Shown piece by piece: positions 1 through 64,000 of a stretch of 64,000 nt of DNA. The translations under genes were made by a program, and so were the position numbers. The first letter of the stretch is position 1. Each line of letters opens with the position of its first letter. The DNA is from Rubrivivax sp. (GTDB taxonomy: Bacteria > Pseudomonadota > Gammaproteobacteria > Burkholderiales > Burkholderiaceae_C), in contig JAIXSE010000003.1 of the NCBI GenBank assembly GCA_027484825.1, positions 1 to 64,000 on the forward strand. The letters are read 5' to 3'. The notes under the pieces are model-generated. The model searched no databases and had not been told where the DNA came from. It worked only from the letters and a program-made list of their open reading frames with translations.

Positions 1-1
1 C

Positions 2-790
2 GAAGTGCATCACCACGAAGTGGCCAATGCCGGCCAGATGGAAATCGGCACCAAGTTCAGCTCGCTGGTCCAGCGCGCGGACTGGCTGCAGCTGCAAAAG
101 TACATCATCCAGAACGTGGCCCATGCCTACGGCAAGACCGCCACCTTCATGCCCAAGCCGATCGTCGGCGACAACGGCTCCGGCATGCACGTGCACCAGT
201 CGGTCTGGAAGGACGGCAAGAACCTGTTCGCCGGTGACGGCTATGCCGGTCTGAGCGACTTCGCCCTGTACTACATCGGCGGCATCATCAAGCATGCCCG
301 TGCCCTGAATGCCATCACCAACCCCGGCACCAACAGCTACAAGCGTCTGGTCCCTGGCTTCGAAGCCCCGGTGAAGCTGGCCTACTCGGCCAAGAACCGC
401 TCGGCCTCGATCCGCATTCCGTATGTGGCCAACCCGAAGGGCCGCCGCATCGAAGCGCGCTTCCCCGATCCTTCCGCCAACCCGTATCTGGCCTTCGCAG
501 CGCTGCTGATGGCCGGTCTGGACGGCGTGGAGAACAAGATCCATCCGGGCGAGGCCGCAACGAAGGACCTGTACCACCTGCCGCCGGAAGAAGACGCGAA
601 GATCCCGACCGTCTGCCACAGCCTGGACCAGGCGCTGGAATACCTGGACAAGGACCGTGCGTTCCTGACCAAGGGCGGTGTGTTCACCGATGCCTACATC
701 GATGCCTACATCGACCTGAAGATGCAGGAAGTGCAGCGCTTCCGCATGACCACGCATCCGGTCGAATTCGACATGTACTACTCGCTCTGA
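2..790 (+). CDS. glnA: Glutamine synthetase type I, C-terminal part (5' end outside window)
   Basis: This is the last 262 residues of a type I glutamine synthetase, which makes glutamine from glutamate, ammonia and ATP in the cytoplasm. The reading frame is open from base 2, so the start lies upstream of the window. Visible family motifs are [12 protein letters not shown] at the left edge, the substrate-loop segment [11 protein letters not shown], and [17 protein letters not shown] near the end. The segment [10 protein letters not shown] contains the tyrosine (codon 572-574) that is adenylylated in the GSI-beta class, so control by GlnE is expected. The following genes are ntrB and ntrC, which regulate glnA transcription in proteobacteria. 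An intrinsic terminator lies about 120 bases downstream, so ntrBC may be read mainly from its own promoter or by read-through. Confidence 0.97.
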
Positions 791-910
791 TCGAGCGCCA
801 TGTGTCCCTCGGGACTCTGTCAGCCCGGCCTCCGGGCAACCGCCCGGTCCGGGCAGCCCTCAGCGGGGCGAGCTCATCGGGCGGCGGCAGAGCAGCGAGG
901 CGCCACACAC

Positions 911-942
911 AAGGGATGGCCCGCCGGGTCATCCCTTTTTTT
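911..942 (+). terminator. Intrinsic terminator after glnA
   Basis: The arms AAGGGATG (911-918) and CATCCCTT (930-937) pair perfectly around an 11-nt GC-rich loop and run into a T tract to 942. The rest of the 791-1058 gap shows nothing else I can support. Confidence 0.8.
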
Positions 943-1058
943 CTGGGGCGGCGCGTGGAGAGTTCCCGAACCGTACACCTCGCAACAGGCGGCTGCAAAG
1001 CTTCCATCCCGTAAAACCCCAGCTTGCGTCACAATGAGTATCGACTTCGGTCATTTGG

Positions 1059-1589
1059 ATGCGAGCAATGCGAATCAAGCGGGTTGGGTCTATTCAGGGG
1101 GGCACGAGCTTTGCGGTGGCGATGGCCATCGTTGGGCTGGCCGGTCCGGCGTCTGCGCAGGCGGTGGTCTACCGTTGCCCGGGGCCACCGGTGCTCTACA
1201 CCGACGCCCTCTCGGCCAAGGAAGCCCAGGAGAAGGGTTGCCGCAGCATCGACGGCACTCCCATCACGGTCTTCTCGCCCATCAAGCCCAAGGCGGGTGG
1301 CAGCACCGCGCCGGCGGCGTCTGGAGCGCCCAATGAACGGGTGGACCCCAAGGACCAGAAATCCCGCGACAACGAACGTCGCCGGGTGCTGGAGCAGGAG
1401 CTGCGCGAAGCGGAAGAGCGGCTGGCCAAGCTCCAGAAGGAATTCAACAACGGCGAGCCGGAACGCCAGGGCAACGAGCGCAACTACCAGAAGTATCTGG
1501 ACCGCGTGGCGGAGCTCAAGGCCAGTGTGGCTCGCCAGGAAAGCGACATCCAGGCCATCAAGCGCGAGCTCTCCAAGATTCCTCCCTGA
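1059..1589 (+). CDS. DUF4124-like periplasmic protein with C-terminal coiled coil
   Basis: A 176-residue protein with a signal peptide (hydrophobic stretch about residues 14-34, ending ASA-QA). A short cysteine-containing segment follows (YRCPGPPVLYTDALSAKEAQEKGC), typical of the DUF4124 domain found in many betaproteobacterial envelope proteins. The C-terminal third, from about residue 105, is highly charged and heptad-like (ERRRVLEQELREAEERLAKL), so it probably forms a coiled coil. Function is unknown. It sits between glnA and ntrB, a position this family occupies in other Burkholderiales as far as I recall. I used the ATG at 1059; the ATG at 1068 in the same frame is equally possible, and no strong ribosome binding site separates them. 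Confidence 0.75.
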   Translation: MRAMRIKRVGSIQGGTSFAVAMAIVGLAGPASAQAVVYRCPGPPVLYTDALSAKEAQEKGCRSIDGTPITVFSPIKPKAGGSTAPAASGAPNERVDPKDQKSRDNERRRVLEQELREAEERLAKLQKEFNNGEPERQGNERNYQKYLDRVAELKASVARQESDIQAIKRELSKIPP

Positions 1590-1691
1590 CCTGACTGCCA
1601 GGTGGGGGCGGCCGACCCGGCCGACCCGACCGACCTGGCCTCTAGGGCCGGTGCGGGACGTCCGGAGCATGCGCATCGATGAGGATGCACG

Positions 1692-2801
1692 GTGACTCCG
1701 ATGACTGCCAAGACTCCGCCGCCCAGTGCGGCGCACCCCTATCAAGCCTTTGACCTGCTGGCCACCCTGGTGGCGGTGGTGGGGCCGGACGGGACCTGCG
1801 AATTCGCCAACACCGCCGTCGAGACGCTGTTCAACCTGCCCCGCCGGGCGGTGCAGGGCAGCAATCTGCTCGACTGGTTCCCCGACACCAGCCGTCTGCT
1901 GGAAGCGCTGGAGGGGGTCTCCCGCAACGACTTCTCCAGCAGCCGCTTTGACGCGCAGATCCGTCGCGGGCCACGTGCCCATGACGATGTGCTGCCGGTG
2001 CATGTCATCGTCAGCCAGACGGATGATCCGCAGCGGCTGGTGATTGAGCTGATCGAAAACGAGCAGCAAAGCCGCCAGGACCGGGAGGAGCGCAATCTCG
2101 ACCAGGTCCGCTCCACCAAGGAGCTCACCCGCAATCTGGCGCACGAGATCAAGAATCCGCTGGGCGGCATCCGTGGGGCGGCGCAGCTGCTGGCGCTGGA
2201 GCTGCAACCCACCGACCTCTGGCCCGAGCTGGAGGAATACACCGAAGTCATCATCCACGAGGCCGACCGGCTGCAATCGCTGGTGGACCGTCTGCTGGCG
2301 CCGCACCGCCGGGCCCAGGTGGTGGGGGATGTGAACATCCACGAGATCTGCGAGCGGGTGCGCACCCTGGTCCAGGCCCAGTATCCGCGCGGCCTGCGAC
2401 TGCAGCGCGACTACGACATCTCATTGCCTGACTTCCGCGGTGATCGCGAACAGCTCATTCAAGCGGTGCTCAACATTGTCCAGAACGCGGCGCAGGCCTT
2501 GCATGAGCGCATTGCTGCGGGCGATGCCGTCATTCATTTGCGCACCCGTGTGGCCAGACAGGTGACGATTGGCAAGCAGCGCTGGCGCTTGGCATTGGAA
2601 TTGCATATTGAAGATAACGGCCCGGGCGTACCCGAGGAGATCAAGGACCGCATCTTTTTCCCGCTGGTGTCGGGCAGGGATGGGGGCTCTGGTCTCGGGT
2701 TGACGCTGGCACAGACGATTGCCCAACAGCACCAGGGGATGATTGACTGTGACAGCCAACCGGGCCGGACCGATTTCCGAATCACCCTGCCTTTACCCTG
2801 A
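1692..2801 (+). CDS. glnL: Nitrogen regulation sensor histidine kinase NtrB
   Basis: A 369-residue cytoplasmic sensor kinase that phosphorylates or dephosphorylates NtrC in response to PII signalling. Domains in order: a PAS-like segment about residues 20-125, the HisKA box with LAHEIKNPLGG (phospho-accepting His about residue 151), and an HATPase domain with an N-box (LNIVQNAAQAL), G1 (IEDNGPGVP) and G2 (GGSGLGLTLAQTIAQQH). There are no membrane segments, as expected for NtrB. The chosen start is GTG at 1692, preceded by GAGGATG; an in-frame ATG at 1701 would shorten it by three residues. ntrC follows 43 bases later on the same strand, so the pair is probably co-transcribed. Confidence 0.95.
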   Translation: MTPMTAKTPPPSAAHPYQAFDLLATLVAVVGPDGTCEFANTAVETLFNLPRRAVQGSNLLDWFPDTSRLLEALEGVSRNDFSSSRFDAQIRRGPRAHDDVLPVHVIVSQTDDPQRLVIELIENEQQSRQDREERNLDQVRSTKELTRNLAHEIKNPLGGIRGAAQLLALELQPTDLWPELEEYTEVIIHEADRLQSLVDRLLAPHRRAQVVGDVNIHEICERVRTLVQAQYPRGLRLQRDYDISLPDFRGDREQLIQAVLNIVQNAAQALHERIAAGDAVIHLRTRVARQVTIGKQRWRLALELHIEDNGPGVPEEIKDRIFFPLVSGRDGGSGLGLTLAQTIAQQHQGMIDCDSQPGRTDFRITLPLP

Positions 2802-2844
2802 CGCATCGCCACAAGCGCGCGCATAAGGTGAAGGGGAGCCTTAG

Positions 2845-4326
2845 ATGAAGTCGATCTGGATTGTTGACGACGACCATTCCATTCGTTTTGTGCTTGAGAA
2901 GGCGCTGACGCGCGAAGGCCTGCCGGTGCGCAGCTTCAGTCAGGCGCGTGAGGTGCTCGCGGCGCTGGAGGAAGATTCACCGCAGGTGCTGGTGTCGGAC
3001 ATCCGCATGCCGGGCGGCTCGGGCCTGGAGCTGCTGAGCACGATCAAGAAGCAGTTGCCGGGTCTGCCGGTGATCATCATGACGGCCTATTCCGACCTGG
3101 ACAGTGCCGTCTCCGCCTTCCAGGGCGGGGCCTTTGAATACCTGCCCAAGCCCTTTGATCTGCCGCGTGCGGTCGAGCTGATCCGCCGCGCGCAGGAGGA
3201 AAGCCAGCGCGAAGCGGTGGCCGAGGAAACGCAGGTCCAGATGCCGGAAATGCTGGGCCAGGCCCCGGCGATGCAGGACGTTTTCCGGGCCATTGGCCGC
3301 CTGAGCCAGAGCCATGTCACGGTGCTGATTACCGGCGAGTCGGGCTCGGGCAAGGAACTGGTGGCCCGGGCGCTGCACAAGCACAGCCCGCGGGCGGACG
3401 GACCGTTCGTGGCCATCAACACCGCGGCCATTCCGAAGGACCTGCTGGAGTCCGAGCTCTTCGGCCATGAGCGCGGCGCCTTCACCGGCGCCCAGGCCAC
3501 GCGGCGCGGCCGCTTCGAGCAGGCCGAAGGCGGCACGCTCTTCCTCGATGAAATCGGCGACATGCCGCTGGACCTGCAGACGCGGCTGCTGCGCGTGCTC
3601 TCGGACGGGCAGTTCTATCGGGTGGGCGGCCACAGCCCGCAGCGAGCCAATGTGCGGGTGGTCGCGGCCACCCATCAGAACCTGGAGACGCTGGTCAAGG
3701 AAGGGCGCTTCCGCGAAGACCTGTTTCACCGTCTCAATGTGATCCGTCTGCGACTGCCGCCGCTGCGCGAGCGGCGTGAAGACGTGCCGCTGCTGGCGCG
3801 CTACTTCCTGCAGCGCAGTGCAGCCGAGCTGGGTGTGGAGCCCAAGCGGCTGTCCGAGGCGGCCCTGCAGCGCCTGGTGAATTTCGACTTCCCTGGCAAC
3901 GTGCGCCAGCTGGAGAACATCTGCCACTGGCTCAGCGTCATGGCGCCGAGCCTGGTGGTGGAAGCCAAGGACCTGCCGCAGGAGCTGCTGGCGCCGGCCG
4001 GTGGTGGCGGCAGCGGTTTGTCCGAGACCGTACCGGTGAGCAGCGGGCTGACGAGCAGCCAGCCGCTGCCGGTGGCCGCAGCCGGGGCCGTGCCGATCAA
4101 CCCGTCGCCGGACGCCTGGGTGGCGGAGATGGCGCGGGAAGCTCGCCGGCTGCTGGCAGCGGGCGAGCCGGATGTGTGGGATGTGCTGACCCGACGTTTC
4201 GAGGCCAGCCTCATCCTCACCGCGCTGGACCTGACCCGTGGACGCCGCATCGAGGCGGCGCAGAAGCTGGGCATCGGGCGCAACACCATCACGCGCAAGA
4301 TCCAGGAACTCAACCTGGATGCATGA
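2845..4326 (+). CDS. glnG: Sigma-54-dependent nitrogen response regulator NtrC
   Basis: A 493-residue activator of sigma-54 promoters of nitrogen-assimilation genes. The N-terminal receiver domain carries the acidic pocket (VDDDHS) and phospho-acceptor Asp52 in VSDIRMPGGSG. The central AAA+ domain has Walker A (GESGSGKE), the sigma-54 contact loop GAFTGA (within ERGAFTGAQA) and Walker B (GGTLFLDEIGDM). A C-terminal Fis-type helix-turn-helix ends the protein (IEAAQKLGIGRNTITRKIQEL). A flexible Gly/Ser/Pro-rich linker of about 60 residues precedes the DNA-binding domain. The ATG at 2845 is preceded by an AAGGGGAG-like ribosome binding site. The gene is the last of the glnA-ntrBC group and converges on the next gene. 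Confidence 0.97.
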   Translation: MKSIWIVDDDHSIRFVLEKALTREGLPVRSFSQAREVLAALEEDSPQVLVSDIRMPGGSGLELLSTIKKQLPGLPVIIMTAYSDLDSAVSAFQGGAFEYLPKPFDLPRAVELIRRAQEESQREAVAEETQVQMPEMLGQAPAMQDVFRAIGRLSQSHVTVLITGESGSGKELVARALHKHSPRADGPFVAINTAAIPKDLLESELFGHERGAFTGAQATRRGRFEQAEGGTLFLDEIGDMPLDLQTRLLRVLSDGQFYRVGGHSPQRANVRVVAATHQNLETLVKEGRFREDLFHRLNVIRLRLPPLRERREDVPLLARYFLQRSAAELGVEPKRLSEAALQRLVNFDFPGNVRQLENICHWLSVMAPSLVVEAKDLPQELLAPAGGGGSGLSETVPVSSGLTSSQPLPVAAAGAVPINPSPDAWVAEMAREARRLLAAGEPDVWDVLTRRFEASLILTALDLTRGRRIEAAQKLGIGRNTITRKIQELNLDA

Positions 4327-4345
4327 TGCAATGGCCTTCGGGGCG

Positions 4346-4363
4346 GCGCACTGTGAAGTGCGC
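4346..4363. other. Perfect 7-bp hairpin between convergent genes
   Basis: GCGCACT and AGTGCGC flank a GTGA loop in the gap between ntrC and the convergent hydrolase gene. It has no T tract on either side, so it is at best a weak or factor-dependent end signal. Confidence 0.35.
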
Positions 4364-4451
4364 GGTCCCGGAGGCTGACCGCTGCGGCCGCTTGTGTTGA
4401 TGCGGGTGCCAAGGCGTGCGCTGGCGCGGCCCTGAGCGTGGCGCGTGAGCC

Positions 4452-5546
4452 TTAGGAATTTGTGGACTGAGTGGGCTGCGGACCCTCTTGGGCCTGCTTT
4501 CGCTGCTTGTCCAGCCACACGCCCAGCCCCTGGGCGTTCAATTCCACATCCATCTCCAGCAGCCGGGCCACCTGCGCTGGCGGCATTGTGGCGTCCGCAT
4601 CGTCGCCCCCTTCATTGCCGACATCCCTGCTCAAGTGCGTCGCCACGCCGCGCTGATACAGCGCCAGCAGCTCGCGCTTGAGTGCGGCGTGACGGTCCGG
4701 CGCGTCCTGCAGCGCAAGGGCGATGCGTGCCATCTCCTGGATCTGTCGGATCAGCAGATCGGCCAGCCGCTGCACATCGGCGGCATCACGGCCGACCGCG
4801 CCGTAGTGGGTGAGGAACATGCGCCGCGGCTGTGTCTGCAGCATGCGCTGGATGGATGCGACCAGGGCCTCGGGTTCGAACTGCACTGGCGTGCTGGTGG
4901 GCAGGATCCAGGCCAGTCCCTGCGCATCATCGAATTCGCGATAGGACAACCCGAAGGTATCTCCGGTGAACCAGCCGCCGCTGGTCTCATCCCAGATGCA
5001 GTGGTGATGACGGGCATGGCCCGGCGTGTCGATCAGCCGAAGCGTGCGCCCGCCCAGCCTCACCTGCTGCTCATCGCTACTGGCCACCGTACGCGATTCC
5101 GGCACGCCGACCAGCGTGCCGTAGGACCGCTGCATCTCCGCTTCCCCATACACCGCCAGGGCCCCGGCCCACAGCGCGGACGGATCCACCATATGCCGCA
5201 GGCCTCGGGGATGGACCAGCAAACGCGCGGACGGCAGCGCCTGCATCAGCGGCCCGACACCGCCGGCATGGTCCAGATGCACATGGGTCGGGATCACCCA
5301 GTCCACTGCCTCCACGGACAGCCCAACGGCGGCCAGGGTGCCGAGCAGTCGGGGCACCGCGTGACGGGTGCCGGTATCGATGAAGGCGGCGCGGCCGCTG
5401 TCCAGCACCAGGTAGGCGGCATCGAAGTGATCGCGCTGGAAGGCGGTGTCGATGGCGTAGACGCCGTGACCCAGGTCCTGGGCGTAATTGGGCAGGGCAG
5501 GCAGGGCGGGCAGCCGAGGCTGAGCGGGCCGGGGAGGCTGGGTCAA
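4452..5546 (-). CDS. Metallo-beta-lactamase-fold hydrolase
   Basis: A 364-residue cytoplasmic enzyme of the metallo-beta-lactamase superfamily. The metal motif HVHLDHAGG (HxHxDH) is present, followed by the downstream ligands seen in HARHHH and in WFTGDTFG, and by LTHYGAVG near residue 270. The C-terminal ~90 residues are helical and charged, as in the glyoxalase-II-like family with an added C-terminal domain. The substrate cannot be read from sequence. I chose the TTG start at 5546 because a full AAGGAG ribosome binding site (5557-5552) lies five bases upstream. A longer reading from TTG at 5573 has no such site. It is transcribed toward ntrC and separated from the next minus-strand gene by about 55 bases. 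Confidence 0.8.
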   Translation of the reverse strand: MTQPPRPAQPRLPALPALPNYAQDLGHGVYAIDTAFQRDHFDAAYLVLDSGRAAFIDTGTRHAVPRLLGTLAAVGLSVEAVDWVIPTHVHLDHAGGVGPLMQALPSARLLVHPRGLRHMVDPSALWAGALAVYGEAEMQRSYGTLVGVPESRTVASSDEQQVRLGGRTLRLIDTPGHARHHHCIWDETSGGWFTGDTFGLSYREFDDAQGLAWILPTSTPVQFEPEALVASIQRMLQTQPRRMFLTHYGAVGRDAADVQRLADLLIRQIQEMARIALALQDAPDRHAALKRELLALYQRGVATHLSRDVGNEGGDDADATMPPAQVARLLEMDVELNAQGLGVWLDKQRKQAQEGPQPTQSTNS

Positions 5547-5601
5547 GGGAACTCCTTCGTTGTCTGAGCTCAACGGATCCTTTGTTGGCGGGGGACGGCC
5601 A

Positions 5602-6078
5602 TCATTGCAGCGTATTCAACCACCTCACGAAGGCCATCAGCCGCATTGACGGCATGGGTGAGCCTCGTTCCAGCTCTGCGGCCAGCAGGCGGGCGCGCAG
5701 GAAGCGACCGCGTTCGCCGGGCAGTCGCACGGTGGCGGGGGGCTGGCGGGGCCATTCATCGCCGCAGACCTTGCGCGCGTCGGCCTCCCGCACGAAGAAG
5801 TCTCCGTCCTTGCGTCGAACGGCCACTGGCACGCTCCGGAACTCTCGCCACCGCCCTTCTTCCACCCGCAGGGCCAGGCCTTTTGTGCCGCGCAGCATCA
5901 TCTCGGACAACTGCATCAGCGGCGACGACAGCATCACCGCGCCCAGGCCGATCAAGTTCACGGCGGCCAGCACCGCCACCATTGCATTGCCGGTGCGCCA
6001 CCCGTGAACCAGGGCGGCTGCGAGGGCGGCCATCACCCCGAGCCGCAGGGCCAGCGACAGCCATTCGCGCGCGCTCAT
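5602..6078 (-). CDS. Small inner-membrane protein of unknown function
   Basis: A 158-residue protein starting MSAREWLSLALRLG. Two hydrophobic segments near the N-terminus (about residues 8-24 and 31-50) suggest two transmembrane helices. A basic, probably cytoplasmic tail of about 100 residues follows, rich in Arg and Glu. I do not recognise the family. The ATG at 6078 was preferred over a 17-residue upstream extension that lacks a ribosome binding site. It may share a transcript with the downstream metallo-hydrolase gene and is divergent from the deformylase gene. Confidence 0.6.
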   Translation of the reverse strand: MSAREWLSLALRLGVMAALAAALVHGWRTGNAMVAVLAAVNLIGLGAVMLSSPLMQLSEMMLRGTKGLALRVEEGRWREFRSVPVAVRRKDGDFFVREADARKVCGDEWPRQPPATVRLPGERGRFLRARLLAAELERGSPMPSMRLMAFVRWLNTLQ

Positions 6079-6236
6079 GCGTGCCGGCTCCAGGCCCTCA
6101 CGGGGCGCCAGGCCTCGGGATGATCCCAAAGCGATCGAATGCCACTCACCATGCGGGGAGCCCTTGCTGCGTCACGAGGCTGAAGTTTGCGGCAAGATGT
6201 TGATTCTTCGCCATGAGACAACCCCTCGGAGACACG

Positions 6237-6773
6237 ATGGCCGTAAAACAGATCCTGAAGATGGGCGATGCACGCCTGCTGCGCCAGGCCAAGCCGGTCG
6301 AGCGATTTGACACGCCCGAGCTGCGTGACCTGCTGCAAGACATGTTTGACACCATGGTTGCGGCCAATGGTGCTGGCTTGGCGGCGCCGCAGATTGGTGT
6401 GGACCTTCAGGTGGTGGTGTTTGGCTTCAACCGAAACGAGCGCTATCCCGAGGCTCCTCCGGTGCCGATGACGGTGCTCATCAACCCGACGATCACCCCC
6501 ATCGGTGACGACCAGGTGGACGGCTGGGAGGGCTGCTTGTCGGTCCCGGGGCTGCGGGGCATGGTCCCGCGCTGGCAGCGCATTCGCTACCGGGGCTTTG
6601 ATGCCAAGGGGGAGCCGATCGACCGTGAGGTGGACGGTTTCCATGCCCGCGTGGTGCAACATGAGTGTGACCACCTGGTGGGTATCCTGTACCCCATGCG
6701 AATCAAGGACTTCACCCAATTCGGTTTTACCGAAGTCTTATTCCCTGGCATGGACCCTCGCAGCGACGATTAG
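6237..6773 (+). CDS. def: Peptide deformylase
   Basis: A 178-residue metalloenzyme that removes the formyl group from the N-terminal Met of new proteins. All three family motifs are present: [10 protein letters not shown] (motif 1), EGCLSVPG (motif 2, with the metal-binding Cys) and QHECDHLVG (motif 3, HExxH). The ATG at 6237 has GGAG seven bases upstream; the in-frame ATG at 6213 would add eight residues without a good site. It stands alone rather than next to fmt, so it is probably an additional deformylase rather than the def-fmt operon copy. That last point is an inference from context. Confidence 0.95.
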
Positions 6774-6885
6774 CCGCCCCCAGCCCAGGCACGCCCGCCC
6801 ACCGCCATTCCTGTGCAAAGCCACCCAGCTCCCCACCCCCCCAGGCGAGCCGACTGATACTGGTGGCAGACAGCGAGTGATGGGG

Positions 6886-6980
6886 ACGGGCGTGAGGCGG
6901 GGGGTATTGACGGAAGTAAAAGGGGGAGCCCGCGGAGCGGGCGGAGGACATGAAGTCAATACCCCCCGCCTCATGCCCGT
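6886..6980 (+). repeat. Nested-hairpin intergenic element, copy 1
   Basis: This is the main content of the 340-bp gap between def and the FecR-like gene. Outer arms 6886-6911 and 6955-6980 are complementary over 26 positions, with one pair a G-T that is a G-U wobble in a plus-strand transcript (6892 with 6974). The 43-nt core (6912-6954) starts GGAAGTA and ends GGACATGAA. At core positions 17-31 (6928-6942) it contains a second hairpin, GCCCGC-GGA-GCGGGC. Outside the arms, GCGAG (6873-6877) and CTCGC (6981-6985) could extend the stem across an 8-nt bulge. A second copy with the same core layout but different stems lies at 16728-16826 on the other strand. No coding potential is supported. Confidence 0.85.
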
Positions 6981-7114
6981 CTCGCTCCCCCCCAGCCCCC
7001 AGGTACGGGCCCCAACCCCTTGACGCCCTCGCAACACCGCGTCAAGTTGTAAGCACCCGTCCACCACTTCATGTCTGATCCGTTAAAGAGACTCCTACCG
7101 GCGGAGCCGATTGC

Positions 7115-9301
7115 ATGACCATTCTGTCGTTCTCCTCACGCTCACTGCAGACGCCTTGTCCAACTGCGCCGTGGGCGAGTCGTTTTGGTGGTGCGGTGGT
7201 GACGGCGCTGCTTGCGCTGCTCGCTGTGGCCGCTGGCAGCACGTCCGCCTTGGCCGCCTCTGCCGACCCGGGCAGCCCAGCCGTGCAAGGCATCCAAGGC
7301 GACGTCCCCACCCGCGCTGGTCGGGTGGCGGAGGTCAGCAGTGGGGTCTGGATCTACGACCCTGAAGGGCGCGAATGGCAGCAACTCCAGCGCAACCAGA
7401 GTGTGGGCGAAGGCGACCGCCTCCGTACCGACGAACGTGCTGGTGCCACCCTCAGTGTCGGCTCCAGCACCCTCTGGATCGACGAACGCTCCGAAATCGA
7501 ATTTAACGCCCTCTCCGAACAACGCGTCTCCGTCCAAATTGTGCGCGGCGGTGCCGGCATCCGCCTGCGCTCCCCCCAGGCCGCCGACGAATGGACCTTC
7601 CAAACCCTGGAAGGCCGCTTCTCCTTCGAACGCGAAGGCCTCTACCGCATGAGCCAGCTCGACCGCGGCACCCAGGCCCAGGCCTGGCAGGGCAAACTGC
7701 GCTTCGACTCCCGGGCCATGGATGTTCCGCCCGTCTTTGTCACCACCAACGAACAAGCCGAATTTTGGTGGGACAACGGCCCCCGCACGGAACGCCAGCC
7801 GCTCCAGCGCGACGCCTTCGCCCAGATTTTGCTCACCGACGAACGCGCCGCCATCCAGCTGGCCGTGCCCGCCAACGTCGTCTCCCCCGAGATGACCGGC
7901 GTCGAAGACCTCGGCCGCTATGGTGCCTGGCAACAGTCGCCCGAATACGGCACTGTCTGGGTCCCCACCACCGTCGTTGTCGAAGACTGGGCCCCCTACC
8001 GCTATGGCCGCTGGGTCTGGAGCGCCCGCTGGGGATGGACCTGGGTGGACGACATGCCCTGGGGCTTCGCCCCCTTCCACTACGGCCGCTGGGCCTACTG
8101 GCAAAACCGCTGGTGCTGGGTCCCCGGCCCCTACGAACCGCGTCCTGCCTATGCGCCGGCGGTGGTCGGCTGGGTCGGCGGTGCGGGCCTGAGCATCAAC
8201 ATCTGGAGCGGCGGACGCCGCCCGCCTCCGCCGCGCTACGGCGCCTGGGTGCCCCTGGCCCCGCGCGAGGTCTACTACCCCCCGGGCCGCTACTCCAACG
8301 ACTACTGGCGCCGCGTCAATCCCCGCATCGAGCCGGGCCGCGTGCCACGCCCCAACGACCCGGTGCCGCAGTTCCGATTTGAACGCGAACATGGCCGCCT
8401 GTTCACCGCCATGCCGGTCACCCGACCGCTGCCGGTGACCGAGCCGCGCATGCCACTGCGGTCCGGTCAGGAGCGCCCGGGCATGGTGACGGGCGGGCGA
8501 CCGGACGGACGTCCGGAGCCACGCCCTGATGGTCGTCCGGACGGCCGCCCCGGCGGCACCGCCCCCGGCCAGGTGCGACCCATCCAGGCCCCGACCCCGG
8601 CCCCGGGCGCGCAACCGGGCCGTGGCAATGACGGTCGCCCGCTCCAGCCCACTCCAGTGCAGCCGATGCCGGCCCAGCCGGCACCGCAACACAACGGCGT
8701 GCGCCCGATGACGGGTGCGCCGGAGACCAGCCGGGACGAGCGCTTCCAGCCCCAGCGCAACTGGCGCGATGAGCAGAACGAACCGGGGCGCCGAGACGAC
8801 GGCCGATTTGGCGTGCCGGTGCCGAACCGGGTGGAACCGCGAGCGGATCCGCGGGTGGAGCCCTCTCGCGAGCCCTCTCGCATCGAGCAGCCACGCATTG
8901 AGCAACCCCGGATCGAACAGCAGCGGATCGAACAACCGCGCATCGAGCAGCAGCGCATCGAGTCGCCTCGCTTTGAACAGCCTCGCAACGAATCGCCGCG
9001 TGTGGATCCGCGTTGGCAGCCGACGCGCGAGCCGACCCGCGAGCCGTCCCGCGAAGTCCGGGAGACCCCGCGCATGGAAATGTCCCGCCCGGTGATGCCG
9101 CTGCAGCAGCCTCAGCCGCAGGCCATGCCCCAGCCGCAACCGCAACCGCAGCCGCAGCCACAACCCCAGCGCGTTGAGCCGCCGCGACGGGACATCGGTC
9201 CGCGACCGGGCGCTCAGCCGCAGCCGGTGCGACCCGCGCCGGACCAGAAGGCCGAGCCCATCCGGCAGCGCGGCGACGAGCGTCGCCAAAACGAGCGCTG
9301 A
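7115..9301 (+). CDS. FecR-domain / tryptophan-rich DUF6600-type envelope protein
   Basis: A 728-residue exported protein. A long N-terminus ends in a signal peptide (hydrophobic stretch about residues 27-47, ending SALAA). A FecR-like domain follows (about residues 70-190; GVWIYDPEGREWQQLQRNQS, GDRLRTDERAGATLSVG). Next is a repeat-like aromatic region about residues 268-345 with several Y/F-G-R-W motifs (PYRYGRWVWSARWGWTW, FHYGRWAYWQNRWCW), matching the DUF6600 pattern. The C-terminal ~340 residues are low-complexity and rich in Pro, Arg and Gln, including five-residue IEQPR/IEQQR repeats (about residues 589-628) and a QP tract (about 668-685). Function is unknown; an envelope or surface role is inferred. 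A GGAG site lies upstream of the ATG. Confidence 0.75.
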   Translation: MTILSFSSRSLQTPCPTAPWASRFGGAVVTALLALLAVAAGSTSALAASADPGSPAVQGIQGDVPTRAGRVAEVSSGVWIYDPEGREWQQLQRNQSVGEGDRLRTDERAGATLSVGSSTLWIDERSEIEFNALSEQRVSVQIVRGGAGIRLRSPQAADEWTFQTLEGRFSFEREGLYRMSQLDRGTQAQAWQGKLRFDSRAMDVPPVFVTTNEQAEFWWDNGPRTERQPLQRDAFAQILLTDERAAIQLAVPANVVSPEMTGVEDLGRYGAWQQSPEYGTVWVPTTVVVEDWAPYRYGRWVWSARWGWTWVDDMPWGFAPFHYGRWAYWQNRWCWVPGPYEPRPAYAPAVVGWVGGAGLSINIWSGGRRPPPPRYGAWVPLAPREVYYPPGRYSNDYWRRVNPRIEPGRVPRPNDPVPQFRFEREHGRLFTAMPVTRPLPVTEPRMPLRSGQERPGMVTGGRPDGRPEPRPDGRPDGRPGGTAPGQVRPIQAPTPAPGAQPGRGNDGRPLQPTPVQPMPAQPAPQHNGVRPMTGAPETSRDERFQPQRNWRDEQNEPGRRDDGRFGVPVPNRVEPRADPRVEPSREPSRIEQPRIEQPRIEQQRIEQPRIEQQRIESPRFEQPRNESPRVDPRWQPTREPTREPSREVRETPRMEMSRPVMPLQQPQPQAMPQPQPQPQPQPQPQRVEPPRRDIGPRPGAQPQPVRPAPDQKAEPIRQRGDERRQNER

Positions 9302-9350
9302 ACGGAGCGCTGAGGGGAGCTCCTGATGAACTCCCCACTGATTGGCCCAA

Positions 9351-11306
9351 TTACGGCCGCGCCAGCGCCTCCACCGGATCCAGCCGCGCCGCATTGCGGG
9401 CCGGCAGGAATCCGAAGATCACCCCGATCAGGCTGGACACGCCGAACGCGCCCAGGATCGCCGTCGTGGAAATCATCATCCGGAAGCCCGCGGCGCCGGC
9501 GAGATAGTCGAACAGCAGGCTCACCCCGACCGCCAGCCCCACCCCCAGCGCGCCGCCGATCAGGCACACCAGCACCGCCTCGATCAGGAACTGCCGCAGG
9601 ATGTCGCTCTGCCGCGCTCCCACGGCCATGCGCACGCCGATCTCCCCGGTGCGCTCGGTCACCGACACCAGCATGATGTTCATCACCCCGATCCCGCCCA
9701 CCAGGAGCGAGATCAGCGCAATCGACGAGATCAGCAGCGTGATGGTGGCCGTGGTCTGCTCCACCGTCTTGCGGATGCTGTCGGTGTTCATCAGGAAGAA
9801 GTCGGTGCGCCCATGCCGCTGGGTGAGCAGGGTCTTGATGCCTTGCTCCGCCGCCGCATTGGGCACCGCGTCGCTGACCCGCACCGTGATGCTGCGCAGG
9901 TAATCCTGGCCGGTCATGCGGCTCATCGCCGTGGTGTAGGGCAGCCAGATGTTGATCGAGTCGTCGTTGCCGAAGGCGCTCGCCTTTTTCTCGGTCACGC
10001 CCACGATCCGCACCGGCACGCTGCCCAGCAGAATCACCTCGCCCAGCGCCGACTCGCCGTTCGGAAACAGCGTCTTGCGGGCGTTGTCGTCGATCACCGC
10101 CACCTGGGCCTGCGCCCGCACGTCCTGCTCATCGAAGGCACCGCCCTGCGCGAAGGTATAGCCGTAGACGCGGAAGTACTGTCCCCCGACGCCAGTGATG
10201 GTGGCCGTGACGTCCACGTTGCGATAACGCAGGCCGGCGCTGACCGCCACGGAGGGCGAGACGCTGTCCACATAGTCCAGCTGCGCCAGTGCCGTGGCGT
10301 CGCCCGCTCGCAGCGTGCGGATGGCTGCCGCCTTGCGGTCACCAAAGCCGCTGCCCGGCATGATGTTGATGGTGTTGGTGCCCATCGAGCTGATGTCGGC
10401 CAGCACCTTCGCCCGCGTGCCCTGTCCCAGCCCCACCACCGACACCACCGACGCAATGCCGATGATGATGCCCAGCATGGTCAGCAGCGTGCGCAGGCGG
10501 TGGGCCACCATGGCGCGCAGGGCCATGCGGGCCGCCTCCGCCACCCGGCCGATCACCGCCTGCCAGGAGGCGCTGGCCGGGGCTGCAGGCGCTGCCGCCT
10601 TGGTCACCGGCGCTGAGGCGTCGTCGCGGCGGCGGTCGGCCACGATGACGCCGTCGCTGATCTCGATCACCCGCTGCGCATGGGCGGCCACCTGCGGGTC
10701 GTGCGTCACCAGAATGATGGTGTGCCCATCCGCATGCAGCTCTTCCAGAATCTTCATCACCTCGCGGCCGCTGGCCTGGTCCAGCGCGCCGGTCGGCTCG
10801 TCGGCCAGGATGACGTCGCCGCCATTCATCAGCGCCCGGGCAATCGACACCCGCTGCTGCTGGCCGCCCGACAGCTGTCCGGGCCGATGCGACAGCCGCT
10901 CGGCCAGGCCCAGCCGCGTCAGCAGTTCCTGCGCGCGCTGATGGCGATGCTCCGCCTGCGTGCCCGAGTAGATGGCCGGGATCTCGACATTGCCCAGCGC
11001 ATTGAGGTCGCCCAGCAACTGGTAGCGCTGGAAGATGAAGCCAAAGTGCTCCCGGCGCAGGCGCGCCAGTTCGTCCGGCCCCATGGCGCCGGTCTCCTGG
11101 CCCGCCACGCGGTAACTGCCGCGGCTGGGGCGGTCCAGGCAGCCCAGGATGTTCATCAAGGTGGACTTGCCGGAGCCCGAGGGGCCGATGATGGCCACCA
11201 TCTCGCCGGCCTCGATGCTCAGGTCCACATCCCGCAGCACGGCCACGACGCCGTCGCCGGCCGGGAATTCGCGGACCAGGCCGCGCAGTTCAAGCAGCGC
11301 GGCCAT
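9351..11306 (-). CDS. macB: MacB-type ABC efflux transporter (ATPase fused to permease)
   Basis: A 651-residue inner-membrane protein that drives export with MacA and an outer-membrane channel. The N-terminal ~230 residues are an ABC ATPase with Walker A (GPSGSGKST), signature [17 protein letters not shown] and Walker B ([12 protein letters not shown]). One transmembrane helix follows near residue 270, then a large periplasmic domain, then three C-terminal helices of the FtsX/MacB permease fold. Such transporters export macrolides, lipopeptides, siderophores or toxins; the substrate is not evident here. It starts directly at the macA stop (stop at 11307, ATG at 11306), so it is the last gene of a three-gene minus-strand operon. 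Confidence 0.93.
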
Positions 11307-12512
11307 TTACATCGGGGGCGGGCCGCGACGGCCGCCTTCGTTGGACGTGGCGTCGGCCAGGGCTTCACTGGTCACCACGCGTTCGCCTTCCTTCAGCCCT
11401 TCGAGCACCTGCGCCCGCACCCGGCTGTTCAGGCCAACGCGCACGGTGCGCGGCTCGATGCGGCCGTCCGGCTGCTGCACCCGCACGGTGTAGCGGCCTT
11501 GCGCGTCCTTCTTCCCCAGCGCCGCGGACGGCACCAGCAGCACCCCCTTGGCCTGGTCCAGCACGATGGTGGTCTGCGCCGTCATGTTGATGCGCAACTG
11601 GCCGCTGGTGTTGGGCACGTCGAAGATGCCGTTGTAGTAGATGGCGCTGGTGGTCGAGCTGGAGCTGCTGGTGGAGCTGCTGGTGGTGCTGGTGCTGTCC
11701 GCCAGCGTGGTGTCGCCCGGCTCGATGGCCCGCAGACGGGCTTCGATGCGGCGGTCTGGCTCGCCCAGCAGCGAGAAGTAGACCGGCATGCCGGGCTTGA
11801 CCCGCGGCACATCGGCTTCGGAGATCTTGGCCTTGATGGTCATGGTGTCCAGACGGGCCAGCTTGATGATGGTGGGCGCCGACTGGGTGGCGTTCACCGT
11901 CTGACCCTGCTCGGTGACGATGGCCACCACCGTGCCGTCCATCGGCGCGACAACGCGGGCGTAGCCCAGGTTCACCTGCGCCGTGTCCACATTCACCTTG
12001 GCCTGGGCCACCAATGCCTGCTGCGAGTCCACATCCGCGCGGGCGGTGCCCAGACTGGCTTCGGCGGTTTCCAGATCGGCCCGTGCCCCGGCATCGGCCT
12101 CGTTCAGGGCGCGTTGACGTTTGAGGGTGAGCTCGGCCTGGGCCAGCGTGGCGCGGCGCGAGGCCAGCAGCGCTTCGGCGCTGCGCAAGGAGGCCTGTGC
12201 GTCGCGCAAGGCGTTCTGCTGGGTCAGGGCGTCGATCTCGGCAATCAGCTGGCCTTCCTTGACCTTGTCGCCCAGGGCCACATGCAGGCGTTTGACTTCA
12301 CCGGTGGCCCGGGCGCCGACGCTCACCAGCTTGAAGGCGTTGATGGTGCCGGTGGCCAGCACCGACTCTTCCAGGTCGCCGCGCTCGACCACCGCGGTGG
12401 TGACCTGCGGCGGCGGCGGCGGTGTGAACCAGACCCGCTTGATGATGAAACCCAGCACCGCCACAACGACCAGCAGCAGCACCAGCCGCCCCGGTCTCAA
12501 CCATGTCTTCAT
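11307..12512 (-). CDS. macA: MacA-type periplasmic adaptor subunit
   Basis: A 401-residue membrane-fusion protein linking MacB to the outer-membrane channel. It has an N-terminal membrane anchor (about residues 10-25), a lipoyl-like half (ATGEVKRLHVALGDKVKEGQLIAEID), a coiled-coil hairpin (about residues 90-165), the second lipoyl half (VVAPMDGTVVAI) and a beta-barrel domain. An unusual Ser/Thr-only linker of about 16 residues (coded near 11650-11700) interrupts the barrel region. The start at 12512 (MKTWLRPGRL) was chosen because GAGGA lies just upstream. A longer reading from 12560 overlaps the previous gene. It is separated from the outer-membrane gene by only 10 bases. Confidence 0.93.
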   Translation of the reverse strand: MKTWLRPGRLVLLLVVVAVLGFIIKRVWFTPPPPPQVTTAVVERGDLEESVLATGTINAFKLVSVGARATGEVKRLHVALGDKVKEGQLIAEIDALTQQNALRDAQASLRSAEALLASRRATLAQAELTLKRQRALNEADAGARADLETAEASLGTARADVDSQQALVAQAKVNVDTAQVNLGYARVVAPMDGTVVAIVTEQGQTVNATQSAPTIIKLARLDTMTIKAKISEADVPRVKPGMPVYFSLLGEPDRRIEARLRAIEPGDTTLADSTSTTSSSTSSSSSTTSAIYYNGIFDVPNTSGQLRINMTAQTTIVLDQAKGVLLVPSAALGKKDAQGRYTVRVQQPDGRIEPRTVRVGLNSRVRAQVLEGLKEGERVVTSEALADATSNEGGRRGPPPM

Positions 12513-12522
12513 TCGGAAATCC

Positions 12523-13971
12523 TCAGGATGCAAGGGTGTTGTCGTCGCTCCAGCCGCCACCCAGCACCTTGTAGAGCGTGATGCGGTTGAGCTGTTCGGT
12601 CAGGCGCAGGGTGATCAGCGACTGCTGCGCTGAATACAGCGAGCGCTGGGCATCCAGCACGTCCAGTTGCGTGCTGCTGCCGGCCCGGTACTGCACTTCG
12701 GCCAGCCGGAGTTGCCGCTCGGTGGCCGCCAGCAGCGTCTGCTGCGTCGCCAGACGGTCGGCCAGGGTGGCGCGGATGGAGAGCGCATCGGCCACTTCGC
12801 GGAAGGCGGTCTGCACCGTCTTGTCGTAGGTGGCCACGGCGATGTCCCGGCTGATCTCGGCCTGACGCACGGCCGCGCGGCTGGCACCGGCATCGAAGAT
12901 CGGCAGGGAGACGGAAGGCCCCAGCGACCAGTTGCCAGCGCCCGACTTGAAGAGGTCGGACAGGTCAGAACTGGCCCGGCCGGCACTGGCCGTCAGGCTG
13001 ATGGTCGGGAAGCGGGCGGCGCGGGCGGCGCCGATGTCCGCATGGGTGGCGATGAGCGACTGCTCGGCCGAGCGCACATCCGGCCGGCGCAGCAGCACGC
13101 TGGACGGCACGCCGGCGGGCAGGTCCACCAGGGTGCTCACATCGGCGGCGGCATCGGGCGCCTGCGGGCGCAGCGCGTCGGGCAGGGCGGCGCCGAGCAG
13201 CAGCTCCAGCGCATGACGGTCCTGCTCCAGCGTGGCGGGATAGGTGGCGACATCGGCGCGGGCGCTTTCGACGGCGGTGCGGGCCTGCGCGAGCGCCAGG
13301 CCCGAGACGGCGCCGACGGCATGGCGACGTTCGGTCAGCGCCAGCGTCTGTTCCTGGCTGGCCAGCGTCTGCTGCGCCAGCGCCTGGCGCTGGAGATCGG
13401 CCGCCCAGGTGAGCCAGGCGCTGGCGACTTCGGCCACCAGGCTGATCTGCACGCTCTGGCGCGTGGCATCCAGGCCCCAGAGTGAGGCCTCGGCCGAGGC
13501 ACTCAGGTTGCGCACGCGGCCGAAGACGTCCAGCTCGAAACTGGTCATCGCGAGCTGAGCGGAGAAGGCGTTGGTGGTGGTGCTGTTGCCTGAGCCGCTC
13601 CCTGCACTGCTGCCGGAGCGCGATGCGCTGGCGCCGGCCGTGAGGGTCGGCCAGCGCTGTGCGTCGGTCTGGACCAGCGCGGCGCGGGCCTTGTCCACGT
13701 TCAGGGCTGCCACCCGCAGGTCGCGGTTGTTGGTGAGCGCCAGGGCGATGGTGTCCTTGAGGCGGCCGTCGCTGAACACGCTGCGCCAGGGCAGGGCGGC
13801 GGCATCGCGGGCGGCGGGCGCGCCTTCCTGCGGAACGGCAGGCGCCGGGCGGTGATAGTCGGGCGCCAGATTCACGCAACCAGCCAGCGCCAGGCCCAGC
13901 ACCAGGGCTGAACCGGAGCGCCAGCCCGGCTGCAGGCGCGCACGGGCATGAGTCATTCGGCAATCATTCAT
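12523..13971 (-). CDS. NodT-type outer-membrane efflux lipoprotein
   Basis: A 482-residue TolC-family outer-membrane factor that forms the exit duct of the MacAB pump. The N-terminus has a lipoprotein signal with lipobox LALAGC (Cys about residue 32), so the mature protein is lipid-anchored. Two OEP repeats follow, with long alternating helices and the typical RRPDVRSAEQSLIATHADIGAARAARFP-region segment before the second repeat. It is the first gene of the operon, ahead of macA. The ATG at 13971 is used; the in-frame ATG at 13956 would drop five residues and neither has a strong ribosome binding site. A perfect inverted repeat (14047-14074) lies about 75 bases upstream and is a candidate operator. 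Confidence 0.92.
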   Translation of the reverse strand: MNDCRMTHARARLQPGWRSGSALVLGLALAGCVNLAPDYHRPAPAVPQEGAPAARDAAALPWRSVFSDGRLKDTIALALTNNRDLRVAALNVDKARAALVQTDAQRWPTLTAGASASRSGSSAGSGSGNSTTTNAFSAQLAMTSFELDVFGRVRNLSASAEASLWGLDATRQSVQISLVAEVASAWLTWAADLQRQALAQQTLASQEQTLALTERRHAVGAVSGLALAQARTAVESARADVATYPATLEQDRHALELLLGAALPDALRPQAPDAAADVSTLVDLPAGVPSSVLLRRPDVRSAEQSLIATHADIGAARAARFPTISLTASAGRASSDLSDLFKSGAGNWSLGPSVSLPIFDAGASRAAVRQAEISRDIAVATYDKTVQTAFREVADALSIRATLADRLATQQTLLAATERQLRLAEVQYRAGSSTQLDVLDAQRSLYSAQQSLITLRLTEQLNRITLYKVLGGGWSDDNTLAS

Positions 13972-14046
13972 TGAGAGGCGGCGTGATGATGCCGTACGGC
14001 CGCCGGTCGTTGTTGGCTCAGCAGTAAAGTGAGTTTGTCAGACTTG

Positions 14047-14074
14047 ATGCAATGCAGTGATCAACGCATTGCAT
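14047..14074. promoter_or_regulatory. Perfect 9-bp inverted repeat upstream of the efflux operon
   Basis: ATGCAATGC (14047-14055) and GCATTGCAT (14066-14074) are exact reverse complements separated by 10 bases. The site is upstream of the nodT-macA-macB start and just downstream of the preceding hydrolase gene. The arm spacing is compatible with a dimeric repressor such as a TetR or MarR type. No regulator gene is adjacent. Confidence 0.45.
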
Positions 14075-14094
14075 TGCTCAATGTCACGATTCAT

Positions 14095-15222
14095 TCACGA
14101 CGGGCTGCGCGGCGAAGGCGATGAAGGCGCCGCCGTTGGCGTTGCCGGCGCTGTTGCTGTCGCAGCGGGCTGCAGCGACCTCAGCAGCGCCGCATTGAAT
14201 TCCTCGGGCGCTTCAACCTGCGGTGAATGCCCCCGCTCCGGCAGTTCCACCAGACGGCTGCCGGGAATGGCCTGCGCGGCGCGGCGGCCCAGGGTCGGAT
14301 AGTCGCCCAGTTGACGCTGCAGCTCCGGCGTCGCGCGTGCGGCGCCCGGGGCGGTGCGGTCCTTCTGGCCGATGATCAGCGTGGTGGGCACGCGGATGCG
14401 GTCCAGTTCATGCACCACCGGCTGGGTGAACATCATCTCGGAGGTCTGGGCCTGGTTCCAGGCGAAGGTGTCGCGGCCTGGGCCGTTGTAGAGCCCCGCC
14501 AGCATGGACACCCAGCGGCCGTATTCGGGCTTCCAGTTGCCGTGGTAGTAGTAGCGCTGCTGGTAGGCCTTGATGGACTCGACGCTCGCCTTGAGTTCCT
14601 GCTGGTAGAGCGTGTCCACCGAGGCGTAGGGGACGCCCAGCGCCTGCCAGTCTTCCAGGCCGATGGGGTTGACGACGACCAGTTGTTCGACGCTCTGCGG
14701 ATACTGCAGTGCATAACGCAGCGAGAGCATGCCGCCGATGGAGTGGCCGATGATGGTGGCGCGCGTAATCTTCAGGGACTGCAGCAGGGCGTGGGTGTTG
14801 GCCGCCAGTTGCTGGAAGCTGAACTGGTAGCCACGCGGTTTGCTGGAGGCGCAAAAGCCGATCTGGTCCGGCGCAATGACGCGGTAGCCGGCGCCGGTGA
14901 GGGCCGCGATGGTGGTCTCCCAGGTCGCGCCGCAGAAGTTCTTGCCGTGCAGCAGGACGGCGGTGCGACCGTTGGGGCGGCCTTTGGGGGCCACATCCAT
15001 GTAGGCCATCTCCAGCGTCTGCTGCTGGGAGCTGAAGCGGAAGCGTTGCTGGGGATGGGGGTAGTCAAAACCTTCGAGCTGAGGGCCGTAGCTTGGGGCG
15101 GCATCGGCAGCGACCGCAGCAGTGCCGGGGGCGGGGGTGGCCGCACCGGCGGACACCGTGAGGCCGAGGGCGGCGGCCCCGACGCTCAGGCGGATCAGGG
15201 ACAGAACAGGCAGGTGGGGCAT
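14095..15222 (-). CDS. Secreted alpha/beta-hydrolase
   Basis: A 375-residue hydrolase with a signal peptide (about residues 1-27, ending SAGAA). The fold markers are the oxyanion segment LLHGKNFCGATWE, the nucleophile elbow GHSIGGM (Ser), the acid in IGQKDRTAPG and the catalytic His in ERGHSPQVEAPEEF. The closing ~25 residues are Ala/Thr/Pro-rich low complexity. The substrate is unknown; esterase or epoxide hydrolase-like activities are common in this family. It is transcribed in the same direction as the tesA-like gene 25 bases upstream, which suggests co-transcription. Confidence 0.85.
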   Translation of the reverse strand: MPHLPVLSLIRLSVGAAALGLTVSAGAATPAPGTAAVAADAAPSYGPQLEGFDYPHPQQRFRFSSQQQTLEMAYMDVAPKGRPNGRTAVLLHGKNFCGATWETTIAALTGAGYRVIAPDQIGFCASSKPRGYQFSFQQLAANTHALLQSLKITRATIIGHSIGGMLSLRYALQYPQSVEQLVVVNPIGLEDWQALGVPYASVDTLYQQELKASVESIKAYQQRYYYHGNWKPEYGRWVSMLAGLYNGPGRDTFAWNQAQTSEMMFTQPVVHELDRIRVPTTLIIGQKDRTAPGAARATPELQRQLGDYPTLGRRAAQAIPGSRLVELPERGHSPQVEAPEEFNAALLRSLQPAATATAPATPTAAPSSPSPRSPS

Positions 15223-15247
15223 CAGAACATCCTCAATCTGTAGATCC

Positions 15248-15961
15248 TCAGAGCATCGGGCGCAGCTGTTTCCAGACGTTGTCCAGCATCACCGGGTGGG
15301 CCTTGGCCAGCGGGTGGATGCGGTCGGGCTGGAACCAGTCGGCGGCATCAGTGCGGTCGGCGACGCCGGCGAGGAGGAAGGGCACAAGGGGCACCTTTTC
15401 TTCCTGGGCGACGGTCTTGAAGCCGGCTTCGAATTCGCGGGTGTAGCTGGGGCCCATGTTGGGCGGGATCTGCATGCCGACGATGAGCACCTTGGCCCCG
15501 GCCGCCTTGCCGGCCTTGACCATGGCGCGCAGGTTGTCGCGGGTGCTGGCCAAGGGCAGGCCGCGAAGGGCGTCGTTGCCGCCGAGCTCGATGACGAGGA
15601 GGGTAGGCTGGTGCTGCTTGAGCAGGGCGGGCAGGCGTGCGAGGCCGCCGGAGGTGGTGTCGCCGCTGATGGAGGCATTGACGACGTCGGCGGTGAGTTG
15701 CTGGTCCTTGAGGCGCGCCGTCATGAGTGCGACCCAGCCAGTGCCGCGGGCCAGGCCATACTCGGCGGAGAGGCTGTCGCCCAGGACCAAAATGCGGCGG
15801 GGGGATGCGGTTTTGGCGGTTGAAGGGGGCGTCTTGGTGGCGGCTGCGGGCTTTTCTTGTGCGGTCGCAGGTCCAGCCAGAGACACCGCCAAGCTCGCGG
15901 TCAGGAGAGAGGCGCTAGAGTAGAGCATCCACACACGGCGGCGCATCTGCGGTTGATTCAT
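15248..15961 (-). CDS. tesA: Arylesterase / TesA-type GDSL lysophospholipase-thioesterase
   Basis: A 237-residue SGNH hydrolase of the TesA family. It has a signal peptide (hydrophobic stretch about residues 12-34, ending ATAQE), block I LVLGDSLSAEYGL with the nucleophile Ser, block III GNDALRGL, and block V DRIHPL with the Asp-His pair. Related enzymes act in the periplasm on aryl esters, acyl-CoA and lysophospholipids. Its ATG at 15961 overlaps the ATG of the divergent ABC ATPase gene at 15960 (shared bases in CATG). A second Met at residue 6 (15946) could be the true start and would remove the overlap. The tesA/ybbA head-to-head order is also seen in E. coli. Confidence 0.88.
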   Translation of the reverse strand: MNQPQMRRRVWMLYSSASLLTASLAVSLAGPATAQEKPAAATKTPPSTAKTASPRRILVLGDSLSAEYGLARGTGWVALMTARLKDQQLTADVVNASISGDTTSGGLARLPALLKQHQPTLLVIELGGNDALRGLPLASTRDNLRAMVKAGKAAGAKVLIVGMQIPPNMGPSYTREFEAGFKTVAQEEKVPLVPFLLAGVADRTDAADWFQPDRIHPLAKAHPVMLDNVWKQLRPML

Positions 15962-16655
15962 GGTTCTGAATATCCTCGAGGTCGATCACGTCAACAAGTC
16001 GGTGCAGGACGCCAGCGGCGTGCTGACCATTCTGCATGACATCACCTTTCAGCTGCAGGCCCGGGAGTCGGTCGCCATCGTGGGCGCGTCGGGGTCGGGC
16101 AAGAGCACGCTGTTGTCGATTCTGGCGGGCCTGGATACGCCGACGAGCGGCACGGTGCGTCTGCGGGGGCAGGACATGTTCGCCCTGGACGAAGACGGCC
16201 GTGCGGCGCTGCGAGGGGCGCATTTGGGGTTTGTGTTCCAGAGTTTCCAGTTGCTGGGGCATTTGACGGCGCTGGAAAATGTGATGCTGCCGCTGGAATT
16301 GCGGGGCGAACGGGATGCCCGGGGGTTGGCGCGGCAGATGCTGGATCGGGTGGGGTTGGGGCAACGGTTGTCGCACTATCCGAGGGTGTTGTCGGGCGGG
16401 GAGCAGCAGCGGGTGGCACTGGCTCGGGCGTTTGTGCAGCAACCTGATCTGCTGCTGGCCGACGAGCCCACCGGGAGTCTGGACTTCGCGACCGGCGAGC
16501 AGGTGATGAAGCTGATGTTCGATTTGAATCGGGAGTTGGGGACGACGCTTGTCATGGTCACTCACGATCAAAACATCGCGCGTCAATGCGATCGTCAGCT
16601 GAAGATCGCGGCCGGACACCTTCAAGACATTACCCTTGCCGATCTGCCGGCTTGA
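15960..16655 (+). CDS. ybbA: YbbA-type ABC transporter ATP-binding protein
   Basis: A 231-residue ATPase of the LolD/MacB-like group. It has Walker [13 protein letters not shown], signature [15 protein letters not shown], Walker [13 protein letters not shown] and the switch His in MVTHDQ. In E. coli ybbA is followed by the permease gene ybbP and diverges from tesA. Here tesA is divergent as expected, but the next plus-strand gene is absent and a terminator follows 37 bases after the stop. The permease partner therefore must be elsewhere or lost. A role in export of esterified or lipid molecules is only an inference from the E. coli context. Confidence 0.88.
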
Positions 16656-16692
16656 TGGGGGCTTCGTCCCTCGTCGGGCAGGGCTGGAGGGG

Positions 16693-16714
16693 GCGTTCTT
16701 CGGGGCGCTTTTTT
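16693..16714 (+). terminator. Intrinsic terminator of ybbA with UUCG tetraloop
   Basis: GCGTTC-TTCG-GGGCGC (two G-U pairs) is followed by six T residues (16709-16714). It lies 37 bases after the ybbA stop and just before the nested-hairpin element. Confidence 0.65.
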
Positions 16715-16727
16715 CTTTGACCGCGCT

Positions 16728-16826
16728 GGAAGCCGGCAAGCGGGCCCCCTTTTGCTTCATGTCCCCCGGACCCTTCGGGTCCTCCTCCTAATACTTCCGC
16801 AAAAGGGGACCCGCTTGCCGGCTTCC
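16728..16826 (-). repeat. Nested-hairpin intergenic element, copy 2
   Basis: This lies in the 284-bp gap between the convergent ybbA and DUF2062 genes. Outer arms 16728-16755 and 16799-16826 pair over 28 positions with a single exception (16745 with 16809), which is a G-U wobble only when read on the minus strand. The 43-nt core read on the minus strand (16798 to 16756) starts GGAAGTA and ends GGACATGAA, exactly as in copy 1 at 6912-6954. Core positions 17-31 again form a hairpin (GGACCC-GAA-GGGTCC) with different bases from copy 1. The outer stem sequences of the two copies are unrelated. The rest of the gap holds only the ybbA terminator. Confidence 0.85.
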
Positions 16827-16939
16827 CGATCTGTGGACTGCTCACACGTGCCGCGTGCGTGAAGGCGGCGCGCAGGAGCACGCTGCCGCCAAACCTCGTA
16901 AGACCACGCGTGGCGCGTGTGTGGGGGGGCGCCTCGTCG

Positions 16940-17500
16940 TTAGAGGCGCAGCTCGCGGGCGCGCAGGCGACGGCGACGTTCGGTGCGGATGACCAGCCAC
17001 CAGCCGATATAGACGATGACGTAGAGGCTGGCGCCGAGGACCAGGCCCGCCAAGGGCAGGCCCACGAGCAACGGGGTGCCCAGCTCGGCAAACCATTGGG
17101 CAATGGCATGCCACCAGGTCGAGGGCTCGCTCCAGTTCAGAGCAAGCTCGCGAGGGGCCGAGATCGGGCCGTGAATGCCCAGCACCTGACGGCCCAGGAA
17201 AATCGCCAGGCCCCAGATCGGGACCAGCGTCAGCGGGTTGGTCAGCCAAGTGGCCGCAATGGCCGCCGCAACATTGGCGCGGCAGACGATCGCCGCCAAG
17301 GCGGCCAGCAGCATTTGCGTCGGGAGAGGGACAACGCCGACCGCCAGGCCCACCGCAGCGCCCAGCGCTACGCGCCGGCGGTGCGCCACCCACAGCCATG
17401 GACGCTCCCGCAGATAACCGCCCAACCAGCCCAGGCCCCGCGTGCGGGACAGCAGTTCAGGCGAAGGAAGCAGGCGCCGGGCCAGGCGGGAAGCCGTCAT
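16940..17500 (-). CDS. DUF2062 family membrane protein
   Basis: A 186-residue protein with three or four hydrophobic segments. The family signature is visible in the middle: VALGAAVGLAVGVVPLPTQM followed by a second helix and WLTNPLTLVPIWGLAIFLG. A third helix about residues 140-165 precedes a very basic tail. DUF2062 proteins are inner-membrane proteins of unknown role, sometimes found with glycosyltransferases. The start at 17500 (MTASRLARR) was chosen because the 56-residue extension upstream runs through the ppiC terminator and has no ribosome binding site. Confidence 0.8.
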   Translation of the reverse strand: MTASRLARRLLPSPELLSRTRGLGWLGGYLRERPWLWVAHRRRVALGAAVGLAVGVVPLPTQMLLAALAAIVCRANVAAAIAATWLTNPLTLVPIWGLAIFLGRQVLGIHGPISAPRELALNWSEPSTWWHAIAQWFAELGTPLLVGLPLAGLVLGASLYVIVYIGWWLVIRTERRRRLRARELRL

Positions 17501-17518
17501 GAAAAACCATCCATCCAG

Positions 17519-17554
17519 AAAAAAAGCCCGCGGCTGAACTTCAGCATCGCGGGC
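17519..17554 (-). terminator. Intrinsic terminator of ppiC (minus strand)
   Basis: On the minus strand GCCCGCG (17554-17548) pairs with CGCGGGC (17532-17526), with a short nested stem inside, and is followed by a run of seven T residues (17525-17519). It lies between the ppiC stop and the DUF2062 start. Confidence 0.85.
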
Positions 17555-17606
17555 CTGCATCATGACGGCCGCGCGAGTGGCCGTCGAGTGCTTTTTGGTT
17601 CGGAAA

Positions 17607-18401
17607 TCAGTTCGAGAACTTGTAGTCCGTCTTGGCCTTGGTGCGCAGCTCTTCCTGGAAGGCCGCAACCTTCTGCTGGCTGATGCGCTGGACGATCTGG
17701 GCCTTCACGTCGTCAAAGGCCGGGAATTGCGCGTCGCGCGTTTCTTCCAGCTTGATGATGTGGAAACCAAACTGGGTCTTGACCGGGGTCTGCGTCATTT
17801 CGCCACCCTTGAGCTGGCTCAGCGCTTGACCGAATTCCGGCACGTAAGTGTCCGGGGTGGACCAGCCCAGGTCGCCACCGTTCTTGGCAGATTCGGTGTC
17901 GGTCGAGTTCTTGCCAGCCAGATCTTCAAACTTGGCGCCGCCATTGAGCTGCTTGATCAGCGCCTTGGCTTCGTCTTCCGTCTTCACCAGGATGTGGCGG
18001 GCGTGGTATTCCTTGCTCGGGGCCTGAGCCTTGAACTTGTCGTACTCGGCCTTGGCTTCCGCATCGGTCACCGGGTTCTTCTTGGCGTAGTCCGCAAACA
18101 GCTCACGGATCAGCAGCGACTGACGGGCCAGCTCCAGCTGAGCCTTGTAGTCAGCCGAAGCAGCCAGACCACGCTTCTCGGCTTCCTGCATGAAGATCTC
18201 ACGCAGCACCACCTCGTCCTTGACCTTGCTTTCCATCTCCGGGCTGCGCGGTTGGCCGCCCTTGGCAATCTGCGAGATCAGCAGTTCAGCACGCGCCTTC
18301 GGAACGGGCTTGCCGTTCACGATCGCAATGTTCTGCGCCATGGCCGGCAGGGACAGGGCGCCGAGGGCCGCCACAGTGGCGGCAAGCACAAACTTCTTCA
18401 T
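17607..18401 (-). CDS. Periplasmic parvulin-type peptidyl-prolyl isomerase
   Basis: A 264-residue PpiC/SurA-like foldase acting in the periplasm on outer-membrane or secreted proteins. It has a signal peptide MKKFVLAATVAALGALSLPA cleaved after AMA-Q, an N-terminal SurA-like helical part (about residues 25-135) and one rotamase domain (about residues 138-230) with HARHILVKTEDEA, GGDLGW and TQFGFHIIKLEE. The start at 18401 was chosen for the classical signal peptide and a GAAAGG-like site upstream; the reading from 18440 adds 13 residues without support. It precedes the DUF2062 gene but is terminated before it. bolA lies 63 bases upstream on the same strand. Confidence 0.93.
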   Translation of the reverse strand: MKKFVLAATVAALGALSLPAMAQNIAIVNGKPVPKARAELLISQIAKGGQPRSPEMESKVKDEVVLREIFMQEAEKRGLAASADYKAQLELARQSLLIRELFADYAKKNPVTDAEAKAEYDKFKAQAPSKEYHARHILVKTEDEAKALIKQLNGGAKFEDLAGKNSTDTESAKNGGDLGWSTPDTYVPEFGQALSQLKGGEMTQTPVKTQFGFHIIKLEETRDAQFPAFDDVKAQIVQRISQQKVAAFQEELRTKAKTDYKFSN

Positions 18402-18464
18402 GGATAAAGGGCCTTTCAGAGACTCCCGGTGAGCGTCCAATCACGCTCCAAAACAAAGCGCCGA

Positions 18465-18806
18465 TCAACGGCGCTGCTCATGGACCTTGTTCTGCTGTTC
18501 GTCGGGCGCGCGCGCCTCAATCGCCAGCGCGTGAATGCCCTTCTTCATCAGATCGGCGAGGGCATCATATACGAGCCGATGCCGCGCCACCCTGGGTAAA
18601 CCGGCAAAGCGCGCGCTGACGATTTCGAGGTAATAGTGCCCCCCTTCGCGGGCCCCCGCATGCCCCGCATGCAAGGCACTGTCATCGCGTAGCTTCAATA
18701 GGTCGGGGCTGAGCGCGGACCGGACGCGGGCCTCGATCTCGGTCGAGAGCGGGCCCGGTGCGCCGGCCGGCAGGCCCGATTCCATCGGGGTTTGCGGGCC
18801 GCTCAT
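18465..18806 (-). CDS. BolA family protein
   Basis: A 113-residue protein of the BolA/IbaG family, which works with monothiol glutaredoxins in iron-sulfur trafficking. The conserved core is visible: IEARVRSALSPD, the histidine loop ALHAGHAGAREGGHYYLEIVS, and the C-terminal RHRLVYDALADLMKKGIHALAIEA with the metal-ligand His. The first ~20 residues are a Pro/Gly-rich extension. The ATG overlaps the stop codon of yciB by one base (TGATG), so the two are translationally coupled. Confidence 0.92.
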   Translation of the reverse strand: MSGPQTPMESGLPAGAPGPLSTEIEARVRSALSPDLLKLRDDSALHAGHAGAREGGHYYLEIVSARFAGLPRVARHRLVYDALADLMKKGIHALAIEARAPDEQQNKVHEQRR

Positions 18807-19465
18807 CAGCGCTGCTCCTTGGCGTCGGCTGCACCGTCCGGAGCCTCCGAGGGCTCCGGCAGGTGGCGGCTCATGTAGATCCCCTGGGCGAGGGTGAACA
18901 GCACAATCAGGCCAGTCGATCCGAAGGCCTTGAAGTTGGCCCAGGCCGAGCTGCTGAACTCGTAAGCGACGTAAAGATTGGCAAACCCCATGGCGCCGAA
19001 GAACAGGGCCCAGGCCCAGTTGAGCCGGCCCCAGACTTCATCCGGCAACTGCAATTCGCCGCCCAGCATCTTGCGCAGCAGGTTGCGGCCCAACACCAGA
19101 TGGCTGACCAGGAAGGTCAGCGAGAAAGCCCAGTACAGCAGGGACGGCTTCCACTTGATGAACATTTCACTGTGGAAGTAGATGGTGGCACTGCCCATCA
19201 CCACCACCAGCACCAGGCTGATCCACAGCATCAGGTCGACCTTGCGGCGGGTGAGCTTGAGGAACAGCACCTGGGCCACCGTGGCCGCCATGACCACCAC
19301 CGTGGCCAGCAAAACCGGGGCCACCTCCGCAGGCACCTGCCCGCCAGAGACCAGAAAACCGAGGTGCTCGGTGGCAAAACCGGCGGCCCACTCCGGCTGG
19401 GCATCCGCGTACTTGAAGGTCGCGAAGAACAGCAGGAGCGGCAGGAAATCGAGTAGCAACTTCAT
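18806..19465 (-). CDS. yciB: YciB / septation protein A-type membrane protein
   Basis: A 219-residue inner-membrane protein with five predicted helices, beginning MKLLLDFLPLLLFFATFKY, the family's hallmark N-terminus. Further motifs are the DLMLWISLVLVVVMGSATIYF region and NWAWALFFGAMGFANLYVAY. YciB proteins take part in cell-envelope synthesis and septation. The C-terminal ~40 residues, after the last helix, are charged and longer than in many homologues. The start at 19465 replaces a six-residue upstream extension. It is coupled to bolA downstream and lies 34 bases after msrB. Confidence 0.93.
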   Translation of the reverse strand: MKLLLDFLPLLLFFATFKYADAQPEWAAGFATEHLGFLVSGGQVPAEVAPVLLATVVVMAATVAQVLFLKLTRRKVDLMLWISLVLVVVMGSATIYFHSEMFIKWKPSLLYWAFSLTFLVSHLVLGRNLLRKMLGGELQLPDEVWGRLNWAWALFFGAMGFANLYVAYEFSSSAWANFKAFGSTGLIVLFTLAQGIYMSRHLPEPSEAPDGAADAKEQR

Positions 19466-19499
19466 TCGATAGACCGGAAGCAAGTCCGGAAAGAGGCGC

Positions 19500-19937
19500 T
19501 CAGCGCTGAGGTTCGAAGTCTATCGCGGCCGAGTTGATGCAAAAACGCTCGCCGGTCGGTTCCGGACCATCGGGAAAGACGTGGCCGAGGTGAGTGCCAC
19601 ATTTGTTGCACCGCACTTCCACCCGCACCATGCCGTGGCTCTCGTCAACCACCCGCTCCACCACCTCCGAATTGATCGGCTCGTAGTAGCTGGGCCAGCC
19701 GCAGCCCGCATCGAACTTGGTGTCCGCCTGGAACAGCGGCGTGCCACAGCCGACGCAGTTGTAGCGGCCAGCTTCCCAGTGGTCCCAATACTTGCCAGTG
19801 AAGGCGCGCTCGGTCGCGGCCTGGCGCGCCACCTGATACTGGATCGGGTCCAGCTGTTCCCGCCACTGGGCGTCGGTCTTCTTGACTTCGTAGTCGCTGT
19901 CGCGGTCACGTTCTTGATGGTTCACAGGCTTGCTCAT
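19500..19937 (-). CDS. msrB: Peptide-methionine (R)-S-oxide reductase
   Basis: A 145-residue repair enzyme that reduces methionine-R-sulfoxide. Two CxxC pairs for structural zinc are present (CVGC and CNKC), with the conserved [11 protein letters not shown] and [20 protein letters not shown]. The catalytic Cys is in RFCINS near the C-terminus. The ATG overlaps the selO stop by four bases (ATGA), so selO and msrB are co-translated. Both genes relate to oxidative stress and redox control. Confidence 0.96.
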
Positions 19938-21472
19938 GATGAACAGGAGACCTCCAGTTGTTGCGCCCAGTCGGGCGGAAGACCGGCGTCCGCAGGGTCG
20001 ATGGGATCGTCGTACGGGCGGCTGAGCACTTGCTGCAGCCGCTGCACTTCCGAGAAATCGCCCGCTTCCGCACGCTCGATGGCGGTTTGCGCCAGGTGGT
20101 TGCGCAGCACGACCGCCGGATTGACCGCGTTCATTCGCGCCGCACGGGTGCTAGATGCGTCCGCCGGGGCCTTCTTCAAGCGCTCGGCATAACGGCGCGC
20201 CCAGGCGTCGAAGGCCTCGCGGTCCAGGAAGAGGTCGCGCAGCGGCGCATGCACCGGGGCCTCCGGCGGCTGCTCGGGGTCGAAGCCCGCCAGGCGCCGA
20301 TGGCTGAGGGTGTAGTCGCTCTGATGCTTGGCCAGCAGACGCAGCCAGTCGTCAATCAGCAGGCCGTCTTCCTCCAGTGCGTCCAGCAGGCCCAGCTTGG
20401 CCCGCATGGCCGCCAGCAGCGACTGGCCGAAACGCTCGCGATAGACCTCCAGCGCGTCCTGCAGTTCCTCAGCAGCCGCGTCGGCATCCGTCTGGGCCGT
20501 GGGCATCAGCGGGAATAGCGCCTGGGCCAGCGCATGCAGGTTCCACAGGCCGATCTGCGGCTGGCGGGCGAAGGCATATCGCCCTTGATGGTCGGAATGG
20601 TTGCAGATGTGGCCGGGGTTGAAACCGTCCATGAAACCGAAAGGCCCATAGTCGATGGTCAGCCCCAGCATCGACATGTTGTCGGTGTTCATCACCCCAT
20701 GCATGAACCCGACGGCCTGCCACTGCGCAATCAGATCCGCCGTCTGCGCAGCGACACGCGCCAACACCGCCGCGACCGGATTCGGCGCCTCAGCGCAGTC
20801 CGGGGCGTAGTGCTGCAGGAAATGCTCAAACAACTGCCGCAGCTCGGCATGCTGGCCGTGGTGGGCAAAGTGCTCGAAGTGACCGAAGCGCAGGAAGCTG
20901 GGTGCCACACGGGTGACCACCGCGGCGGTCTCCACCGTCTCGCGCTGGATCTTCAACTCGCGGGAGCCCACCAGGCACAGGGCGCGGGTGGTCGGAATGC
21001 CCAGCGCCGCCATCGCCTCGGAGCAGAGAAATTCGCGGATGGAGGACCGCAGCACCGCACGCCCGTCGCCACGACGTGAATAGGGCGTCTGGCCAGCGCC
21101 TTTGAGTTGAAGCTCCAGCGGTCCCGCCGGCGATTCCACTTCCCCCAGCCACAGAGCGCGACCGTCACCGAGCTGACCCGCCCAGACCCCGAACTGGTGC
21201 CCACTGTAGACACTGGCCAGCGGCCGCATGCCAGGCCAGGCCGCATTGCCGCTGAAAGCCTCCAGGGCGCCGGGGCGCTGCCACCAGTCGGCCGGCCAGC
21301 CGAGCAGCTCGGTGCAGGCGCCGCTCACCGCCACCCAGTGCGGGTCAGGCAGGGGCGAGGCCGGCTGCTCGGTGAAAAACTCGGAGCCCAGGCGGTGGAA
21401 ACGGTTGGAGAACCGGGGAGCAAAGGAATCGGCCGCCACCCCGGCAGGCGCGAACATCTCAGGCGCATTCAT
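19934..21472 (-). CDS. selO: SelO family protein adenylyltransferase (YdiU)
   Basis: A 512-residue pseudokinase-fold enzyme that transfers AMP to protein Ser, Thr or Tyr residues, linked to oxidative-stress defence. Recognisable segments are [48 protein letters not shown] and the active-site stretch [20 protein letters not shown]. The C-terminus ends LEVSCSS, where eukaryotic homologues carry selenocysteine. The start at 21472 ([11 protein letters not shown]) is preferred; the open frame continues 74 codons upstream but that part has no family similarity. It is the first gene of the selO-msrB-yciB-bolA block. Confidence 0.94.
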
Positions 21473-21605
21473 GCGGCCAGTGTACCGAGGGACCTCTGTC
21501 GTCACCGCGGTAGGGACAAGCCACTCCACCCTGCACCGACCCCTGCAACGCACCGCCCCCTGTTCAAGGCTGCCTAAGTAAATATCCTTATGCCGTACGG
21601 TCCGC

Positions 21606-21625
21606 AGCGTCACTAGGGTGACGCT
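21606..21625. promoter_or_regulatory. Perfect 8-bp inverted repeat upstream of the acyl-CoA ligase gene
   Basis: AGCGTCAC and GTGACGCT flank TAGG, about 90 bases before the ligase start in the divergent selO/ligase region. It could be a repressor site for either gene or a short hairpin. No clear -35/-10 pair could be assigned next to it. Confidence 0.4.
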
Positions 21626-21711
21626 ACCCGCTCCGGGGCGGACATAGACTGATCCAAAGACAGGACTGCAGGCCCCACCGGCCTGACGGCCCACAGATCA
21701 AGGAGACATGG

Positions 21712-23373
21712 ATGGCACTGTTGGGCCAGATGATGTCGATGCCGTTGCTGATCTCTTCATTGATCCAGCATGCGGCCCGGCACGCCGGAGACACCGAGAT
21801 CGTGAGCAAGCGCTGTGAGGGCGACTTGCACCGGAGCACCTGGGCAGAGGTGGAGCTGCGCGCCCGCCAGCTCGCGCAGGCCCTGGCGCGGCTGGGCCTG
21901 TCGGCCGGGGAGCGCGTCGGCACCCTGGCGTGGAATGGTCACCGCCACCTGGAGATCTACTACGGCACCTCAGGCTCCGGCCTGGTCTGCCACACCATCA
22001 ACCCGCGCCTGTTCCCCGAGCAGATCGCCTGGATCGCCAACGATGCCCAGGACCAGGCCCTGTGCCTGGACCTCAGCTTCCTGCCGCTGGTGGAGAAGAT
22101 CGCGCCGCAACTCAAGACGGTGCGCCACTTCATCCTGATGACGGACCGGGCCCACATGCCGGCCGAGACCTCGCTGCCGGGGCTGCTCTGCTATGAGGAC
22201 CTCGTCGCCGCCGAAGACGGCCACTACACCTGGCCGCTGATGGACGAGGACACCGCCTCCACCCTCTGCTACACCAGCGGCACCACCGGGCATCCCAAGG
22301 GCGCCGTCTACAGCCACCGCAGCAGCGTGCTGCATGCCTTCGGCGCCGCGATGCCCGATGCGATGGCCTGCACCCGCCGGGACGTGATCTTGCCGGTCGT
22401 GCCGATGTTCCACGTCAATGCCTGGGGCCTGCCCTACAGCACGGCGCTGGTGGGTGCGAAGGTGGTGTTCCCGGGGCCGCATCTGGACGGCAAGTCGCTG
22501 TATGAGCTGTTCGAGCAGGAACAGGTCACCTTCAGCGCCGGCGTGCCCACCGTCTGGCTGGGGCTGCTCAACTACGTCGGCAGCCAGGGCCTGAAGTTCA
22601 GCAGCTTCAAGCGCACGGTGATCGGCGGCTCGGCCTGCCCGCCCGCCATGCTGGCCACGCTGATGGACGTGTACGGCGTGGAGGTGATCCATGCCTGGGG
22701 CATGACCGAGCTGTCGCCGCTGGGCACGCTCAGCCGGCTCAGCAGCAAGCATCTGTCCCTGCCGCCCGAGCAGCAGCGCCGTTTGCTGGAAAAGCAGGGC
22801 AAGGCGATTTACGGCATCGACATGACGGTCATCGACGATGCCCGCCGCGAGCTGCCCTGGGACGGCCGCAGTGCGGGCAACCTGGTGGTGCGCGGGCCGT
22901 GGGTCATCGCCAGCTATTTCGGCCATGAGGACAGCCCCCTGATCCCCGTCACCGGACGCGATGGGCGCGACGCAGGCCTATGGTTCCCCACCGGCGACGT
23001 GGCCACCATCGACGAAGACGGCTTCATGCAGATCACCGACCGCAGCAAGGACGTGATCAAGTCCGGCGGCGAATGGATCAGCTCGATCGACCTGGAAAAC
23101 ATCGCCATGGCGCATCCGGCGGTGCATGAGGCTGCGGTGATCGCGGTGGCGCATCCCAAGTGGGATGAGCGGCCCCTGCTGGTGGTGGTGACCAAGCCGG
23201 GCGCCACCGTCAGCCGCGACGACATCCTGAAGTTCTACGAGGGCAAGATTGCCAAGTGGCAGGTGCCTGACGACGTGGCCTTCGTGAGCGAGATTCCTCA
23301 CACCGCCACCGGCAAGATGCTCAAGCTGAAGCTGCGTGAGCAGTTCCGGTCACACGTGTTGCCCACGGTGTGA
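21712..23373 (+). CDS. Medium/long-chain acyl-CoA ligase (AMP-forming)
   Basis: A 553-residue adenylate-forming enzyme that activates a carboxylic acid to its CoA thioester. It shows the AMP-binding P-loop [16 protein letters not shown], the A5-type motif [12 protein letters not shown], the hinge region [36 protein letters not shown] and the C-terminal catalytic Lys in [13 protein letters not shown]. It resembles AlkK-type medium-chain ligases, but the chain length cannot be fixed by eye. AAGGAG (21700-21705) sets the ATG at 21712. A Liv-type importer follows on the same strand 107 bases later, so the ligase may activate the imported substrate. Confidence 0.9.
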
Positions 23374-23480
23374 CGAGTCCCCGGCGCACGTCTGGACCGA
23401 TGGGCCCCGCCCCACCGGATTGAGACGCGCGCGTTTCGCTGTTCCAAGCCGTGCCCACAACCACATCAGGAGACAAAACC

Positions 23481-24743
23481 ATGAGCCAGCACAGCCATCA
23501 GCGTTCGATCCGACTGTTTGTCCAGCCCCTGGCTGCCGCCGCCCTGCTGGCCGTGGCCATGGGCAGCGCGCAGGCGCAAAAGGGCGAGACGGTGAAGATC
23601 GCCTGGATCGATCCCCTGTCGGGCCTGATGGCGCCGGTGGGGCAGAACCAGGTCAAAAGCTTTCAGTTCTTTGCCGAGAAGTTCAACGCCACCAATCCCG
23701 CGGGCGTGAAATTCGAGATCATCGCCATCGACAACAAGCTCAGCCCGGCCGAATCGCTCAATGCGCTGAAATCGGCCATCGACCAGGGCGTGCGCTACGT
23801 CACCCAGGGCAACGGATCGGGGGCGGCGCTGGCCATCATTGATGCGGTCAACAAGCACAACGAGCGCAACCCCGGCAAGGAAGTGCTCTACCTCAACCAC
23901 TCGGCGGTGGACCCGGACCTGACCAACAGCAAGTGCAGCTACTGGCACTTCCGCTTCGATGCGGACACCTCGATGAAGATGGAGGCCATCACCACCTTCC
24001 TCAAGGAGCAGCCGGAGGTGAAGAAGGTCTACCTGCTCAACCAGAACTATGCCCACGGCCAGCAGGTGGCCAGGTACGCCAAGGAGATGCTGGCCAAGAA
24101 GCGGCCGGATGTGCAGGTGGTGGGCGAGGACCTGCATCCGCTGGCCCAGGTGCGTGACTTCGCCCCCTATGTGGCCAAGATCAAGGCCGCCGGCGCGGAC
24201 ACGGTGATCACCGGCAACTGGGGCTCGGACCTGGCGCTGCTGATCAAGGCCGCCAACGAGGCCGGCTACAACGGCAAGTTCTTCACCTACTACGCCGGCG
24301 TGAGCGGCACCCCCACCGCCATGGGCGCCAGCGGCGCCGGGCGGGTCTACCAGGCGGCCTACAACTACAACAACATGGGCGGCCAGATGGACCAGTGGGC
24401 CAATGAATACAAGGCCAAGTTCGGCGACGACTTCTACACCGGCTCCATCATCCACATCTACAACGCCCTGGGCAACGCCATGGCCAAGGCCAAGAGCACC
24501 GACCCGGTGAAGGTGGCCGCGGCGCTGGAAGGCCTGCGTTTCAAGACCTTCAACGGCGATGTGGAAATCCGCAAGACCGACCACCAGCTGCAGCAGCCGC
24601 TCTACATCTCGGTGTGGCAGAAGGTCGATGCCAAGCACCCCTACAACGTGGAGAACACCGGCTTCAACTTCGCGCCGGTGAAGACCTACGACGCCTATGT
24701 GTCGTCCACACCGACCTCCTGCCAGATGAAGCGTCCGGGCTGA
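23481..24743 (+). CDS. Liv-type ABC transporter substrate-binding protein
   Basis: A 420-residue periplasmic binding protein of the branched-chain amino acid (type I) family. The signal peptide spans about residues 1-33 and ends GSAQA-Q. The mature protein begins KGETVKIAWIDPLSGLMAPVGQNQVKS-region as in LivK homologues and contains an alternating alpha/beta bilobed fold (FKAVNKHNERNPGKEVLYLN-type and VITGNWGSDLALLIKAANEAG segments). Family members bind amino acids, amides, urea or aromatic and aliphatic carboxylates; the ligand here is not known. The ATG at 23481 follows a CAGGAGA site. The two permease and two ATPase genes follow. Confidence 0.93.
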   Translation: MSQHSHQRSIRLFVQPLAAAALLAVAMGSAQAQKGETVKIAWIDPLSGLMAPVGQNQVKSFQFFAEKFNATNPAGVKFEIIAIDNKLSPAESLNALKSAIDQGVRYVTQGNGSGAALAIIDAVNKHNERNPGKEVLYLNHSAVDPDLTNSKCSYWHFRFDADTSMKMEAITTFLKEQPEVKKVYLLNQNYAHGQQVARYAKEMLAKKRPDVQVVGEDLHPLAQVRDFAPYVAKIKAAGADTVITGNWGSDLALLIKAANEAGYNGKFFTYYAGVSGTPTAMGASGAGRVYQAAYNYNNMGGQMDQWANEYKAKFGDDFYTGSIIHIYNALGNAMAKAKSTDPVKVAAALEGLRFKTFNGDVEIRKTDHQLQQPLYISVWQKVDAKHPYNVENTGFNFAPVKTYDAYVSSTPTSCQMKRPG

Positions 24744-24880
24744 GGCCGGCCGCTGCAGGGACGGCAGCGCTCCTCCTCGCACCGTCGAGGCGCGAGCGCC
24801 TGCTGTCCCCGCTGGATTCTCGTTAGGCTGCGGCCTGCGCATCGGGTCGTCCGGTCGGCCCGGGAGGATGGGGGCTTCTT

Positions 24881-25882
24881 GTGGAACAACTGCTGATCAA
24901 TCTGCTGAACGGTCTGTCCTCCGGACTGCTGCTGTTCATGCTCAGCTCCGGCCTCACGCTGATCTTCAGCATGATGGGCGTGCTGAACTTCGCCCATGCC
25001 AGCTTCTACATGCTGGGTGCCTATGTGGCTTCCAGCGTGGCTGGCTGGCTCGGCTTCTGGCCGGCGCTGTTCCTGGCGCCGCTCGCGGTGGGCGCTCTGG
25101 GCGCGCTGTTTGAGCGCGGGGCATTGCGCCGGGTCCACAAGTTCGGCCATGTGGCCGAGCTGCTCATCACCTTCGGCCTGTCCTATGTGGTGCTGGAGCT
25201 GGTGCAGCTGGTGTGGGGGCGCACGGCGGTGCCGTTCTCGCCGCCGCCCTCGCTGCAAGGGGCGGCCTTCACCCTGGTGCATGCGCCGGGGCAGGGCCTG
25301 CAATGGGTCTGGGGCGAGGCAGCGCCGGCGCTTTGCGCGGCCGCCTCCTGCTCCAAGTTCCCGATGACGCGCGCCTTCATGATGCTGGTGGCGCTGGGCA
25401 TGCTGGTGGCCTTGTGGCTGCTGCTCACCCGCACCCGCATCGGGCTGGTGATCCAGGCCGCGCTCACCCATCCGGAGATGGTGGAATCGCTGGGCCACAA
25501 CGTGCCGCGGGTCTTCATGCTGGTGTTCGGTAGCGGCTGTGCGCTGGCGGCGCTGGCCGGTGTCATCGGCGGGATCACTTTCGTCACCGAGCCGGCCATG
25601 GCGGTGATCGTCGGCTCCATCATCTTCGTGGTGGTGGTGGTCGGCGGCGTGGGCTCGCTGGCGGGGGCTTTTGTGGCGTCGATTCTCATCGGCCTGCTGC
25701 AGACCCTGCCGCTCACGGTGGACGCGTCCCTGGCCAGCGTGTTCAAGGCCACGCCCGACACCTTCGGCTATCCGCTGCTCAAGCTGACCCTCGCCCAGGT
25801 GGCGCCCATCCTGCCGTATCTGCTGATGGTGCTGATCCTGATCTTCCGGCCCAAGGGCCTGCTCGGCAACCGGGAGGATTGA
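24881..25882 (+). CDS. Liv-type ABC transporter permease (LivH family)
   Basis: A 333-residue inner-membrane permease with about eight hydrophobic segments. The N-terminus LLINLLNGLSSGLLLFMLSSGLTLIFSMMGVLNFAHA is the LivH hallmark, and the permease loop FERGALRRV and the GGVGSLAGAFVASILIG segment are present. A loop of about 50 residues (about residues 120-165) is longer than in E. coli LivH and includes two Cys. The start is GTG at 24881, 137 bases after the binding-protein gene. Confidence 0.93.
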   Translation: MEQLLINLLNGLSSGLLLFMLSSGLTLIFSMMGVLNFAHASFYMLGAYVASSVAGWLGFWPALFLAPLAVGALGALFERGALRRVHKFGHVAELLITFGLSYVVLELVQLVWGRTAVPFSPPPSLQGAAFTLVHAPGQGLQWVWGEAAPALCAAASCSKFPMTRAFMMLVALGMLVALWLLLTRTRIGLVIQAALTHPEMVESLGHNVPRVFMLVFGSGCALAALAGVIGGITFVTEPAMAVIVGSIIFVVVVVGGVGSLAGAFVASILIGLLQTLPLTVDASLASVFKATPDTFGYPLLKLTLAQVAPILPYLLMVLILIFRPKGLLGNRED

Positions 25883-25884
25883 TC

Positions 25885-27288
25885 ATGTCCGCGGTGATGC
25901 CCTCCAAGCCCTCCGGGCCTCCCATGTCCGTCCAGCAGGCCGCGTCCGCCCCGTCCAGCGCCGCGCCGCAGTTGCAGCGCCCTGGCCGGGTGAAGCGCGG
26001 TCAGAGCTACCACTTCAAGCCCTACAACGTGGGCCGCTGGCTGGTGTGGGGGGTCTATGCACTGGCGCTGCTGGTGGCGCCGATGCTCTGGACCAGCAGC
26101 CTGGCCCAGACGATGCTGACCCAGATCGGCATCGCCATCATCGCCTGCCTGTCCTACAACCTGCTGCTGGGGCAGGGCGGCATGCTGAGCTTCGGCCATG
26201 CGGTCTACTCCGGACTGGGGGCCTATCTGGCCATCCACACCCTCAATGCGGTGTCCGGCGGCCAGATGCAGTGGCTGCCGGTCAGCCTCATCCCCATCGT
26301 CGGCGGGCTGGCCGGCCTGGGCTTTGCGGCCCTGTTCGGTTATGTCTCGACCAAGAAGTCCGGCACGCCTTTCGCCATGATCACGCTGGGCCTGGGGGAG
26401 CTGATCTGGTCGATGTCACTGATGCTGCCGGAGTTCTTCGGCGGGGAGGGCGGCATCTCCGGCAACCGCGTGGTCGGCGCGCCGGTGCTGGGCATCAGCT
26501 TCGGGCCGCAGGTGCAGGTGTACTACCTCATTGCGGTCTACTGCTTCATCTGCACCGGCCTGATGTTCGCCTTCACCCGCACGCCGCTGGGCCGCATGCT
26601 CAACGCGGTCCGGGACAATCCGGAGCGGGTGCAATTCATCGGCTACGACACGCAGTGGGTGCGGTTTCTGGCCTTCCTGATTGCCGGCTTCTTTGCGGGC
26701 GTGTCGGGCGGTCTGTCGGCGCTGAACTTCGAGATCGTCACGGCCGAGGTGGTCGGCGCGGCCCGCTCCGGCGCCTACCTGCTCTTCACCTTCCTGGGCG
26801 GGGCGACCTTCTTCTTCGGCCCCATCATCGGCGCGGTGCTGATGGTGGTGGCGCTGGTGCTGCTGTCCGAACTCACCAAGGCCTGGTTGCTCTACCTGGG
26901 CCTGATCTTCCTCTTCATGGTGATGTATGCGCCCGGCGGTTTTGCCTCGCTGATCATGATGAACCTGCGCCTGGCGGCCTTTGGCCGGCTGCGCTCGATC
27001 TGGACCGCCTATCTGGCGCTGGGCGGCACCGCGCTGCTGGCCCTGCTGGGCGGCTCGGTGATGGTGGAGATGCTCTACCACCTGCAGCTCAACGAGGCCC
27101 TGGGCCCCCAGGCGCGCGTGCTGGGCATGATGCTCGACACCAAGGGCCTGGATGCCTGGTTCGGCGCGGCCTTTGTGCTGCTGACCGGCCTCGGTCTGTT
27201 CGAGCTGGCCCGGAGGGAGTTCCGCCGCCACTGGAACGAGGCCCAGGAAGAGATCGAAAAAGAGATCAAGCGCAGGGAAAGCCTGTGA
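25885..27288 (+). CDS. Liv-type ABC transporter permease (LivM family)
   Basis: A 467-residue inner-membrane permease with about ten hydrophobic segments. A ~50-residue soluble N-terminus precedes the first helix. LivM markers are LSYNLLLGQGGMLSFGHAVYSGLGAY, GTPFAMITLGLGELIWSM and RDNPERVQFIGYDTQWVRFLAF. It is longer than E. coli LivM because of an added C-terminal helix pair and charged tail ending in a Lys/Glu-rich helix. The ATG at 25885 is seven bases after GGGAGG; a TTG four bases before the livH stop is less likely. Confidence 0.92.
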   Translation: MSAVMPSKPSGPPMSVQQAASAPSSAAPQLQRPGRVKRGQSYHFKPYNVGRWLVWGVYALALLVAPMLWTSSLAQTMLTQIGIAIIACLSYNLLLGQGGMLSFGHAVYSGLGAYLAIHTLNAVSGGQMQWLPVSLIPIVGGLAGLGFAALFGYVSTKKSGTPFAMITLGLGELIWSMSLMLPEFFGGEGGISGNRVVGAPVLGISFGPQVQVYYLIAVYCFICTGLMFAFTRTPLGRMLNAVRDNPERVQFIGYDTQWVRFLAFLIAGFFAGVSGGLSALNFEIVTAEVVGAARSGAYLLFTFLGGATFFFGPIIGAVLMVVALVLLSELTKAWLLYLGLIFLFMVMYAPGGFASLIMMNLRLAAFGRLRSIWTAYLALGGTALLALLGGSVMVEMLYHLQLNEALGPQARVLGMMLDTKGLDAWFGAAFVLLTGLGLFELARREFRRHWNEAQEEIEKEIKRRESL

Positions 27289-27304
27289 ACGCCGGGAGCA
27301 CCCC

Positions 27305-28102
27305 ATGAGCACAACGACGGACACAACCCCCTGGGCCCTGGAACTGCGCAGCCTGCGCAAGAGCTTTGGCCGCAGCGAGATCATCCGCGGCGCGGAACTG
27401 GCGGTGAAGCCCGGCGAGCGGGTGGCCATCATCGGGCCCAATGGGGCCGGCAAGTCCACGCTGTTCAACCTGATCAGCGGCCGGTTTGCGCCCAGCAGCG
27501 GCGAGATCCGGCTGTTTGGCGAGCGCATCGATCAGCTTGCCCCGCATCAGATCAATCGGCGGGGGCTGTCGCGCAGCTTCCAGGTGTCCAACCTGTTCAC
27601 CCGTTTGTCGGTCTTCGAGAACATCCGCTGCGCCCTGCTGTGGTCCATGGGCCACCGCTATGCCTTCTGGAAGTTCCTGGCCGGTCTGGACGACCTGAAC
27701 GACCGGGCCGATGAACTGCTTGAGATGCTGCATCTGGACAAGAAACGCGACGTGCCGGCGATGAACCTGACCTATGCCGAAGCCCGCGCGCTGGAGATCG
27801 GCATCACCATTGCCGGCGGGGCCCAGGTGATCCTGCTGGACGAGCCGACCGCCGGCATGAGCAAGAGCGAGACCAAGCGCTTCATCCAGCTCATCCGCCA
27901 GGTCACCGAAGGCCGCACGCTGCTGACGGTGGAGCACGACATGGGCGTGGTCTTCGGCCTGGCCGACAAGATTGCGGTGCTGGTGTATGGGGAGGTCATC
28001 GCCTTCGATACGCCTGAGGCCGTGCGGGCCAATCCCCGTGTCCAGGAGGCGTATCTGGGCTCGGTGCTGGCGGAATCGCAGGCCCAGGGCGCGCACGCCT
28101 GA
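27305..28102 (+). CDS. Liv-type ABC transporter ATP-binding protein (LivG family)
   Basis: A 265-residue ATPase with Walker A GPNGAGKSTLF, the Q-loop region LSRSFQVSNLFTRLSVFENI, a divergent signature (MNLTYAEARALEIG), Walker B VILLDEPTAGMS and the switch His in TVEHDMGVVF. The signature LTYAEAR lacks the usual LSGG, which is a known variation in LivG-like subunits of this group as far as I recall. It follows livM by 16 bases and pairs with the LivF-type ATPase downstream. Confidence 0.92.
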   Translation: MSTTTDTTPWALELRSLRKSFGRSEIIRGAELAVKPGERVAIIGPNGAGKSTLFNLISGRFAPSSGEIRLFGERIDQLAPHQINRRGLSRSFQVSNLFTRLSVFENIRCALLWSMGHRYAFWKFLAGLDDLNDRADELLEMLHLDKKRDVPAMNLTYAEARALEIGITIAGGAQVILLDEPTAGMSKSETKRFIQLIRQVTEGRTLLTVEHDMGVVFGLADKIAVLVYGEVIAFDTPEAVRANPRVQEAYLGSVLAESQAQGAHA

Positions 28103-28119
28103 GGCGCAGGGAGACACAG

Positions 28120-28908
28120 ATGCTGAGTGAGATGAACACAGCCACGAAGGGCCCGGGGAACGCTGCGTCGCTCCCGGGCACCCCAGCCGGCACTTCAGGC
28201 GGCCGCCTGCTGAAGCTGGAGAACCTGCATGCCTTCTATGGCAAGAGCCATGTGCTGCATGGGGTGACGATGGACGTGCGGCCTGGGGAGATCGTCAGCC
28301 TGCTGGGGCGCAACGGCTCGGGGCGGTCCACCACCGTCAAGACCATCATGGGGCAGGTGGAGGGCACCGGGTCGGTGACCTGGGGCGGCCGGGCACTGCT
28401 GGGCCGCAAGGCCTATGAGATTGCCCATGAAGGCATCGGCTACGTGCCGGAGAACCGCGACATCTTCCCCAAGCTCACCGTGCATCAGAACCTGATGCTG
28501 GGACAAAAAGGCGGGCGGGCCTCTCGCAATGCGCGATGGAGCTTTGACGACATGTACCAGATGTTCCCGCGCCTGAAGGAGCGGCAGCACACCGAGGCGG
28601 GCGTGCTGTCCGGCGGTGAGCAGCAGATGCTGACGCTGTGCCGCACCTTGATGGGGGACCCGGACCTGATCATGATCGATGAGCCGACGGAAGGCTTGGC
28701 GCCCAAGATCGTCGAGCTGGTGGCGGAGTATCTGAAGGCGCTCAAGCGGCGCGGGGTGTCGGTGCTGCTGGTCGAGCAGAAGCTGGCCATTGCGCTGGAG
28801 ATTTCCGAGCGCTGCTATGTGATGGGCCATGGCCGCATCGTGTTCGAGGGCACGCCGGCCGATCTCAAGGCCAATGCCTATGTCCGCAAGGAGTGGCTGG
28901 AGGTTTGA
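28120..28908 (+). CDS. Liv-type ABC transporter ATP-binding protein (LivF family) with Arg in Walker A
   Basis: A 262-residue ATPase with a ~27-residue Gly/Pro-rich N-terminal extension. The signature LSGGEQQMLTLCRTLM, Walker B LIMIDEPTEGLAP and switch region LLVEQKL are normal for LivF. The Walker A motif reads LLGRNGSGRSTT: the invariant P-loop Lys is Arg (residue 69, codon 28324-28326). The partner LivG has an intact P-loop, so one of the two nucleotide sites may be altered. AGGGAG precedes the ATG at 28120. It is the last gene of the ligase-importer cluster. Confidence 0.9.
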   Translation: MLSEMNTATKGPGNAASLPGTPAGTSGGRLLKLENLHAFYGKSHVLHGVTMDVRPGEIVSLLGRNGSGRSTTVKTIMGQVEGTGSVTWGGRALLGRKAYEIAHEGIGYVPENRDIFPKLTVHQNLMLGQKGGRASRNARWSFDDMYQMFPRLKERQHTEAGVLSGGEQQMLTLCRTLMGDPDLIMIDEPTEGLAPKIVELVAEYLKALKRRGVSVLLVEQKLAIALEISERCYVMGHGRIVFEGTPADLKANAYVRKEWLEV

Positions 28909-28963
28909 TCATGGGCCCGGGCGGGTGCGCGGGAGCGCTCCCGGGGCATGGCCGGATGCCGCT

Positions 28964-29398
28964 TCAGCGGTCGGGATTGTGGTTGCGAACAGGGGCGCGA
29001 ACATGGTCGCGATTGCGGTCCACCGCGGCCCGGACCAGCGCCTGAAAGGCGTGCTCGTCCAGCGGGTCGTTTTCCTTGAGGTCGATCGCCCGGCGTGTAC
29101 CGCCGTCCAGGCTGGCGTTGAACAGCTGCTGAGGGTCTGGCAGGCTGGCGCCGTAGGCGAAGGTGAGCTTGATCTTGTCCTTGTAGGTCTCCCCCGTGCA
29201 GATCAATCCGTGATCGGACCAGGTGGGGACACCGGCCGGGTTGGTCGGTTTTTTCCACTTGGCCTCTTCAATGGCCTCAGGCGCCGCCGCCTGAATCAAG
29301 GACCGGATGTGGTCCAGGCGCTGAGCCCGCCAGTCCCGGTCGGCACGGGCCGCCGGGGCTTGGGCGGAAGGGGGAGCAGTGCGTTTGGAAGCGGCCAT
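28964..29398 (-). CDS. DUF1801-like small protein
   Basis: A 144-residue cytoplasmic protein. The central segment AAPEAIEEAKWKKPTNPAGVPTWSDHGLICTGETYKDKIKLTF has the layout of DUF1801 (YdhG/frataxin-like fold) proteins, with the C-terminal KLTFAYGASLPDP and LDEHAFQALVRAAVDRN helices. The first ~20 residues are Ala/Pro-rich. Function is unknown. It is transcribed away from the following gene, and the 355-base gap 29399-29753 holds that gene's promoter-like elements. Confidence 0.7.
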   Translation of the reverse strand: MAASKRTAPPSAQAPAARADRDWRAQRLDHIRSLIQAAAPEAIEEAKWKKPTNPAGVPTWSDHGLICTGETYKDKIKLTFAYGASLPDPQQLFNASLDGGTRRAIDLKENDPLDEHAFQALVRAAVDRNRDHVRAPVRNHNPDR

Positions 29399-29626
29399 GG
29401 TCAGTCCTCAACAGGGGGCGCCACTCATCAGGCATCTTCGTCTCTGATAGGTGCCTGCACGTTAGCACCCATGCCCCCGCCGTTGGCCTGTCGTCCCCTG
29501 TCTCCCCCCTTCTGGTGGTGGGCCAGCGCACGCACAGAGCGTCAGCAAGGTGAAAACTTGTGTCGTCCGTCCCCAACCGTGGTGAAACCCCGACCCGGGT
29601 CCCCTGTTCCGGGTGGGTGGCCACCG

Positions 29627-29654
29627 TTACAGGCCCGTGACAGCACACTACATT
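29627..29654 (+). promoter_or_regulatory. Possible sigma-70 promoter for the 29754 gene
   Basis: TTACAG (29627-29632), a 16-base spacer and TACATT (29649-29654) give a plausible -35/-10 pair about 100 bases before the start codon. This is pattern matching only. Confidence 0.35.
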
Positions 29655-29664
29655 GGCCTGAAGC

Positions 29665-29718
29665 GGCGCCCGTAAGGGGCGCCGACCCCCTGCGGACAGG
29701 TGCCTCGGCCTGCCGCAG
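29665..29718 (+). promoter_or_regulatory. Two consecutive leader hairpins before the 29754 gene
   Basis: GGCGCCC-GTAAG-GGGCGCC (29665-29683) is a perfect 7-bp hairpin. It is followed at once by CTGCGGACAGG (29690-29700) pairing with CCTGCCGCAG (29709-29718) with one bulged base. Both would lie in the 5' leader of the next gene and have no T tract. The remainder of the 29399-29753 gap shows nothing else I can support. Confidence 0.45.
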
Positions 29719-29753
29719 CGGTGATTCAGAAGTTCCAGAAGGAGCCAAACAAG

Positions 29754-30194
29754 ATGGATATCGGGCAGGCATGGAGCATCGTGGCGGGTGCTGTCGGTGG
29801 TGGGGTGGTCGTCGGTGTCGGCGCCAGCCTGTGGTGGCATGGGCGGCTGGGCAAGGCGCGGGCGCTGATGGAGCAACTCAAGGCGGCGCGTGATCTGCTC
29901 AACCAGCAGAACAGTCAGGCGCGGCGGCAGATCGAGCAGCTGCAGCTGGAACTGGGCGAACTTCGCCTGATGGCCGAGCGCGTGCGCCGACGTGCCGCCA
30001 ACACGGTCAGCCCGGCAGACACCCTGGGCCCGCCGCTGGAGCCCCGCGTCGCCTCACCGCTGGCGCCGCAGGCGATGGCCATGCAGGCCCGGGTGGCCCA
30101 AGGTGGCGGCGGGTTCCTGTCGGCCTCGCATGACGATCTCGACGACAACAGCGGTTTCGCCCCCACGCAGATCGACCGGCCGCTGGGGCGCTAG
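29754..30194 (+). CDS. Single-pass membrane protein with coiled coil, unknown
   Basis: A 146-residue protein. The N-terminus MDIGQAWSIVAGAVGGGVVV forms one hydrophobic segment (about residues 7-27). A predicted coiled coil follows (about residues 34-75; LMEQLKAARDLLNQQNSQAR and IEQLQLELGELRLMAERV), then a flexible Pro/Ala-rich tail. I do not recognise the family. The ATG at 29754 is set by AAGGAG about ten bases upstream. It is convergent with the large unknown gene downstream. Confidence 0.65.
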   Translation: MDIGQAWSIVAGAVGGGVVVGVGASLWWHGRLGKARALMEQLKAARDLLNQQNSQARRQIEQLQLELGELRLMAERVRRRAANTVSPADTLGPPLEPRVASPLAPQAMAMQARVAQGGGGFLSASHDDLDDNSGFAPTQIDRPLGR

Positions 30195-30279
30195 GCCCAC
30201 TGGGCTGCGTTCCCCCTAGCACCCACTTTGGCGCCCACCCTGGCGCCGAGGTCTCCGCCGACCCGTCCTGGCGCGCAGT

Positions 30280-31776
30280 TCAGGGCTGCGCAGCAGCGGC
30301 CGCGTCGGGTTCCAGCAGCGGCGCCCGTCGCGCGACTGTGGCGGTGATGATGGCCGAGCGCCATGCCGCATCGCTCCATTGCGCGGACATCAGCACGGAA
30401 TTCGCCACCCGCGCACGCTGCCCCTCGCTTTCTTCCGGGGGCGCGCTCAGCACCCAATGGCGCAGCGCCGCGATGGCCTGCAGTTCCTCCCGGTCACGCA
30501 GCGCATGGCTCGAAGGTTCCCGGGGGCGGATGACAAGCTCCCAGCAGGCGATCAAGGTGGGCCGCAGGAAGTTGGTCAGCTCTCCGTAGTGGATGCATCG
30601 GTGCAGGCCCGTCTGAAGGCTTCGAAGCACGCTGGCATGGTTGGCCGCATGCGGATGGGGCAGCAGTTCGGGCGGTGCGGCCATCATCAAGGCCACCGCC
30701 GCCTGCTGAATGCCGGGGGTCAGCACCAAGCCCGAGCGGTAGCGGCTGGCGGGCTCGAACAGGTAGCGTTCCAGCCGCCGTCGCACAACGACAAATTCGT
30801 CGGCCGTCAGGCTGGGCAGGGTGTCCGGCGCCGCCACCCAGCCACGCAGCCGGGCGATGTCGGGGCGCGAAACCGCGTGTTCCGGCGCCAGTGCGCGGGT
30901 CTGCAAGCCCAGGAACAGATTCGACGGGCCGGGCGGCATCGTCCTGAACCACCTCAGATGCAGGGCCTGCGCCGCGGACAGCGTTCGGTTGTCGCCCTCG
31001 ATGTCCACGGCGGTGATCTCCTCCAGCGCCGGGCAGGCCTTCAGCCACGCACGGACCGTGTCCGCGGTGCAGCCGTCGGGCAGGGTCAGCCGTTTGAAGG
31101 ACTGGCCCATGGCCTGGGTCTGCTCCGGCGTCAGCGACCGCAGCTCAGCAGGATGGATGGCGGAGAGATCCAGGTGGCGTGACTCGACCCGACGGGCCAT
31201 CGGCACGGGCCAGGACGGGTCGTCACTGCCGGAGGAGAAGACGCTGTCCCGACCGCTGCTCACGATGGACGAGGGGGCCGGCGAGTGCGGGGACGGCACC
31301 GACAGGGCGGATGGGCGGGAATGGCGCGCTTGCGTCGATTGGCCACCGAACAGACTCCGCATTCCCCAGCGACGCTGAAGCACGCTCGCCGTGGATGGCG
31401 GCGCCAGATAGCTTTGGGTCCGCAAGATGGAGGTCTTGGGCTGCGTCCCGTTCTGCCTTGCGGCGTGCGACTGCTCCTGCAGCGACTGGGATCGCGCCAC
31501 GGGGAACGGCGCGCCTGGCAGGTCCCTCAGCGGAGCGCGCTGCACCGGACGAGGGGGGATAAACCCTGACGGCGCGGGATCACCGTCCCGCAGGGGCCCG
31601 GGCGGGGCGTGGTCTGCCGCGCGGGCGGTCGGAGGTGAAGTAGGGGGGGAGGTCGATGGTGAGGGAAGGTCCGCCGCTGGGGTCGGGGTCGGTCCGAGGT
31701 TGTTGAGGGGCACGACCACCTCGTCGTCATCCATACCTGCGCATCGAGTCAGCAGGGGAAAACAGCACCGCCACAT
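30280..31776 (-). CDS. Unknown 498-residue protein with disordered N-terminus and LRR-like segment; effector-like
   Basis: I do not recognise this protein. The first ~195 residues are low-complexity and rich in Pro, Ser, Thr and Arg with no signal peptide. A leucine-rich-repeat-like patch follows at about residues 200-262 (SRHLDLSAIHPAELRSLTPE, then FKRLTLPDGC and WLKACPALEEI). The C-terminal half is helical and globular, with no catalytic motif I can name. This architecture resembles type III effectors of plant-associated Burkholderiales, but no secretion gene or hrp-type promoter box was found nearby. The ATG at 31776 has AGGGAG seven bases upstream; an internal Met at residue 15 (31734) is the alternative. 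The ribosome binding site lies beside a stem-loop (31785-31808). Confidence 0.6.
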   Translation of the reverse strand: MWRCCFPLLTRCAGMDDDEVVVPLNNLGPTPTPAADLPSPSTSPPTSPPTARAADHAPPGPLRDGDPAPSGFIPPRPVQRAPLRDLPGAPFPVARSQSLQEQSHAARQNGTQPKTSILRTQSYLAPPSTASVLQRRWGMRSLFGGQSTQARHSRPSALSVPSPHSPAPSSIVSSGRDSVFSSGSDDPSWPVPMARRVESRHLDLSAIHPAELRSLTPEQTQAMGQSFKRLTLPDGCTADTVRAWLKACPALEEITAVDIEGDNRTLSAAQALHLRWFRTMPPGPSNLFLGLQTRALAPEHAVSRPDIARLRGWVAAPDTLPSLTADEFVVVRRRLERYLFEPASRYRSGLVLTPGIQQAAVALMMAAPPELLPHPHAANHASVLRSLQTGLHRCIHYGELTNFLRPTLIACWELVIRPREPSSHALRDREELQAIAALRHWVLSAPPEESEGQRARVANSVLMSAQWSDAAWRSAIITATVARRAPLLEPDAAAAAQP

Positions 31777-31784
31777 CGGAGATC

Positions 31785-31808
31785 TCCCTGTCCAGGATTG
31801 GACAGGGA
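31785..31808 (-). promoter_or_regulatory. Stem-loop overlapping the ribosome binding site of the effector-like gene
   Basis: TCCCTGTCC (31785-31793) and GGACAGGGA (31800-31808) are exact reverse complements with a 6-nt loop. On the minus strand the 3' arm includes the AGGGA of the AGGGAG ribosome binding site of the 31776 start, so folding would hide it. The same palindrome could instead be a repressor site. Confidence 0.5.
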
Positions 31809-31899
31809 TGTGTCAGCGAACAGTCGCCTCCGGTTCCATACCTGGGCGGGCACCGACGTTTTGTCGCCGCAGGGACATCACCGCAGCCAGCGCTCTGCC

Positions 31900-31918
31900 T
31901 AGAATCGAACGACCGTTC
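31900..31918 (+). promoter_or_regulatory. -10-like box and GAACG-AC-CGTTC palindrome upstream of the beta-oxidation gene
   Basis: TAGAAT (31900-31905) resembles a -10 element and is directly followed by the palindrome GAACGACCGTTC (31907-31918), 17 bases before the ATG. A site just downstream of the -10 is a classical repressor position. Acyl-CoA-responsive TetR-type repressors (PsrA/FadR-like) use GAAC/GTTC-like half sites in proteobacteria. The assignment to such a regulator is inference. Confidence 0.5.
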
Positions 31919-31934
31919 TTTTCAAGGAACACGC

Positions 31935-34031
<2,097 letters not shown>

Positions 34032-34047
34032 GACCAAGGAGCTAGGA

Positions 34048-35223
<1,176 letters not shown>

Positions 35224-35243
35224 TCCGCCCCTGAGCGGCTTGC

Positions 35244-35273
35244 GTCCTGTCCCGTCCTGTCCTGTTCCGTCCT
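35244..35273. repeat. Six-unit pentanucleotide tandem repeat
   Basis: Six consecutive 5-nt units of the form GTCCY (one unit is GTTCC) lie in the 170-bp gap between the thiolase and acyl-CoA dehydrogenase genes, 120 bases before the next start codon. It is outside coding sequence. Confidence 0.6.
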
Positions 35274-35393
35274 TCTTGCGGATGACGCCGCTGGCCGCCG
35301 GCGCCCCGCCGCGAGAGACCAGCGCCCCATAGCGTCCGTCGTCGCGCCGCTTCCGTTTTGCGGGGCCGCGGCGGCGGGCGCGGAGACCCTGCC

Positions 35394-37211
35394 ATGCGCG
35401 ACACCCTCGATTTCCTGCTGTATGACTGGCTCCAGGTCCAGACGCTGCAGGACCGTCCCCGTTTTGCCGACCACTCCCGCGAGACCTTCGACGCGGTGCT
35501 GGACACCTGCGAGCGCATCGCCCGCGAGAAGTTCGCCCCCTTCAACCGGCTGGCCGACACCGAGGAGCCACGCTTCGACGGCGAGCGGGTGCATCTGCCG
35601 GCCACAACGCATGCGGCGATGGCCGCTTATGTCGAGTCCGGCATGCTGTCGGCGGCGCAGGACCATGAACGTGGCGGCATGCAGTTGCCGCTGACGGTGG
35701 AGATGGCCGCCAATGCCTTCTTCAGCAAGGCCAGCGTGGCCATGGGCGGCTACGCCATGCTGACCCAGGGCAATGCCAATTTGCTGATGGCCCATGGCAC
35801 GCCGACGCAGCAGGACGTCTTCGCCGCCAATGAATTCAGCGGCCGCTGGTTCGGCACCATGTGCCTGTCCGAGCCGCAGGCCGGATCGTCCCTCAGCGAT
35901 GTGGCCACCCGCGCCGAGCCGGACGGGGACGACTTCGAGTCCGACCCCCTGGGCCCGCGTTACCGCCTGACCGGCCACAAGATGTGGATTTCCGGCGGCG
36001 AGCACGAGATCACCGAGAACATCGTGCATCTGGTGCTGGCCAAGATTCCGGGGCCGGACGGCCGGCCGCTGCCGGGTGTGAAGGGCTTGTCCCTGTTCAT
36101 CGTGCCCAAGCATCTGGTGGATGCGCAGGGCCGGCTCACCGGCGAGCGCAATGACGTGACGCTGGCCGGCCTGAATCACAAGCTGGGGTATCGCGGCACG
36201 ACCAACTGCCTGCTCAATTTCGGGGAAGGGCGCCACCGTCCCGGCGGGCGCGGCGGCGCCGTGGGCTACCGCGTCGGACGCCCTGGCGACGGGTTGCGCT
36301 GCATGTTCCACATGATGAACGAGGCCCGCATCGGCGTCGGCCTGGGCGCGGTGATGCTGGGCTATGCCGGATATGAGGCGAGCCTGGCCTATGCCCGGCA
36401 GCGCCCGCAGGGCCGTCCGTTGACGGCCGCCGGCAAGGACGCGGCGGCACCGCAGCGGCTCATCATCGAACATGCCGACGTCAAGCGCATGCTGCTGGCG
36501 CAGAAGAGTTATGTGGAAGGCGGCCTGGCCCTGGCGCTGTATTGCGCCCGGCTGGTGGATGAGCAGGCCACCGGCACGCCCGAGGCGGCCAGCCAGGCGC
36601 AGCTGATGCTGGAAGTGCTCACGCCCATCGCCAAGAGCTGGCCCAGCGAATGGTGCCTGGAAGCCAACTCGCTGGCCATCCAGGTGCTGGGCGGCTACGG
36701 CTACACCCGGGACTTTCCGGTGGAGCAGTACTGGCGGGACAACCGGCTGAACATGATCCATGAAGGCACCCACGGCATCCAGGCCCTGGACCTGCTGGGA
36801 CGCAAGGTGGTGATGGACGGCGGCAAGGCCTTGATGGCGCTGGCCGGTCGCATCAACGACACCGTCCAGCGCGCAGGCCAGGTGGCCGGCCTGGCCACGG
36901 CGGCGACCGCGCTCGCGGGTGCGCTGGCGGCCGTCGGCACCGCCACCAAGAAAGCCTGGGCCACCGGCGAGCCGGAAGAGGCCCTGGCCAATGCCACGCC
37001 CTACCTGCAAGCCTTCGGCCATACGGTGATGGCCTGGATCTGGCTGGAATTGGCCCTGGCCGTGGAAGGCCGTGACGACGATGCCGCGCACGGTAAACGC
37101 GCCGCGCAGCGCTATTTCTACGCCTACGAGCTGCCTCGCATTGCGGCCTGGCTGCAGGTGGTGGAACGCCGCGAGCCGCTGGTGCGTGAGATGCAGGACC
37201 GCTGGTTCTGA
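35394..37211 (+). CDS. Acyl-CoA dehydrogenase, large (C-terminal-extended) type
   Basis: A 605-residue FAD enzyme that introduces the first double bond in acyl-CoA. It belongs to the ~600-residue subfamily with an extra N-terminal helix and an added C-terminal domain. Markers are MCLSEPQAGSSLSDVATRA (flavin region), HKMWISGGEHEITENIVHLV, FHMMNEARIGVGLGAVMLG and IQVLGGYGYTRDFPVEQYWRDNR. NMIHEGTHGIQALDLLGRK holds the catalytic Glu. The start at 35394 is preceded by GGAGA. It lies 170 bases after the thiolase gene and 21 bases before an SDR gene. Confidence 0.93.
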   Translation: MRDTLDFLLYDWLQVQTLQDRPRFADHSRETFDAVLDTCERIAREKFAPFNRLADTEEPRFDGERVHLPATTHAAMAAYVESGMLSAAQDHERGGMQLPLTVEMAANAFFSKASVAMGGYAMLTQGNANLLMAHGTPTQQDVFAANEFSGRWFGTMCLSEPQAGSSLSDVATRAEPDGDDFESDPLGPRYRLTGHKMWISGGEHEITENIVHLVLAKIPGPDGRPLPGVKGLSLFIVPKHLVDAQGRLTGERNDVTLAGLNHKLGYRGTTNCLLNFGEGRHRPGGRGGAVGYRVGRPGDGLRCMFHMMNEARIGVGLGAVMLGYAGYEASLAYARQRPQGRPLTAAGKDAAAPQRLIIEHADVKRMLLAQKSYVEGGLALALYCARLVDEQATGTPEAASQAQLMLEVLTPIAKSWPSEWCLEANSLAIQVLGGYGYTRDFPVEQYWRDNRLNMIHEGTHGIQALDLLGRKVVMDGGKALMALAGRINDTVQRAGQVAGLATAATALAGALAAVGTATKKAWATGEPEEALANATPYLQAFGHTVMAWIWLELALAVEGRDDDAAHGKRAAQRYFYAYELPRIAAWLQVVERREPLVREMQDRWF

Positions 37212-37232
37212 ACAACCAACAAGGAGAGCGAC

Positions 37233-38024
37233 ATGAGCAGCAAGGTGCAGGATTTGTTTGACCTGTCGGGCCAGGTGGCCCTGGTGACCGGTGGGTCTCG
37301 CGGGCTGGGCCTGCAGATCGCCGAAGCGCTGGGCGAGGCGGGGGCCCGCATCATGCTCAGCTCGCGCAAGGCGGCCGACCTGGAAGCGGCGGTGGCGCAT
37401 CTGCGGGGCCGCGGCATCGATGCGCAGTTCATCGCCGCCGATGCCGCTGACGAGGCGCAGGCGCGCAGCATCGTCAGCCAGACGGTGCAGCGGCTCGGGC
37501 AGATCGACATCCTGGTCAACAATGCCGGCGCCACCTGGGGAGCCCCGGCGGAAGAGCATCCGGTGGACGCCTGGGACAAGGTGATGGACCTGAACATCCG
37601 CAGCCTCTTCGTGATGAGCCAGGAAGCGGCCCGCCAGAGCATGATTCCGCGCCGTCAGGGCCGCATCATCAATGTGGCCTCCATCGCAGGCCTGAGCGGC
37701 AACAGCGGGTTGATGAAGACGATTGCCTACAACACCAGCAAGGGCGCGGCGGTGAACTTCACCCGGGCGCTGGCGGGCGAGTGGGGCGAATACGGCATCA
37801 CCGTCAATGCCCTGGCGCCAGGCTTTTTCCCCAGCAAGATGACCAAGGGCCTGATGGCCAGCATCGGCGAGGAGAAGCTGGCGGCCCATGCACCGCTGCG
37901 CCGCATCGGCGATGACGACGACCTCAAGGGCGCTGCGCTGCTGTTTGCCAGCCGTGCCGGCAAGCACATCACCGGGCAGGTGCTGGCGGTGGACGGCGGC
38001 GTCTCCGCCGTGCATGGCGGCTGA
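37233..38024 (+). CDS. SDR-family oxidoreductase
   Basis: A 263-residue NAD(P)-dependent short-chain dehydrogenase. The cofactor motif is TGGSRGLGLQIAEALG, followed by NNAG in VNNAGATWG, the catalytic Ser region NVASIAGLSG and the YxxxK pair in YNTSKGAAVNFTRALA. The C-terminus ITGQVLAVDGGVSAVHGG is typical of the classical group. Substrate is likely a 3-oxoacyl or hydroxyacyl derivative given the neighbours, which is inference. AAGGAGA precedes the ATG. Confidence 0.92.
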   Translation: MSSKVQDLFDLSGQVALVTGGSRGLGLQIAEALGEAGARIMLSSRKAADLEAAVAHLRGRGIDAQFIAADAADEAQARSIVSQTVQRLGQIDILVNNAGATWGAPAEEHPVDAWDKVMDLNIRSLFVMSQEAARQSMIPRRQGRIINVASIAGLSGNSGLMKTIAYNTSKGAAVNFTRALAGEWGEYGITVNALAPGFFPSKMTKGLMASIGEEKLAAHAPLRRIGDDDDLKGAALLFASRAGKHITGQVLAVDGGVSAVHGG

Positions 38025-38041
38025 GCGGTATCCTCGCGCCC

Positions 38042-38494
38042 ATGACGACCTCTCTTGCCTTTCCGGTGCACATTCCGTTTGTCCAGCAGCTGGGTTTCGA
38101 GCTGTTGCGCATGGACGAGGGTGAAGCCGAGCTGAGCCTGTCGGTGCGCGAGCTGCACCTGAATTCCTGGGAAGTGGCCCACGGCGGCGTGCTGATGACG
38201 CTGCTGGATGTGGCCATGGCCCATGCGGCCCGCAGCATCCATCGCGACCAGCCGGACTTCGGTCCGGGCGTGGTGACGGTGGAGATGAAGACCAGCTTCA
38301 TGCGCCCCGGCGAAGGGCATCTGCGGGCGGTGGGGCGGCTGCTGCATCGCTCCACCACCATGGCCTTCTGCGAAGGCTCGGTGCTGGGCGAGGACGGCAA
38401 GCTCTGCGCGCATGCCACTGGCACCTTCAAATACCTCAAGGCGCTGCCAGGGCGGGGGCGCAGCCTGAAGTCATTGCAGCGCACTGCCGGATAG
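38042..38494 (+). CDS. PaaI-type acyl-CoA thioesterase
   Basis: A 150-residue hotdog-fold thioesterase. The family motif is NSWEVAHGGVLMTLLDVAMAHAA (HGG with the catalytic acid in the following helix), followed by VVTVEMKTSFMRPGEG. It hydrolyses short or aromatic acyl-CoA thioesters. It begins 17 bases after the SDR gene and is probably part of the same transcript. Confidence 0.92.
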   Translation: MTTSLAFPVHIPFVQQLGFELLRMDEGEAELSLSVRELHLNSWEVAHGGVLMTLLDVAMAHAARSIHRDQPDFGPGVVTVEMKTSFMRPGEGHLRAVGRLLHRSTTMAFCEGSVLGEDGKLCAHATGTFKYLKALPGRGRSLKSLQRTAG

Positions 38495-38653
38495 GCCTCG
38501 GGCCTGGTCGCCGCTCGCCTATGTGCTCCTGTCACCCGAGGGACGTTGCGCTTCCCGACTCCCATGTTTCAATCAACCGGATTTGCTTTGTGCGAAGGGG
38601 TGGGCGCCGACGCCCGGTCCTTGCGCAAAGCCTGAGCTGAAAAGGAGATCGAC

Positions 38654-39673
38654 ATGACCCAGATCAACCGCCAGATCCATCTGGCCTCCCGCCCCACCGG
38701 CGAGCCCACCGCCGACAACTTCAAGCTGGTGCAAACGCCGGTGCCCGAGCTGACGGACGGTCAGGTGCTGGTCCGCAACCACTACCTGAGCCTGGACCCC
38801 TACATGCGGGGCCGCATGAGCGAGAGCAAGAGCTATGCCGATCCGCAGCCGCTCAACCAGGTGATGATCGGCGGCACGGTCGGCGAAGTCGTGGCCTCGA
38901 AGAACAGCCACTTCGCCGTCGGCGACAAGGTGGTCGGCATGGGCGGCTGGCAGGAATTCCAGGTGGTGGACGGCCAGCAGCGCGGTGTGCTGCAGAAGGT
39001 GGACACCACCCATGTGCCGCTGTCCGCCTATCTCGGCGCGGTCGGCATGCCGGGCGTGACCGGCTGGTATGGCCTGGTGAAGATCATCAACCCCAAGGCC
39101 GGGGAGACGGTGGTGGTCAGCGCGGCCAGCGGTGCGGTCGGCGGCGCGGTGGGCCAGCTCGCCAAGGTGCGCGGGGCGCGGGCGGTCGGCCTGGCCGGCG
39201 GTGCCGAGAAGTGCCGCTACGTGGTGGAGGAGCTGGGCTTTGACGCCTGCATCGACTACAAGCAGCACAAGGATGTGAAGTCGCTGTCGGCGGCGCTCAA
39301 GGCCGAATGCCCGAACGGCATCGACGGCTACTTCGAGAACGTCGGCGGCATGATCCTGGACGCGGTGATGCTGCGCGCCAATGCCTTCAGCCGCATCGCC
39401 ATGTGCGGCATGATCGCCGGCTACAACGGCGAGCCGATCCCGATGACGGCGCCGCAGCTGATCCTGGTCAACCGCATGAAGGTCGAAGGCTTCATCGTCT
39501 CCGAACACATGGACGTGTGGCCCGAGGCGCTGAAGGAACTCGGCACGCTGGTGGCCACCGGCAAGCTCAAGTATCGCGAGACGGTGGCCCAGGGCCTGGA
39601 CAGCGCGCCGGAGGCCTTCCTCGGCCTGCTCAAGGGCCGCAACTTCGGCAAGCAGCTGGTCAAGCTGATCTGA
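38654..39673 (+). CDS. NADP-dependent zinc-free MDR oxidoreductase (CurA/leukotriene B4 dehydrogenase-like)
   Basis: A 339-residue medium-chain reductase. The N-terminus has the family stretch RQIHLASRPTGEPTADNFKL and LSLDPYMRGRMSE. The nucleotide-binding site is VVSAASGAVGGAVGQLAK. The zinc-binding Cys residues of alcohol dehydrogenases are absent. Relatives reduce alpha,beta-unsaturated ketones or aldehydes. AAGGAG (38641-38646) precedes the ATG. The stop overlaps the next ATG by one base (TGATG), so the pair is coupled. Confidence 0.92.
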   Translation: MTQINRQIHLASRPTGEPTADNFKLVQTPVPELTDGQVLVRNHYLSLDPYMRGRMSESKSYADPQPLNQVMIGGTVGEVVASKNSHFAVGDKVVGMGGWQEFQVVDGQQRGVLQKVDTTHVPLSAYLGAVGMPGVTGWYGLVKIINPKAGETVVVSAASGAVGGAVGQLAKVRGARAVGLAGGAEKCRYVVEELGFDACIDYKQHKDVKSLSAALKAECPNGIDGYFENVGGMILDAVMLRANAFSRIAMCGMIAGYNGEPIPMTAPQLILVNRMKVEGFIVSEHMDVWPEALKELGTLVATGKLKYRETVAQGLDSAPEAFLGLLKGRNFGKQLVKLI

Positions 39674-40137
39674 TGACCGTGGTTCACTGGCGCTGCGAGG
39701 CGCTGCCGTCGATGAGCGCCGTGGCGCTCTACCGCGTGCTGAAGCTGCGCTCGGAGGTGTTCGTGGTGGAGCAGCAATGCATCTACCTGGACCCGGACGG
39801 GCGGGACGAAGACGCCTGGCATCTGCAGGCGCTGGACTCCGACGGGGCGGTGCTGGCCTATGCCCGCTTGCTGCCCCCGCAATCCGCGCAGGACGCGGCC
39901 CGAATTGGCCGCGTCATCACCGCTCCCTCGGCGCGGGGGACCGGTCTGGGCCGGGCGCTGATGCAGGAAGCCCTGGTGGCCTGCGCGCGCCTGTGGCCGG
40001 ATGCGCCCCTTGAGCTGGGCGCGCAGGCGCATCTGCGGGACTTCTACGGCAGCTTCGGCTTCGCGGCCATCTCGGACGTGTACGACGAGGACGGCATTCC
40101 CCACATCGACATGCGCCGCGACCGCGCCGGCGGCTGA
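39673..40137 (+). CDS. GNAT N-acetyltransferase, ElaA-like
   Basis: A 154-residue acetyltransferase. The ElaA-type N-terminus is visible (LYRVLKLRSEVFVVEQQCIYLDPDGRD-region), and the acetyl-CoA site is RIGRVITAPSARGTGLGRAL. The acceptor is unknown. Its start codon overlaps the stop of the preceding reductase gene by one base, which implies translational coupling. Confidence 0.9.
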   Translation: MTVVHWRCEALPSMSAVALYRVLKLRSEVFVVEQQCIYLDPDGRDEDAWHLQALDSDGAVLAYARLLPPQSAQDAARIGRVITAPSARGTGLGRALMQEALVACARLWPDAPLELGAQAHLRDFYGSFGFAAISDVYDEDGIPHIDMRRDRAGG

Positions 40138-40277
40138 TCGACCGACATCACCGGGCGCGTGCCTCCGTTGTTGATGACACGGACGCCTGCGCCGCATCGG
40201 TGCAGACCGGGCCACACGGCGGCGTCAGACCGCCGGACCCGCGGTCTGAAGTGTTCTGAAGCGTTCTGGAGACAACG

Positions 40278-41213
40278 ATGAGCGACCTGATCCTTCACCA
40301 CTACGGCAGCTCCCCCTTCGCCGAAAAAACCCGGCTGATGCTGGGCATGAAGGGGCTGAGCTGGCAGTCGGTGACCGTGCCGATGATCTTGCCCAAGCCG
40401 GACGTGGTGGCCCTGACGGGCGGCTACCGGCGCACGCCCTTCCTGCAGATCGGCGCGGACATCTACTGCGACACCGCCCTGATTGCCGACGTGCTGGAGC
40501 AGCGCCAGCCCAGCCCCAGCCTCTACCCGGCCAAGCTGGGCGGCCAGGCCCGGCTGCTGGCGCAATGGGCGGACACCGATCTGTTCTGGACGGCCCTGCC
40601 GCACGCCATGCAACCGGAGGGTATCAAGGCGATCTTTGCCGGCGCACCGCCGGAGGTGTTCAAAGCCTTTGTGGCCGACCGCCGGGCGATGTCTGAGGGT
40701 ACGCCCCGCATCAGTGGCCCGGACGCCAGTGCCGCGCTGACCTCGTATCTGAGCTGGCTGTCCGATCTGCTTGGCGACGGTCGCCCCTGGCTGCTGGGTG
40801 AAGGGCCCAGCATTGCCGACCTGAGCGTCTATCACCCGCTGTGGTTTGTGGCCCGGGCCGGTGCCATGGCGGACATCCTCACGCCGCATGAGGCGATCCA
40901 GGGCTGGATGGCCCGGGTGGCCGCCATCGGTCATGGCCAGCGTGCCGGCAAGCTGGAGGGCGACGAGGCGATTGCCCGGGCCCGCAGCGCCACGCCTGCT
41001 GCAGCGACGGTGGTGCCGGGGCTGGGCTTTGAGGCCGGTGCGCGCGTCAGCGTCACCCCGGCCGACTACGCCCGCGATGCGGTCACCGGCGTGCTGGTGG
41101 GTCTGGACACCGCCCGCGTGACCCTGGCGCGGGACGACGAACGGGCGGGGCGGGTGCATGTGCATTTCCCGCGCATCGGCTACATGCTCAAGAACGAGGA
41201 GACAGGCGCATGA
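40278..41213 (+). CDS. Glutathione S-transferase family protein with C-terminal extension
   Basis: A 311-residue protein. Residues 1-80 are a thioredoxin-like GST N-domain (LILHHYGSSPFAEKTRLMLG; RTPFLQIGADIYCDTALIAD), and about 90-220 form the helical GST C-domain (WLLGEGPSIADLSVYHPLWF). About 80 further residues follow, ending VHVHFPRIGYMLKN, so it is longer than standard ~210-230-residue GSTs. The tail is a small beta-rich segment of unknown role. A conjugation or dehalogenation role is possible but unproven. The stop overlaps the next ATG by four bases (ATGA). Confidence 0.88.
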   Translation: MSDLILHHYGSSPFAEKTRLMLGMKGLSWQSVTVPMILPKPDVVALTGGYRRTPFLQIGADIYCDTALIADVLEQRQPSPSLYPAKLGGQARLLAQWADTDLFWTALPHAMQPEGIKAIFAGAPPEVFKAFVADRRAMSEGTPRISGPDASAALTSYLSWLSDLLGDGRPWLLGEGPSIADLSVYHPLWFVARAGAMADILTPHEAIQGWMARVAAIGHGQRAGKLEGDEAIARARSATPAAATVVPGLGFEAGARVSVTPADYARDAVTGVLVGLDTARVTLARDDERAGRVHVHFPRIGYMLKNEETGA

Positions 41214-42106
41214 AGGACTATCAAGGCAAGACCGCGGTCATCACCGGCGCGGGCTCGGGCTTCGGCCTGGAAGTGGCCCGTATCGCCGCCGCGCGCGGCA
41301 TGAACCTGGTGCTGTGCGACGTGCAGCAGGATGCGCTGGACCGCGTCGCGCAAGAATTCAGCGCCCACCCGGTGCTGGCCCAGCGCGTGGATGTGGCCAA
41401 GGCCGATGAGATGGAGGCCTTGGCCGCGGCGGTGCAGGCCCGCTTCGGGGCGCCGCACTTCGTGTTCAACAACGCGGGTGTGGGCTCGGGCGGCCTGATC
41501 TGGGAGAACAGCCTCAACGACTGGGAATGGGTGCTGGGCGTCAACCTGATGGGCGTGGTGCACGGCGTGCGGCTGTTCACGCCGATGATGCTGGCGGCGG
41601 CTCAGGCCGACCCGTCCTGGCAGGGGCATATCGTCAACACCGCGTCGATGGCCGGCATGCTGAATCCGCCCAACATGGGCGTCTACAACGTGTCCAAGCA
41701 TGCGGTGGTGTCGCTCAGCGAGACGCTCTATCAGGACCTGTCGCTGGTGACCGACCAGGTGAAGTGTTCGGTGCTGTGTCCGTTCTTCGTGCCCACCGGC
41801 ATCACCCAGAGCCATCGCAACCGGCCTTCGGAGCTGCAGGGCAGCAAGCCCACCCGCAGCCAGCTGATCTCGCAGGCGCAGACCGACAAGGCGGTCTCGT
41901 CCGGCAAGCTCAGCGCGGCCGATGTGGCCCGCATGGTGTTTGACGCGATGGATGAGGAGCGCTTCTACATCTTCAGCCATCCGCAGGCCTTGCAGGGCGT
42001 GCAGACCCGGCTGGAGGACGTGATGCAGGGGCGCAATCCGACCGATCCGTTCAAGGACCGGCCGGAGATTGGCGCCGGCCTGCGCAAGGCGCTGCGGGAC
42101 GCCTGA
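41210..42106 (+). CDS. SDR-family oxidoreductase
   Basis: A 298-residue short-chain dehydrogenase with cofactor motif TGAGSGFGLEVARIAAARG, VFNNAGVG, the Ser region VNTASMAGML and the catalytic YxxxK in YNVSKHAVVSLSETLY. The C-terminal part is longer than in the 250-residue classical enzymes and carries a helical ~50-residue tail. It is translationally coupled to the GST-like gene, so the two probably act on the same compound. Confidence 0.92.
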   Translation: MKDYQGKTAVITGAGSGFGLEVARIAAARGMNLVLCDVQQDALDRVAQEFSAHPVLAQRVDVAKADEMEALAAAVQARFGAPHFVFNNAGVGSGGLIWENSLNDWEWVLGVNLMGVVHGVRLFTPMMLAAAQADPSWQGHIVNTASMAGMLNPPNMGVYNVSKHAVVSLSETLYQDLSLVTDQVKCSVLCPFFVPTGITQSHRNRPSELQGSKPTRSQLISQAQTDKAVSSGKLSAADVARMVFDAMDEERFYIFSHPQALQGVQTRLEDVMQGRNPTDPFKDRPEIGAGLRKALRDA

Positions 42107-42194
42107 CGCCCACGCGAAGGCCCTGGGCCGCCGGGTCTGGCACACTGCCGTCCCGGCGCCCAGATGTTGATGGAGTTTTGCGCCGGGTCTGAAC

Positions 42195-43529
42195 ATGCCC
42201 GATCACAACGCTTCCTCTCTCTCTCCTTCCTCCTCCCAGACCGACGCTGCAGCGTCCGGTGCCGGCGGCCGTGTGCTGGTCATTGGCGGCGGCCCGGCCG
42301 GCCTGATGGCCGCCGAGCGCCTGGCGCTGGCCGGCGTGCAGGTCGATCTCTTCGACGCGATGGCCTCGGTGGGCCGCAAGTTCCTGCTGGCCGGCAAGGG
42401 CGGACTCAACCTCACCCACTCGGACACGCGGCCGCGCTTTGAGGAACGTTATTTCGAGCGCCAGTCGGCCGTTGGTGCCTGGCTGGACCGCTTCGATGCA
42501 GAGGCGCTGCGGCGCTGGGCGCAAGCGCTTGGCGTCGAGACCTTTGTCGGCACCTCCGGGCGGGTGTTCCCCAAGGACCTGAAGGCAGCGCCGCTGCTGC
42601 GGGCCTGGCTGCATCGCCTGCGAGGGCAGGGCGTGCGGCTGCACATGCGGCATCGCTGGCTGGGCTGGACGGAGGACGGCGGCTGCCGCTTCCAGGGCCC
42701 AGAGGGCGAATCCGTGTGGCGGGCCGATGCGGTCGTGCTGGCGCTGGGCGGTGCTTCGTGGCCGCAACTGGGGTCGGATGGGCGCTGGGCGCCGCTGCTG
42801 GCGGAGGCGGGCGCCGAGGTGCGTGCGCTTCGGCCGGCCAATTGCGGCTTCGATCTGGGCCGCCGCCGGGGCGGTGAGGCGGACACCGCCATCGGCTGGA
42901 CGCCGTTCTTTGCCGAGAAGTTTGCCGGCCAGCCGGTCAAGCCGGTGGCCCTCAGCGTGCAGTCCCCGGACGGGCCGCTGTTCTCGCGCCAAGGCGAATT
43001 CGTGGTGACGGCCACCGGCATCGAAGGCTCGCTGGTGTATGCCGCATCGGCGGTGATCCGTGACCTCATCGAAGCGCACGGCGAAGCCTTGATCCATCTG
43101 GATCTGCTGCCCGGTCGTGACACGGCCTGGGTGGCGGAGCAGGTGGCGTATCCGCGCGGTTCGCGCTCGATGTCGTCGCACCTCAAGAGCCGTCTCAATC
43201 TGGACGGGCTCAAGGCGGGCCTGCTGCACGAGGTGCTGGACAAGGCCGAGTATGGGGACGTCGCCACCTTGGCCCGCACCATCAAGGCCTTGCCGCTGCG
43301 GCTGGCGGCGCCCCGGCCCATTGCCGAGGTCATCAGCACGGCGGGTGGCGTGCGGCTGGAGTCGCTGGATGAGCACCTGATGCTCAAGAGTCGCCCCGGC
43401 GTGTTTGTGGCCGGGGAGATGCTGGACTGGGAAGCGCCGACCGGCGGCTACCTGCTCACGGCCACCATGGCCAGTGGGGTGGTGGCGGGCGACGGTGCCG
43501 GCGCCTGGGTCCGGCCAGGCAGTCGCTGA
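42195..43529 (+). CDS. FAD/NAD(P)-binding flavoprotein, HI0933/TIGR03862-like
   Basis: A 444-residue flavoprotein. The dinucleotide-binding motif VLVIGGGPAGLMAAERLALAG is followed by the family-specific ASVGRKFLLAGKGGLNLTHSD. The C-terminal FAD loop reads RPGVFVAGEMLDWEAPTGGYLL. The N-terminal 25 residues before the Rossmann fold are Ser/Ala-rich. Reactions are unknown for most members of this group. Its TGA is directly followed by the stop of the convergent gene, with no bases between. Confidence 0.9.
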   Translation: MPDHNASSLSPSSSQTDAAASGAGGRVLVIGGGPAGLMAAERLALAGVQVDLFDAMASVGRKFLLAGKGGLNLTHSDTRPRFEERYFERQSAVGAWLDRFDAEALRRWAQALGVETFVGTSGRVFPKDLKAAPLLRAWLHRLRGQGVRLHMRHRWLGWTEDGGCRFQGPEGESVWRADAVVLALGGASWPQLGSDGRWAPLLAEAGAEVRALRPANCGFDLGRRRGGEADTAIGWTPFFAEKFAGQPVKPVALSVQSPDGPLFSRQGEFVVTATGIEGSLVYAASAVIRDLIEAHGEALIHLDLLPGRDTAWVAEQVAYPRGSRSMSSHLKSRLNLDGLKAGLLHEVLDKAEYGDVATLARTIKALPLRLAAPRPIAEVISTAGGVRLESLDEHLMLKSRPGVFVAGEMLDWEAPTGGYLLTATMASGVVAGDGAGAWVRPGSR

Positions 43530-44645
43530 TCAGGCGCGGGCGGCGCTCACCGCCTGCTGCCAGCGAGTGACGACTTCGTCGTCGGTCCAGTCCTGCGCGG
43601 CATTGCCCACCACGACCTCCACCATGGCGCCGTCGGGGATCTTCTGGGAGGCGACCGCCCGTGCGCCCAGCCAGAAGCCCTGTTCACGGGCCATGGCCAG
43701 CATGGCTTCCCGGAGTGCCTCCGGCTTCGCGGGCAGGTGCAACTGGAAGGAATTGGTGGCGGGCGGCTCCGGCGTGACCTGCCACGCCGGGACCTGGGCC
43801 AGCCTGGCCGCCAGGGTTCGGGCTCGGATCCGGTAGTCCGCCATGCGGGGCAACTGCTCGCGCAGCCCCTGGAAGGCGCTCAGGACGAACGGGTACAGGG
43901 TGTACACATTGCCTGCCAGGCGGCTTTTCCAGGGGCGGAGTTCTTCGATGAAGGCTTCGCTGCCCAGCAGCATGGCACCGGACAGGCCGCCCAGGCCTTT
44001 GTAGAAGGACACGTAGACGGAATCCGCCAGGGCCGCGATCTCGGCGAGGGGCCGTCCGTAGTGGGGCTGGGATTCCCACAGCCGGGCGCCGTCCAGATGC
44101 AGCTTGATGCCGTGATGGCGGCACCATTGGCTGATGGCGACCAGCTCGTCCCAGGCCAGCAGTTGGAAGCCGGCGCGCCGCAGCGGCAGTTCCACCACGA
44201 CCACTGCGGGTGTTTCGGGCAGGGCTTCCAGGGCCTGCACGGTGAACGGCGTGTCGGGCGCGCCGATCCGCAAGCCCCGCAGGCCCATCAGGCGCTCGAA
44301 GGCATCGGCCTCGTCCACGGCGATGTGGCACTGCGGATGCAGGGCGATGGGGCCTTGACCGTCGCCGCACCACACGCGAAGTGCGGCGAGCTGGGCGGCG
44401 ACGCCCTTATGAAAAAAGCTCGCCGCCGGCTTGCCCAGCAAGGTGGCCACTTCCGCTTCCAGCGCCTGGAGGGCGATGCCGTCCCCATAGACATCCAGCG
44501 GCAGCGCGGCTTCCGGCACCTGGCTCAAGGCCTGGAGCGACTCCTGCATGGAACGCGCGGGCCGATGGCCGTTCATCCAGCGACTGCATTGCAGCCGCAG
44601 CGTGGTTTCGAGGTGGGAAGGGCGGATATCAGGCATGGCCGGCAT
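43530..44645 (-). CDS. Threonine-aldolase-like PLP enzyme (beta-eliminating lyase family)
   Basis: A 371-residue fold-type I PLP enzyme of the low-specificity threonine aldolase family. Visible features are YGDGIALQALEAEVATLLGK at the N-terminus, GIKLHLDGARLWE (Asp for the PLP nitrogen) and VSFYKGLGGLSGAML with the PLP Lys. Family members cleave threonine or related beta-hydroxy amino acids to glycine and an aldehyde. The start is uncertain: 44645 and 44636 are both ATG codons in frame. The open frame continues upstream only by running through the tandem repeat at 44670, which is spurious. Confidence 0.85.
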   Translation of the reverse strand: MPAMPDIRPSHLETTLRLQCSRWMNGHRPARSMQESLQALSQVPEAALPLDVYGDGIALQALEAEVATLLGKPAASFFHKGVAAQLAALRVWCGDGQGPIALHPQCHIAVDEADAFERLMGLRGLRIGAPDTPFTVQALEALPETPAVVVVELPLRRAGFQLLAWDELVAISQWCRHHGIKLHLDGARLWESQPHYGRPLAEIAALADSVYVSFYKGLGGLSGAMLLGSEAFIEELRPWKSRLAGNVYTLYPFVLSAFQGLREQLPRMADYRIRARTLAARLAQVPAWQVTPEPPATNSFQLHLPAKPEALREAMLAMAREQGFWLGARAVASQKIPDGAMVEVVVGNAAQDWTDDEVVTRWQQAVSAARA

Positions 44646-44669
44646 TAGAGCACCGCCCCGACCGCCAAT

Positions 44670-44984
44670 GTCCAGCCGGCTAGGCCGGCTGAACCGGTCG
44701 CCACAAGTCGCCTGCACGCGCGAAGCGCCGTGCCGGCGGGGCTGCAAGTTCGCTGAAGAGGGCCACCGCCGGGCCGCCCCAAGGTGGCCCATTGCCCCCT
44801 CGGGGGGCGGTGTCCAGCCGGCCCTAAGCCGGCTGGACCGGTCGCCACAAGTCGCCTGCACGCGCGAAGCGCCGTGCCGGCGGGGCTGCAGGTTCGCTGA
44901 AGAGGGCCACCGCCGGGCCGCCCCAAGGTGGCCCCTTGCCCCCTCGGGGGGCGGTGTCCAGCCGGCCCTAGGCCGGCTGGACCG
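44670..44984. repeat. ~143-bp tandem direct repeat with internal palindromes (2.2 copies)
   Basis: Units begin at 44670, 44812 and 44956 (142 and 144 bases apart); the third is only a ~29-base start. Copies differ by a 2-base indel and a handful of substitutions. Each unit contains several inverted repeats: a CCAGCCGG...CCGGCTGG stem (in copy three CCAGCCGGCC-CTA-GGCCGGCTGG, 44958-44980), GGGCCACC...GGTGGCCC, and GCCCCC-TC-GGGGGG. This fills the 390-base gap between the aldolase-like gene and tex. It has no credible coding frame. Confidence 0.85.
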
Positions 44985-44993
44985 GGGGCCCCA

Positions 44994-44999
44994 TATACT
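44994..44999 (+). promoter_or_regulatory. Possible -10 element for tex
   Basis: TATACT lies immediately after the last repeat unit and 40 bases before the proposed tex start. No convincing -35 box is present in the GC-rich repeat upstream. Confidence 0.35.
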
Positions 45000-45038
45000 T
45001 TGGTATTTGGTGCATTCGCCCTCTGGGCCGTAGTCGTC

Positions 45039-47399
45039 TTGGACAAGATCCTTCTTCAGATTGCCGCCGAGCTGAACGTCCGCCCGGCACAGGTCAACGC
45101 CGCTGTGGAATTGCTAGACGGGGGCGCCACCGTCCCCTTCATCGCCCGCTACCGCAAGGAGGCCACCGACGGTCTCGACGACATCCAGTTGCGGGAGCTC
45201 GAAGTCCGCCTGTCCTACCTGCGCGAGCTGGAAGACCGCCGCGAAGCGGTGCTCAAGAGCATCGAGGAGCAGGGCAAGCTCACCCCCGAGCTCGCCGCCG
45301 CCATCCAGGCCGCCCCGACCAAGCAGGAACTGGAAGACCTCTACCTGCCCTACAAGCAAAAGCGCCGTACCAAGGGCATGATCGCCCGCGAAGCCGGCCT
45401 GGAGCCGCTGGCCGACAAGCTCTTCGCCGACCCGTCCCTGGACCCCATGGCCGAGGCCGCCAGTTTCCTCAACCCCGACGCCGGCTTTGCCGACGCCTAT
45501 GCCGTGCTCGACGGCGTGCGCGACCTGCTCTCCGAACGCTGGGCGGAGGACGCCACCCTGATCGGCAAGCTGCGCGAATGGCTGTGGGACGAGGGCCTGT
45601 TCAAGTCGCGGCTGATGGACGGCAAGGACGAGAACAATCCCGACATCTCCAAGTTCCGCGATTACTTCGACTACGCCGAGCCCATCCGCACCGTCCCGTC
45701 GCACCGTGCGCTGGCCGTGTTCCGCGGCCGCACCCAGGAGTTCCTGGACGCCAAGCTGGTGCTGGATGAAGAAGTGATCCCCGGCCAGCCGACCATGGCC
45801 GAAGGCCGCATCGCCCGCCACCTGGGCTGGACCCACACCAAACGCGCCGGTGACGAGCTCATCCGCAAGACCATCGCCTGGACCTGGAAGGTCAAGCTGT
45901 CCCTGAGCCTGGAGCGCGACCTGTTCTCCCGCCTGCGGGAAGAGGCCGAGAAGGTCGCGACCAAGGTCTTCGCCGAGAACCTGCGCGACCTGCTGCTGGC
46001 CGCACCGGCCGGCAAGCGCGTGGTCATGGGCCTGGACCCGGGCATCCGCACCGGCGTGAAGGTGGCCGTGGTGAGCGACACCGGCCGTGTCCTGGACACC
46101 GCCACCGTCTACCCGCACGAACCCAAGCGCGACTGGGAAGGCTCCATCCACACCCTGGGGCGCCTGTGCGCCACCCACGGCGTCAACCTGATCGCCATCG
46201 GCAACGGCACCGCCTCCCGCGAGACCGACAAGCTGGCGGCCGACCTGATCAAGCGCATCCAGCAGATGCTGTCGCAGTCGCAGGGCGCCCCGGCGGCCGA
46301 GATCCAGAAGGTGGTGGTCAGCGAAGCCGGTGCGTCGGTGTATTCCGCCTCCGAATTTGCGTCCAAGGAGCTGCCCGAGCTGGACGTGTCGCTGCGCGGC
46401 GCGGTGTCCATCGCCCGGCGCCTGCAGGATCCGCTGGCGGAACTGGTCAAGATCGATCCGAAGTCGATCGGCGTGGGCCAGTACCAGCACGACGTCAACC
46501 AGAGCGAACTGGCCCGCACGCTGGATGCCGTGGTGGAGGACTGCGTGAACTCGGTCGGGGTGGACCTGAACACCGCCTCGGCGCCGCTGCTGTCGCGGGT
46601 GTCGGGCCTGTCGACCAGCGTCGCCAATGCCATCGTGCGCTGGCGGGATGCCAACGGCGCCTTCCGCAGCCGTCAGCAACTGCTGGACGTGAGCGGTCTG
46701 GGGCCCAAGACCTTCGAACAGGCGGCCGGTTTCCTGCGCATCCGCGACGGCGACAACCCGCTGGACATGAGCGGCGTGCACCCTGAGACCTATCCGGTGG
46801 TGGAGCGCATCCTCGGCAAGGTCGAGCGCCCGATTCAGGAGCTGATGGGCAAGAGCGACGTCATCCGCACGCTCAAGCCCGAAGCCTTTGCTGATGAGCG
46901 ATTTGGCGCCATCACCGTCAAGGACATCCTGGCCGAGCTGGAAAAGCCCGGTCGCGATCCGCGCCCTGACTTCAAGGTGGCCCGGTTCAATGACGGCGTG
47001 GAAGACCTCAAGGACTTGAAGGAAGGCATGGTGCTGGAAGGCACCGTCTCCAACGTGGCCCAGTTCGGGGCTTTCGTGGACCTGGGCGTGCATCAGGATG
47101 GGCTGGTGCATGTGAGCCAGCTGTCCAACAAGTTCGTCACCGACGCCCGGGAAGTGGTCAAGACCGGCGACATCGTCAAGGTGAAGGTGCTGGAGGTCGA
47201 CATGGCCCGCAAGCGCATCTCGCTGACGATGAAGCTGGACGCCCAGGCCCCGCGCGGCGGCAGCAAGCCGGACAACAGCTTCCGGCCGGCTGCACGCAAT
47301 GAGCGGCAGGGCGGCGGTGCGCGCCAGGGCGGCGGCGACCGTCAGGCGGCGCCGGTGGGCAATGCCATGGCGGCGGCGTTCGCCAAGCTCAAGCGCTGA
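45039..47399 (+). CDS. tex: Tex-family RNA-binding transcription accessory protein
   Basis: A 786-residue cytoplasmic protein implicated in transcription and RNA metabolism. The Tex N-terminal HTH region holds [24 protein letters not shown] YqgF/RNase H-like domain contains [18 protein letters not shown]. The helix-hairpin-helix pair includes [20 protein letters not shown] and [22 protein letters not shown]-terminal S1 RNA-binding domain spans about residues 660-735 ([20 protein letters not shown]), followed by a Gly/Arg/Gln-rich tail. I propose the TTG start at 45039 ([13 protein letters not shown]), which matches the usual Tex N-terminus; the frame upstream reads through the repeat. No strong ribosome binding site is visible, so the start is uncertain. 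Confidence 0.9.
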
Positions 47400-47450
47400 G
47401 GCCGTCCGGGCTGGTCCGGCCCTGGCCCAGCCTCCAGCCCAGGCCCGGCG

Positions 47451-47482
47451 CGGCGTCCACAACCTCACACTTGTGGACGCCG
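47451..47482. promoter_or_regulatory. Perfect 12-bp inverted repeat between tex and the TonB-dependent receptor gene
   Basis: CGGCGTCCACAA (47451-47462) and TTGTGGACGCCG (47471-47482) are exact reverse complements with an 8-base loop. No T tract follows, so it is either a factor-dependent end of tex or an operator for the receptor gene 200 bases downstream. Nothing else is evident in 47400-47684. Confidence 0.5.
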
Positions 47483-47684
47483 CAGTTGCCCAATGTCTGA
47501 AGCTCACCACTGACCTTCAGCACAGTCACACATTCCTGACATGATGGGCTGCATCGTGGCAGTCGTCCGAACTCGGACCCCATATCGAGCAGGCAGCCGC
47601 CCCAAGAGCGGCGTCTGAGCAGGGGAGGGGTGGGTCGGAGGTCGCCACGCGACCTTCCTTCGACTGCCCACTGCGGAGTTCCGC

Positions 47685-49973
47685 TTGAACGACTGCCTGT
47701 TTGACCGAGGCCTGGCCCCGGTTCGTCCCTTCCTGGCCGCTGTCCGTCCCGCACTGCCGGCCCGTCCCATGGTCTGGCACGCCTTCTGCACGCCCGCCCT
47801 GCTGGCGGCGCTCGGTGTGCTGGTGCTGGCCACCACCGCCGCGCCCGGCGTCCAGGCGCAGGAGATCCCTGGCGCTCCCGGCACGGAGGCGCCTTCCCGG
47901 CGCCTGGACCGCGTGGAGATCGCCGGTCGCCCGCAGAGCGATACCGACCTGCGTCGTCGCGCCTCTGTCGCCAAGCAGATCTATGGCCGCGATGAGCTGG
48001 ACAAGTTCGGCGACACCAATGTGGCCGATGTGCTCAAGCGCCTGCCCGGCGTGAGCGTGGCCGATGGCTCGCCGCGGATGCGGGGCCTGGGCTCGGGCTA
48101 CACGCTGATCCTGATCAATGGCGATCCGGCGCCCCCCGGGTTCAAGCTAGACCAGCTGGATCCGTCGCAGGTCGAGCGCATCGAGGTGACCAAAGGCCCG
48201 ACCGCCGACCAGAGCGCCCAGGCCGTGGCCGGCGCCATCAACATCATTCTCAAGGAAGCGCCCCGCGTCAGCCAGCGCGACCTGCGGGTGGGGATGAACT
48301 ACAACATCGAGCATCCGGTCCCCAATGCCACCTTCACCTTCGGCGAGAAGGTCGGGCCGGTGTCGCTGTCGCTGCCCTTGTCGGGCTTCCAGTGGCTGGC
48401 GCGCAGCACGGTCAATGCGTCCCGCCCGGGGACCGATGCGAACGACCAGCCGGTGGTGGCGTCCCAGCATGGCTTTCAATACAACCACGGGCACGGCTTC
48501 AACAGTGCCCCGCGGGTGAACTGGCGCATCAGCGACGATCAGAGCCTGAGCGTCCAGGGCTTTGCGCAAAAGGGCTGGTGGACCACCGACATCCGCACCA
48601 CGCCGGATGGCGTCTACAAGACGCCGCGCCTCGATCAGAACTCCGACAACGACGGCACCTGGCAGATGCTGCGCGGCAATCTGCAGTGGAACGACCGCTT
48701 CAGCGACAGCCAGAAGATGGAGCTCAAGGCCGGTATCCAGGACGCTCGCGCCACCTTCAACAACCACACCGAAGATCCGCTGCTGCCCATCGACGCGCTG
48801 GGCAGCAACCAGGACCGCAGCTACACCCAGGCCGGCAAATACAGCCACCTGCTCGGGGACGAGCACACGGTGACGGTCGGCTGGGACCTCGAGTGGCGTC
48901 GCCGGACGGAGAGCCGCACCACGCTGGTGAATGGGCAGCCGCAGCTGGCGGTGCTCAACGGCGAAGCCTTCAATGCCCGCATCCAGCGCCAGGCCTTCTT
49001 CATCCAGGACGACTGGGAGATCAGCCCGCAGTGGTCAACCTACTTCGGCCTGCGCCAGGAACGCATCGTCAGCACCAGCCAGGGCGTGGGTGTCGAGGCC
49101 CGCAATGTCAGCAGCGTGCTGACGCCGCTGTGGCACCTCAACTACAAGATCGACCCCAAGGGCAAGGACATGATCCGGGGCAGCCTCACCCGCAGCTACA
49201 AGGCGCCGGAGCTGACCCAGCTGATGGGGCGCTACACCCTCAACAGCAAGTACCAGGTCGAGACCGAGGCCAACGATGAGCTGTCGCCGGACCGCGTCGG
49301 CAACCCGGCGCTCAAGCCGGAGCTGGCCACCGGGCTGGATGTGGCCTATGAGCATTACCTGGGCGGGGGCGGGCTGTTCAGCCTGGGCTTCTTCCACCGG
49401 CACATCAGCAACCTGATCCGCAATGTGACCACCCTGGACCCGGCCACGCCGCTGGTGCCGGTGCCGCGCTACGTGCTGCGGCCCACCAACTTCTCCAGCG
49501 CCCAGACCTCGGGCGTCGAGATGGAGCTCAAGGGCCGGGCCGGGGAGTTGCTGCCCTCGCTGTTCAGTCCCAAGACGGCTTTGAATCTGCGCAGCTCGCT
49601 GAGTGTGTACCGCTCCAAGGTGAAGGCGGTGAACGGGCCGGACAATCGGCTGGACCAGCAGCAGCCCTGGATGGGAAGCCTGGGCTTCGACTACCGCCTG
49701 AGCAGCCTGCCGCTGCTCACCGGTGCGAATCTGAGCTTCACGCCCGGTTATGAGACCCGCCAGACCGATCGGCAGACGCTGGAGAGTTCCCGCACGCGGC
49801 AATTGGACGTCTTCGCACAATGGACGTTCTCCCCCAGGACATCGCTGCGCGTCTCGGCCAATAATCTGGCCCCGCTCAGCACCCGGGCGCTGACCACCGT
49901 GGGCAGCGACTACGGGGATGTGGAGCGCCGCTCGCGCGCCTCGCTGGGGGTGACGCTGGACATGAAGCTCTGA
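47685..49973 (+). CDS. TonB-dependent outer-membrane receptor
   Basis: A 762-residue outer-membrane receptor for an iron chelate or other scarce ligand. A signal region (hydrophobic about residues 36-55, ending GVQAQE) precedes a short linker and a plug domain (about residues 85-200) with GDTNVADVLKRLPGVSV and VERIEVTKGPTADQSAQAVAGAINI. A large beta-barrel fills the rest, ending SLGVTLDMKL. There is no N-terminal signalling (STN) domain, so sigma/anti-sigma control is not expected. I used TTG at 47685 because GGAG lies six bases upstream; an in-frame ATG at 47769 begins a shorter signal peptide. No Fur box was convincing. The ligand is unknown. Confidence 0.9.
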   Translation: MNDCLFDRGLAPVRPFLAAVRPALPARPMVWHAFCTPALLAALGVLVLATTAAPGVQAQEIPGAPGTEAPSRRLDRVEIAGRPQSDTDLRRRASVAKQIYGRDELDKFGDTNVADVLKRLPGVSVADGSPRMRGLGSGYTLILINGDPAPPGFKLDQLDPSQVERIEVTKGPTADQSAQAVAGAINIILKEAPRVSQRDLRVGMNYNIEHPVPNATFTFGEKVGPVSLSLPLSGFQWLARSTVNASRPGTDANDQPVVASQHGFQYNHGHGFNSAPRVNWRISDDQSLSVQGFAQKGWWTTDIRTTPDGVYKTPRLDQNSDNDGTWQMLRGNLQWNDRFSDSQKMELKAGIQDARATFNNHTEDPLLPIDALGSNQDRSYTQAGKYSHLLGDEHTVTVGWDLEWRRRTESRTTLVNGQPQLAVLNGEAFNARIQRQAFFIQDDWEISPQWSTYFGLRQERIVSTSQGVGVEARNVSSVLTPLWHLNYKIDPKGKDMIRGSLTRSYKAPELTQLMGRYTLNSKYQVETEANDELSPDRVGNPALKPELATGLDVAYEHYLGGGGLFSLGFFHRHISNLIRNVTTLDPATPLVPVPRYVLRPTNFSSAQTSGVEMELKGRAGELLPSLFSPKTALNLRSSLSVYRSKVKAVNGPDNRLDQQQPWMGSLGFDYRLSSLPLLTGANLSFTPGYETRQTDRQTLESSRTRQLDVFAQWTFSPRTSLRVSANNLAPLSTRALTTVGSDYGDVERRSRASLGVTLDMKL

Positions 49974-50012
49974 GTCTTCGCACACACGTTCTACGCAAGG
50001 GATGATCCGCCG

Positions 50013-51095
50013 ATGCAGGCATTGCAGATTGTGGCTGGCCCCAAGGCCCGGGCGCGGCTGCGCGAACGGGGCCTGAGGGCTTCGGATGTTCATGTGGTGC
50101 CTGGCGCCGCGGGCGGGCCCAAGGGGCTGATCCTCAATCCGCTGGACCAGTTCCTGTTCGGCGAGTTCCTGCCCTCCGGCGGTCAGCCGGTGCATCTGCT
50201 GGGGGCCTCCATCGGCGCCTGGCGCATGGCCACCGCCTGCGTGGCGCGCAGCGCGGCGGAGAACCACGCCGAGTTCCAGCGGCTGGCCCATGACTATGCC
50301 CACCAGACCTACGATGCGCTGCCGGGCCGCCCGCCGCTGCCCAGCACCGTGTCGCGGCAGTTCCTCTCCAAGCTGGAAGAAGTGTTCGGCGGGCGCGAGG
50401 CGCTGGTGTTGAACCATCCGCAGTACCGGCTGCATGTGTTCACCTCCCGCGGTCGGCATCTGCTGGGACGGGAGAGCCGCTGGCGCACGCCGCTGGGGTA
50501 TCTGGGGGCATTCGCGACCAATGCCGTGTCCCGCCGGGCCATGGGCAGCTGGCTGGAGCGGGTGGTGTTCTCGGACCCGCGCGCGCCGCTGCCGATGCCG
50601 CTGCATGACTTCCGCAGCCGGCAGGTGGCGCTGGAGGCGCGCAACCTGCTGCCCAGCGTGCTGGCGAGCTGCTCGATCCCGTTCTGGCTGCTGGCGGTGC
50701 ATGACATCGCCGGTGCGCCGGCCGGTGCCTACTGGGATGGCGGCATCACCGACTACCACCTGCATCTGAACTATGCCGCCATGGTGGGGGACGGGCTGGT
50801 GCTGTACCCCCACTTCCAGCGTCAAGTCATTCCGGGATGGCTGGACAAGGCGCTGCGCCATCGGCATCGGCCCAGCGCCTTCCTGGACAACGTGGTGCTG
50901 CTGACGCCGCATCCCGACTGGGTCAAGACGCTGCCCAACGGCAAGCTGCCGGACCGCAACGATTTCAAGTTGTACGGCGAGGATGTGGGCGCCCGCGCCC
51001 GCGACTGGCTCCGGGCCGTGCAGGAGGCGCAGCGGCTGCGGGAGGAGTTCGAGGCTGCCTGCCAGCGGTCCAGCCTGGAGGTGGAGCCGCTCTGA
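50013..51095 (+). CDS. Patatin-like phospholipase family protein
   Basis: A 360-residue protein with the patatin catalytic dyad: nucleophile Ser in LLGASIGAWRMA (GxSxG) and Asp in YWDGGITDYHL (DGG). The oxyanion segment is GAAGGPKGLIL, with the usual G-rich turn replaced by a GGPKG form. No signal peptide is visible, so a cytoplasmic or membrane-peripheral lipase is expected. It starts 39 bases after the TonB-dependent receptor stop and may be co-transcribed with it. Confidence 0.88.
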   Translation: MQALQIVAGPKARARLRERGLRASDVHVVPGAAGGPKGLILNPLDQFLFGEFLPSGGQPVHLLGASIGAWRMATACVARSAAENHAEFQRLAHDYAHQTYDALPGRPPLPSTVSRQFLSKLEEVFGGREALVLNHPQYRLHVFTSRGRHLLGRESRWRTPLGYLGAFATNAVSRRAMGSWLERVVFSDPRAPLPMPLHDFRSRQVALEARNLLPSVLASCSIPFWLLAVHDIAGAPAGAYWDGGITDYHLHLNYAAMVGDGLVLYPHFQRQVIPGWLDKALRHRHRPSAFLDNVVLLTPHPDWVKTLPNGKLPDRNDFKLYGEDVGARARDWLRAVQEAQRLREEFEAACQRSSLEVEPL

Positions 51096-51208
51096 CGGTT
51101 TTGCTGGGGCACGGCTGTGGCGCCAGGGCCCGCTCGGTTATCATTGGCGTCATGCGGCTCCGACGTCAGGGGCCCCTCTCAACAAGGACCGGGAAAGGCG
51201 CATTGGTT

Positions 51209-51247
51209 ATGACACCGCGAACTACGACCTCCACCTCGAAGGTTTAG
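51209..51247 (+). CDS. Threonine-rich leader peptide of the thrS attenuator
   Basis: A 12-residue open frame, [12 protein letters not shown], in the 252-base thrS leader. Five of the 12 codons are Thr (ACA, ACT, ACG, ACC, ACC), three of them consecutive. A GGGAAAGG-like site lies ten bases upstream. The stop TAG is followed two bases later by an arm (GGCCGCG, 51250-51256) that can pair with the 5' arm of the terminator at 51300. This is the layout expected for a ribosome-stalling leader that senses charged tRNA-Thr. The peptide itself is not expected to have a function after translation. Confidence 0.75.
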
Positions 51248-51249
51248 TC

Positions 51250-51311
51250 GGCCGCGGCTCGTTCACGTCTTTCAAGTTGCCCCTCGGGCAGCCCCCCAGA
51301 AAAAGCGCGGC
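51250..51311 (+). promoter_or_regulatory. Antiterminator arms of the thrS attenuator
   Basis: GCCGCG within 51250-51257 is complementary to CGCGGC in the terminator's 5' arm (51305-51311). A ribosome stalled on the Thr codons (51212-51235) would leave 51250 onward free to pair and block the terminator. A ribosome that reaches the stop at 51245-51247 would cover it. A small hairpin, TGCCC-CTC-GGGCA (51278-51290), lies between. Confidence 0.6.
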
Positions 51312-51329
51312 AAGTGGCCGCGCTTTTTT
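51300..51329 (+). terminator. Intrinsic terminator in the thrS leader (attenuator)
   Basis: AAAAAGCGCGGC (51300-51311) pairs with GCCGCGCTTTTT (51317-51328) around a 5-nt loop, ending in a run of six T. It is only 18 bases before the thrS ATG, so unless bypassed it would stop transcription of the whole thrS operon. Confidence 0.85.
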
Positions 51330-51347
51330 GTTTTCTGGAGCAATTTC

Positions 51348-53267
51348 ATGATTTCCATCCAACTGCCTGACGGTTCCAAACGCGAGTTCCCCCAACCGGT
51401 CACCGTCGCGGAAGTGGCGGCCTCCATCGGCACGGGTCTGGCCAAGGCGGCCCTGGCCGGCCGTGTCGGCGCGGGCGAGGACGCCAAGCTGGTGGACACC
51501 AGCTACCTGATCGACCGCGATATGCCGCTGGCCATCGTGACCGAGAAGGACCCCGACGGCCTGGAAGTGATCCGTCACTCGACCGCCCACCTGCTGGCCT
51601 ACGCCGTCAAGGAACTGTTCCCCGAGGCCCAGGTCACCATCGGCCCGGTCATCGAGAACGGCTTCTACTACGACTTCTCCTACAAGCGTCCGTTCACGCC
51701 CGACGACCTGGCGGCCATCGAAGCCAAGATGGCCGAGCTGGCCAAGAAGGACGAGAAGGTGGTGCGCTCGGTGCTGCCGCGTGACGAGGCCGTCAGCTAC
51801 TTCAAGGGCATCGGCGAGGCCTACAAGGCCGAGATCATCTCCAGCATTCCGGCCAATGAAGATGTGTCGCTGTATGCCGAAGGCGGCTTCACCGACCTCT
51901 GCCGCGGCCCCCACGTACCCTCCACCGGCAAGCTCAAGCACTTCAAGCTGATGAAGGTGGCCGGCGCCTACTGGCGCGGGGACCATCGCAATGAACAGCT
52001 GCAGCGCATCTACGGCACGGCCTGGGCCACCAAGGACGACCTGCAGGCCTACCTGCGCATGCTGGAAGAGGCCGAAAAGCGCGACCACCGCAAGATCGGC
52101 AAGGACCTGGACCTGTTCCACATCGACGAGCATGCGCCCGGCGTGGTCTTCTGGCATCCCAAGGGCTGGACGGTCTGGCAGGAGGTGGAGCAGTACATGC
52201 GCCGCGTCTACCGTGACAACGGCTATCAGGAGGTCAAGGGCCCGCAGTTGCTGGACAAGTCACTGTGGGAAGCCACCGGCCACTGGGACAAGTACCGCGA
52301 CAACATGTTCACGACGGAATCGGAAAAGCGTGACTACGCGCTCAAGCCGATGAACTGTCCCGGCCACATCCTGATCTTCAAGCACGGCATCAAGAGCTAC
52401 CGCGACCTGCCGCTGCGCTTCGGTGAGTTCGGCCAGTGCCACCGCAACGAGCCCACCGGCGGCCTGCACGGCATCATGCGGGTGCGCGGCTTCACTCAGG
52501 ACGACGGCCACATCTTCTGCACCGAAGACCAGATCCTGGCCGAATGCGTGGCCTACACCGCGCTGCTGCAGAAGGTCTACAAGGACTTCGGCTTCACCGA
52601 CATCATCTACAAGGTCGCGACCCGCCCCGAGGCCCGCATCGGTTCGGATGAGGTCTGGGACAAGGCCGAGTTCGCCCTGATGGAGTCGCTGCGCGCCTCC
52701 GGCGTGGAGTTCATCATCGCCCCCGGCGACGGCGCCTTCTACGGCCCGAAGATCGAATACACCCTGAAGGACGCCATCGGCCGTCAGTGGCAATGTGGCA
52801 CCATGCAGGTCGATTTCTCGATGCCCGGACGCCTGGGCGCCGATTACGTGGCCGAGGACGGCGAGCGTCACACCCCGGTGATGTTGCACCGTGCCATCGT
52901 CGGTTCGCTGGAGCGCTTTATCGGGATCCTGATCGAACAGCATGCCGGCGCACTGCCGGTTTGGCTGGCGCCAACCCAGGTGGTTGTGGCCAATATCACT
53001 GATGCGCAAGCGGATTACGTCAGTGAAATTGTGAAAACGCTGCAAAAACAAGGGGTTAGGGTCCAGGCCGATTTGCGGAACGAAAAGATCACGTATAAAA
53101 TCCGTGAGCATTCCCTGCAAAAGACTCCGTTCATCCTCGTCGTCGGCGACAAAGAGAAGGCGAACGGGGCTGTTGCAGTGCGCGCCCGTGGCAACCAGGA
53201 CCTGGGGGTGATGTCGCTGGAAGACTTCGCTGCAAAGCTGTCTTCCACCATCGCTGAGAAGGCCTGA
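51348..53267 (+). CDS. thrS: Threonyl-tRNA synthetase
   Basis: A 639-residue class II synthetase charging tRNA-Thr. Domains in order: TGS (about residues 1-62, [20 protein letters not shown]), the editing domain with [15 protein letters not shown] (HxxxH) and [12 protein letters not shown], the catalytic core with motif 2 [20 protein letters not shown] and the zinc-site residues, and the C-terminal anticodon-binding domain ([21 protein letters not shown]). TGGAG lies ten bases upstream of the ATG. It is the first gene of the thrS-infC-rpmI-rplT-pheS-pheT-ihfA group and lies behind a leader attenuator, so its expression should respond to threonine or tRNA-Thr charging. Confidence 0.98.
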
Positions 53268-53333
53268 GTCGGGCGCGCTTTGCTTTTTGTTGATCATCCG
53301 GGCCCCGCCAAGGCTCGCTGAAAGGTAACCACC

Positions 53334-53882
53334 ATCGCTACTTTTGCTGACCGTCGTGCGATTCCCGAGCGTAAGCATCGGCTGAACCGTGAAATCCTCG
53401 CCCCCGAAGTCCGTCTGAATGGTCCTGAGAACGAGCCCATCGGCATCGTGAGCATTCAGGAAGCGCTTCGCATGGCTGGTGAACTGGACGTGGACCTGGT
53501 CGAAATTGCCGCCACCGCCAATCCGCCGGTGTGCCGGCTGATGGACTACGGCAAGTTCAAGTACCAGGAGCAGAAGCGCGCTGCGGAAGCCAAGTCGAAG
53601 CAGAAAGTCATCGAAGTCAAGGAAGTCAAATTCCGTCCGGGCACGGACGAAGGCGACTACCAGATCAAGATGCGCAATCTGCGCCGCTTCATTGCTGAAG
53701 ACGGTGACAAGGGCAAGGTCACGCTGCGTTACCGCGGCCGCGAGATCACCCACCAGGACATCGGCATGCGCATGCTCGAGCGCATCCGTGATGAACTGGC
53801 GGATGTGGCGGTGGTGGAGCACATGCCCAAGCTCGAAGGCCGTCAGATGATCATGGTGCTGGCGCCCAAGAAGCGCTCGTAA
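53334..53882 (+). CDS. infC: Translation initiation factor IF-3, with AUC start codon
   Basis: A 182-residue factor that binds the 30S subunit and checks the start codon. The N-domain ([40 protein letters not shown]) and C-domain ([20 protein letters not shown]) are complete only if translation begins at ATC, 53334-53336, eight bases after AAAGGT. The first ATG or GTG in frame (GTG at 53448) would delete most of the N-domain. Non-canonical AUU/AUC starts on infC are known to allow IF-3 to repress its own synthesis, and the same control is expected here. thrS ends 66 bases upstream. Confidence 0.95.
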
Positions 53883-53896
53883 GCATCCCGCGTTCA

Positions 53897-53924
53897 GCCC
53901 GTCGATCTGGTCGTCGGCGGGCTT
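53897..53924 (+). terminator. Terminator-like hairpin between infC and rpmI
   Basis: AGCCCGTCGA (53897-53906) pairs with TCGGCGGGCT (53915-53924) with one G-U, followed by a weak T-rich stretch (TATTAGT). It may be a partial terminator or part of the L20-type leader control known in other proteobacteria. Confidence 0.45.
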
Positions 53925-54000
53925 ATTAGTCTCCTTCAGGCCATCAAGTGCAGCGGTTTCCCCGAGGCCGCCTGGAGGGACGCATTTCTAAGGAGCAGTC

Positions 54001-54204
54001 ATGCCCAAAATGAAGACCAAGAGCAGCGCGAAGAAGCGTTTTCGCGTTCGTCCGGGTGGTACCGTCAAGCGCGGTCAGGCGTTCAAGCGCCACATCCTGA
54101 CCAAGAAGACCACGAAGAACAAGCGTCAGCTCCGCGGCGCCGCGAACGTGCATGAGACCAACATGGGCCACATCGCTGCGATGTTGCCTTTCGCTGGTCT
54201 GTAA
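54001..54204 (+). CDS. rpmI: 50S ribosomal protein L35
   Basis: A 67-residue basic protein of the large subunit, starting [20 protein letters not shown] and containing the family stretch [24 protein letters not shown] precedes the ATG by about eight bases. It lies between infC and rplT as in most bacteria, and in E. coli this operon is repressed by L20. Confidence 0.98.
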
Positions 54205-54230
54205 TCCAGCTGTAGAGAAGGAGATACAAC

Positions 54231-54587
54231 ATGCCTCGCGTCAAACGTGGTGTTACCGCACGTGCTCGTCACAAGAAGGTCCTGGCTCTGGCCAAGGGCT
54301 TCCGTGGTCGTCGTAAGAACGTCTTCCGCATCGCCAAACAGGCGGTGATGAAGGCGGGCCAATACGCCTACCGTGACCGTCGTGCCAAGAAGCGCGTGTT
54401 CCGCCAGCTGTGGATTGCCCGTATCAATGCGGCAAGCCGTGGCCTGGGTCTGAGCTACAGCAAGTTCGTGGCTGGCCTGAAGAAGGCCCAGATCGACATC
54501 GACCGCAAGGTCCTGGCTGATCTCGCCGTCAACGATCCTGCTGGTTTTGCCAGCATCTTCGCCAAGGTGAAGGCCGCTCTCGCTTAA
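54231..54587 (+). CDS. rplT: 50S ribosomal protein L20
   Basis: A 118-residue rRNA-binding assembly protein with the standard N-terminus [20 protein letters not shown], the [25 protein letters not shown] helix and the conserved [18 protein letters not shown] precedes the ATG. It ends 128 bases before pheS; two terminator-like hairpins lie in that gap. Confidence 0.98.
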
Positions 54588-54625
54588 TTGCCGCACGCTG
54601 CCTGCGCAAGCAGGTGGCCGTGGCA

Positions 54626-54690
54626 GCCTCGGTTCGCCGAGGCGCCCTTTTCAAAGGCCGACACCTCGGTGTTCGGCCTTTTCTTATTGT
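54626..54690 (+). terminator. Tandem terminator-like hairpins between rplT and pheS
   Basis: The first hairpin is GCCTCGG-TTCG-CCGAGGC (54626-54643), followed by GCCC and TTTT. The second pairs 54653-54664 with 54669-54681 around a CTCG tetraloop with one bulged T, and runs into TTTTCTTATT. In E. coli an attenuator with a Phe-rich leader peptide occupies this position. No Phe-rich frame is visible here, so these are more likely partial terminators that lower pheST expression relative to the ribosomal genes. Confidence 0.65.
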
Positions 54691-54715
54691 CAGTTCCGAA
54701 TTGAGTCGCCCCGCG

Positions 54716-55753
54716 ATGAACGATCTCGATCAATTGCTGCAACAGGCCAGTGGTGAATTTGCCGCTGCCGCCACCCCCGCCGACCTGGAAAACGCCAAAG
54801 CCCGCTTCCTGGGCAAGTCCGGCCAGGTGACCGAGCTGATGAAGGGGCTGAGCAGCCTGCCGGTTGAAGAGAAAAAAACGCGTGGCGCGCAGATCAACCA
54901 GATCAAGCAAGGCATTGAAGCGGCCCTGACCGCCCGCCGTCAGGCGCTGGCCGATGCCGAACTTGAGAAGCAGCTCAAGGCCGAAGCCCTGGACGTGACC
55001 CTGCCGGGCCGCCAGCGTGGTACTGGGGGTCTGCATCCCATCACCCGCGCCATGGAGCGCATCGAAGCGATCTTCGGTTCGATGGGATTCGACGTGGCCG
55101 ACGGCCCCGAGATCGAGAACGACTGGTTCAACTTCACCGCGCTCAACACGCCGGCCGATCACCCGGCCCGCTCGATGCACGACACCTTCTATGTCGAGAA
55201 CGGTTTTGTGCTGCGCACCCACACCAGCCCCATGCAGATCCGCTATGCGGTGCAGCATGTGAAGAAGCATCGCGCGCTGATCGATGCGGGCCAGCCCATG
55301 CCCGAAATCCGCGTGATCGCGCCGGGACGCACCTACCGGGTGGACAGCGACGCCACCCACTCCCCCATGTTCCACCAGGTCGAAGGCCTGTGGGTGGGCG
55401 AGAACATCAGCTTCAAGGATCTGAAGTCGGTCTACGTGAACTTCATGCAGCAGTTCTTCGAGACGACCGACATGGAGATCCGCTTCCGCCCCAGCTATTT
55501 CCCTTTCACCGAACCCAGCGCCGAAATCGACATGATGTTCGGCTCCGGTCCGCTCAAGGGCCGCTGGCTGGAGGTGTCCGGTTCCGGCCAGGTGCATCCG
55601 CAGGTCATCCGCAACATGGGCCTGGATCCTGAGCGCTATATCGGCTTTGCCTTTGGCTCGGGCATCGACCGTCTGGCGATGCTGCGTTATGGGGTGAACG
55701 ACCTGCGCCTGTTCTTTGATGGCGATCTGCGTTTCCTGTCGCAATTCAAGTAA
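54716..55753 (+). CDS. pheS: Phenylalanyl-tRNA synthetase alpha subunit
   Basis: A 345-residue catalytic subunit (class II) that forms an alpha2-beta2 enzyme with PheT. An N-terminal coiled coil (about residues 1-85) binds tRNA. The class II core has [46 protein letters not shown] and the final [21 protein letters not shown]. The ATG at 54716 ([10 protein letters not shown]) was chosen because the longer frame from 54614 runs through the hairpins. pheT follows 21 bases later. Confidence 0.98.
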
Positions 55754-55774
55754 AAAAGCCCGAAAGACATCGAC

Positions 55775-58192
55775 ATGCAATTCCCTGAGTCCTGGCTGCG
55801 GGCCTTTTGCAATCCTGCGCTGAACACCCAAGAACTGGCCGAGCTGCTCACCATGTCCGGCCTGGAAGTGGAAGAACTCCGCCCGGTCGCGCCGCCGTTC
55901 CACGGCATCGTTGTGGCCGAAATCGTGGAAGCCGTGCAGCATCCCGACGCCGATCGGCTGCGGGTGTGCAAGGTCAATGCCGGTGGGCCGGAGCTGCTGC
56001 AGATCGTCTGCGGCGCCCCGAATGCACGGGTCGGTATCCGTGTTCCGCTGGCCACTGTCGGCGCTGAACTGCCGCCCGGTGAAGACGGCAAGCCGTTCAA
56101 GATCAAGGTGGGCAAGCTGCGCGGCGTCGAGAGCTTCGGCATGCTGTGCTCGGCCCGTGAGCTCAAGCTGTCCGAGGACCATGGCGGTCTGCTGGAGCTG
56201 GCCGCGGATGCGCCGCTGGGCCAGAACATCCGCGAGCACCTGAAGCTGGACGACACGCTGTTCACCCTCAAGCTCACGCCCAATCTGGCGCACGCCCTGA
56301 GCGTGTATGGCATTGCCCGCGAAGTGTCGGCCCTGACCGGCGCGCCGCTGATGGCGCCGCAGATCACGCCGGCCCCCGTCGCCCATCAGGACCTGCTGCC
56401 GGTGCGGGTGGGAGCCGCCGACCTGTGTGGCCGCTTCTCCGGTCGCATCGTGCGCGGCGTCAACACGAAGGCGCAAACGCCCGCCTGGATGGTGGACCGC
56501 CTGGCCCGCTGCGGTCAGCGCTCGGTCTCTCCGCTGGTGGACATCTCCAACTACGTGATGTTCGAGCTGGGCCGCCCGTCCCACATCTTCGACCTGGACA
56601 AGATCCACAACGAACTGGTCGTGCGCTGGGGCCGCAAGGGCGAGCAGCTCAAGCTGCTCAACGGCAACACCATCGAGCTGGACGAGACGGTGGGCGTCAT
56701 TGCCGACCGCGAGCAGGTCGAGTCCCTGGCCGGCATCATGGGCGGCGACGCCACGGCGGTGTCGGACGACACCACCAACGTCTATGTCGAAGCCGCCTTC
56801 TGGTGGCCCAAGGCGGTGATGGGACGTTCGCGGCGTTTCAATTTCTCGACCGATGCGGGGCATCGCTTCGAGCGCGGCGTGGACCCCTCCGGCACCACCG
56901 ACCACATCGAGCGCATCACGCAGCTGATCCTGGAGGTCTGCGGCGGCCAGGCCGGCCCGATGGACGACCATGTGGTGGCCTTGCCCGAGCGCAAGCCGGT
57001 GGCCCTGCGGGTGGAGCGGGCTGCCAAGGTCATCGGCATGCCGGTGACGCAGGCCGACTGCGAAACCGTCTTCACCCGCCTGGGCCTGGAATTCACCGTC
57101 ACCGCCCCCGGCGTGCTGACCGTGGTGCCGCCCACCTTCCGCTTCGATCTGCAGATCGAGGAAGACCTGATCGAGGAAGTGGTGCGGGTGCTGGGCTACA
57201 GCCGTCTGCCCGCCACGCCGCCGCTGGCGCCGGTGGTCGGCAAGGTGCCGAGCGAGACCCGCCGCAGCGTGCACGCCCTGCGCCACGCCATGGCGGCACG
57301 GGACTACTTCGAGACCATCAATTTCAGCTTCGTGGAAGCGCGCTGGGAGCGGGAACTGGCCGGCAATGAACAGCCGATCCAGTTGCTCAATCCGATCGCC
57401 GCACCGCTGGCCGTGATGCGCAGCAGCCTGATGGGCAGCCTGGTCCAGGTGCTGCGTAACAACCTGGCTCGCAAGGCGCCACGGGTGCGGGTGTTTGAGA
57501 TCGGCCGCGTGTTCCTGCGCGACCCGTCGGTGGAAGAGAGCGACACCACCATCGCCGGCGTGCGCCAGCCGCTGCGCCTGGCCGGTCTGGCCTGGGGCTC
57601 GGCCGACCAGCAGCAGTGGGCCGACAAGGACCGCCCGGTCGACTTCTTCGATGTGAAGGGCGACCTGGAGGCGCTGTTCGCGCCGCGCCAGCTGCAGTTT
57701 GAAGCCGCAGAGCATCCCGCCCTGCATCCGGGCCGCAGTGCCCGCGTGTGGCTGGACGGCGTCGAGATCGGTGTGGTGGGCGAGCTGCATCCGAAGTGGC
57801 GCCAAAGCTACGAGCTGCCGACCGCGCCGGTGCTGTTCGAGCTGTCCCTGGACGCGGTGTTGTCCCGCCTGGTGCCGCAAGGCAAGGGTGTGGCGCGCCT
57901 TCAGGCGGTGCAGCGGGATCTGGCCGTCATCGTGGGCGACCAGGTCACGCACGCGGCACTGATGAATGCCATCCACGGCAGCGGCGAGACCCTGGTACGC
58001 TCCGCCCGTTTGTTTGACGTCTTCAAGCCCGCCCAGCCGACCGCCGAGCTCAAGGCGGGTGAGCGCAGCCTGGCCGTGCGTCTGGAACTGCTCGACGACG
58101 ACAACACATTGACGGACGAGCGAATCGAACAAGCCGTGAGCCGGGTGGTGAGCCAGTTGTCGGAACAGCTCGGGGCGCGTTTGCGGGGGTGA
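55775..58192 (+). CDS. pheT: Phenylalanyl-tRNA synthetase beta subunit
   Basis: An 805-residue subunit with the tRNA-binding OB fold (about residues 40-150; EAVQHPDADRLRVCKVNAGG), the B3/B4 editing region (about 210-375; YVMFELGRPSHIFDLDKIHN), B5 (about 400-470), the catalytic-like core and a C-terminal FDX-ACB domain (LFDVFKPAQPTAELKAGERSLAVRLELL). It edits and helps position tRNA-Phe. Length is normal for the family. ihfA follows after 125 bases. Confidence 0.98.
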   Translation: MQFPESWLRAFCNPALNTQELAELLTMSGLEVEELRPVAPPFHGIVVAEIVEAVQHPDADRLRVCKVNAGGPELLQIVCGAPNARVGIRVPLATVGAELPPGEDGKPFKIKVGKLRGVESFGMLCSARELKLSEDHGGLLELAADAPLGQNIREHLKLDDTLFTLKLTPNLAHALSVYGIAREVSALTGAPLMAPQITPAPVAHQDLLPVRVGAADLCGRFSGRIVRGVNTKAQTPAWMVDRLARCGQRSVSPLVDISNYVMFELGRPSHIFDLDKIHNELVVRWGRKGEQLKLLNGNTIELDETVGVIADREQVESLAGIMGGDATAVSDDTTNVYVEAAFWWPKAVMGRSRRFNFSTDAGHRFERGVDPSGTTDHIERITQLILEVCGGQAGPMDDHVVALPERKPVALRVERAAKVIGMPVTQADCETVFTRLGLEFTVTAPGVLTVVPPTFRFDLQIEEDLIEEVVRVLGYSRLPATPPLAPVVGKVPSETRRSVHALRHAMAARDYFETINFSFVEARWERELAGNEQPIQLLNPIAAPLAVMRSSLMGSLVQVLRNNLARKAPRVRVFEIGRVFLRDPSVEESDTTIAGVRQPLRLAGLAWGSADQQQWADKDRPVDFFDVKGDLEALFAPRQLQFEAAEHPALHPGRSARVWLDGVEIGVVGELHPKWRQSYELPTAPVLFELSLDAVLSRLVPQGKGVARLQAVQRDLAVIVGDQVTHAALMNAIHGSGETLVRSARLFDVFKPAQPTAELKAGERSLAVRLELLDDDNTLTDERIEQAVSRVVSQLSEQLGARLRG

Positions 58193-58214
58193 GGAGCCTC
58201 CGCTGACGGGTGCC

Positions 58215-58240
58215 GCGGGGAGCCGGATTCGGCCCCCCGC
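58215..58240 (+). other. GC-rich hairpin between pheT and ihfA
   Basis: GCGGGGAGCCG and CGGCCCCCCGC pair around GATT with one A-C mismatch (58221 with 58234). There is no T tract, so it may only attenuate or stabilise the transcript between pheT and ihfA. Confidence 0.4.
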
Positions 58241-58317
58241 AGTTCAGGGGGCGCCGATCAAGCGGACGCCGACCCGGAGCATGAGGAACGAGGACGCGGG
58301 AGAGGAGAGGGAAGCCG

Positions 58318-58683
58318 ATGAGCGACGATGACATCAAGGAACAGGCGCGGGTGCTGCTGGGCAGCCTCGAAACGCCGACGCTGACCAAGGCGGAACTGGC
58401 CGAACTGCTGTTCGACAAACTCGGACTGAACAAGCGCGAGTCCAAGGACATGGTCGAAGCCTTCTTCGACATCATCCATGACAGCCTCTCCAGCGGTCGC
58501 GAGGTGAAGCTGTCGGGCTTTGGTAATTTCAACATCCGTCGTAAGGCACCGCGTCCGGGGCGCAATCCGCGCACGGGCGAGTCCATTCCCATCAAGGCAC
58601 GCAATGTCGTGACCTTCCACGCCAGTCACAAATTGAAAGAAGCTGTGCAAGGGAACGCGCCCGGTGCCGGAGACTTCGAGTAG
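58318..58683 (+). CDS. ihfA: Integration host factor subunit alpha
   Basis: A 121-residue DNA-bending protein of the HU/IHF family. The core is [43 protein letters not shown] and [26 protein letters not shown], with the DNA-intercalating Pro in [10 protein letters not shown]-type context. About 20 extra residues precede the usual N-terminus ([20 protein letters not shown]), and a short acidic tail ends the protein. The gene position after pheT matches E. coli ihfA. The ATG at 58318 follows a GGGAAG-like site. Confidence 0.96.
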
Positions 58684-58723
58684 AGTCTGACCTCCCTCTC
58701 AGCTGCCGGAGCACCTGATTCCA

Positions 58724-59275
58724 ATGGACATCACGCTTCCCGCCATTCCCGCCAAACGTTACTTCACCATCGGTGAGGTGAGTGAGTTGTGCGGCGTGAA
58801 GCCGTATGTGCTGCGCTATTGGGAACAGGAATTCACCCAGCTCAAGCCGATGAAGCGGCGCGGCAACCGCCGCTACTACCAGCATCATGAGGTGCTGCTG
58901 ATCCGCCGCATCCGGGACCTGCTCTATGACCAGGGCTTCACCATCAGCGGTGCCCGCAATCAGTTGAGCGATTCCGCCCACGGCACCCATACCGGCCACA
59001 GCCCGGCCACGCAGGCGCAGGAATTCCGTGCGGAAGCGCAGGCGGCTGCGGAGCAGGCCGCTCAATCGGCGCAGGCGTCGCATCATCAGCTCGAAGACTC
59101 GCTGGGCCTGTCGTCCTATCGCGACGTGGCACGTGAAGCCTACCGGGACAGCTATCGCGCCCGCGCCGCCGAGGTGTCGGACGGGTCGGCACACACCACG
59201 GTGTCGCTGGACAAACTCTCCCTCGAACAGGTGAGAGAAGAATTGTTGGCCATTCGCGAGAGTTTGCTTGCGTGA
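58724..59275 (+). CDS. MerR-family transcriptional regulator
   Basis: A 183-residue regulator. The N-terminal MerR HTH is clear (YFTIGEVSELCGVKPYVLRYWEQEFTQLKPMKRRGNRRYY), followed by VLLIRRIRDLLYDQGFTISGAR, the start of the dimerisation helix. The Ala/Gln/His-rich middle (about residues 85-125) is flexible, and no metal-binding Cys pair is present. This ihfA-adjacent MerR gene is widespread in proteobacteria, but its targets are unknown to me. It starts 40 bases after ihfA. Confidence 0.93.
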   Translation: MDITLPAIPAKRYFTIGEVSELCGVKPYVLRYWEQEFTQLKPMKRRGNRRYYQHHEVLLIRRIRDLLYDQGFTISGARNQLSDSAHGTHTGHSPATQAQEFRAEAQAAAEQAAQSAQASHHQLEDSLGLSSYRDVAREAYRDSYRARAAEVSDGSAHTTVSLDKLSLEQVREELLAIRESLLA

Positions 59276-59297
59276 GCGTTCAAAACGCGTATAGAAT
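59265..59297 (+). promoter_or_regulatory. Possible promoter of tRNA-Pro
   Basis: TTGCTT (59265-59270) and TATAGAAT (59290-59297) resemble -35 and -10 boxes with a rather long spacer (19 bases). The start would fall just before the tRNA at 59310. Confidence 0.4.
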
Positions 59298-59309
59298 CTA
59301 AGTCTTCGT

Positions 59310-59386
59310 CGGGGTGTAGCGCAGCCTGGTAGCGCACTTGCATGGGGTGCAAGGGGTCGCGAGTTCGAATCCCGCCACCCCGACCA
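59310..59386 (+). tRNA. tRNA-Pro (anticodon GGG)
   Basis: A 77-base cloverleaf with CCA encoded. The acceptor arms are CGGGGTG (59310-59316) and CACCCCG (59376-59382). The anticodon stem CTTGC/GCAAG encloses the loop ATGGGGT, with anticodon GGG. The T arm carries GTTCGAATC. It lies 34 bases after the MerR-type gene and is followed by a strong terminator. Confidence 0.97.
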
Positions 59387-59401
59387 TTTATAAGAAGACT
59401 G

Positions 59402-59433
59402 AACGCCTGGTACTGCAAAGTACCAGGCGTTTT
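59402..59433 (+). terminator. Intrinsic terminator after tRNA-Pro
   Basis: A 13-bp perfect stem (AACGCCTGGTACT at 59402-59414, AGTACCAGGCGTT at 59419-59431) encloses GCAA and ends in TTTT. Confidence 0.9.
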
Positions 59434-59499
59434 GCTTTGTGCGCCTGACTGCTTCTACTCGACACAGTGACCACTTCGGGCCGTTATGCTGTGCGGGTC

Positions 59500-60642
59500 A
59501 TGACCCTTTCCTCTGTCATCGATCCCACTCCGAGATTGCTGCGCACCGACACCGGCGCGCAGGTCCAGGCCCGGCTGGAAGGCGACTGGACCTTGCTGGC
59601 CCTGCGGGACCGCGTGGAGGCCCTCAGAAGCGAGCTCGGCACGCTCCCCCGCCAGGGCGTGCACTGGGACCTCAGCGCCGTTCGCCGCATGGACCCCACC
59701 GGGGCCTTGCTGCTGTGGCAGGCCTGGGGACGGCAGCAGCCGGACCAGCTCCAGTGGCCCACCACGGCCGCCGCGTCCATGTTCCAGGCGCAGTTCGCAC
59801 GCCTGAGCGCCAAGCCAGGCAAGGCCACCCGACCGCACCGTCGCGAAAATCCCTGGAAACTGGGCCAAGGGCTGTTCCAACTGGCCGAACACCTGATTGA
59901 TGCGGTGGCACTCTTCGGCCAGGTGGTCCGGGACTGCGGCCGCATGCTGCGCCACCCCGGGCTCGTCGCCTGGTCCGACATCTCCGCCCACATCTACCGA
60001 AGCGGCGCCCAGGCGCTGGGCATCACCGCGCTGGTGGGGGTGCTGGTGGGCATCACGCTGTCCTACCTGATTGCGCGGCAACTGCAGAACTTCGGCGCCG
60101 ACATCTATGTGATCAACATCCTGGGCATCAGCGTCTGGCGGGAACTCGGCCCGCTGCTGGCCGCCATCCTGGTGGCCGGACGCAGCGGCTCGGCCATGAC
60201 CGCGCAGATCGGCGTCATGCGGGTCACCCAGGAACTCGATGCATTGTCGGTGATGGGCATCTCCCACACCGTCCGCCTCGTCTTCCCGAAAATGGTGGCC
60301 CTGGCCATCTCCCTGCCGCTGGTCACCGTGTGGACCAGCGCCATGGTGCTGCTGGGTGGCATGCTGGCTGCCCGTGCCACGCTGGGCCTGGACTATGTGC
60401 AGTTCCTGCAAGGCTTGCCGGCGTCCGTGCCGATTGCCAATCTGTGGCTGGGCGTGTCCAAGTCGGCCGTGTTCGGGGTGCTGATCGCGTTTGTGGCCTG
60501 CCACTTCGGGCTGCGCATCCGGCCCAACAGCGAAAGCCTGGCGGCCGGCACGACGCAGTCGGTGGTGGCGTCCATCACGCTGGTGATCGTGGTGGATGCC
60601 ATCTTTGCGGTGATGTTCTCCAACGTGGGGCTCAAGGTATGA
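59500..60642 (+). CDS. MlaE-family ABC permease with N-terminal STAS-like domain
   Basis: A 380-residue inner-membrane permease of an Mla/MCE lipid transporter. Residues about 1-110 form a soluble STAS-like domain (VHWDLSAVRRMDPTGALLLW). The permease part begins near residue 130 and contains five or so helices with the MlaE landmarks LVGVLVGITLSYLIARQLQNFGA and VWRELGPLLAAILVAGRSGSAMTAQIG. In E. coli the STAS protein MlaB is separate; here it appears fused to the permease. The ATG at 59500 is used; a GTG at 59467 would add 11 residues. Its stop overlaps the ATPase start by four bases (ATGA). Confidence 0.92.
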   Translation: MTLSSVIDPTPRLLRTDTGAQVQARLEGDWTLLALRDRVEALRSELGTLPRQGVHWDLSAVRRMDPTGALLLWQAWGRQQPDQLQWPTTAAASMFQAQFARLSAKPGKATRPHRRENPWKLGQGLFQLAEHLIDAVALFGQVVRDCGRMLRHPGLVAWSDISAHIYRSGAQALGITALVGVLVGITLSYLIARQLQNFGADIYVINILGISVWRELGPLLAAILVAGRSGSAMTAQIGVMRVTQELDALSVMGISHTVRLVFPKMVALAISLPLVTVWTSAMVLLGGMLAARATLGLDYVQFLQGLPASVPIANLWLGVSKSAVFGVLIAFVACHFGLRIRPNSESLAAGTTQSVVASITLVIVVDAIFAVMFSNVGLKV

Positions 60643-61523
60643 GTGGCACTTGTGAAACGCTGGCGGGAGCGCTCTCCGGGGCTGACGCGGACCCCAACGC
60701 TGCGGCTGACGCGGACGATGTCGTCATCTCGGTGCGGCACGTGGGCACCGTGCTCGGCGGCGTGCGCATCCACAAGGACATCAGCCTGGACGTGAAGGCA
60801 GGCGAAGTGCTGGGCATCATCGGCGGATCCGGCAGCGGCAAGACCACGCTGCTGCGGCTGATGCTGGGTCTGGAGCGGCCCAGTGAAGGCGAAGTGCTGG
60901 TGCTGGGCCAACGTCTGGGCAACTGCGAGGCCACCGATCTGGCGCGGGTTCGTCACCGCTGGGGCGTGCTGTTCCAGCAGGGCGCGCTGTTTTCTGCCCT
61001 CACCGTGTTTGACAACATCGCGCTGCCGCTGCGCGAGCTCAAATCCCTGCCCAAGGACCTGATTGCCGAGTTGGTGATGCAGAAGCTGGTGCAGGTGGGC
61101 CTCAAGCCCGAGGACGGGGTCAAGATGCCGGCTGAGCTGTCCGGCGGCATGGTCAAGCGCGTGTCGCTGGCGCGGGCGCTGATCATGGACCCGCAACTGC
61201 TGTTCCTCGATGAGCCGACCGCCGGCCTGGACCCCGCCAGTTCGAAGCGCTTTGTGCAGTTGATCGAAAGCCTGAAGCGGGAGATGGACCTGACCGTGGT
61301 GATGGTCACCCATGATGTGGACACGCTGTTTGCGCTGGTGGACCGCATCGCGGTGCTGGCGGACCAGCATCTGGTCGCGCACGGGCGGCTGGAGCAGGTG
61401 GTTCAGATGCAGCATCCCTTCATCCGCAATTTCTTCCTCGGGCATGTGCAGCGCTGCGCCGAAGAAAGCCTGCGCAGCTACCGCGATGCCCTGCATCACC
61501 AGGACGATCCGCAGCCCGCATGA
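60639..61523 (+). CDS. MlaF-type ABC transporter ATP-binding protein
   Basis: A 294-residue ATPase with Walker A GGSGSGKTTLLR, signature LSGGMVKRVSLARALIM, Walker B LLFLDEPTAGLDP and switch VMVTHDVD. An Ala/Asp-rich extension of about 25 residues precedes the domain, and about 30 residues follow it. It is translationally coupled to the permease gene through ATGA. It energises phospholipid or other lipid transport between the inner and outer membranes. Confidence 0.93.
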   Translation: MSGTCETLAGALSGADADPNAAADADDVVISVRHVGTVLGGVRIHKDISLDVKAGEVLGIIGGSGSGKTTLLRLMLGLERPSEGEVLVLGQRLGNCEATDLARVRHRWGVLFQQGALFSALTVFDNIALPLRELKSLPKDLIAELVMQKLVQVGLKPEDGVKMPAELSGGMVKRVSLARALIMDPQLLFLDEPTAGLDPASSKRFVQLIESLKREMDLTVVMVTHDVDTLFALVDRIAVLADQHLVAHGRLEQVVQMQHPFIRNFFLGHVQRCAEESLRSYRDALHHQDDPQPA

Positions 61524-61580
61524 CCGGGCGCTGACCCCCCTCTTTGACTTCCCCCAACGCCCAGGACCAGATCGACCCTC

Positions 61581-62549
61581 ATGGAAAACAAAGCCCACGC
61601 CCTGGCCACCGGCCTGTTCGTGCTTCTGCTCAGTGCAGCCCTCATCGTGGTGGTGCTGTGGTTCCGCGACGACCGGGGCGAGACGCAGGCCTTCACCGTG
61701 GTGTCGCGCTCCGGGGTGCCGGGCCTGAATGTGAAGGCCCCGGTCAAGCTGCGCGGCGTGGTGATCGGCAAAGTGGGCGGCATCCGCTTCGACCCGGCCG
61801 AGGCCCGGCAGATTCTGGTGGACATTGAAGTGGACGCGACCGCGCCCATCGCCCCAGGGACCGTGGCCAAGCTCGGGTATCAAGGCATCACCGGCCTGTC
61901 CTTCATCGATCTGAACGACGGGGAACCGACCGTGCCGCCGGAGCAGAACGTCATTCAGACGCGGCGCATTCCGCTAGCCCCGTCCATCCTGGACCAGCTC
62001 ACCGACATCGGCCCCAAGCTGGCGGCCAATGCGCTGGAGACGATGAAGCGCATCAACCTGGTGCTGAGCGACACCAATCAGCAGCAGTTCAGCCAGACAC
62101 TGGCGCAGCTCAAGGAAGCGTCGGCGGGGCTGAATCAGCTGGTGAATGAAATGCATCCGACCGCGCAGGCGCTGCCGTCCCTGGTGAAGAATGCGGACGG
62201 CCTGGTGGTGACCGGGCAGAAGACGCTCGCGCAGGTCGACCAGTTGGCCGTCAAGGGCGGCGACATGGTGGACGCCTACAAGGCCCGCGCCGCGGAGATC
62301 GAGAAGATCGGCGATGCCGCCGCGCAGTTGCAGGCGTCGATCAAGCGGATCGAGTTGTCGCTGGTCGGCAGCGGCGAGCGGCCCCGCGAGCATGCGCTGT
62401 TGGAAGATCTCTCCCGTGCGGCCCGGACGCTGGAGCGCGCCGCGCAAGGGCTGACCGACCAGCCGCAGAGTCTGCTGCTGGGGCCGCAGCCGGGACCGGC
62501 CGGTCCTGGGGAAGCGGGCTTCCAGCCTGAGCAGCGCAAGGAGAAATGA
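61581..62549 (+). CDS. MlaD-family MCE substrate-binding protein
   Basis: A 322-residue protein with an N-terminal membrane anchor (about residues 9-28; ALATGLFVLLLSAALIVVVL) and one MCE domain (about residues 40-120) with VPGLNVKAPVKLRGVVIGKV and GYQGITGLSFIDLNDG. A long helical C-terminal region (about 150-290) follows, as in PqiB/MlaD-like proteins that build periplasmic tunnels. It is the third gene of the operon. AAGGAG lies just before its stop and could serve a following frame. Confidence 0.93.
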   Translation: MENKAHALATGLFVLLLSAALIVVVLWFRDDRGETQAFTVVSRSGVPGLNVKAPVKLRGVVIGKVGGIRFDPAEARQILVDIEVDATAPIAPGTVAKLGYQGITGLSFIDLNDGEPTVPPEQNVIQTRRIPLAPSILDQLTDIGPKLAANALETMKRINLVLSDTNQQQFSQTLAQLKEASAGLNQLVNEMHPTAQALPSLVKNADGLVVTGQKTLAQVDQLAVKGGDMVDAYKARAAEIEKIGDAAAQLQASIKRIELSLVGSGERPREHALLEDLSRAARTLERAAQGLTDQPQSLLLGPQPGPAGPGEAGFQPEQRKEK

Positions 62550-62634
62550 GCGGATGAATGCCGGTCAGCCAAGGCGGGTCCGCCTGCCGGGTCCTCCGCT
62601 GATTCAATGGCGCGGGCGACCGATTGCTCAACCA

Positions 62635-62778
62635 CTTGTGCAAACGCTTGTGCGACCGTTCGTGCAAAAGCTCGTGCAAAAGCTTGTGCGACCGCTCGTG
62701 CAAGCGCTTGGCCAATTGGTCGCCCAACGCCATGCCCAATTGCATGCCCAGTTGCATGCCCAATTGCATGCCCAACGT
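62635..62778 (+). repeat. 12-nt tandem repeat array A (12 units)
   Basis: Twelve consecutive 12-base units without phase change. The first six are CTTGTGCAAACG-like (third base C/T; ends AACG, ACCG or AAAG); the next two are transitional; the last four are CATGCCCAATTG-like. The array lies between the MCE gene and the lipoprotein gene. A frame from ATG 62554 to 62823, with AAGGAG ten bases upstream, reads it as tetrapeptides such as LVQK, LVRP and HAQL. Whether that frame is translated is unknown. Confidence 0.85.
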
Positions 62779-62815
62779 CGCGGCCTCGGCCGTGCCCAAC
62801 GCCCCACCTCCTGCC

Positions 62816-63502
62816 ATGGCTGAATCCCGCCTCCGCCTCGACTCCTCAGCGTCCACCACGACCTGCTCAGTGGCAGCCGTACCGGGCACACCGACCGATT
62901 CCGCCTTGCCGCTGCGACGCCGTGTCCTCGTCAGTGGCCTGATGCTGGGGACGGCCATCCCGCTACTCGCCGCCTGCGGCAGCCGCCCGGCGCCAGTCCG
63001 TCAGCTGGACCTGGGCCAGGCCCCCATCTGGCCCGTCGGCACGACCTTGCCGCGCCGGGTGGATATCCAGGCGGTGTCCACCTCCGAGCTGACGCAGGGC
63101 ACCGCCGTGGCGTACCGGCTGGACGACACCGATCCCTACGCCCGTCGCAGTTATCGCGACAGCCGATGGGCAGCCCCGCTGTCCACCCTGATGGGCGACC
63201 GGCTCAAGCAACTCAATGCCCGCGCGGCGCTGGCCGCCGGTGCTGAGCAGGTGCCCCCTGTCTCCATCCTGGTGGAGCTGGAAGACTGCGTGCAGCGCTT
63301 CTCAAGCCCCACGCAGAGCGAGGTGACGCTGCGTGTGGGCGCCTCGACGGGCCGTCAACGGCGCCTGTTTGAGGCCAGTGCGCCGGCCGGCGGCGATGCG
63401 GAAGGCGGCGCCCGTGCGATTGCGCAGTTGCTGGACCGATTGGGTGTGGAGATGCTGAGTTGGGCGGCCGCCATCAGTGGCCCGTCCAAGGGACGGGCGT
63501 GA
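62816..63502 (+). CDS. ABC-type transport auxiliary lipoprotein (PqiC-like)
   Basis: A 228-residue lipoprotein expected to work with the MCE transporter at the outer membrane. After a ~40-residue N-terminus comes a twin-Arg-containing hydrophobic signal (RRRVLVSGLMLGTAIPLLAA) with lipobox LLAAC. The mature domain contains IWPVGTTLPRRVDIQAVSTSELTQGTAVAYRL and a C-terminal helix EGGARAIAQLLDRLGVEML, typical of the ABC_trans_aux family. The start is uncertain: the frame stays open upstream through the 12-nt repeats, which supply several in-frame ATG codons. 62816 is the first ATG after the array and lacks a clear ribosome binding site. Confidence 0.82.
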   Translation: MAESRLRLDSSASTTTCSVAAVPGTPTDSALPLRRRVLVSGLMLGTAIPLLAACGSRPAPVRQLDLGQAPIWPVGTTLPRRVDIQAVSTSELTQGTAVAYRLDDTDPYARRSYRDSRWAAPLSTLMGDRLKQLNARAALAAGAEQVPPVSILVELEDCVQRFSSPTQSEVTLRVGASTGRQRRLFEASAPAGGDAEGGARAIAQLLDRLGVEMLSWAAAISGPSKGRA

Positions 63503-63526
63503 GTGCTTCAATAGGCGGTTCAGTGG

Positions 63527-63634
63527 GCGCCTGAGTCAGCGCACGATATAGCGCTTGAGTCCGCGCTTGAGTCCGCGCTTGAGGCAGCGTATGACTCAGC
63601 GCTTGAAGCAGCGTATGACTCAGCGCCTGGCGCA
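63527..63634 (+). repeat. 12-nt tandem repeat array B (9 units)
   Basis: Nine consecutive 12-base units, mostly GCGCTTGAGTCC/GCGTATGACTCA-like, fill the gap between the lipoprotein gene and the convergent partial gene. One unit (63539-63550) is divergent. Read from 63555 in frame they give tetrapeptides of the type LSPR, MTQR and LKQR. The unit GCGCTTGAGTCA resembles array A in the same rotation (ACGCTTGTGCAA). Confidence 0.85.
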
Positions 63635-63652
63635 GACTTCCCGCCTGCAACT

Positions 63653-64000
63653 TCAGAACGACGCCGCGATCCCGCCGCCCATGCGCTGCTGGCGCTGCCG
63701 CAGAAAGGCCTCCGCCATGCCGGATTCCGGCTGCAGCCGCTGTCCGATGTAGAGCTCCTGACGCCGCTCGGTGATCTGGGCGCGCAGGCGGTTGGCCATG
63801 ATGGTCAGCGGTTGCAGCCCCTTGCGCTCGGCGCGCTCGATGGCCTGGCCCAGCGCATGCATCTGATGGTTGACCAGCAACGCGGTATGCGCCTGCACCA
63901 CCCGCAGGCGGCCCTGGACGCTGCGCTCGGCATGACGCAACCAGGCCAGCACCGCATCCGCATCCCCGCCCTTGACCTTGAAGAGGCTCTCTCCCGCGGC
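63653..64000 (-). CDS. Unrecognised protein, C-terminal 115 residues (5' end outside window)
   Basis: The minus-strand frame is open to the window edge, so only the C-terminus is present. It is helical and charged (GDADAVLAWLRHAERSVQGR; HALGQAIERAERKGLQPLTI; ITERRQELYIGQRLQPESG) with no membrane segment. I cannot name the family from this fragment. It converges on the lipoprotein gene, with the array-B repeats between the two stop codons. Confidence 0.65.
   Translation of the reverse strand, partial: AAGESLFKVKGGDADAVLAWLRHAERSVQGRLRVVQAHTALLVNHQMHALGQAIERAERKGLQPLTIMANRLRAQITERRQELYIGQRLQPESGMAEAFLRQRQQRMGGGIAASF

Follow-up and report, generated by a model that had tools for sequence, protein, structure and literature searches.

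Two hairpin elements lie in the window, by which we mean the whole 64-kb stretch of DNA that was analysed, one on each strand and the second in a gap between convergent genes. Their parts are given below, together with the strength of their folds (z) and their matches to R1, a covariance model built from 15 copies of the element.

6886..6980, plus strand: copy 1, whole hairpin element (short form); fold z -9.95; R1 match at 6894-6972, 97.9 bits
6886..6911, plus strand: copy 1, 5' arm of the outer stem, 26 bp, pairing with 6955-6980; single wobble G6892-T6974
6912..6954, plus strand: copy 1, conserved core of 43 nt; A6915 pairs with T6951, a position covarying between A-T and G-C across the family
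6928..6942, plus strand: copy 1, inner 6-bp hairpin with a GGA (GNA) triloop
6955..6980, plus strand: copy 1, 3' arm of the outer stem
16728..16826, minus strand: copy 2, whole hairpin element (short form), in the convergent-gene gap; fold z -9.12; R1 match at 16738-16816, 95.7 bits
16799..16826, minus strand: copy 2, 5' arm of the outer stem, 28 bp
16756..16798, minus strand: copy 2, conserved core of 43 nt
16768..16782, minus strand: copy 2, inner 6-bp hairpin with a GAA triloop
16728..16755, minus strand: copy 2, 3' arm of the outer stem
16708..16727, minus strand: copy 2, 3' flank AGCGCGGTCAAAGAA..., similar to the sequence found 3' of some other Roseateles copies

Both copies were found at the positions and on the strands (6886-6980, plus; 16728-16826, minus) that an earlier sequence-only reading had assigned to them, and their anatomy was reproduced as it had been described: the outer stems of 26 and 28 bp, paired and sharing no sequence, were re-derived at both copies, the 43-nt cores carry exchanged base pairs in an inner hairpin with a 3-nt loop, and the sole non-Watson-Crick pair of each outer stem is G-U in the core orientation and is left unpaired when the opposite strand is folded. 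The RNA folding energies were -67.7 kcal/mol for copy 1 and -71.4 kcal/mol for copy 2, and 0 of 200 shuffles were equally stable. A filled site orthologous to that of copy 1 is present in the sister genome (G003), where the gap of copy 2 holds two copies: a long form oriented like copy 2 and a short form facing the other way. A 3' flank of the AGTCA/TCAAAG type, scored with a rough pattern, accompanies 17 of 72 Roseateles elements. The covariance model search revealed no third copy within the 64-kb window, and only one tRNA passed the Rfam gathering threshold there; at permissive E-values copy 1 gave 60 Rfam matches far below gathering, mostly to miRNA families, and the matches of one long form were of the same kind. 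In a literature search with most subscription papers and bioRxiv preprints outside its scope, no description of such a structure was found, and none of six taxon names sought occurs in PMC12306157 (RepRanger).

The spaced pattern GGAAGTA-N15-35-GGACATGAA had seven exact matches in the 5.66-Mb genome, all seven enclosed by long stems of differing sequence as judged by eye, against none for a reversed control pattern, and the matches are thus not due to chance. A slightly wider pattern was matched in five of 100 genomes, comprising the own genome, the sister genome G003 (8 matches), which matches Roseateles depolymerans, G001 (one divergent copy), G033 and G054; the last two matches (L008 and L009) have no stem and were rejected as chance. 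The search with a covariance model that the sequence-only reading had called for was run with R1, and at E <= 0.01 all but one of the 16 same-genus genomes proved to have the element. The copy numbers, for which the best 150 candidates per genome were scored, are minimum values: at least 45 in this genome (G000), at least 48 in G003, at least 36 in G011 and at least 22 in G001; G010, of the same genus, had no match at E <= 0.01 among its best 150 candidates. At E <= 1e-4, the family-level group yielded matches in at least 147 of its 399 genomes, so that the further copies in related genomes on which that reading had staked its claim do exist. The broader model R2 matched at least four of 369 class-level and at least 11 of 398 phylum-level genomes, the own genome being in both sets, and all of these belong to the own family (f1) or to a single other family (f53); the best 11-12 candidates per genome were scored in the family-, class- and phylum-level searches. 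Among named genome contigs at least 113 stretches match, and the 80 matches listed include Roseateles, Paucibacter, Pelomonas, Mitsuaria, Rubrivivax, Ideonella and Aquabacterium as well as Rhodocyclaceae, Sulfuritalea, Luteimonas, Pseudoxanthomonas and others. One contig labelled Nostoc sp. CMAA1605 (NZ_PJIZ01000188.1, L182) carries an element near-identical to those of two Roseateles-titled stretches (L156 and L157) and is probably a contamination of the assembly. Viral spread of the elements was rejected, as in IMG/VR the exact pattern matched one contig only, near the contig end.

Each unit is built from an outer stem of about 27 bp with free sequence (24-33 bp at the 5th-95th percentile; median 27), which encloses a purine-rich core and, within it, an inner hairpin. 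Across 95 distinct Roseateles rows and 24 pairs, 97.2% of the cells hold standard pairs, and both sides are changed in 690 cells compared with 196 +/- 9 after shuffling and no more than 173 in slid controls, with covariation scored at 0.810 versus 0.177. The proposal that structure is kept while the outer sequence is free thus holds across the Roseateles alignment. Since kinship among copies can inflate covariation in an alignment, the comparison of orthologous copies weighs more. Matching 35 elements of G000 with 39 of G003 by both flanks yielded 22 copy pairs with a flank identity of 82-94%, in which one G000 copy was matched to two tandem G003 copies; the pair L052/L010 was left out because an apparent one-base insertion in each arm shifts the stem. 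The 528 orthologous stem positions include 461 unchanged Watson-Crick pairs, 8 unchanged G·T pairs and 1 unchanged mismatch. Two-sided changes number 32 from Watson-Crick to Watson-Crick and 1 to G·T; of the one-sided changes, 18 exchange Watson-Crick for G·T or the reverse and 7 gain or lose a mismatch. Orthology is doubtful for C3:67122 and C5:4406, which have just 16 of 24 stem pairs in common; at least 24 two-sided replacements persist without this pair. These comparisons show that the shape of the stem is kept at individual loci by compensatory change.

The distribution of wobble pairs tells the strands apart. At stem depths 18-24, which lie outside the window of a stem finder that accepts G·T and not A·C as paired, 286 elements hold 131 G·T and 8 A·C pairs beside 1534 Watson-Crick pairs and 43 of other kinds, whereas the shifted control yields 567 G·T versus 370 A·C. 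Since a G·T pair reads as A·C on the complementary strand, the core strand must be the folding one. Within the core, the strands GKAAGT and ACAYGRA can be aligned as G·A, K·R, A·G, A-T/G-C, a bulged A, G-C and T-A, and of these contacts the fourth alone is shown by covariation. The set of 293 elements examined here consists of related copies together with loci retrieved with patterns in which parts of the core are fixed, and because the finder fixes most of GKAAGT/ACAYGRA, the near-invariance of the A·G (293), T-A (293), G·A (291) and G-C (292) contacts is largely by construction. The finder left A or G at core position 4 and T or C at its partner mutually free, and this fourth pair, formed by A4 with the U of AUG, was A-T in 224 and G-C in 69 of the 293 elements. 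Recounted on model-based alignments with 94 and 128 distinct complete rows, from which 1 and 3 partial rows were excluded, it was A-T in 93 and G-C in 1 of the 94 Roseateles rows, and A-T in 96, G-C in 31 and A/G in 1 of the 128 rows. The change from A-T to G-C also occurs between the orthologues L059 and L076. The neighbouring core positions are near-invariant (A3 and T6 each in 127 of 128 rows) and hence uninformative on their own pairing.

A further contact adjoins the inner hairpin; in 248 type-A cores it is A·G in 197, G·A in 39, A·A in 12 and G·G in 0. Out of 13 scored orthologous pairs, five swap A·G and G·A, eight keep the contact and none is uncoupled; two of the five swaps are both members of one inverted pair (L060/L080) and may represent one event. 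In L060/L080 both members carry one inner-hairpin variant, which is the same in both species, and the A·G contact is swapped in both. Another set of inverted pairs, L052 in G000 and L010 in G003, has an inner-hairpin variant that is common to both members within a species and differs between species, and here the outer stems of the members differ, as in a concerted change of the core only. A bulged-G (loop E) motif, which had been offered as a speculation for AGUA opposite GAA, does not survive in the family: the base after AGU varies between copies among A, C, T and G, and GAA is in fact GRA, with a second letter of G in 61, A in 31 and T in 2 of the 94 Roseateles rows. A G-quadruplex, considered from four GG runs in the core, was dropped as the cores of subfamily B, inspected by eye, lack them.

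A long form with about 70 nt more in the core occurs in G003 and in other genera. The additional module comprises a hairpin with tandem G·A pairs, often with a AAACAGTCC/GGACTGTTT tip, followed by a hairpin of the 9-bp type, and eight of nine single-sequence folds form a four-way junction, L283 being the one that does not. R3, a model of seven long forms, was run on 40 chosen genomes with the best 77 candidates scored per genome and matched at least 37 of them, many matches being short forms; this genome has at least two full-length matches. A few false matches of stem-only long-form searches (L172 in one, C2:57490 in another) were dropped by eye. In three of the 22 orthologous pairs the element is long in one species and short in the other. 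The pair of C2:97962 (long) and C5:185502 (short) is firm; copy 2 of the window was matched to the long C5:61445 by orientation, but the short C5:60978, which lies in the opposite orientation, has almost the same stem (23 and 22 of 24 pairs common); the third is the doubtful pair C3:67122/C5:4406. The module was also detected outside complete elements in ten partial matches (L413-L422; for example around 493-563 of L418), after a sequence of the CCCCCTAC-GGC...GCC-CCCCTCAAGGGGG type in L415, L418, L419 and L421, after a similar GC-rich hairpin in L416 and L420, and in other contexts in L413, L417 and L422, while L414 looks like a decayed long form. From these partial matches we conclude that the module also belongs to at least one repeat context other than this element. 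In L422 the two-hairpin module stands twice in tandem. The genes neighbouring ten long forms, compared by eye, differ from each other, and no version of the element with up to 8 kb inside the core was found in 1.84 Mb of fetched DNA, in which three matches proved to be neighbouring copies.

With gene calls from a simple GC3 caller, 10 of 90 Roseateles elements fall inside called genes, 4 at edges and 14 too far away, and 62 could be classed. Convergent gaps hold 28 of these, tandem gaps 15 in sense and 15 in antisense orientation, and divergent gaps 4, against 106 background gaps of which 64 are tandem, 25 divergent and 17 convergent. The 149 elements of named contigs comprise 17 inside called genes, 34 at edges, 20 too far and 78 classed, the last being 23 convergent, 20 sense, 27 antisense and 8 divergent. 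The copies are accordingly mostly intergenic, favouring convergent gene ends, and have no sense bias. A bias toward one replication strand was not found in the one genome counted by hand, where 13 of 22 single copies lie on the lagging side, with origin and terminus placed by GC skew in 20 sampled stretches. Units occur singly, as head-to-head pairs or in tandem, with a spacing of 146 nt in L070. In G228, 20 of at least 23 short-form matches form 10 head-to-head pairs, and two of the three unpaired short forms face a long form; in G311, 16 of at least 32 matches form 8 such pairs and 9 more face a long form by hand count; in G271, 10 of at least 32 form 5 pairs and 22 are single, the short-form counts being drawn from the best 150 candidates. 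Among 33 elements in 20 fetched pair regions, 21 lie in convergent gaps, 3 are antisense in tandem gaps, 8 stand at edges and a single one falls inside a called gene. Several G228 dimers (L302, L303, L306 and L307) carry, by eye, inverted boxes resembling CATCGCCG.../...CGGCGATG about 25 nt beyond their stems, which could possibly be the true ends of a mobile unit; such boxes were not seen in the G311 dimer L312.

The 12 elements of G003:C5 allow inheritance to be followed: nine have a counterpart in this genome (one of them doubtful) and three have none, from which we take the copies to be mostly inherited, with some gain or loss. C5:277516 and C5:280174 correspond to an empty syntenic place in G000, and C5:60978 is an extra copy beside C5:61445; the flanks of the empty sites have diverged so far that neither insertion ends nor a target duplication could be defined. 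One or two Y1 transposases are present in all 16 same-genus genomes. The Y1 gene occupies a common place in L066 (2020-2880), L088 and L250, with the element just upstream. It is bounded in L066 and L088 by inverted repeats of the GGGGACAGA/TCTGTCCCC type, and degenerate tandem repeats of the 3' tail of the element (GCGCAGTCAGAGAACCGAGCC-like) lie between element and Y1 gene in L088 (around 2029-2190, reversed strand) and L250 (620-810).

Taken together, these results show that the two sites of the window are members of a dispersed, mostly intergenic and strand-specific family of structured repeats, in which one strand folds into a free-sequence rod of about 27 bp, a purine-rich core with an A-U/G-C pair and an A·G/G·A contact, and an inner hairpin. 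The follow-up confirmed the original observation as correct and understated. It is the combination of two-sided stem changes between orthologues, covariation and contact swaps in the core, and the G·T bias that argues for folding of one strand and for selection of its shape at each locus. Template-switch (quasi-palindrome) correction is an established mechanism by which arms could be kept complementary with no selection on a fold; it would produce two-sided stem changes unselected and account for the near-perfect long stems. Such correction, however, should act alike on both strands, unlike the 131 G·T versus 8 A·C pairs. Nor can arm-to-arm correction explain the exchange of A·G for G·A seen in orthologues, since the two are not complementary copies, and we consider a neutral palindrome of this kind extremely improbable. 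A mobile origin through the Y1 transposases, with the element serving as the TIR or REP end that a RAYT/TIRYT enzyme recognises and mobilises, would agree with the finding that in G000, G003 and G011 a Y1_Tnp gene immediately follows a copy, the two being placed between a dgt-like and a gltB-like gene, and with the dimers and dispersed families that TIRYT repeats form (PMC3733652, section 16). Against this, a full element was found at two of the 47 Y1 loci scanned, both being one syntenic Roseateles place, while two other Roseateles loci of the 47 had none and the scan gave one further weak match of 40 nt (E 0.011, in L372); the element was present at none of the 30 Y1 loci fetched, out of 44 matches, from other element-bearing genomes, and eight of 34 element-bearing genomes lacked a Y1 match. 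The Y1 gene has its own GGGGACAG repeats, which are separate sequences, the GGGGWSAS motif is broken in 51 of the 248 type-A cores (GGAGGAC), and the base after GGGGACA is T rather than S. We regard mobilisation by this transposase as very unlikely.

As to the nature of the folded strand, the original hedge between RNA and single-stranded DNA still fits. Loop assignments from folds with RNA parameters place a triloop in 208 of 293 inner hairpins, with GNA in 166 of the 208, and loops of 5-9 nt in 51 of the 293; the 34 tetraloops are GNNA in 22, of which 12 are GNRA, and UNCG in none, and C-G closes 227 of the 242 tri- and tetraloops. GNA loops occur in RNA as well, some loops are GNRA tetraloops or 5-9 nt long, and the loops of the other hairpins of the long form are not GNA, all of which count against a DNA reading. 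The titles of references 29 and 30 in PMC11101458 refer to GNA loops as extraordinarily stable DNA minihairpins, and for the STAXI repeats an argument from UUCG loops favoured RNA (PMC2864571, section 26). The prevalence of GNA loops and the lack of sense bias thus lean to DNA, if only slightly. Our tentative best explanation, which we hold at a little short of an even chance, is that the folded strand is DNA and acts as a REPIN-like element read by a putative protein, and the head-to-head dimers of G228 and the preference for convergent gaps speak for it as well. The single strand would be exposed during replication or repair, the protein would recognise the core and the nearly fixed-length rod and not the sequence of the stem, and the present copies would be mainly vertically inherited, and from time to time gained, lost or altered by exchange of core modules. 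Counted against this REPIN-like explanation are the absence of general linkage to Y1 genes, the fact that head-to-head dimers are not universal (G271 having mostly single copies), the even split of single copies between replication strands in the genome counted (13 of 22 lagging), and a per-copy selection in orthologues that exceeds the needs of a purely selfish repeat. Alternatively, the folded strand could be a dispersed structured RNA built of a long rod and a non-canonical core, either transcribed on its own as a small RNA or carried in read-through transcripts as a site for protein binding or processing, and the long form would then be a four-way-junction RNA. In keeping with RNA, G·U is tolerated and A·C is not, compensatory change occurs at orthologous loci, and the long form is complex, a conserved hairpin being bordered by tandem G·A pairs in eight of nine single-sequence folds (L283 otherwise); moreover, BRE, likened to the family by description only, overlaps expressed small RNAs in other Betaproteobacteria according to section 14 of PMC3110155. 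Weighing against RNA are the lack of bias in gene orientation (tandem gaps hold 15 sense and 15 antisense copies in Roseateles, and 20 and 27 in named contigs), the predominance of GNA triloops with UNCG absent, and the lack of an intrinsic terminator: a terminator-like T-run (at least five T in the 8 nt after the stem) follows 0 of 292 stems on the core strand and six of 292 on the other, on which ground such a function for the element was itself rejected. On balance we hold an RNA to be only slightly less probable than DNA.

REPs and similar bacterial intergenic repeats are largely sequence-defined, whereas in this family more than 50 nt per copy are free in sequence, and the pairing, strand, stem length and small core that are kept in orthologous copies point to recognition of structure. 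The family supplies tens of natural compensatory mutants per genome and a ready covariance model, and offers Roseateles depolymerans as a test organism, for asking whether ssDNA or RNA is involved and which protein reads the repeats. It might even stand for a new class of single-strand-structured elements, in which a free-sequence rod of nearly constant length and a non-canonical core would be read by a putative ssDNA- or RNA-binding protein, selected at each locus, moved as head-to-head dimers and open to swapping core modules with another repeat family, a generalisation that we judge rather unlikely.

Several known systems invite comparison. REP, BIME and REPIN sequences with their RAYT (TnpA_REP) are described as dispersed intergenic palindromes that form inverted dimers (PMC6006769; PMC3733652, section 16; PMC3116915; PMC8266576), and the family resembles them in being palindromic, dispersed and intergenic, often in inverted dimers, and clustered, as well as in the G-T stem pairing and the ssDNA hairpin mechanism reported and proposed, respectively, for REPs. 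REP stems in these descriptions are mostly of 6-9 bp and bear a GTAG/GTGG tag, whereas here the stem has about 27 bp and free sequence with the conserved part inside. The methods of PMC6006769 define the GTAG class by GTAG or GTGG at 0-2 nt 5' of the hairpin; among the listed elements, by eye, the bases before the inner hairpin are instead of the GGAG, AATG or AATT types and those before the outer stem vary, and a linked RAYT (Y1_Tnp) gene flanked by copies was not found as a feature of the family. The TIR families of TIRYT are likewise repeated, some being self-complementary, form dimers and are largest in Stenotrophomonas maltophilia (PMC3733652, section 16). The present family differs from them in that GGGGWSAS is not kept and Y1 genes are not generally flanked by copies, and the S. 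maltophilia families 1152 and 4509 enter the comparison by description only. STAXI (PMC2864571) is a repeated structured motif as well, for which ssDNA or RNA was discussed from the type of loop; it is described with pseudoknots, UUCG loops and a location near DNA-processing genes, whereas the family has mostly GNA loops and varied neighbours. The 'Burkholderiales-1' motif of 2010, listed in a table in the same article, enters the comparison by name only. BRE (Hot et al. 2011; PMC3110155) was identified in Bordetella, Comamonadaceae and one Azoarcus through an identity of more than 70% between sequences, in contrast to the free stem sequence of the family, and the comparison, including any identity with the family or with the second repeat context, is one of descriptions only. 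With a length of about 90 bp, a high GC content, a usually intergenic and tandem occurrence in Betaproteobacteria, a mobile-like habit and no co-orientation with replication, BRE is nonetheless, in taxonomy and habit, the closest of the published descriptions.
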